Below, piece by piece: positions 1 through 29,348 of a DNA stretch of 29,348 nt. A program made the translations under genes and the position numbers. Every line of letters starts with the position of its first letter. Positions within the stretch are counted from its first letter, which is position 1. The DNA is from a virus: positions 1 to 29,348 of the IMG/VR virus record IMGVR_UViG_3300025616_000030. One strand, 5' to 3'. Below the pieces are notes generated by a model, which was not told the origin of the DNA, did no database searches, and was given only the letters and a program-made list of their open reading frames with translations.

Positions 1-412
1 GATCAATCTCCTCTTCAGCAAAATTACAGACAGAACTTCCTTTAGATGCCCAAAAAGGAAGATTACACCAAGGAGACCCATATATACGAATTCCACCAAT
101 TTCCATCACCTCGTCACAGAGATAATAAATATTGCTAGGAAGAAGATCACTTATTTCTTTATTACGATTAGACTTATTCATTTCTTCGAGATATTTATCA
201 TGGTTTCCAGCGATAAATATTACATTTTTTGCCTTATCCTTTAGAAGGATTAATTGTAGAATAAAAGTTTCGCTAAACCAATTCCGTTGAAGATAAAAGC
301 TATGAGATAATCTTATGGGAGAAATATCTCCTGCAATAAGAAGTAAATCACACTCAGGTATCTTGTTTATAAAATCAGATCCATGAGTATCAGATATGGC
401 TACAATTTTCAC
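1..412 (-). CDS. Calcineurin-like metallophosphoesterase (3' end cut by window)
   Basis: Only the first 137 codons lie in the window; the gene runs off the left edge. The product begins MKIVAISDTHG and shows the metal-binding motifs of calcineurin-like phosphoesterases in order: D-x-H (D8, H10), GD (AGDI, D29) and GNHD (69-72). The family hydrolyses phosphoester bonds using a two-metal centre; the substrate here is unknown. The only in-frame start near the 5' end is GTG at 410-412, because the nearby ATG at 415-417 runs into a stop after two codons. This GTG lies one base after the stop of the upstream gene, so the two are probably translated from one message. The C-terminal GH and GHxH motifs would lie outside the window, so activity cannot be judged. 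The family assignment is secure; the cellular role is not. Confidence 0.85.
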   Translation of the reverse strand, partial: MKIVAISDTHGSDFINKIPECDLLLIAGDISPIRLSHSFYLQRNWFSETFILQLILLKDKAKNVIFIAGNHDKYLEEMNKSNRNKEISDLLPSNIYYLCDEVMEIGGIRIYGSPWCNLPFWASKGSSVCNFAEEEID

Positions 413-413
413 T

Positions 414-800
414 TCATGATCTTTCTACTCTGCATGTTTTACACAAATAACTTATCCAGCCCTTCGTTGGCCGAATATCCTCTGTCGATCCGCATATTTC
501 ACAGACAGTATAGCACTTCTTCTCTGCCTCTGCAATGAATTTCTCTATCTGCTCATCATAATAATTGGTATAGAATCTAAGTCTCCCAAACTTCTCTTTG
601 ACCTGTACAGCTTCTATTTGTTCTATCTTTTGCTCATCTATATATTTCTGTATGATAGAACAAAGTTCATCAATAAATGGATACCAACCATCTCCACATG
701 CAATACCCCAGCACATACAAGTTTCATGCATACCAAGATCTTTCTGTCTAAAAATCTTTGGGTATTTATCAAATAATTGTTTTTCTAGTTCTTCTTTCAT
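414..800 (-). CDS. Small zinc-ribbon protein of unknown function
   Basis: Encodes 128 aa. The C-terminal half has two CxxC pairs (C100/C103 and C120/C123) about 17 residues apart, as in a treble-clef or zinc-ribbon knuckle that could hold one Zn ion. The middle has a conserved-looking block with Trp, Gly and Cys residues (CWGIACGDGWYPFIDELC), and the segment VKEKFGRLRFY looks like a small beta strand. I remember similar short proteins in phages and bacteria, with no known function. I chose ATG at 798-800 over a GTG five codons upstream because it overlaps the stop of the preceding gene as ATGA, the usual arrangement for translational coupling. It sits in a three-gene minus-strand operon with the MGMFDY protein and the phosphoesterase. 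Function unassigned. Confidence 0.8.
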   Translation of the reverse strand: MKEELEKQLFDKYPKIFRQKDLGMHETCMCWGIACGDGWYPFIDELCSIIQKYIDEQKIEQIEAVQVKEKFGRLRFYTNYYDEQIEKFIAEAEKKCYTVCEICGSTEDIRPTKGWISYLCKTCRVERS

Positions 801-1405
801 AGGAATCTTAACCACCTTTCTATTTTATATGAACAGGGTAATTTTATCTTATATATCATCTTTCTCCATGTCCTGAAAATAAATGATATTATATTATCAT
901 AGTATCTAAACCCATATTTGTAAAACCATTGATTTTTAAATATACGTTCATGTTCTGATAGTTGTTTAAATTTTTCTGTTGATTCTTTTCTATCTGAATT
1001 GTCTGTAGCTTTAAATTCTACTAACTTTATCTTAATGAGTTTGCCATCTTCAAATAAAGTCGAGTATTCAATCCAATAATCATTAGAATATAAATCATTC
1101 ATGATACCATCATAGAAAGTTATAGATCCCATAAAATCCTTCATAGGTTCCCATCTTTCATTAGTGCGAGTAAATGATCCAATAATACGATCTATCCCAG
1201 TTTTGTTCTTATTCTCTTCGTTCACTTCTAAATTATATTTTTCAACCCATAGAGTTCCATCTTCTCGAATTTCATATAAGTCCAATAAATCATCCAAATC
1301 CTTAGTTTGAAATCTAAACTTAGTAAAATCGTAATCTTTCATCTCCATAAGATCACTAGGTCTAGGTAGAGGATACTCACAGTTAATATAGTCAAACATT
1401 CCCAT
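797..1405 (-). CDS. MGMFDY-type phage protein, unknown function
   Basis: Encodes 202 aa starting MGMFDYINCEYPLPRP. This opening is familiar from hypothetical proteins of many phages (recalled, not searched), with no assigned function. The body is polar and rich in Tyr, Trp and Asp, with no signal peptide or membrane segment; the C-terminus is basic. The open frame extends 59 codons further upstream, but that extension crosses the divergent promoter (1462-1475) and is hydrophobic and low in quality. I therefore place the start at ATG 1403-1405, 62 bases from the promoter octamer and preceded by a purine-rich AAGAAAAGAAA. A second ATG two codons in could also serve. It is the first gene of the minus-strand operon and overlaps the next gene by ATGA. 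Confidence 0.75.
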   Translation of the reverse strand: MGMFDYINCEYPLPRPSDLMEMKDYDFTKFRFQTKDLDDLLDLYEIREDGTLWVEKYNLEVNEENKNKTGIDRIIGSFTRTNERWEPMKDFMGSITFYDGIMNDLYSNDYWIEYSTLFEDGKLIKIKLVEFKATDNSDRKESTEKFKQLSEHERIFKNQWFYKYGFRYYDNIISFIFRTWRKMIYKIKLPCSYKIERWLRFL

Positions 1406-1461
1406 AATATTTCTTTTCTTCACATATCTTACCATATCTATTGAATAAATCAAGAAAAATA

Positions 1462-1475
1462 TATAAATATTTATA
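1462..1475. promoter_or_regulatory. Bidirectional T4-type late promoter (palindromic TATAAATATTTATA)
   Basis: The perfect palindrome TATAAATATTTATA carries the T4 late -10 octamer TATAAATA on both strands (plus 1462-1469, minus 1468-1475). It is the only promoter-like element in the 135-base divergent gap and lies 71 bases before the plus-strand fibre ATG and 62 bases before the minus-strand MGMFDY ATG. The 16-mer ATAAATATTTATACGA (1463-1478) recurs exactly in the other divergent gap at 27411-27426. T4 late promoters use this octamer alone, with phage sigma gp55 and clamp-dependent co-activation. Assignment is by motif and position only. Confidence 0.7.
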
Positions 1476-1530
1476 CGACCTACCAAAATTAGTAACCATA
1501 CCGTTTGGTTCCTACCGTAGTAGAGACTTG

Positions 1531-1537
1531 AGGAGGT
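1531..1537 (+). promoter_or_regulatory. Strong Shine-Dalgarno of the tail fibre gene
   Basis: AGGAGGT lies directly before ATG 1541, close to a full complement of the 16S anti-SD sequence. It is stronger than the sites seen inside the minus-strand operon and fixes the start codon. A short inverted repeat (AACCA at 1494-1498, TGGTT at 1506-1510) lies just upstream in the leader. Confidence 0.8.
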
Positions 1538-1540
1538 ATT

Positions 1541-3550
1541 ATGAGCAATCGTTTTCACAATAAGTGGCATCGCCACAATCACAGTACATTACCCGTAGCC
1601 GGAGAAGCAGATTCTAGTCATGATCCAATTGCAAGCCCATCAGATCCATTCTTGGGATCGTTTTGTATATCTGGACAATTGAGTTCAACTAGTATATCTA
1701 CCGATCATATAACAACAAATACACTAACCGTAGATATATTATCTACAGCAAATATATTAGTAGATACCCTAACATCAACTAGTCGGATATTTTTAGCAAG
1801 TGGGTCTGCAAGTGCGCCTAGTCTTACATTCTCGAATAAACCTAATTGGGGATTTTTCGATAAAGATTCAATATCTATTGGTTTAGCTACAAACGGTAAT
1901 AGTAATTTTGTATTTTCACAAAATAGTGATTTTACTCTTAATACATCAACAAATAGTATAATATTTGGTACTGGTGATTCTACAACACCAAGATTGATAC
2001 GTTCTTCTAATAATTTACTTAATTTTGTTAATACTAATATAGCATCTACTAGCAGCATAAGTGCTAATGGAATAAGCACCTTTGGTAATATTGGAGTATA
2101 TGCAAAAGGTAATACTATCGGTGTCTATGCCAGTTCCCCATCTAATTATATGGGCAGTATTTCATCAAATGGTATTACTACTATAATATCAGCTTATCCA
2201 GATTTTAATAAACCCACTATATATGCTGATGGTAATGCTGTATTTGTAAATGCTTTATCTGCTGGTTCTATTTGGACAAATGTAATAGTTGCAGCTTCTT
2301 CGATTTCAAATGTCTTTAGTACAACTACAAACCTATTAACCAGTTTTCTATTAAGTGGTAATGATGTAAGTCTAGAACCACCTGTAGTTGCTCCAAATCC
2401 ATATACACAAACTGTATTTGTATTATCCGGTGCTGGGATATATGGGTTCAATTGGGGACAGTTCAATGGAAGCGTTAAAGTCAATAACAACTTATCTGCT
2501 AATAACATATATTCAAATAATTCATTATTGCCAAACGTAACATCTACTAATATAGTTGCTAGTTATATATCGGCTAATAGAGAATTGTTAAATTCATTGA
2601 CTGCTACCAATTCAATATTAGGATATATATCTTCTAATGAAATATTAACTAATAGATTATCTTCAACTTATGCCTTTTTGAATTATATATCCGCAAGTCA
2701 ACTATTAATTGGAACATTGACCGCAGATCAAATGCTAATAGGAACGCTAACCGCAAATCAAATGGTACTTAATAATTTGAATGTTAGTAGTATACATGTT
2801 AATAATAACGGTTGTGTGTTTACAAATAATATTAGTAGCAATACTGCTGGATATTCGGGTATTAATATTTGGAATAATATAAATCTAAACAACTATAGCG
2901 TTTCTGGTATTAATAATGGTGGTATACGCTTCCAAAATGGAATGGCAATAACTAGTGATAATACGGCAAGAATCCGATTGAGTGCATATAGTGTAGCTGA
3001 AGGAAATACTACAGTAGCATCTGGGTTAGCTAGTCATGCTGAAGGACAGGGAACCATAGCATCGGGTATTAATTCTCACGCAGAAGGGAATTCTACTACT
3101 GCTAGTACAAATAATAATAGTCATGCTGAAGGAAATTCAACATTTGCAACTGGAGAAAATAGCCATGCTGAAGGATTATCAACACAGGCAACCGGAATAA
3201 ACAGCCATGCTGAAGGATCTCATACCACAGCCAGTGGTTCACATAGCCATGCAGAAGGGTATTATACTGTCGCATCTGGAGATATGAGTCATGCCGCAGG
3301 AAGACATGCTACTGCCGATCAAACCCGAACATGGGTATGGTCTTCATATCCTGCCCCAGTTCGTCCAACAACTACTGGTCAGTTTATGGTTAGTGGAATA
3401 AATGGTGCAGTATTGGGAAATGGTGTAACACTAGATGGTGCGCTAATATTATCTAATATAGCATCAGGTGGAGTTATAGCTGGTATTGGAAGTGCCGGAA
3501 GTATAAAAGTACTTATAAATGGAGTTCAACGCAAAATTCCATATTACTAA
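1541..3550 (+). CDS. Tail fibre / receptor-binding protein with YadA-head-like repeats
   Basis: Encodes 669 aa. The N-terminus is His-rich (HNKWHRHNHST) followed by HDPIASPSDPF, probably the part that docks on the virion (inference). Residues about 40-480 are Ser/Thr/Asn-rich and low in charge, with repeated strands such as LIGTLTADQM and LIGTLTANQM, typical of a trimeric fibre shaft. Residues 498-596 hold seven SHAEG units with a 14-residue period (one of 15). This is the signature of the left-handed beta-roll in YadA-type adhesin heads, also found in phage appendages. The C-terminus ends INGVQRKIPYY. The fibre is expected to be a homotrimer acting outside the cell in host recognition. It is the only structural gene on the plus strand, reads from the divergent late promoter, and its TAA overlaps the stop of the convergent transporter gene. 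Receptor and attachment point are unknown. Confidence 0.8.
   Translation: MSNRFHNKWHRHNHSTLPVAGEADSSHDPIASPSDPFLGSFCISGQLSSTSISTDHITTNTLTVDILSTANILVDTLTSTSRIFLASGSASAPSLTFSNKPNWGFFDKDSISIGLATNGNSNFVFSQNSDFTLNTSTNSIIFGTGDSTTPRLIRSSNNLLNFVNTNIASTSSISANGISTFGNIGVYAKGNTIGVYASSPSNYMGSISSNGITTIISAYPDFNKPTIYADGNAVFVNALSAGSIWTNVIVAASSISNVFSTTTNLLTSFLLSGNDVSLEPPVVAPNPYTQTVFVLSGAGIYGFNWGQFNGSVKVNNNLSANNIYSNNSLLPNVTSTNIVASYISANRELLNSLTATNSILGYISSNEILTNRLSSTYAFLNYISASQLLIGTLTADQMLIGTLTANQMVLNNLNVSSIHVNNNGCVFTNNISSNTAGYSGINIWNNINLNNYSVSGINNGGIRFQNGMAITSDNTARIRLSAYSVAEGNTTVASGLASHAEGQGTIASGINSHAEGNSTTASTNNNSHAEGNSTFATGENSHAEGLSTQATGINSHAEGSHTTASGSHSHAEGYYTVASGDMSHAAGRHATADQTRTWVWSSYPAPVRPTTTGQFMVSGINGAVLGNGVTLDGALILSNIASGGVIAGIGSAGSIKVLINGVQRKIPYY
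2705..2764 (+). repeat. Tandem 30-bp repeat in fibre shaft (two units)
   Basis: Two adjacent 30-base units (2705-2734 and 2735-2764) encode LIGTLTADQM and LIGTLTANQM. The protein units differ at one residue, while the DNA differs at several synonymous sites. This suggests an old duplication kept for shaft structure rather than a recent slippage event. Confidence 0.75.
3032..3328 (+). repeat. Seven SHAEG coding repeats, 42-bp period
   Basis: Seven in-frame units start with Ser-His-Ala-Glu-Gly (the last is SHAAG), spaced 14 residues apart except for one 15-residue unit (SHAEGNSTTASTNNN). DNA identity between units is partial. The array encodes the beta-roll head of the fibre. Such tracts can change length by recombination and so alter the distance or avidity of the tip. 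Confidence 0.9.
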
Positions 3551-4518
3551 TCAGGCAAGGAACCTATAGTTCCTTTCGTCCAGAAAGCTCGAATGGAAGA
3601 AATTTCATCATTTTGAGCAACTATAGTCAATAATCCAACTAATATTAACAAAGCAGACCACACTGCCAATACCGCATAATATTGTCTTATGGGTGTCTTG
3701 AAATATGCCATTCCAATAGCTACGCATTTGTGACAAGGTGATAGTAGATATCCAGCAAACTCTAGTGCGAATATATAGGTGAAATATGGTAATCCGAATA
3801 TGCTAGTAAGCAATGCGGTCATGCCAGCAAATTTAGAAGAACTTCCCATAATAAATGATCCAGTAAATGCAATTAGAGATACTATAGCAAAATTATATTC
3901 GTGGGCAGATTTTTCGATATATCCTTTTATACTTCCTGCGTTTTCCTTTATAAAATTACCAGCTAATATAATAGCTAACACAAAAACAACTGTACTCCAA
4001 TTAATCCATGTATACCAAGGCTTCTTTTCTTTATTTATATCACCACGATCATCTATACTTTTTACAACCACATCATCAGGATCAAGTGACCAAATATATC
4101 CGATTAGAAATAATAAAGATAATACTAAAAGAGGAGCTGTGTACGCCAACACACTCCAATAACTCAACTTCAGTACTGCCATCGGAATTAACACAGTCTT
4201 CTCTAAAGGACTCCACAAGTAATAATGGTGTGTTGCCAGATAATCAATAATACCAAACTTAGCCCTTTTCTTAGGATCATCTGGTGCAATTGTATCTAAT
4301 AGTCCAGCCGATATAATAACTCTTCCGGGGATAGGTAAAATACCACCAATAAACGAAAGAAGAGCCACTAATACTTTTTGATTCTTTATACGTTTAATCA
4401 GATAATTATAAACTGGGATAAACAGATTATACCGTTTAACAAATCCAGAAATAAGCATTACACCAATTAATACAAGAACATACCACCATTCGCTTAAAAG
4501 ATACATATAATTTTGCAT
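3547..4518 (-). CDS. Polytopic membrane protein, DUF401-like transporter
   Basis: Encodes 323 aa with about eight hydrophobic segments (near residues 11-27, 49-64, 108-143, 174-190, 209-225, 233-258, 280-301). Two conserved-looking blocks, GGILPIPG (58-65) followed by SAGLLD, and LLSPCHKC (258-265) followed by a YFK, match my memory of the DUF401 integral-membrane family (related to ion-transporter-type permeases), in both order and topology. The segment ATHHYYLWSPLEK lies between. The protein is slightly short for that family. It would sit in the host inner membrane; the substrate is unknown. It is the last gene of the long late operon, starting 2 bases after the preceding stop (ATG 4516-4518; a TTG at 4534-4536 inside the upstream gene is less likely). 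Its C-terminal tail contains a 32-bp repeat shared with 28065-28096. DUF401 membership is probable, not proven. Confidence 0.7.
   Translation of the reverse strand: MQNYMYLLSEWWYVLVLIGVMLISGFVKRYNLFIPVYNYLIKRIKNQKVLVALLSFIGGILPIPGRVIISAGLLDTIAPDDPKKRAKFGIIDYLATHHYYLWSPLEKTVLIPMAVLKLSYWSVLAYTAPLLVLSLLFLIGYIWSLDPDDVVVKSIDDRGDINKEKKPWYTWINWSTVVFVLAIILAGNFIKENAGSIKGYIEKSAHEYNFAIVSLIAFTGSFIMGSSSKFAGMTALLTSIFGLPYFTYIFALEFAGYLLSPCHKCVAIGMAYFKTPIRQYYAVLAVWSALLILVGLLTIVAQNDEISSIRAFWTKGTIGSLPD
3557..3575. terminator. Possible bidirectional terminator hairpin
   Basis: AAGGAAC-CTATA-GTTCCTT forms a 7-bp stem with a 5-base loop immediately after the fibre stop codon and inside the last codons of the convergent transporter gene. 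It is followed by only a short T run on the plus strand, so any termination would be weak or factor-assisted. Position between converging genes is the main support. Confidence 0.35.
3593..3624. repeat. 32-bp dispersed repeat, copy 1
   Basis: This copy matches 28065-28096 at 31 of 32 bases (C at 3618, T at 28090), both read on the plus strand. Copy 1 lies in the C-terminal codons of the minus-strand transporter gene, 46 bases from the convergent stop overlap at 3547-3550. Confidence 0.9.
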
Positions 4519-4520
4519 CT

Positions 4521-7500
4521 CTATAATATACTCCAATTGTTAATCATTTGCAATAGAACATTTTCACATTCGTATAATTTTTTTATTACTCTATTATATA
4601 CTTCAGCCGCATTAATTTCATTAAGACCAACGTATATAGTATCTTTTGTATATGGTAGTGATTTGTATTCGGAAAGAGTATATGTTCTAACTATAGGTTT
4701 AAGATATTCATATACTACTGTTTTATCAACTAAGCGACCAAAACTATATAGCCAGTCTCTTTCACAATGATTAAACTCATCTGGAGCAACTTGAGAAGAA
4801 ATAACGGATGTATGAGTTATATTTCTAACAGTCTGATATCCAAATTTTCCTATTAAGCTTTGACGGAATATTTCAATATTATCATATAAACGTTGGAAAC
4901 ATCTATTGATTACCCAATCCTGCACATATTCATCCTTATTTACTAAAAGATTTTCAAGTGGCCATGTTACATCAGTTGTATCCAACTTCAGAGAAACTAT
5001 AGATAATTGATCAACATATTTCAGAATATGGTTTTTATTTATAATATACAAATTTCTATATTCATCATGAAACACATTACGGTAGTCTTTGGTATAGTCG
5101 TTGAAATCTCCTTCAGCAATAATACCCGCAGTTTCACCGGAGTCAGTAAACTTGACAACATAACCAGAATATACGATATATACGAATCCACCATCACGAC
5201 AGTTCTTTAATTTCAATCCGCCTTCTGGTATTGTATATACTGCTATAAAAGTTAATCTTGAATCGAATTTTACTATCTGAGTATTAGTTAGCACATATAC
5301 GTTTTCATCTTTATCAGTAACAATACTTATCGGTTTTTGATTATCATTAAAATATGTCGAAGTTAAAGTATTAAGCCAACTTCCAGTTCTAGTATATTTT
5401 TTAACACATTTATTATCAGTATCAGCTATCCATAATACATCTTTATCATCCATATATAAATCACTAGGACTATTGAATTTGTTTTTAGCACCTGCTCCTC
5501 CTAACCCACCCCACTCATATAACAATATCCAAGATTGAGTATTGGGTCTATATTCAAATACTATAACTCTATTTTTACTTCCTTTAGCCATATCGTTTGA
5601 ATCATAAGAGTCTAAAAGATAAATTCTTCCTTCGCTATCTAATTTTATAGATCTTATATTAATAAAATCATCACCAATAGTCTTATAGTTTCTACTGCTT
5701 ATTGGTGTTCCCCATAGATCTCCAGAAAGAATATGAACGATAGTTCCATCAGAAACATACATTACATTTTTTATAATAAAACAGCTTTGTAAATTAGTGA
5801 ACATGTGATCAATGGCTTTATCTGGATTTTCGTATCCATAACTATTACGTGGAGTATTAGTATACCATCTAGTTCTTGGTACATTATTATTATAGTACAA
5901 GGTTCCATACCATCCAATATAATCAGTCGGTGGAACATCATACAATTGTGACATGTAATTTAAGTATTCTAAATTCTCATTTAATTTTATAACACACGCA
6001 TTAAATGTATCTTTAACCACCCATTCATTTGGTGCCATTGAACAATCGTTATAATCGTGTGGCATTTCGAGTGAAGTAAAGTCAAAAATTCTAGCTATAT
6101 TTGGACTATGTTTCAAATATTCTTTCTGTACCGTAACTATATTAGTAAATAGATTTTCTAAAGTGGCAGAAGTTCCATAATAATATATATTTTGTAATCT
6201 AATATCATATGTTCCATCTACATTATAGTTAGTTACATATGGAGTATTAGTAGACATAGAAACGGTATTATTGCGATCAGTCCACACAAAGCCATCTATA
6301 GAGGTTCCTTCAGAAGAACTAAAATATGGTACTAAATTATCATATTGTACATTTTCTCCTGTAATTACAAATCTATTGGGATTATATATTAGAGGAACTA
6401 TAGGATAAGCTGATATTATTGTTATGGCATCTCCCATATGGTATAGATTCTCTAGAGTCCAATCACTTGCTGATGGATGTGCGGATAAAACAGTTAAGGT
6501 AAACCCAATCTCAGGAACAATACTCATCTCAGAAACTTCATTCTGTGGTAGTCCAAGAAAACTGTCTCCAATATCATCTACATTAATATTCAATTGCGCT
6601 GTAGCTATGGTTATGTTATAGTCAGTTGCCGCTTGTTTATGCGACCAGAAATCTGATGTAACATTAAAATAAAATGCATTTCTTCGTCCACCAAACAATG
6701 ATGATGTGGGCATAGAAGTATATCCACCAGATAGATAGAGTATATTTGGTATAGGAAGTTTCGCATACTTAAAACTATTCATATTTGCGGATATTCCTAG
6801 ATCATCTGCTCCTATCAGTTGAATATTCTTTCTATGAATTCCTGTTATACTTGCATTGGTAGTATCAGCAAAATTATTAAATGGTATTCCACCTACTGTA
6901 TCATAATATCTAGACGGCATATCCGAAGATAATGCATTAGTAAACACAGTAGCGCATACACTCATCTCAGATGAATTTGTACCTGTTTTTACTGGTATCC
7001 AAGCTGTGGCAGCAGTCGAAAATGCGGTATAGGTTAAACTCGATATTTTATTATCTAGTATATCCCATTTATATGAGGTACCAATTGCATTAGAACTCAA
7101 AAAGTAATTTTCTGTATGACCAACACCATAGCCAGTTAATAGATTAGAAGCTGCAAATGGAGATAATATACCTTGATTAGTACCGTATGACGATACCACT
7201 CTCTGCCAAGTACTTCCATTCCAGTTAAACTCTGGATATACTTCAAATCCAGAAGCAAGGGGAATAGTTGCGACTACTAGTTGTTTTGGTATTGCTTGTC
7301 TAATAAAATATTCTAGATATCCAGCCGCAGAGGTAGATACTGATAAAGTCATAGTACATATACAAGGACTTGCTGTGGCAAATGTATGAACAAATGCGGA
7401 TGGTGCATTTCCTGTAATGGTATTAAATGGTATGGCAGATACACCATCATCGAATCCAAACTCCATTATTCCAACTGAGCTTGGTGGTATTATCGATGTA

Positions 7501-8984
7501 TTTGATATAGTATAGTAAGTAAGTGCCCCCGATACTGGACGATATATAGTAGTTTGTGTATCTGGTTCATATTGAAATCTAAATTGTGGATTAAATATAG
7601 CTTCATCTAACCATTCATTAAAATCAATACTAAAATTATATACATCATAGAAATCGTCCTCTATAGAATCTCCAATTAATGCACATAATTGAAAATTAAC
7701 TGTACAAATTTTAGGAACAGTAGAAGTTGTATCTGGTGTTATTCTTATAATTAAATTATCAATATTACTTGCTTCTGAAATAAAATCAAAACTATATTGA
7801 TTTATATCATCAGCATAATTAGCATATACAATGGGATTATCACAACTCCAAACAATAGATTGGTTACTTCCTATATTATGTGCTACGCTATCCGTTATTC
7901 CAACTGCCTGTATTGAATACTTGTAAGTATTTTCTTCGTTTTCTAATCTAATAACTCTTGCTGATATGTCTGATGAAGTTTCCAAATATTGATATGGCCT
8001 GAAAAATCCAGATACTTTACCAGAGAATGAACATAGAGCATATGTATAGCTATCTGTTAAATCTGAAGTAGCTAATTTAATTATACCTATATTGGATGCC
8101 AAATCTACCGTTCCGAATGGATAGGTAGTATTAAATGCTGGATTTCCTTTCAACGCACTCAATGAAGTGTCATTATCAATAGTCCATACTAATGGAGTGT
8201 TTGATGGTGCTGGATCATCTAATTTTACTGCACATAGTATGGTACTAGATGTATCCGCAGATAATACATAAACCTGAACACTTGGATTAAGTGTTACCTT
8301 TGTGCTTGGTAGATTGAAAAAATAAGACGCAGATAATGGACTATTTTTGAATTGGGTATCTGTAGAGTCTGATGTAACAGTAAAATCTATATCTGTCTCA
8401 TTGCCTATATATTTAGCTGATAACTGTTTAGCACCAGCACTACCAAGTCCCGAAAAGATAGCTATTCCAGATGGTGAACTATAATTAATCAAATTTTTCC
8501 AGTTACCATCCCCAATACTAGCAGATAATCCTGAATATACAGGAGATATGGTCCATTCAACAAAATCATATTTTGTTATATTACTTCGGACATTACTCGA
8601 AACTTCACTAAAGTACGTACTTAATACTGCAACCGTATCGGTTAAATTAACTATCGAATTATCTACATATTTAGGCAAAATCACAGCAGTCGCACTTCCA
8701 ACACCCGGAATATACGAAGATATATAAAAATATTGTATATCGTTAAAAGCAGTTAAATATATACCATTGATATTAGCAGTTGATGCTACTCCCCATGCAA
8801 AATTATTATTATTTAGCTTTGTAGCTATTGCAATAGAAGTATCATAATAAATATCAGTTTGTGAATCTGTTGGTATAGTAAACAAATTCCACGCAATATT
8901 TTGATTTGTGGGATATCCCTTGGCGGTAATAGTAAATATTACCGATTCTGTTGCAACTAGTTCAACTATTATATCGTATGCCAT
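4521..8984 (-). CDS. Giant virion protein with NHL-like propeller (1487 aa)
   Basis: Most of the protein (about residues 1-880) is Ser/Thr/Asn-rich beta structure that looks like a string of Ig-like modules. Residues about 881-935 resemble a PKD/Ig fold (YDNLVPYFSSSEG ... GTYDIRL). Residues about 1075-1325 contain NHL-type beta-propeller blades (SPSDLYMDDKDVLWIADTDN, ISIVTDKDENVYVLT). Two similar amphipathic helices flank the propeller (near 985 and 1350). The C-terminus is helical. No enzyme motif is visible. It lies in a run of baseplate genes, starting 1 base after the stop of the LamG gene. It is probably a peripheral baseplate or fibre-associated structural protein exposed on the virion; the propeller would mediate protein or glycan contact (inference). 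Confidence 0.65.
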   Translation of the reverse strand: MAYDIIVELVATESVIFTITAKGYPTNQNIAWNLFTIPTDSQTDIYYDTSIAIATKLNNNNFAWGVASTANINGIYLTAFNDIQYFYISSYIPGVGSATAVILPKYVDNSIVNLTDTVAVLSTYFSEVSSNVRSNITKYDFVEWTISPVYSGLSASIGDGNWKNLINYSSPSGIAIFSGLGSAGAKQLSAKYIGNETDIDFTVTSDSTDTQFKNSPLSASYFFNLPSTKVTLNPSVQVYVLSADTSSTILCAVKLDDPAPSNTPLVWTIDNDTSLSALKGNPAFNTTYPFGTVDLASNIGIIKLATSDLTDSYTYALCSFSGKVSGFFRPYQYLETSSDISARVIRLENEENTYKYSIQAVGITDSVAHNIGSNQSIVWSCDNPIVYANYADDINQYSFDFISEASNIDNLIIRITPDTTSTVPKICTVNFQLCALIGDSIEDDFYDVYNFSIDFNEWLDEAIFNPQFRFQYEPDTQTTIYRPVSGALTYYTISNTSIIPPSSVGIMEFGFDDGVSAIPFNTITGNAPSAFVHTFATASPCICTMTLSVSTSAAGYLEYFIRQAIPKQLVVATIPLASGFEVYPEFNWNGSTWQRVVSSYGTNQGILSPFAASNLLTGYGVGHTENYFLSSNAIGTSYKWDILDNKISSLTYTAFSTAATAWIPVKTGTNSSEMSVCATVFTNALSSDMPSRYYDTVGGIPFNNFADTTNASITGIHRKNIQLIGADDLGISANMNSFKYAKLPIPNILYLSGGYTSMPTSSLFGGRRNAFYFNVTSDFWSHKQAATDYNITIATAQLNINVDDIGDSFLGLPQNEVSEMSIVPEIGFTLTVLSAHPSASDWTLENLYHMGDAITIISAYPIVPLIYNPNRFVITGENVQYDNLVPYFSSSEGTSIDGFVWTDRNNTVSMSTNTPYVTNYNVDGTYDIRLQNIYYYGTSATLENLFTNIVTVQKEYLKHSPNIARIFDFTSLEMPHDYNDCSMAPNEWVVKDTFNACVIKLNENLEYLNYMSQLYDVPPTDYIGWYGTLYYNNNVPRTRWYTNTPRNSYGYENPDKAIDHMFTNLQSCFIIKNVMYVSDGTIVHILSGDLWGTPISSRNYKTIGDDFINIRSIKLDSEGRIYLLDSYDSNDMAKGSKNRVIVFEYRPNTQSWILLYEWGGLGGAGAKNKFNSPSDLYMDDKDVLWIADTDNKCVKKYTRTGSWLNTLTSTYFNDNQKPISIVTDKDENVYVLTNTQIVKFDSRLTFIAVYTIPEGGLKLKNCRDGGFVYIVYSGYVVKFTDSGETAGIIAEGDFNDYTKDYRNVFHDEYRNLYIINKNHILKYVDQLSIVSLKLDTTDVTWPLENLLVNKDEYVQDWVINRCFQRLYDNIEIFRQSLIGKFGYQTVRNITHTSVISSQVAPDEFNHCERDWLYSFGRLVDKTVVYEYLKPIVRTYTLSEYKSLPYTKDTIYVGLNEINAAEVYNRVIKKLYECENVLLQMINNWSIL

Positions 8985-8985
8985 G

Positions 8986-11382
8986 TTAATTCCAAATTAT
9001 TTTAAACAAAGATGTATACAGAGGTGCTATTTTTTGGATAGAATCTCTTATGATATCTTCTATCATGCTCTGTACACTTTTATCTTCTATTTGTAATCCT
9101 TTTAAATGTATGTTATAAAATTGTGACTTTTGTCCGGGCATCTTAAACTTAAAGAATCTCACAATCTCTTCAACATAACTCTGAATACCTGATGGCATAT
9201 TCCACACCAAATCTTTAAAATCGCTTTTAGTAAAGTAGATATGCCGTATATCAGAAATACTTAATATGCTAGTATATATTCTCAAGTCATCAAATTCACC
9301 AGCATGATATATTCGATTTATTTTATTTAACTCATCATCTAAAGTATTTATTCGCCCAATATTACTCCCAAGCAACAAAGGAGTTTCATATTTATAGAAA
9401 ATAGAGGATGATTCTGGAATGGGTTCAGTACGCATTGTGGTATCTGCATATAGACGGATTATATTATAATCAGATCTTGTATCAATAGAAAACGTGAACA
9501 TATGCCAATCATTATCAGTTAATTCAGAAATGGGAAGAGTTGCTTTATATTTCTGACTAGTAAGCAAATCAGTATCTGTTCTTAAATATACAGAAGCTTC
9601 GATTTGAGGAATACCAGAATTTAATTTGGCATAATTAAAATTTCGATGCCATTGATAACCAGCAGCATCTCCCTTTATTGCATCCGTTTGTATACCATTT
9701 TGTATGTAGTTAGTATTTGTTTTTCTTTTCAGATTCAATGAAGTATCATACTTATATAGATATTCAGTATTTGGTTGCAATATCCAAATAAAATCTGAAT
9801 TGTCTCCTTCTCTAAATTCATTAGCAAAAAATAAATTTCTACCAGTTATCGTAGATGATATTGTATCTGGTATAGTTGTAGATATACTCGGTGTATATGT
9901 TATCTCTCCCGTAATCTGAACAATAGATTTATCTAGTCTAATTATCTTATTAGAATCAAATAACACCCATGTATAATCTTTAGAACATTTTACATTAGTT
10001 GCACTTATACCAGATAATGCTAATATATTTTGGCCATAAGCCGAATAATATACATCACCAGACATATCTATAGTCCAATAAATATTATTATCTGATACAC
10101 ATGCATCCTTTGCATTAAATCCTGTTATACCATTCATATTACATACTAATTTAGATCCATTTATAGCTTTTGTATTTACTAAGTTACCATAGGTATCAAA
10201 AGCAGATATAAGTGATTGATTAGCTAATACCCAAATCCAATTATTTTCATCTATGGCTATATCTCTTAATTCGAAAGAGGCAGAAGATGAAAAAGATACA
10301 GCGGTATCTATGTTTCCATTATAATCTATTTTATATAAATGTTTTTTTCCTTGGTATACTCCATTATCTAATATCCAAGTATATAATTCAGAGTCAACCA
10401 AATATGATACTGGTGCGGGAATTCCAGGTAAACGTAAATCGCGATAAAAATTATCAGTTTGATTGTTAAATATAACATCACCATCTGCGTCTACTAATAC
10501 ATTAAGTGGAGTAAAGAATCCATTATTTACCCCTATACTCCACCCGCCTCTTAATCCATTACTGACGTAGTGATGAGATGCGGGATTTTGCCAATTTATA
10601 GATTTAACCCATACACTACATGTTAGTATATCTGTAGTATCAAATGAAGGATCGAATAATATAGAAGCATACTGGTTTATTCCATTTAAATGCAAGATAG
10701 AATCTGTCGTACCATCTAATATTACTCCACTAGTTATCATAGAAGAAGTATAGTTTTGCAATATAGCGTTATTTTCATATCCAGATACATCTTCAGATAC
10801 TTTAGACCAATTATCTATATGTACTTTCAATCCACATATCGTATTAACAATAGATGTATTATTATTGGTTCCTAAATGATCATATCTATATAAAACGCCG
10901 GGATCAAAGGTCATCCTTGATGGTTCATCATATATAGCACTGGTATTACACACAAATAAAGATAAGGTAGAATCAAAATGTCCTGGATTATACCATCTAT
11001 CCATCCAAACTGGAGTAATGGCATGATCCGTATTACTTCCTGACAACCAAGCGCATAACCAAACACCCTTTTGTGCATTTGTTGGTATAGAGTTGCCCCA
11101 AGGTTCGTTATTTTTATAATCCGCGCATTTCTTGAATATCTTATCAGCTCTAAATGGCATATATCCAGCAAATGCACCAGACTCCACTAAATCAGTTGCA
11201 GATAGATATATCTGAGCAGCAGTGTTTGGATAATGAAAATATGTTGACTTGTCTTCTTTTAGTATCAAGGCAATAGAATCAGAAGTAAATCCTAAGAATG
11301 GATTTTCATATCCACCTGCCTGATTTGTTCCGGTGTATATCTTTGTATAGTCTCTTAGAAATATATCGTTTGCTGTATTCAT
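8986..11382 (-). CDS. LamG-like lectin / beta-propeller virion protein (798 aa)
   Basis: Residues about 215-300 look like the first half of a concanavalin-A/LamG jelly roll (LHLNGINQYASILFDPSFD ... LTCSVWVKS). Residues about 330-540 carry NHL-like blades (IAIDENNWIWVLANQSLI, DYTWVLFDSNKIIRLD). The second lectin half follows at about 585-715 (DNDWHMFTFSID ... AGEFDDLRIYTSILS, the usual C-terminal LamG strand). The propeller therefore seems inserted in the lectin. The last 80 residues are helical. LamG folds bind sugars or proteins, so a role in contacting host surface glycans is plausible. ATG 11380-11382 follows the preceding stop by 2 bases, within the long late operon. No catalytic residues are seen. 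Domain types are fairly clear; location on the virion is inferred from neighbours. Confidence 0.65.
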   Translation of the reverse strand: MNTANDIFLRDYTKIYTGTNQAGGYENPFLGFTSDSIALILKEDKSTYFHYPNTAAQIYLSATDLVESGAFAGYMPFRADKIFKKCADYKNNEPWGNSIPTNAQKGVWLCAWLSGSNTDHAITPVWMDRWYNPGHFDSTLSLFVCNTSAIYDEPSRMTFDPGVLYRYDHLGTNNNTSIVNTICGLKVHIDNWSKVSEDVSGYENNAILQNYTSSMITSGVILDGTTDSILHLNGINQYASILFDPSFDTTDILTCSVWVKSINWQNPASHHYVSNGLRGGWSIGVNNGFFTPLNVLVDADGDVIFNNQTDNFYRDLRLPGIPAPVSYLVDSELYTWILDNGVYQGKKHLYKIDYNGNIDTAVSFSSSASFELRDIAIDENNWIWVLANQSLISAFDTYGNLVNTKAINGSKLVCNMNGITGFNAKDACVSDNNIYWTIDMSGDVYYSAYGQNILALSGISATNVKCSKDYTWVLFDSNKIIRLDKSIVQITGEITYTPSISTTIPDTISSTITGRNLFFANEFREGDNSDFIWILQPNTEYLYKYDTSLNLKRKTNTNYIQNGIQTDAIKGDAAGYQWHRNFNYAKLNSGIPQIEASVYLRTDTDLLTSQKYKATLPISELTDNDWHMFTFSIDTRSDYNIIRLYADTTMRTEPIPESSSIFYKYETPLLLGSNIGRINTLDDELNKINRIYHAGEFDDLRIYTSILSISDIRHIYFTKSDFKDLVWNMPSGIQSYVEEIVRFFKFKMPGQKSQFYNIHLKGLQIEDKSVQSMIEDIIRDSIQKIAPLYTSLFKIIWN

Positions 11383-11384
11383 TT

Positions 11385-12449
11385 TTAACTTACCACAAAG
11401 TCACAAGGTGTTGGATTGTATTTGTCTGCCACTATTCCACATCCTATGACATAAGGATCGCAAGAACAATCTAGTTTTAATCTACTGGCCCTGTATTCGT
11501 ATTCAGGTGTCATTATATTCTTTAGGTTAGCTAGATTCATTGCCATGCCCTTGTTATTAATATTTATTTTAGTATTGTATGGCAAGTCGAATAAATGACT
11601 AATAAATACATCCGACACTGATGCTACTTCATATAATTCTACGTCTTTGTTATGTCGTTTATTGCCTAATTCATTATAATACCTAACAAAAGTATGATCC
11701 GTAATCAAACCCTCTGGTTTATATGTAAAATTATATCCTACTGCATTGAATAGATAATCATTTTTATAGGTATCACCATAGATATTAAAAGGAAAGAATC
11801 CGCATGCCCTCATTCTTCCTTTCTCTGGACCTACTTTACTAAAACTCCAAAATCTTTCTTCATATTCTGGTCCAATATCATCACTAAATGCTAAATTTTC
11901 AGTTTTAGTAGAAAAATATATCCTATTTTCATATTCATTCCAATAAAATTCTTGTGTATGTTTATCACCAAAATCTATTTTTTCAGCAAGAACTAAATTA
12001 AATGGTGTGATATCTTCTACGGTTACATATAATCCGGGACCATGAAACAAAGAAAAACTTCCATTGTCGTTTAATATAAAACGAAAGAAACTATCATCAG
12101 ATGATACTGGATTTAGATATAGATTATTTTCTATTACTGTGATATATTGCAGTTCAGTACCAAAATATGGAGTCGCATTAATACTGAACAATAAATATCC
12201 ACCTTGATCTACATCCGCTAAAGACGTATCTTTTAAAAACTCAAATAATGATTTAGCCTCAGAAAGATACATGATCGTATCTTTATTTGCAGAATAATCT
12301 ATATTATTTTGAAATGCCTCTTGTGAAAATACACTATAGCCATCAGTCCACTTAATATGGGTATTGTTTAATTTTATATGGTCATCGTGTGGGTAATATG
12401 CTGATATCGGAACCCAAGATGATGCAGATACTGGAATCATATTAGACAT
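11385..12449 (-). CDS. Structural protein of unknown fold (354 aa)
   Basis: The protein begins MSNMIPVSASSWVPISAYYP and is rich in aromatic residues and beta strands throughout, with no membrane segment or signal peptide. Residues about 85-180 have short repeated strand pairs (YLLFSINATPYFGTELQYI, NLYLNPVSSDDSFFRFIL, FSLFHGPGLYVTVEDI) that could be a beta-trefoil or jelly roll, but I cannot assign it. A C-terminal CSCDPYVIGCG segment has three close cysteines. The start codon overlaps the end of the preceding 1504-aa gene by 8 bases, with an AGGGGAA Shine-Dalgarno about 7 bases before the ATG. It is the smallest member of the series of large proteins and may be a connector or adaptor. Function unassigned beyond probable virion component. 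Confidence 0.6.
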   Translation of the reverse strand: MSNMIPVSASSWVPISAYYPHDDHIKLNNTHIKWTDGYSVFSQEAFQNNIDYSANKDTIMYLSEAKSLFEFLKDTSLADVDQGGYLLFSINATPYFGTELQYITVIENNLYLNPVSSDDSFFRFILNDNGSFSLFHGPGLYVTVEDITPFNLVLAEKIDFGDKHTQEFYWNEYENRIYFSTKTENLAFSDDIGPEYEERFWSFSKVGPEKGRMRACGFFPFNIYGDTYKNDYLFNAVGYNFTYKPEGLITDHTFVRYYNELGNKRHNKDVELYEVASVSDVFISHLFDLPYNTKININNKGMAMNLANLKNIMTPEYEYRASRLKLDCSCDPYVIGCGIVADKYNPTPCDFVVS

Positions 12450-15400
12450 TATTCAATTCCCCTGTCAACACTACCGTATATGTAGTATTATTCTTTTCAC
12501 CTTCGATAATATAGATAAGATTTCCGGCATCGTCAAATCTACTTCCTATCAACTTTTTAGTATCTACCTGTGATATACTAATCTCTGGTAATATAGGTGC
12601 TACTAGTTTATCAATACTATAACACTCAATCATAGAATTAGTATTACATGCATATGTAGATATATTTATGCTGAATGACTGTGCTGAATCTGTTTTATTA
12701 GTATATACGTGAGGAACTACTGCTGTTCTTGGATCGCTAGTATCCTCCGATAGTATTACCGTATTACGTACAGAAAGTCCCTGTGTAGTTTTTTCTGTTT
12801 TTGGGTATCTTGTTATTCGCTCTATTGTCCCATCACCAAAATCCCAATCAATCCGACATATAGGGAAAGATCCCAATTTTATATTATTAGCATTAAAATA
12901 TGCAGTCACTGGAGATACACCACCAACACCACTAGCAACATTAGTAAATCCTGTGAGAGGATCTAAACTTGAATATATAGGATCATTACAACTTGGTAAA
13001 ATTTCTTCTACATATACATAAAACTTTCTTCCTGTATCAACACTTCCTATATATCTTGAACATATATCTGAAGTTTGTGTACAACTAGCTTTAACAGTTA
13101 ATGATACATCATAGGTTCCGGGCATTATATAAGTATGTGTCGCCAAGTGTCCATCTTTTGGAGATGTCCAGCATCCATTAGCAAAATTACCAGAAACTAC
13201 TCCAATATCTGATATTGTATAATAATTTGAATTTGTTTGGGTGATGTCTTCTGGTCCTTCATTAAAAGCATCTCCAAAATTCCAATGGTATGAACTAATA
13301 GGAAATGTATGAGCTTCTGAAGCATCTTTAAAAGAAACATTAAAATATGGAGCATATCCAGATATGAATGGATAAAGTACATTGTCTATATTGATTACTC
13401 CATTGTGGCCTATAACAGGATCATCAAGATCAGCACTAACTGGGATATTAATATTAGTACTATAGTCCGGTTTGACTGTTTGCCCACCAACAGCATAAAA
13501 ATTAGCAAATGGTTCAAATTCAGATATTTTCACTTCTTGAAAAAATACTCTATCGGATGAGGTATTGGTTACATGAGAATTCACAAACATAGATATACCA
13601 TAATCACCATATCTAAATTTTATAGTACTCAATACAGGAAACAATCCTTGATCATCTTTCTTTACGAATAGATTTGTTGATGTTAACAGAGGCATATTAT
13701 ATCCACTACTGGGCCAACCTAATCGTGTATTGTTAGTTGTAATATTAAGCATCCAACTAGACATAGGCCAAGTTCTGGCAATAGATCTATCTTGAATTTG
13801 TGCGCTTATTGGATCTACTCCATAAGTTATGTCATATCTCATCGCATCTGGTGCGTTAGATTCTTTTTTTACATATTCAGATTTATCGAATCTATCGCCA
13901 CCAAAAGAAGATGCACAAAAATTTAATTTTCTATAATTAGCATCATCCATCATATCTACATAAAATTTAGGCTCTGGCCATCTTTCAAATACGGTTATAT
14001 ATGCATTATCTGTAGCATTTATTACTGTTCCCCCATTATTATAATCATATAGATCTACTACTTGTATACACGCACTTGGTTGATATACTCCCAACGGTAG
14101 TGGCTTTGAAGGACTATTTGATGCGTTTATATCTCTACCAGAAGGTAAATGAGTTAATCCATTTACGGTAGGATTTTGGTATGTATAATTTAAATATGTA
14201 GTTTGATCATATATATTATCTATTACATATGAAAGATTCTTAGTATCGGTAATAATAGGTATATTATTTAAATCATCATAATATGGAGAAGTAAAATCAT
14301 TTGTGGATAAACTAAATGATGTAATTAAGTACGATCCCATATTGGAAGAAATAAAATATGTTACGTTAAAATCATCATACCCACATATATTATTATATGT
14401 TGCTGACATAGAAACAGGCAAAGTATTTTTCCAAGGATAACAATATGCTGGAGTATCTTGATAACCGGGATTTGATTGATATCCACTTACAGTTAATGAT
14501 ATACTAGGATTAGTAACTTCAGGATGAATCATATCAGTATTAAGTGGAGTAGAATCTATCGAGGCAGCTAAAAGATTTCCGGTGAAGTCAGAATACATAT
14601 ATACATCTTTCGCTATCATGTTTTTGAATTCATAATATTTAATACTCTTTGTATATTGTTTTAGGCCATCTTGTATATCTTGTGAAAGACTTGGATTTAT
14701 ATATACGCCAGCATCATCAGTAGCCGCTACTGCTTTTGAATAAAAGGGATGAACTGGTATACCACTCAGATTTCCATTAATCATATACAATCTGCCGCTT
14801 ATATTGGGATAAGAATAGGTATAATCCGCAAAAGTTTTTGCCCATTTTCGTATTTTCTGTTTTACAATAGGAAGCCAAATATCCTGCCTAGTTTCGTAAA
14901 ATTTATCTAAGCCTATCCCACCACCAGAAATTGCGTATGTATCAGAAACATCCATTCTAATTCCATGTTTGTGGGCAGTTCCATCTAAAGTATTATTATT
15001 ATATACATTAAAGAATCTACAACTGGTATATTTAGTAGAACTATTAGTTATTTGTTGTCGTAGCATTTTTGATTCTATCATCGATTTCCATGCGACTTTT
15101 GCGGTTTGATTATAAAATAACTCACTGGGAGATAACCATGCTGCTGACTCTGTATTATTTAGTGTATTTTGATTTAATATCGTCTGCGTGTAATTAGATG
15201 GATCTAATGTTTTAACCTCATAGTTACGAGTTAGAAACCATTCTATTTCTTTTGTATTGGTGATAGAACTCGGCCAGCTATCCAGAAGCACCGCAGGGTA
15301 TCTAGAATATCCACCATATGGATATACATATAGTTCGTTAGGATCACCATCTCGTCTATTGCATGCTGTTCTATATGTCTTGATCTTACTGCTATTGTTT

Positions 15401-16956
15401 ACCACCCAAGTATTATTTTCGCTATCATATCCAGCAGTACACCTACTTTTTTCTACCACAGGACTTAATCCAGTTTTCCACTTTACTGACCAATTTATAC
15501 TGCAATCTCCAGATAAAGATGCATCGCTTGGAATATGCACACCAAATTCTCCACCTTGAGTCCAGATAGTAAAATAATCCTTCATTTTGGTTTCGTTCTT
15601 GGTTGAATTTATTATAGAATTTGGATATTGTGTATATAAATCAATTCCTATGCGGCCCCCTCTAGCAACGGTATTAGCGGTTGCCAAATCAAAATAAAAC
15701 CATTGTGCATTTAAATCTACTAAGGCTACATAAGATTCTTGTGTTGGACCCGCATCTCCTTCACCCACACAAGGTGCTAATACCTTCTGAATGCCTTTGC
15801 CGTTAGGACAACTAGCTGATGCATATCCACCAATCCAGTCAGATCCATAGATTATTTTATTTGTAGACGTATTATAAATAGCAGGTTTTCCCTTACATCT
15901 CCAATCTGCTATAAACATACGATTATTATATCCATTTAATGGTACAACACCATAAGCCATTCTTCTACCTACTAAATCTATTTTTCTGGTTACAGAGTTA
16001 TCATTTATGTTTAATACAAACATGGTAGGATTATTATTACCACTTTCTCCACCACCCGTATCTCCGGGACAAGCATAGCAATTTCCTGTCTTTGGATGTA
16101 TACCAATTCCAAATCCTCTACCTCTAACATTTGTAATTGTTCCGCGCAAAGGCCACGATTTTACGGTGTAACCATCTTTTAACTTATGTTGAAATACTGT
16201 ACTAGTTTTACGATCAGATACCCAAGCATATCCACCAGCACCTCGTGGACCTTGGTGTGTTGGATCTAAAAATAGACGATTTATGTCAACCGCTGTTCGA
16301 GATATTCCATCATTATCACCCATGGTAGTTGTCTTCTCAACTGTCCACCAGATTTCATCTCCTTCATAGTGGAGATAATTGTGTCGTACTTGACTCTTAG
16401 TTGAATGACATATGAAGGTTTTGTTAGCTTCGTCTGGAGTTAAAAGATATGGGGCAATCTCTCCTGCTCCTATGGTATATGGTTTTATTAAATAGTATAT
16501 TACTCTTCTAGAAAAACCTATATCATTTATTAATGTACGATTTATTGGATTTCCTACTAGTTCATGAAAATAACCTATATCTCGTTTGGTTGGATTTACT
16601 ACTTCCAAGGTATCAAAATCGTCTATAAATGTCAATTCACTTGTTATATATGTATTTTTTGTAGTTATTTTTTTCCCACTATATGAATATGTTTCTATCG
16701 TAACACCGGGCTGAACCACACCACCACTAAACTTCTGTATGGCTGTATATATTTTTTTTGTTCCTGTAGTTGTTTCTGTGATTGAACTGGGATCTACAGA
16801 TTCCATATACCCACCAATAAATCGATAGATCTCAACTTTATCATATCTTCCGTTGATTACTGATGGTAATGTCCAAGCTAAAGAAATCTTATGACTGTTT
16901 TGAAACTCCATGATTGGAGTACAGCTAGTAAATTGTGCGTGTGTCGTATTTGTCAT
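12442..16956 (-). CDS. Giant virion protein with FnIII and PKD domains (1504 aa)
   Basis: Residues about 16-60 look like the start of a fibronectin type III domain (KISLAWTLPSVINGRYDKVEIYR). Residues about 210-500 resemble a WD/NHL-type propeller (FGIGIHPKTGNCYACPGD, NRMFIADW). Two PKD domains lie near the C-terminus: YHWNFGDA at about 1222 with THTYIMPGTYDVSLTV at about 1275, and IDWDFGDGT at about 1368 with HVYTN at about 1415. PKD and FnIII modules are common surface-exposed spacers in phage virion proteins and adhesins. The start lacks a clear Shine-Dalgarno and is separated from the upstream stop by 28 bases, one of the larger gaps in the operon. A TATAAATA on the minus strand (17047-17054) lies about 90 bases upstream but may be chance. 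Structural role inferred from domains and neighbours. Confidence 0.65.
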   Translation of the reverse strand: MTNTTHAQFTSCTPIMEFQNSHKISLAWTLPSVINGRYDKVEIYRFIGGYMESVDPSSITETTTGTKKIYTAIQKFSGGVVQPGVTIETYSYSGKKITTKNTYITSELTFIDDFDTLEVVNPTKRDIGYFHELVGNPINRTLINDIGFSRRVIYYLIKPYTIGAGEIAPYLLTPDEANKTFICHSTKSQVRHNYLHYEGDEIWWTVEKTTTMGDNDGISRTAVDINRLFLDPTHQGPRGAGGYAWVSDRKTSTVFQHKLKDGYTVKSWPLRGTITNVRGRGFGIGIHPKTGNCYACPGDTGGGESGNNNPTMFVLNINDNSVTRKIDLVGRRMAYGVVPLNGYNNRMFIADWRCKGKPAIYNTSTNKIIYGSDWIGGYASASCPNGKGIQKVLAPCVGEGDAGPTQESYVALVDLNAQWFYFDLATANTVARGGRIGIDLYTQYPNSIINSTKNETKMKDYFTIWTQGGEFGVHIPSDASLSGDCSINWSVKWKTGLSPVVEKSRCTAGYDSENNTWVVNNSSKIKTYRTACNRRDGDPNELYVYPYGGYSRYPAVLLDSWPSSITNTKEIEWFLTRNYEVKTLDPSNYTQTILNQNTLNNTESAAWLSPSELFYNQTAKVAWKSMIESKMLRQQITNSSTKYTSCRFFNVYNNNTLDGTAHKHGIRMDVSDTYAISGGGIGLDKFYETRQDIWLPIVKQKIRKWAKTFADYTYSYPNISGRLYMINGNLSGIPVHPFYSKAVAATDDAGVYINPSLSQDIQDGLKQYTKSIKYYEFKNMIAKDVYMYSDFTGNLLAASIDSTPLNTDMIHPEVTNPSISLTVSGYQSNPGYQDTPAYCYPWKNTLPVSMSATYNNICGYDDFNVTYFISSNMGSYLITSFSLSTNDFTSPYYDDLNNIPIITDTKNLSYVIDNIYDQTTYLNYTYQNPTVNGLTHLPSGRDINASNSPSKPLPLGVYQPSACIQVVDLYDYNNGGTVINATDNAYITVFERWPEPKFYVDMMDDANYRKLNFCASSFGGDRFDKSEYVKKESNAPDAMRYDITYGVDPISAQIQDRSIARTWPMSSWMLNITTNNTRLGWPSSGYNMPLLTSTNLFVKKDDQGLFPVLSTIKFRYGDYGISMFVNSHVTNTSSDRVFFQEVKISEFEPFANFYAVGGQTVKPDYSTNINIPVSADLDDPVIGHNGVINIDNVLYPFISGYAPYFNVSFKDASEAHTFPISSYHWNFGDAFNEGPEDITQTNSNYYTISDIGVVSGNFANGCWTSPKDGHLATHTYIMPGTYDVSLTVKASCTQTSDICSRYIGSVDTGRKFYVYVEEILPSCNDPIYSSLDPLTGFTNVASGVGGVSPVTAYFNANNIKLGSFPICRIDWDFGDGTIERITRYPKTEKTTQGLSVRNTVILSEDTSDPRTAVVPHVYTNKTDSAQSFSINISTYACNTNSMIECYSIDKLVAPILPEISISQVDTKKLIGSRFDDAGNLIYIIEGEKNNTTYTVVLTGELNNV

Positions 16957-16984
16957 GTAAATATTTAATGTAAATCGTGGGTTA

Positions 16985-19900
16985 TCAAGCTTCTGGAACT
17001 ATTGTTTTTGCGTTTACTATACTATAATATTCTCCATTATCCCGAATATTTATAGTTGTAACATACATACCAGTATACTGAGTTCCATATCCAATATAGC
17101 TAATATTATATGTTTTTGTCATATAATCATATGTAAAGACTGGATTATCATAACTAGTTAATGTGAATGATGTCATATTTGTATCCGATGAAGATAAATT
17201 ATACAAATAGCTCATTTGGCTAGTTTCTAAATCCAATGATCTTAGTATAGGACGAATCTGAGATTGGCATGATAATAAAGTACATATCGTTACCTTTTTA
17301 GTATCCTCAAAAAACCAAGTACCACCGAACTTCGAATCTTCTGTAATTATATAATTTGTTTCATCTGAATTACTTGATATTATTCCAGTATTATAATCAT
17401 AATTCAAATGAAAGAATACTAATAAAGAACTAGTATACATCATCAACATATCCGCCCAAATATCAATATCTAGTATAGATGAATTATCTTTATCAAATAT
17501 GCTAATATCTATACCAGAAGGAACAGTATTCAATACATATGCTAATGAAGTGGTTATAGGTTGAATTAGATTTCTGGCATTTCTTGTCCACACAGATCCA
17601 GCAATAGTATGCTTTTTATCATATATTGAAGTAGCATCATATATAGTTTTTAACAAAGCATATTGATTTCCAAAGATATCCGTCTTCCATTGATATACTG
17701 TTTTGTTTATTTCTGTTTTTTCATACCAACCAGCTATATCATATTGCTTTCTCCAGTTGGGTGGCCAATCTATGGGATTTTCCCACTGGGTATCTAACTC
17801 ACCAAACCAAGGATCAAATGAATCTATTCCCTGTCTAAATAATCCATTATCATTATACGAGGTACATTCATACTTTGTCTGATAGGGCATAAATTCTTGA
17901 CATTCTTTAGCTCTTATAACAAGTCCAGCCTTTTCTCCTTCAACTATAGTAGCTTTCATCCAACTTGAATCTACTGATATAGCAGATACTGGTGCATTTT
18001 GATCTGTATTAGATAAACCTCTATCAGAATCAAATAATGTAATATCTCGGTAAATGGCACTAATTCCTCTTTTAGTAGGATCGTTATTAATTTTCTTTGT
18101 ATTTAATATGTTATTTACGTTTTTAGATATGGCAACACTAGTTCCTAACAAATGTGGAATCTGATAGCCACCACTATCCTTTACGGAATATAGATCAGAA
18201 ACTGAAGGAGCTGATGCATATGTTGGATAATGTCTATTGGATAGATGTGCATATGGCGCGTCTGGTATTACTAGAATTTCACTTTCAATAGGAACCCATA
18301 CTCCTCCTGTTGGTGGTAACCCTAAACTGGAATTTGATATTTCTTGAGTCCACGTAAATCCATTTCTAGCGAAATAATTTACATGTAGGGGAGAGTTTAA
18401 TGCAATATCAAATACTAAATCGGATTCTATATTTGTCGCAGAAACAATAATATCATTTATATTATTATATAATACAGCAGATAAGTTAGAAACTCCATTA
18501 GTATCAAACATCACCTTGCACCATTTTTTATCTTCTTTCGCAACAGTAAGATTCAATGGTTGGTTCCATACTATATATCCTATATCTCGTCTAACATATT
18601 CAATATATGAATTATCACTAAATTTTATATTAGAAAATGGAGGCTGTGTTATGAAATTATACTCATCTACGAGAACTGGAGAACCTGACCATATATCTAT
18701 TCCTTTACGTTTAGTATAATCATCATCCTTATCTGATCCAATTGCCCAGAAGGGTCTTGAATTAGTCAAAGCAACATTCAATATAAAATTTATAGATTGA
18801 TTTGTATATGTATAGTAATCCATTACTGGTTTAGCTGAACATGAATTTAGTACCATAGAGGATGCACCAGTAAGAACCGTTGTAAATGTTAGTGAATTTA
18901 CATCTCCATTCAATTGAGCACCTATGGTTGGTGTATCATAATTAGGTATGGTTATAGGTGTTGTGTTTATCACCATTCTTTGTGTAGTTAGAGTAAATGC
19001 ATACGTTTCTGGATGTGTATATTCTAAAATATCTCCGGGATTTATACTCATATCAGTAGATATTCCAGCATCCATCCATCTATTTTCTATTTTATCAAAA
19101 TACATTTTAACCCATTTAGTATTGTTGTTGGTATTTTGATATTTTGTTATTAAATATGGAACATTAGAATTGGGCATATCTCTGTGCATATCCGAACGAT
19201 AATATAGATACATTACATTTGCGCTAAGAGTAAATGGAGTTCCTGAATAATTAACCCAGTTACCAGAACCCCAACCAACATCTGGCTCTATTTTATTATC
19301 TCCACTTAATTTAAACCATCCAAAGCTATTACTTAATTTATAAGTCTTCTCATCTATTCCTGTCCATGTATTAAAATCAAACGCAGACACAGGATTTTTA
19401 ATAGATATGATAAAATCTGACATGCCATCATATTCATCAAAATTATTTCCTGGATGTCCTAATGGAGAATATAAAATAGATCGACAAGAACATTCTTCCC
19501 ATTGATTATAGTTTATATTTTTTTCTTGTGTTGGTCTTTCTTTATATAATGAAAATTGTGTCTGTTTTAAATACCAACAATCTTTTTGGTGTCTAGTATT
19601 AGGAAATACTAAATCAGCTAGTTTATTTCCATCTGTCCAGACAAATGAGCCATATGAACCTCCTAATACTTGCATAGTAAGATTAGGTTGATAGCATCCT
19701 GATACCATACCCGCTATCGTTATAGCTGATGGAGTTGGTAGTATAGTTCCAGATAACCACGCACCTTCTAGATAGGTTGTAGCGTTTGGGGATTTCTTTT
19801 TGAATATTTTATCTGAGGTTTCTGGTACTATACCAGCTACAGAACCAACTCCATATAATGCGGTTAACGAAATTGAATTGCATTGATTAGATGAAACTAC

Positions 19901-21520
19901 CATTGTGATATTAGAATCATATCTCTCAAATGGCCAATATAAATTATTAATACCAACAGCAATAGGTAAATCAGTTTTAGCCATCTTATATAACCATGCA
20001 TACTGCTGTTCACCAGTATATACATAATCTTCCGCACTATCTTTAAAAGATGGTCGTGTAATTATATAATCTGCTTCGCTGAACTTCTCTGCCGCTTTAG
20101 CCCCAGCTTCTATAAGTGTAGCATCATTAATATATATGGGCTGAAATGAACTAACAGAAGATAATCCAGAATTCCAATATTCATTATAAACCGCATTCTG
20201 TGTTGGTTTATCAAGATAATAAAAGGTTTGATTTAAATTATTAAACGATCTTCCTGTCCATGCTAAATCTTCCCCACTTACCCCATATCCGGGAAAGGGA
20301 AATGCAAATACATTTCTTCCTTTATTTAATCTAGCAGACATTGATGGAGTAGAGGTTTCTTTATCAATTAATCTTAACCATGCTCCAGATATAGAATCTC
20401 CTCGATTTACATATACAATATCCGAAGCGGTTATAGTTAATCCTGCTGTTGCATTATTATCTATTAAATTTGTATCGATGAGTTTTAACGGATCATATTT
20501 TATAGATGTATCATTTTCAAATAGATTTTCCCCAGTTAGCCAATAAAACCAATTATTACCATTTACTAAGTTATACGATACGCTACTAGTCCAAGGAATC
20601 CAATATCCACCAGATAATATATACTGTTGTTCTCCTATATATTTATTGGTTAACTTTATTCTATTATAATCATTCAATACATCACTATCATATAATTCAA
20701 CCGCAGATAATGGAATACCTGCTTTGTATTGATTTATCACATTATCTACAGACCACAATAAAGGATTATTGGCACATAACTGACTTACTCCAGTTGAGTA
20801 TAACCATTCATAGTCGCTTGGAGCTATGTTAAGATTATCCAAGAAGGCTGTTGCATCGTTATTGAAGGTAAAATATGCAGATGCTGGTAATGTGGGGTCT
20901 CTATCGAAATATGATGCATTATCATATAATTCTTCTATAGTAATCTGAAAACCTGCTCTTACTGCTGATAAATCTGGCATAGCATTAAGAACTGAAACAT
21001 CTGTCACATTTGTTATATATTCATTTCCGGGAAATTGACGTTTTGTAAATGCCTTCAGCAAATACTCATAAAAAATTCGTTCTATAGCCGTATATGTTCC
21101 CGTCATGTTATATTTTAACTTGGCTCGACGAACGGCCTCTCTTTTATTAATAAGATATATGGCGATTTCTTTTAGTTTAGACGCATAAAATGGTATGACT
21201 TGTTCTACTTCTTTGGGATCTTCGAAGTTTATATCCGAAGCCCATATAGCATCAGCCTCTGACTTGAATGCAACTGTAAGCTGTTTTAGAAGATTTATAT
21301 AATCCTCTTTAACTGATTCCTTAGTTGGAATTTCTTGATTTTTGTTTGTATACCAGTCTTTGACATAATTTTCATACTGTATCTTTTCTTTTCCGGGTAT
21401 AACACTAATGTTTCTTTCTATCCAATTAATAAAAGTATATGGATTATTTTGATCATTGACCAAACCAGTATCCGATGCTATGTTTTGCGTTTTGGTATAT
21501 TTAATAAGTTTGTTTGCCAT
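16985..21520 (-). CDS. Large baseplate-region structural protein (1511 aa), possible gp7 counterpart
   Basis: The first 160 or so residues are helical and charged (IQYENYVKDWYTNKNQEIP ... REAVRRAKLKYNMTGTYTAIERIFYEYLLKAF). The rest is Trp/Tyr-rich beta structure with many Ser/Asn turns and no visible enzymatic motif. A block near residues 395-430 (AFPFPGYGVSGEDLAWTGRS) is distinctive. I did not see NHL, PKD or LamG signatures. It follows the 1177-aa gene in the order gp25, gp6, 1177 aa, this gene; in T4 the large wedge protein gp7 follows gp6 nearby. Helical N-terminus, size and position are consistent with a wedge scaffold, but sequence similarity to gp7 was not established, so this is inference. 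ATG 21518-21520 is preceded by GGGGAAG at a long spacing. Confidence 0.6.
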   Translation of the reverse strand: MANKLIKYTKTQNIASDTGLVNDQNNPYTFINWIERNISVIPGKEKIQYENYVKDWYTNKNQEIPTKESVKEDYINLLKQLTVAFKSEADAIWASDINFEDPKEVEQVIPFYASKLKEIAIYLINKREAVRRAKLKYNMTGTYTAIERIFYEYLLKAFTKRQFPGNEYITNVTDVSVLNAMPDLSAVRAGFQITIEELYDNASYFDRDPTLPASAYFTFNNDATAFLDNLNIAPSDYEWLYSTGVSQLCANNPLLWSVDNVINQYKAGIPLSAVELYDSDVLNDYNRIKLTNKYIGEQQYILSGGYWIPWTSSVSYNLVNGNNWFYWLTGENLFENDTSIKYDPLKLIDTNLIDNNATAGLTITASDIVYVNRGDSISGAWLRLIDKETSTPSMSARLNKGRNVFAFPFPGYGVSGEDLAWTGRSFNNLNQTFYYLDKPTQNAVYNEYWNSGLSSVSSFQPIYINDATLIEAGAKAAEKFSEADYIITRPSFKDSAEDYVYTGEQQYAWLYKMAKTDLPIAVGINNLYWPFERYDSNITMVVSSNQCNSISLTALYGVGSVAGIVPETSDKIFKKKSPNATTYLEGAWLSGTILPTPSAITIAGMVSGCYQPNLTMQVLGGSYGSFVWTDGNKLADLVFPNTRHQKDCWYLKQTQFSLYKERPTQEKNINYNQWEECSCRSILYSPLGHPGNNFDEYDGMSDFIISIKNPVSAFDFNTWTGIDEKTYKLSNSFGWFKLSGDNKIEPDVGWGSGNWVNYSGTPFTLSANVMYLYYRSDMHRDMPNSNVPYLITKYQNTNNNTKWVKMYFDKIENRWMDAGISTDMSINPGDILEYTHPETYAFTLTTQRMVINTTPITIPNYDTPTIGAQLNGDVNSLTFTTVLTGASSMVLNSCSAKPVMDYYTYTNQSINFILNVALTNSRPFWAIGSDKDDDYTKRKGIDIWSGSPVLVDEYNFITQPPFSNIKFSDNSYIEYVRRDIGYIVWNQPLNLTVAKEDKKWCKVMFDTNGVSNLSAVLYNNINDIIVSATNIESDLVFDIALNSPLHVNYFARNGFTWTQEISNSSLGLPPTGGVWVPIESEILVIPDAPYAHLSNRHYPTYASAPSVSDLYSVKDSGGYQIPHLLGTSVAISKNVNNILNTKKINNDPTKRGISAIYRDITLFDSDRGLSNTDQNAPVSAISVDSSWMKATIVEGEKAGLVIRAKECQEFMPYQTKYECTSYNDNGLFRQGIDSFDPWFGELDTQWENPIDWPPNWRKQYDIAGWYEKTEINKTVYQWKTDIFGNQYALLKTIYDATSIYDKKHTIAGSVWTRNARNLIQPITTSLAYVLNTVPSGIDISIFDKDNSSILDIDIWADMLMMYTSSLLVFFHLNYDYNTGIISSNSDETNYIITEDSKFGGTWFFEDTKKVTICTLLSCQSQIRPILRSLDLETSQMSYLYNLSSSDTNMTSFTLTSYDNPVFTYDYMTKTYNISYIGYGTQYTGMYVTTINIRDNGEYYSIVNAKTIVPEA

Positions 21521-21528
21521 ATAAGTAC

Positions 21529-24500
21529 TTATTCTTCCCCTATAAGTCCTAGACCTGTATGTAATACATAATTTATGATTTTTTCTAAGGTTTCTCCACT
21601 ACCATACCAATCGTTGATAGAAGATGCAGTTTCGTTTAATGTAGTATATTCATCGTCCCAGTTAATTGTGCCAGCTATCTGTTTATTACAATAGGAAGTA
21701 ATATAACTATGAAAACAAAAATAAGAAATTATTTGTTCGAAATCAGATATATTAGCAGAAACGCCTAAATTAAAAATTGGTGGTAGTAATACATTATAAT
21801 AACTAGACAATGGGTATGATGTTACACAAACTATATTAGTGGGTATTAAATCACAAATATCACTAGTTATATTAAATGTTGGCAATATAGTAGAGGGTGG
21901 AAGTGTAATGGTTATATTTAATCCGCTTCCAGTCGCCGCTAAACAATTTGGTCGCGTATCACTTATAGAAGATGGAGGATATGTAAATTGCCCATTACAA
22001 CTCAAATCTGTAAATATTACAGCATGTTCATATCCCCAATGTCCTTGTGAACGAACCATTTTTCTATTTGGTGTACCGCTTAATGGTATGACATATCCAT
22101 AATGAGTCGTACAATCTGCTGGAGGAGTGGGTGAAGGAATAGGTTCTGTATAATGAGTAGCCATTCCAGTGGGTACAACTTCTACAAAGAAATTATAAGA
22201 AGTCCAGCCCGGTGTTTTAGGTGGTGTAATAATAGTTATGGTTTGGCCACCCACTAATCCACTTGCTATTTGACCATTAAATGTTGTACAATAATTACCA
22301 AAGGAAGCTGAAGGTATTGGTGGAAAACCACCAACAGCATAAACATCATACGTTAGCATACTCGGTACCGCACTACACATCGATGGTGGTGTTATTAATT
22401 GATATTTATTATTAGTATTTGATCTATCTTCAACTATAAATGGAGTAAATGCTGTTACTACATATGTCAGAGGATTGAATAATTGACCTTTATTTCCGGG
22501 ATGATAATGTCCACATATATCACATATATAGTCTGTTGGAACTTCTATATTAGATGATATATATGTTGTATATGTATTAGTTATATTCCTACTACATTTG
22601 CAACGTGATCCCCATAGTTGCTGCTGATTTACAGATGCAACATCCATAATTCTTTTCAACTCTGGTGGAAAATTAACACCATATGAATCTATAGGAACAT
22701 CAGTAAACTGTGCTAAATTATATAATTGATCTACATTGCATGTATTTATATCAGAATGATTTCCAACAAAATTAGATATTTTCTCATAAGATTCTCTACC
22801 AAATCCAGTTCCATCACTTGAAGAAGCATCTCCCCAAACAGCTTTCATATAACCATCCCAAAGAGTTGGATTATCTGCGATATGAGGAGAACGCGCAAAT
22901 GATTTTACTACATTAGACGCATCCCAACTTTCGTTAAATCTTCTGAATGTTAATCCAGAAAAATCGGATATATCAAATTGATTACTAATACCAGTCAAAT
23001 ATGTAGGTTTTACAAATTGATCAGAATATAAATCAGTTGATATATATTTTCTAATCCACCTGTTACCACACCAATCTCCAAAGGCTCTAGCTGATTTATT
23101 TCCTTCTGCTGCTACAGAATATATAAATCCAGTATCATTATACCATTCTAAATTATTATCGGGTGTTACTTTTATCGCTAATTCAATAGTTTCATTAACT
23201 AACTTATAAATGCAATTATCTATAGAATTAATAATATATACGTTATCATACACATCACAACACACTCCACCTAATGCATGATCTTTAAAAATATCTTCAT
23301 TATCGAGAGGAAAATCTTCCGGTGATACATTTTCACCAACCGACCAATCAGAAATAGAAACTGGAGAAACTCTAGTTAGTATATTTCCTCTGTTGGTGAA
23401 ATATAAATTATCTTCACTATCCATCGTTAAATAAACTGGATTTAAAGTTTCTATGGCTGATAATAAATTATAAGTAGTTCCGCTATATTTATTAACTGAA
23501 GACATTCCATATGGTGGCCCGGAGTGATGATTCAGTGATACCCACACATCATTATCTTTAGTAATATGAATATCCATAGGATTAGAACACGTAGGCAAAG
23601 TAATAGTAGTAATTAGTATTCCAGTACTACTATATTTGGTTAAGTTTGAACATATGGTATTACTATACGTAACCCAAATATTATTATTCATATCAGTTTC
23701 GGCTAATATAGGCTTAAATAGAGGATCAATAGAAGATAGTGCTGCAAATGGATTTCCAGCCGTAATAACATTCATAATAGTTCCATTAGTTCCATTTATA
23801 TGAACTACTGAAGCTGTATCGAAAAACGTAACCCATACATTGTTTAAAGAGTCAATTGATATACCCGCTGGTGTTCCTCCTTGATCAAAGGATATTGTAG
23901 ATAATATAACTCCTTCGGTACTAAACTTATATACTTTATCAGATTCAATATCAGCACACCAAACTTGTTTCAATTCATCTATAGCTATTCCATATATACC
24001 ATTAAACCCAGTAACTCCCATACTGTTAGTAAGAGCAGAAACCTGAAGATATGTAACATCATATACAGTTTCTTTTAAATTTGTTAAGTATGATATTTCC
24101 TCTGATATCATATCCTCATTGATACATGGAGCATATATTCGATTCAAACTATTATTTTCTGGATTAGATATCCATAAATAAGGAATCTGTATTGGAATTT
24201 CTTTATAATAAGAGGACACACTAGCAAGTATCGTACATTCATTTGCCGTATTATTTGATTGTACTTCTCCAAGCAAATAACCACCAACATTAAAATTTTG
24301 ATAATCAATAGCTGATAAGAACGCACTACTATTATCTGGTGTCCATGTCAACTCTGATGAAAGTATAGCTGACATACTTCTAATAACAGAACCACCAGAA
24401 ACTCCATATATATTTGAATATGGAACATCTTTCATAACAGCAGAAGATGAATCTGCCTCTGTTGTGCCTATAACTGAAACTACATATGGTATCTGAGTAT

Positions 24501-25062
24501 CTTTCCAATAAAAGCCAAGCATTGGATTTATACCATCTCTAGTTATACTTAAACTTGATGGAGTTAACTGGTTTATTAAGTATGACACAGCCGCGATTAC
24601 TTTAGAATTCGTATAACTGGAAACTCTTTGTGATATAGTATTGTCATCCAAATATGCAGGATATTGTGAAAAATCTGCAACTGCCCATATTAATATAGTT
24701 CCACACAACTCAGATGGCATATCATCTATATAATAAAATTCAGCAGTTGATGAATATCCAGTAGCTCCATTAACGGTAGTTGATGTTGCGTTGGTTAGCG
24801 TTATGCTATTTATTATATTTCCACTTAGATCAGTAAATCTCCACTGTGGATTTAAATGCGACCATTTGTTCTGTGGTGTCTGCCAAGGCATCGATCTTGA
24901 TCCTTGAGAATATAAATCTATACGATGATCGTTATTGTCTTCGGAATAAAGGCTAAGTTTAAATGTTCCAGACTTACATCCTTGATAAGCAAAAGGAGGA
25001 GCTGTCATCCAGAGATAAACCGGAAAATTAACGGCACTTTGAAGTATGTATTCTGTACTCAT
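21529..25062 (-). CDS. Baseplate-region protein with streptogramin-lyase-like propeller and Cys site (1177 aa)
   Basis: Residues about 355-625 form five or six NHL/streptogramin-lyase-like blades, each with a D-x-x-N-x-(I/V)-W-V core (GIAIDELKQVWCADIESDK, ISIDSLNNVWVTFFDT, ETDMNNNIWVTYS, HITKDNDVWVSLN). After a Trp-rich linker comes a possible zinc site: CKC (C821, C823) and CDICGHYH (C847, C850, H852, H854). The region about 890-1110 is Pro/Gly-rich Ig-like beta structure, and the last 60 residues are helical. No lytic catalytic residues are evident, so the propeller is probably a binding or structural module. The gene begins 1 base after the gp6-like gene, strongly suggesting a baseplate component. 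Its exact T4 equivalent (gp7, gp8 or gp10) cannot be named from sequence alone. Confidence 0.65.
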   Translation of the reverse strand: MSTEYILQSAVNFPVYLWMTAPPFAYQGCKSGTFKLSLYSEDNNDHRIDLYSQGSRSMPWQTPQNKWSHLNPQWRFTDLSGNIINSITLTNATSTTVNGATGYSSTAEFYYIDDMPSELCGTILIWAVADFSQYPAYLDDNTISQRVSSYTNSKVIAAVSYLINQLTPSSLSITRDGINPMLGFYWKDTQIPYVVSVIGTTEADSSSAVMKDVPYSNIYGVSGGSVIRSMSAILSSELTWTPDNSSAFLSAIDYQNFNVGGYLLGEVQSNNTANECTILASVSSYYKEIPIQIPYLWISNPENNSLNRIYAPCINEDMISEEISYLTNLKETVYDVTYLQVSALTNSMGVTGFNGIYGIAIDELKQVWCADIESDKVYKFSTEGVILSTISFDQGGTPAGISIDSLNNVWVTFFDTASVVHINGTNGTIMNVITAGNPFAALSSIDPLFKPILAETDMNNNIWVTYSNTICSNLTKYSSTGILITTITLPTCSNPMDIHITKDNDVWVSLNHHSGPPYGMSSVNKYSGTTYNLLSAIETLNPVYLTMDSEDNLYFTNRGNILTRVSPVSISDWSVGENVSPEDFPLDNEDIFKDHALGGVCCDVYDNVYIINSIDNCIYKLVNETIELAIKVTPDNNLEWYNDTGFIYSVAAEGNKSARAFGDWCGNRWIRKYISTDLYSDQFVKPTYLTGISNQFDISDFSGLTFRRFNESWDASNVVKSFARSPHIADNPTLWDGYMKAVWGDASSSDGTGFGRESYEKISNFVGNHSDINTCNVDQLYNLAQFTDVPIDSYGVNFPPELKRIMDVASVNQQQLWGSRCKCSRNITNTYTTYISSNIEVPTDYICDICGHYHPGNKGQLFNPLTYVVTAFTPFIVEDRSNTNNKYQLITPPSMCSAVPSMLTYDVYAVGGFPPIPSASFGNYCTTFNGQIASGLVGGQTITIITPPKTPGWTSYNFFVEVVPTGMATHYTEPIPSPTPPADCTTHYGYVIPLSGTPNRKMVRSQGHWGYEHAVIFTDLSCNGQFTYPPSSISDTRPNCLAATGSGLNITITLPPSTILPTFNITSDICDLIPTNIVCVTSYPLSSYYNVLLPPIFNLGVSANISDFEQIISYFCFHSYITSYCNKQIAGTINWDDEYTTLNETASSINDWYGSGETLEKIINYVLHTGLGLIGEE

Positions 25063-25063
25063 T

Positions 25064-26905
25064 TTAATATTCTATGTTCTCGTATATCTTTGTCGTTGTG
25101 GTTACCACAATTTTATTTTGAAAATATTCTTTGTTATTCAAAAATAGATACTTAAAATATGCATAACTGGTATTCTTGGTTACTAGTTTTTTATCTGAAG
25201 GATATATGGGATTCCATGATATCATAGATAGACCAGAATACTGAATTGCATTATTATCCTTTCTTCGTGTATAAAATGCTTTTACACCAGCCACTGATAA
25301 TATACCAGAGGTTAGTGCGCTTATATCAAAAATCTGTCCAAGCGTAACGTTACTACGATCAAAATAATTTGAAAATACTGTGCTTATATCTGATATTATA
25401 GAATTATTATCCCGTTTGGAATTTTGGTCCTTTACTATTAATAATTCTGTATTATCAATATCGTCTAATGTTACAGTAGTCGATCCATCTGCGGGTATAC
25501 ATAAATCAGTTGCTATATATACTGGATCTAATATGACTACTTCAGATGTTAGTGTTTTTACACTTTTCAGAGAATTCATTATTAGTTCTTTCTGGGCAGG
25601 TGAAAGAACTGATGTTGGGTTCTTAGTATTAGCTACGGTTTTTGGAACTGCAATTACGTAGATGTTATTAAAATTACAGGCATCCGCAAAGTTTACTTGA
25701 TTGTATAATATATTTGAGACGTTATTTGGATCTCGTAGACCAATATCTTCATAATAATATTTCATTTGTTCGCTCATATACGTCCAGTTGTTTACAACCT
25801 TAGTATCATGAATCAAATTAGCAAAATTGCTGTTTATGTAGTTAGTATAATCTGATTCAGTCACTACTCTATATTGAGAACGAAATACCCCAGGAGCATT
25901 TTTTCTAATAGAATCTGTATCTTCTTCTGCCTGATAATATGTTGAATCATTGGTATTTGTTATATTAAAATTATTAGCAATTGTTGATGTAATATAAGTG
26001 TATTTATTACCCTCTCTAACATTCAAATCAGTCAAAATTTGATTAAATATACTACTTGCTAAAGTTCTGAGAGGCTGATTAACTAATCCACCTGCACCTA
26101 TTTCACCATTGCTTCCTAATGTCTCAATATAATATATAGCAACATTATCATTCGCCTTTAGTTGTTTGCCGTTTATATCGTTTCCAAATTTAAGTTCATA
26201 TTTCTTATTTTCGTTTATCCTAACCTCATATGCTCTACTAGCTCCATTCTCAAGATATAATGTAGGAACCCTATTCCATTTATACCACTGCCCATCTGCT
26301 AATTCCTTAACATATACATCTATATTAAAATGATCAATTAATACACCATCTCCGGGAGAAAAGAATACAACTTCATTAGTATTTCCAACTGCTTGATATA
26401 TTGGATATTCGTTAAATGCTCCTTGATATAAAAGTTTCTGTGAAACTACTGAATCAAAAGATTCTGCTAAATTAGTCTGTTTTGATATTACAATATCTTC
26501 ATTTATGGTATATTTTATATTTCCATTAGTAACATAAGAATATCTAGGTATAGTATACAATCCTATTGGAATATTATCAGTACCAGACAAACCAAATGTC
26601 GTAGAAGGTGTTTGTTTTCCGATTGGATTATAATCTAATAATTTGACAATACGATTCATATTCTCATATATCTGAGATTCAGCAAACATAGATTCTGTAG
26701 AAGTTCTGTTGAGATAATACATTAGAATATGAAAAGTATATGCAATAATTTCGTTTATAGTAGAAATGTAGCTTCCTTCATAATTCTGGTCCGTAAAAAC
26801 TTTATTATCATTCAATCGGTCTTTTATAAATTGTTTTAGCGTAAGTGCATCGAAACTTAAATATCCGTCTCTTGGTATAGTGAAGTTTGTTGTGTTATCA
26901 GCCAT
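25064..26905 (-). CDS. 6: Baseplate wedge protein gp6 / baseplate J-like
   Basis: Encodes 613 aa, close to the 660 aa of T4 gp6. The N-terminal pattern is that of gp6: FDALTLKQFIKDRL at about 17-30, then YEGSYISTINEIIAYTFHIL, an Asn/Ala-rich helix and a Y-x-P-x-G-K-Q-T turn near residue 95. The middle contains a baseplate-J-like core with APGVFRSQYRVVTESDYTNY at about 334-353, the usual segment in this family. gp6 dimers make the ring that joins baseplate wedges around the hub, and it is one of the most conserved contractile-tail proteins. It follows the gp25-like gene after 2 bases, as expected for a contractile-tail operon. The start ATG 26903-26905 has a GGTG-type site just upstream. Family assignment is strong; ring function is by homology. 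Confidence 0.85.
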   Translation of the reverse strand: MADNTTNFTIPRDGYLSFDALTLKQFIKDRLNDNKVFTDQNYEGSYISTINEIIAYTFHILMYYLNRTSTESMFAESQIYENMNRIVKLLDYNPIGKQTPSTTFGLSGTDNIPIGLYTIPRYSYVTNGNIKYTINEDIVISKQTNLAESFDSVVSQKLLYQGAFNEYPIYQAVGNTNEVVFFSPGDGVLIDHFNIDVYVKELADGQWYKWNRVPTLYLENGASRAYEVRINENKKYELKFGNDINGKQLKANDNVAIYYIETLGSNGEIGAGGLVNQPLRTLASSIFNQILTDLNVREGNKYTYITSTIANNFNITNTNDSTYYQAEEDTDSIRKNAPGVFRSQYRVVTESDYTNYINSNFANLIHDTKVVNNWTYMSEQMKYYYEDIGLRDPNNVSNILYNQVNFADACNFNNIYVIAVPKTVANTKNPTSVLSPAQKELIMNSLKSVKTLTSEVVILDPVYIATDLCIPADGSTTVTLDDIDNTELLIVKDQNSKRDNNSIISDISTVFSNYFDRSNVTLGQIFDISALTSGILSVAGVKAFYTRRKDNNAIQYSGLSMISWNPIYPSDKKLVTKNTSYAYFKYLFLNNKEYFQNKIVVTTTTKIYENIEY

Positions 26906-26908
26906 ATA

Positions 26909-27391
26909 TTACACCGTAAATCCTTGTCTATTTAATAATCCTTTCAGATTAAGCTTTTCGCCTTTCTTTAGAAACGGAACTTCTAAGATTAAAGTTATTT
27001 CATATTCGTTTCTATCTTCATACCCATCAATATTAATATTTACTATCTTTACCCTTGGTTCCCACTTTTCTATTGATTTTGATATCGTTCTGCCGATAAA
27101 TCTAGCATTTGAGTCTGTTACCGTTTCAAAGATAAATTGACGCAGATCACACCCATAATCTGGCAATAATATACGTTCTCCGGGAAGTGTATTGAATAGA
27201 TTAACTATAGAATTCTTGATAGCATTAAGATCATATGCCACTTTCATATCCTTTCCACTTCCTGAAATATATCTATTTCCTATTACAGATTCAAAGGGTT
27301 CTTGGGTAAAATCTAAGAACAAATCAGTATACGTATAGCTCTTTTGACTATAATTCGTATTTTTTAGGTTATTAAAATTGATTGATGCCAT
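26909..27391 (-). CDS. 25: Baseplate wedge protein gp25 (GPW/gp25 family)
   Basis: Encodes 160 aa (T4 gp25 is 132). It has the family hallmarks: a helix ending in NTLPGERILLPDYGCDLRQF (67-86), then a helix leading to the strictly conserved EPR triplet (111-113) and paired strands to the C-terminus. gp25 is the sheath-like wedge protein that starts sheath assembly and has relatives in type VI secretion and phage P2 (gpW). I place the start at ATG 27389-27391, preceded by GAGAGG six bases away. An in-frame ATG at 27410-27412 lies inside the late promoter region and could not be on the mRNA made from it. It is the first gene of the 24-kb minus-strand late operon. Confidence 0.88.
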   Translation of the reverse strand: MASINFNNLKNTNYSQKSYTYTDLFLDFTQEPFESVIGNRYISGSGKDMKVAYDLNAIKNSIVNLFNTLPGERILLPDYGCDLRQFIFETVTDSNARFIGRTISKSIEKWEPRVKIVNINIDGYEDRNEYEITLILEVPFLKKGEKLNLKGLLNRQGFTV

Positions 27392-27409
27392 ATTTTTATC
27401 CCTCTCTAA

Positions 27410-27423
27410 CATAAATATTTATA
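27410..27423. promoter_or_regulatory. Divergent T4-type late promoter before gp25 operon
   Basis: On the minus strand TATAAATA lies at 27416-27423, 24 bases before the gp25-like ATG. On the plus strand the one-mismatch octamer CATAAATA lies at 27410-27417, 34 bases before the ATG of the plus-strand gene. The element shares an exact 16-mer with the divergent gap at 1463-1478. It would initiate the long baseplate operon to the left and the small plus-strand gene to the right. Assignment rests on motif, repetition and position. Confidence 0.72.
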
Positions 27424-27451
27424 CGAAATGGATAATATTAAAGGAGTTGTG

Positions 27452-28105
27452 ATGAATAAATTTAAAGGCAAATTCGAACAGATTCATGAAGAAACGTTAT
27501 ATCGCTACCAGCAAGGTGGCTTTTTGCGTGGAGATTATGCTAAAATCAAGAAGGATGCACTTAAGTCAGAAAAGATAGAATCTCTTTCTGACCAAATGAA
27601 AGCTATCCTACAAGATGCTATAAAGAATGAAACAGTACTACGTGTCAGTTATATCAAATCTGGTAAGTCCGAAGCCTATAGTGGCCCCGTAGATGCCGCT
27701 AATATCCCCCACTGCGACCTTTGGGCCGATTGTTATGTAGAACACGCCCCCGGCATGTGGCACAGCGTAATGACCATTCCCCTGTCTATTCTTGAAAAGA
27801 TAGAAGTAGAAGGTGCCGAAGGATATGCCCCATATAATAAGAATCTGGTTCGCCCCAATACAGATGAACCTGATGGCGAGAGAAAGGAACTCGACAAGCA
27901 AACTATGGGTAAAGATGAAAGTAGGAATCTTGGTAAGAAGAATACTAAGTTAGCTAATACCAAAGAACCTAAAGATGGTCGTAGTCAGGCCAAGTTAAAG
28001 GAAAATGTTGGATTTCATGAAGAAAATGATCTGATGTTTGAGACTTATAGACATAGTTACTCAGATGGAAGAAATTTCATCATTTTGAGTAACTATCTTA
28101 CCTAA
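27452..28105 (+). CDS. Hypothetical phage protein, GC-rich core (217 aa)
   Basis: The product begins MNKFKGKFEQIHEETLYRYQQGGFLRGDYAKI. Residues about 30-60 are helical, residues 62-125 are a mixed alpha/beta core with His, Cys and Trp (PHCDLWADCYVEHAPGMWH), and residues 135-190 are a Lys/Glu/Asp-rich tail that looks disordered. I do not recognise a function. The start ATG 27452-27454 has AAGGAG five bases upstream; an in-frame ATG at 27428 lacks one. It is transcribed away from the gp25 operon from the shared late promoter, so it is probably a late gene. The core segment uses many C-ending codons and is much richer in GC than its neighbours. Its last codons contain the 32-bp repeat shared with the transporter gene, and its stop overlaps the stop of the clamp-loader gene. 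Confidence 0.7.
   Translation: MNKFKGKFEQIHEETLYRYQQGGFLRGDYAKIKKDALKSEKIESLSDQMKAILQDAIKNETVLRVSYIKSGKSEAYSGPVDAANIPHCDLWADCYVEHAPGMWHSVMTIPLSILEKIEVEGAEGYAPYNKNLVRPNTDEPDGERKELDKQTMGKDESRNLGKKNTKLANTKEPKDGRSQAKLKENVGFHEENDLMFETYRHSYSDGRNFIILSNYLT
28065..28096. repeat. 32-bp dispersed repeat, copy 2
   Basis: This copy is 31/32 identical to 3593-3624, in the same plus-strand orientation. Here it codes for the last residues (DGRNFIILSNY) of the plus-strand hypothetical protein and ends 6 bases before the convergent stop overlap at 28102-28105. Confidence 0.9.
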
Positions 28106-29268
28106 TTCAACAATTTATTCAATTGAATGAAACAACAGAATGCATTAATTTCAAAATCCATTACGAACTGATGTTTGTACATAGCATCTCCAATTAATAC
28201 CAGAGATTGTGCTTTGTTTGCATCTTTAATATCAGACGCATATATTTCCTCAAACAATCCCTTCAACAATACCAAGTAATCTGAATTGAATTCGGTTTCG
28301 TTCTGGATTATGTATTCTCGTATAACTGATATATTCTTCTCTGATGATATCTTCTTAAACACTTCCTTGGCGAATAGACTAGTACCCTTATCCTTAGTTA
28401 TAGTCAGTACCCCATCTTTGGTATACTTTTGCAATAGCCCTATGGTCTTCCTAATGTCAGGATAGTTTGATATTACCAATTCCTTCAATAGTGGCTTCTG
28501 TTCATCACTAACGCTTATATTTTCATTGGTTATAATGTATGCTATACGTGCCATCACCTCTTTAATAGGCGGCATGATTTCAAATGGAATTGTACGAGAT
28601 CGTAATGGTACTATAATTTTATTTTTATAGTTTGCGGTCATGATGAAACGGAGATTATCACTATATTCTTCCATTACATTACGCAGTGCTCTCATCGCTT
28701 CTACGGTTTGGCCGTCAATTTCGTCCAAAATTATTATTTTGAGCTTTCCATCAATAGATTTAGTCTGAGCAAATGGAACAATCTTATCTCTGATACTATC
28801 AATTCCGCGCTCGTCACTGGCATTGATATATCTATAGACTGCATCTAATTCTTTGACTAATATTTTTGCTAAAGTAGTGTTATGATGTATAATTCCATTC
28901 GGAGTTACGTATAGATGTGGCGCATCTATAGAAATATCATATACATCATCATATTTTATAAAACATCTATTTGTTATGTTTATATATCCATCGATAGTTA
29001 ATATATTTTGTGCGTATTTGACTTGCGTCGGAACATCATCTGATATAATAATATGCTTATCAGAACACATAAAAGATATACCATTTTCTAAGGTAATTTG
29101 ATAAATTGCATTATTGTGTTTTTTTACATATCCTATTATTGGGGTTAGTTGGTTTTCTGGTGTTTTTATATAAATTTGATCTGCTACTGTCTGAAGCTCT
29201 TCATATTTATTGTTATCTACCTCTAGACATTTAAATAGATCTTTGATTTTTATTGCTACTTTATTCAT
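28102..29268 (-). CDS. 44: Clamp-loader ATPase gp44, C-terminal piece fused to split-intein C-part
   Basis: Encodes 388 aa in two parts. Residues 1-130 are intein: IKIKDLF as in the strands after block A, block B ENGISFMCSDKHIII (H72), block F DDVYDISIDAPHLYV, and block G ending HHN (H129, N130) with Thr131 as the +1 nucleophile. Residues 131-388 are the C-extein, a gp44-type AAA+ clamp loader: TTLAK is the second half of the P-loop, then RGIDSIRDK, Walker B IIILDEID (D182, E183), sensor 1 MTAN (211-213), the SRT arginine-finger motif (R225), PDIRKTIG and a C-terminal oligomerisation region. The C-extein is about as long as T4 gp44 after its P-loop. There is no GxGK and no intein block A in this reading frame, so the N-extein and IntN must be encoded elsewhere, presumably beyond the right edge. 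After trans-splicing the protein would load the sliding clamp for replication and late transcription. The ATG overlaps the endonuclease gene by 8 bases. Confidence 0.85.
   Translation of the reverse strand: MNKVAIKIKDLFKCLEVDNNKYEELQTVADQIYIKTPENQLTPIIGYVKKHNNAIYQITLENGISFMCSDKHIIISDDVPTQVKYAQNILTIDGYINITNRCFIKYDDVYDISIDAPHLYVTPNGIIHHNTTLAKILVKELDAVYRYINASDERGIDSIRDKIVPFAQTKSIDGKLKIIILDEIDGQTVEAMRALRNVMEEYSDNLRFIMTANYKNKIIVPLRSRTIPFEIMPPIKEVMARIAYIITNENISVSDEQKPLLKELVISNYPDIRKTIGLLQKYTKDGVLTITKDKGTSLFAKEVFKKISSEKNISVIREYIIQNETEFNSDYLVLLKGLFEEIYASDIKDANKAQSLVLIGDAMYKHQFVMDFEINAFCCFIQLNKLLN
28879..29268 (-). other. Split-intein C-part (IntC, about 130 residues)
   Basis: The segment runs from the start codon to Asn130 (codon 28879-28881). 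It contains splicing blocks B, F and G but not block A with its first Cys/Ser. Only an estimated 10-20 intein residues are therefore missing, which implies an unusually short N-part, similar in type to the known 25-residue IntN of the AceL-TerL intein. No endonuclease domain is present within it. The splice junction K|T lies inside the P-loop of the host protein. Confidence 0.8.
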
Positions 29269-29348
29269 TTAAAAATTTTATACACCTTTCTATTGTTTCG
29301 TTTTTGTTTTGTTTAAAATCATTTTCCCATATAATCAGATATCCAAAT
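29261..29348 (-). CDS. C-terminal end of free-standing (Vsr-like?) homing endonuclease, partial
   Basis: Only the last 28 codons and TAA lie in the window; the gene starts beyond the right edge. The visible tail contains GYLIIWENDF, then a Lys/Glu/Asn-rich helix ending CIKFLNE. A strand ending in IWE followed by a helix is what I expect at the end of Vsr/EDxHD-fold endonucleases that sit between the halves of split-intein genes. It overlaps the start of the IntC-clamp-loader gene by 8 bases (ATGAATAA). An enzyme of this type would cut intein-free alleles and spread the locus. The family call is tentative because no catalytic residues are in view; context carries much of the weight. Confidence 0.55.
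   Translation of the reverse strand, partial: FGYLIIWENDFKQNKNETIERCIKFLNE

What the first reader, a model, noticed from the sequence alone, without database searches (positions are those of the whole stretch)
28102..29348. Fractured clamp-loader gene: split intein breaks the P-loop of gp44, with an endonuclease gene between the halves
The frame begins with intein sequence (blocks B, F, G, ending HHN) and continues directly into TTLAK, the second half of a Walker A motif, followed by a complete gp44-type AAA+ C-terminal part. No GxGK exists in this frame. Immediately upstream, overlapping by 8 bases, ends another gene whose tail resembles a Vsr-like homing endonuclease. This matches the fractured-gene arrangement known from environmental phage data (N-extein plus IntN, free-standing endonuclease, IntC plus C-extein), here in a replication and late-transcription factor. 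Splitting exactly between the P-loop Lys and Thr means no ATPase exists until trans-splicing occurs.
Basis: partly seen in the sequence, partly recalled or inferred. Interest (0 to 1): 0.82.

Follow-up and report, generated by a model that had tools for sequence, protein, structure and literature searches.

The report
Clamp-loader gene cut by split intein
In this phage the gene for the ATPase that loads the DNA-replication clamp is cut in two in the middle of its ATP-binding motif, and the two protein halves must be glued together by a self-splicing split intein; related phages show the whole arrangement, often with a selfish DNA-cutting enzyme gene sitting in the cut.

Summary
Window 28102-29268 (-) encodes 130 residues of intein C-part (ending HHN) fused to gp44 from the Thr of the P-loop onward. 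An 80-nt stub upstream encodes the tail of a Vsr-like homing endonuclease that overlaps the ATG by 8 nt. The contig ends there, so the N-half and the body of the endonuclease are not in this record. Relatives supply the missing proof. Intein-free, syntenic phages read GTGK|TTLAK. Sixteen distinct viral loci carry the complete split: GxGK|Cys plus 21-33 aa of IntN, then a gap of 35-1541 nt, then IntC-gp44. In many, a Vsr-like or HNH endonuclease gene, or its fossil tail, fills the gap. An endonuclease-tail HMM built without the window finds only the window stub (E=4e-6). The IntC model matches solved inteins lacking their first ~13-18 residues, an atypical N-terminal split as in VidaL/AceL-TerL. 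So this is a 'fractured gene' with an atypical split intein: a known kind, with gp44 a new host gene in what I could search. In passing: some relatives appear to have gp44 in three pieces, and the same intein family sits in P-loops of other phage ATPases. Trans-splicing itself is inferred, not shown.

The parts
28879..29268 (-). IntC: C-terminal part of an atypically split intein, 130 aa, ends HHN
   Evidence: IntC HMM without window E 1.8e-39; PDB profile hits gp41-1, VidaL, CatC inteins; model pLDDT 87.9 matches inteins, Z up to 14.4
28105..28878 (-). C-extein: gp44 clamp-loader ATPase from the P-loop Thr (+1) to the C-terminus, 258 aa (stop codon 28102-28104)
   Evidence: phrog_168 56-309 E 5.6e-55; about 70% identical to intact gp44 of L003/L005; T4 gp44 structures are the best fold matches
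28878..28879 (-). splice junction N130|T131, equal to GxGK|T in intein-free relatives
   Evidence: L003 GPAGTGK|TTLAKILVKELDAVYRYINASDERG, L005 GQAGTGK|TTLSK
29261..29348 (-). C-terminal tail (28 aa) of a Vsr-like homing endonuclease gene, open to the contig edge; overlaps the IntC ATG by 8 nt
   Evidence: endonuclease-tail HMM without window E 4e-6; phrog_22677 326-348/353 E 0.016
27428..28105 (+). convergent neighbour gene (225 aa, no Pfam hit), overlaps the gp44 stop by 4 nt; same order in L003/L005
26909..27412 (-). baseplate wedge gp25 homologue, synteny marker
   Evidence: PF04965 E 7e-17; same order in L003/L005

Best explanation
This is the C-terminal piece of a fractured gp44 (clamp-loader ATPase) gene. 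The phage makes two precursors. The first, encoded just beyond the contig edge, is the gp44 N-terminus up to the P-loop Lys followed by a short IntN (expected 21-33 aa) starting with Cys. The second is the window ORF, IntC (130 aa) followed by gp44 from the P-loop Thr. IntN docks onto IntC, rebuilds the HINT fold, and splices in trans: Cys1 acyl shift, transfer to Thr+1, Asn130 cyclisation. This joins GxGK to TTLAK without a scar and creates the Walker A motif only in the product. A Vsr-like homing endonuclease gene, or at least its tail, lies between the halves; its insertion is the likely cause of the split and the likely mobiliser of the locus. Shown: IntC, C-extein, insertion point, endonuclease tail, and the complete arrangement in relatives. 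Inferred: the N-half in this phage, splicing activity, homing, and whether this endonuclease is intact.
For: Insertion site: intein-free syntenic relatives read GTGK|TTLAK, 70% identical C-extein; 84 of 85 close gp44 relatives checked are uninterrupted and the last is truncated. phrog_168: N-half of L091 covers 8-55, window covers 56-309, so the pieces abut. Sixteen distinct loci have both halves in the same orientation, with Cys1, IntN 21-33 aa, IntC 118-148 aa, HN|T; L091's 63.9 kb record has no other gp44. Contiguous mini-inteins occupy the same site in L007, L088-L090 and L139. Intein identity: PDB profile hits, fold matches Z 10-14 where model residues 1-3 mostly align to residues 12-19 of solved inteins. 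Endonuclease tail; fossil tails in the short gaps of L106, L113, L132 (Vsr-like) and L121, L126 (HNH). Catalytic positions conserved across divergent IntCs. No Rfam intron in four loci searched.
Against: The N-half is not in this record and no viral contig of the same gp44 clade with GxGK|Cys was found (one pattern). No splicing, expression or homing data exist here. Only 80 nt of the endonuclease are visible. Window IntC alone scores below Pfam's intein cut-off (18.9 vs 35.8 bits), though profile and structure are clear.
Confidence: 0.92

Rival explanations
1. A contiguous mini-intein gp44 gene that only looks split because of a sequencing or assembly frameshift.
For: Contiguous mini-inteins exist at this site (L007, L089, L139).
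Against: The codon before the IntC ATG is a stop. The upstream 80 nt match an endonuclease tail (E 4e-6), not an IntN tail. Split relatives start at the same point.
Confidence: 0.03
2. A dead relic: gp44 function is provided by another intact copy (or the host), and this ORF is a decaying leftover of intein or endonuclease invasion.
For: The record is a 29 kb fragment; the rest of the genome is unseen. Some endonucleases in relatives are broken (L100, L107, L116).
Against: The 388-aa frame is open, about 70% identical to intact gp44 over the C-extein, all splice residues kept. L091's record has no second gp44. 16 of 16 relatives with upstream sequence keep both halves.
Confidence: 0.05
3. The interruption is an RNA intron with an endonuclease gene, removed before translation.
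For: Such arrangements are common in phages, e.g. Jug phages (PMC12363816).
Against: No Rfam match in the window end or L091, L106, L118. The sequence before TTLAK encodes a HINT-fold intein. In relatives both halves carry their own intein parts.
Confidence: 0.01

Closest known systems
Fractured genes with split inteins and Vsr-like endonucleases (Dassa et al. 2009, doi 10.1093/nar/gkp095; text not held, known from citing papers and my own knowledge)
   Same: Phage replication gene cut at a conserved motif; N-extein-IntN, free-standing endonuclease, IntC-C-extein in order; Vsr-like endonuclease.
   Different: Host gene is gp44; the split lies near the intein N-terminus (IntN 21-33 aa in relatives) and not at the canonical endonuclease site; several relatives have lost the endonuclease body but kept its tail.
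Atypically split inteins VidaL, AceL-TerL, GOS-TerL, PolB16 (PMC13014065, PMC11766414, PMC10189870)
   Same: Short IntN (15-37 aa), long IntC; IntC profile hits VidaL 6vgv and Cat 6dsl, fold Z 12.8 and 12.0. IntC relatives lie in Campylobacter phage terminases.
   Different: Host gene gp44, Cys1/Thr+1, P-loop GK|T site; only about 18-20% identity to VidaL and Cat in the structural alignments.
Archaeal RFC small-subunit inteins (PRK04132 models; RFC listed as intein host in PMC5874633)
   Same: Homologous host ATPase; model NF003159 aligns across the window's intein/extein junction, E 7.4e-31, so the insertion site is the same or very near.
   Different: Archaeal ones are contiguous, usually with an endonuclease domain (own knowledge); this one is split.
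gp41-1 split intein (6qaz)
   Same: Phage split intein family, profile E 3.6e-6, fold Z 12.2.
   Different: Canonically split with long IntN and short IntC (own knowledge); host gene helicase gp41.

Membership tests
Split intein (trans-splicing) | HINT fold with block F/G and C-terminal HN followed by C/S/T | tested here: met
   VYDISIDAPHLYVTPNGIIHHN|T
Split intein (trans-splicing) | Separate gene with N-extein + IntN beginning with the nucleophile | tested here: inconclusive
   Off the contig in the window; met in 16 of 16 relatives with upstream sequence
Split intein (trans-splicing) | Splicing activity in trans | not testable with these tools
   needs expression of the two halves
Fractured gene (Dassa type) | Free-standing endonuclease gene between the two halves | tested here: inconclusive
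   Tail present in the window (E 4e-6); full gene in L117, L118, L119, L125, L154, L109, L120; fossils only in L106, L113, L121, L126
Atypically split intein (VidaL/AceL-TerL class) | Split near the N-terminus, IntN about 15-37 aa | tested here: met
   IntC model aligns from about residue 12-19 of solved inteins; relatives' IntN 21-33 aa
gp44 clamp-loader small subunit | AAA+ core, Walker B DE, lid and collar, homologous to T4 gp44 | tested here: met
gp44 clamp-loader small subunit | Walker A GxGKT in one polypeptide | tested here: not met
   Frame starts at T of the motif; expected only after splicing. It is therefore a gp44 fragment, not a gp44 on its own.
Vsr-like (EDxHD) homing endonuclease | Catalytic core motif (FWH etc.) | not testable with these tools
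   Only the last 28 aa lie in the window; core present in L091 (EYNGSFWHADE; Vsr 1cw0 E 0.05)

The most novel reading that the evidence does not exclude
The window is one example of an undescribed, mobile family of atypically split inteins specialised for P-loop GK|T sites, spread over several phage ATPases (gp44, gp41, RadA-like, UvsX, Clp, UvsW-like). Fracture is made by endonuclease insertion and outlives the endonuclease as fossil tails, and some members cut gp44 into three pieces needing two trans-splicing events. Replisome assembly in these phages would then depend on post-translational ligation of its ATPases.
Probability: 0.7. Interest if true: 0.66.

Novelty: new member of a known kind. 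Interest (0 to 1): 0.55.

Why it matters
It adds an essential replication ATPase to the list of naturally fractured genes and, through its relatives, gives a large natural set of short-IntN split inteins, of which only a handful are described in the papers I could read. Short IntN fragments are wanted for protein semisynthesis. The near-identical split/contiguous pair L113/L089 (IntC 112/123 identical) and the fossil endonuclease tails give a direct look at how inteins become split. A split exactly at GK|T makes it testable whether splicing times the start of phage replication.

Tried and rejected
Close relatives of the intein part alone: six exact peptide patterns found none; alignment and junction-pattern searches did. 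A search for the N-half of the window's own clade (FCGxAGTGKC) found nothing. An RNA intron was tested with Rfam, no match. Nucleotide relatives among phage records: none. Literature: no held paper joins split intein, clamp loader and gp44, but the library is partial and Dassa 2009 is not held, so 'new host gene' is a statement about what I could search. Functional support from the isolate Vibrio phage vB_VmeM-32, whose gp41 carries a similar IntC and endonuclease, is weakened because its gp41 N-terminal region runs through several frames.

Full report
Observation. On the minus strand, 28102-29268 is one open frame of 388 aa starting with ATG. Its last 258 residues are a gp44-type clamp-loader ATPase: phrog_168 positions 56-309 at E 5.6e-55, Pfam AAA and Gp44_lid, PDB profile hits to RFC-S and T4 gp44, and T4 clamp loader as best fold match. 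Its first 130 residues are intein: an HMM from six other loci, window left out, finds only this frame, full length, E 1.8e-39. A profile of 12 such segments hits solved inteins including gp41-1, VidaL and the consensus atypical intein CatC. The model of the 130 residues (pLDDT 87.9) matches inteins with Z up to 14.4, its first residues mostly aligning to residues 12-19 of the solved inteins. So what is missing is just the N-terminal strands with block A.

Insertion point. The nearest gp44 relatives, 65-72% identical in the C-extein, are uninterrupted where read: L003 GPAGTGKTTLAKILVKELDAVYRYINASDERG and L005 GQAGTGKTTLSK. They share the gene order gp44, the unnamed convergent gene, gp25, with dUTPase on the other side of gp44. 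(L005 has one extra gene between gp44 and the convergent gene.) Of 85 gp44 relatives checked, 84 have GxGKT/S intact and one is cut by its contig end. The junction HHN|TTLAK therefore lies exactly between the P-loop Lys and Thr.

Upstream stub. Of the 80 nt left before the contig edge, one frame is open to the edge: FGYLIIWENDFKQNKNETIERCIKFLNE, stop at 29261, overlapping the ATG by 8 nt. The frame of the IntC gene has a stop directly before its ATG. An HMM of the C-terminal 120 residues of endonucleases from other fractured loci, window not included, hits this stub at its very end (positions 89-116 of 118) with E 4e-6; the next hit in the window is E 1.5.

Complete relatives. L091 (63.9 kb contig) has, in order, an 80-aa ORF ...IPHLLLSGSAGIGK|CLDGNEEILVEIDITTLTSDQIERLSKFKI, a 170-aa Vsr-like ORF overlapping it by 4 nt, and IntC-gp44 whose start overlaps the end of the endonuclease. 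The endonuclease has weak but coherent matches to Vsr (E 0.05) and a clear one to phrog_22677 (E 1.4e-14). A scan with the IntC alignment and later analysis gave 16 distinct loci with both halves of gp44. In all, the N-half ends GxGK|Cys + 21-33 aa and lies upstream in the same orientation, with 35-1541 nt between. L102 and the window are cut before the N-half. Contiguous mini-inteins sit at the same site in L007, L088-L090 and L139. L113 (split) and L089 (contiguous) share 112 of 123 IntC residues, so split and unsplit forms are evolutionarily close.

Endonuclease history. Long gaps hold Vsr-like genes (e.g. L118, L119, L125, L154), a DUF559-hit gene (L109) or HNH genes (L120, broken in L116). 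Short gaps hold only the last ~30-40 codons of one: Vsr-like in L106, L113 and L132, HNH-like in L121 and L126 (L113 and L132 by HMM, those of L106, L121 and L126 read by eye from the printed frames). The IntC start codon lies in or next to that tail, which may be why the tail persists. Hence the window's stub could be either the end of a complete endonuclease gene or a fossil; this record cannot decide.

Mobility. In the IntC tree the window groups with L100 and L102 (95/80), and that group lies beside IntCs from RadA-like and gp41 genes (90/94). By identity its nearest are L104 gp44 (48%) and L103 gp41 (44%), although its extein is closest to intein-free phages. This fits transfer between P-loop sites, but deep nodes are weak.

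Mechanism. By established intein chemistry, Cys1 of IntN, Thr+1 and Asn130 would ligate GxGK to TTLAK. The Lys needed for ATP binding and the Thr that contacts Mg are on different polypeptides until then, so neither half can be an ATPase. Splicing, dependence on it, and endonuclease cutting are inferred.

Placement. This is a fractured gene with an atypically split intein. Literature read here lists only a few natural atypical cases (VidaL, PolB16, AceL-TerL, GOS-TerL; PMC13014065). I found no paper with a split intein in gp44, within a partial library. Among 50,697 phage records the only gp44 relative of this IntC is the contiguous one in LR756508; the other IntC relatives are in Campylobacter phage terminases and the gp41 of Vibrio phage vB_VmeM-32.

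Noticed in passing
L101:5729-7721, L102:1074-4300, L116:4698-9300, L120:676-4700, L154:4979-9400; L113:2323-3547: gp44 appears to be in three pieces: besides the P-loop split intein, a second, canonically split intein sits near Walker B (IDE or LDE|C...), with the third piece starting ...SN or HN|C[DN]. Two trans-splicing events would be needed. In L113 the third piece is off the contig.
   Followed up: partly
L103, L105, L108, L114, L122, L123, L124, L130, L135, L132, L137, L140, L142, L133, L138, L141, L143, L145, L149: IntCs of the same family precede Thr in what look like the P-loops of gp41, RadA-like, UvsX, UvsW-like and Clp-like ATPases (genes named by eye from the extein sequence), mostly with an N-half GK|Cys upstream; L141 has two such IntC frames.
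   Followed up: partly
L155 (Vibrio phage vB_VmeM-32, KU160494.1 62410-70709): An isolated phage has gp41 helicase split by a related IntC and a 378-aa probable endonuclease, and UvsX split by a SegG-like endonuclease and a second intein piece; the IntC-gp41 ORF is unannotated.
   Followed up: partly
L007:2508-4373 and 7224-8438 (LR756508.1): The 484 kb phage also has an intein-like sequence ending VVHN before a DNA polymerase TDSVFY motif, and a TnpB-like gene just after gp44.
   Followed up: no
window 27428-28105: The convergent gene next to gp44 has no Pfam hit; its length differs among relatives (225 aa here, 332 in L003, 241 in L005), so its 3' end varies.
   Followed up: no
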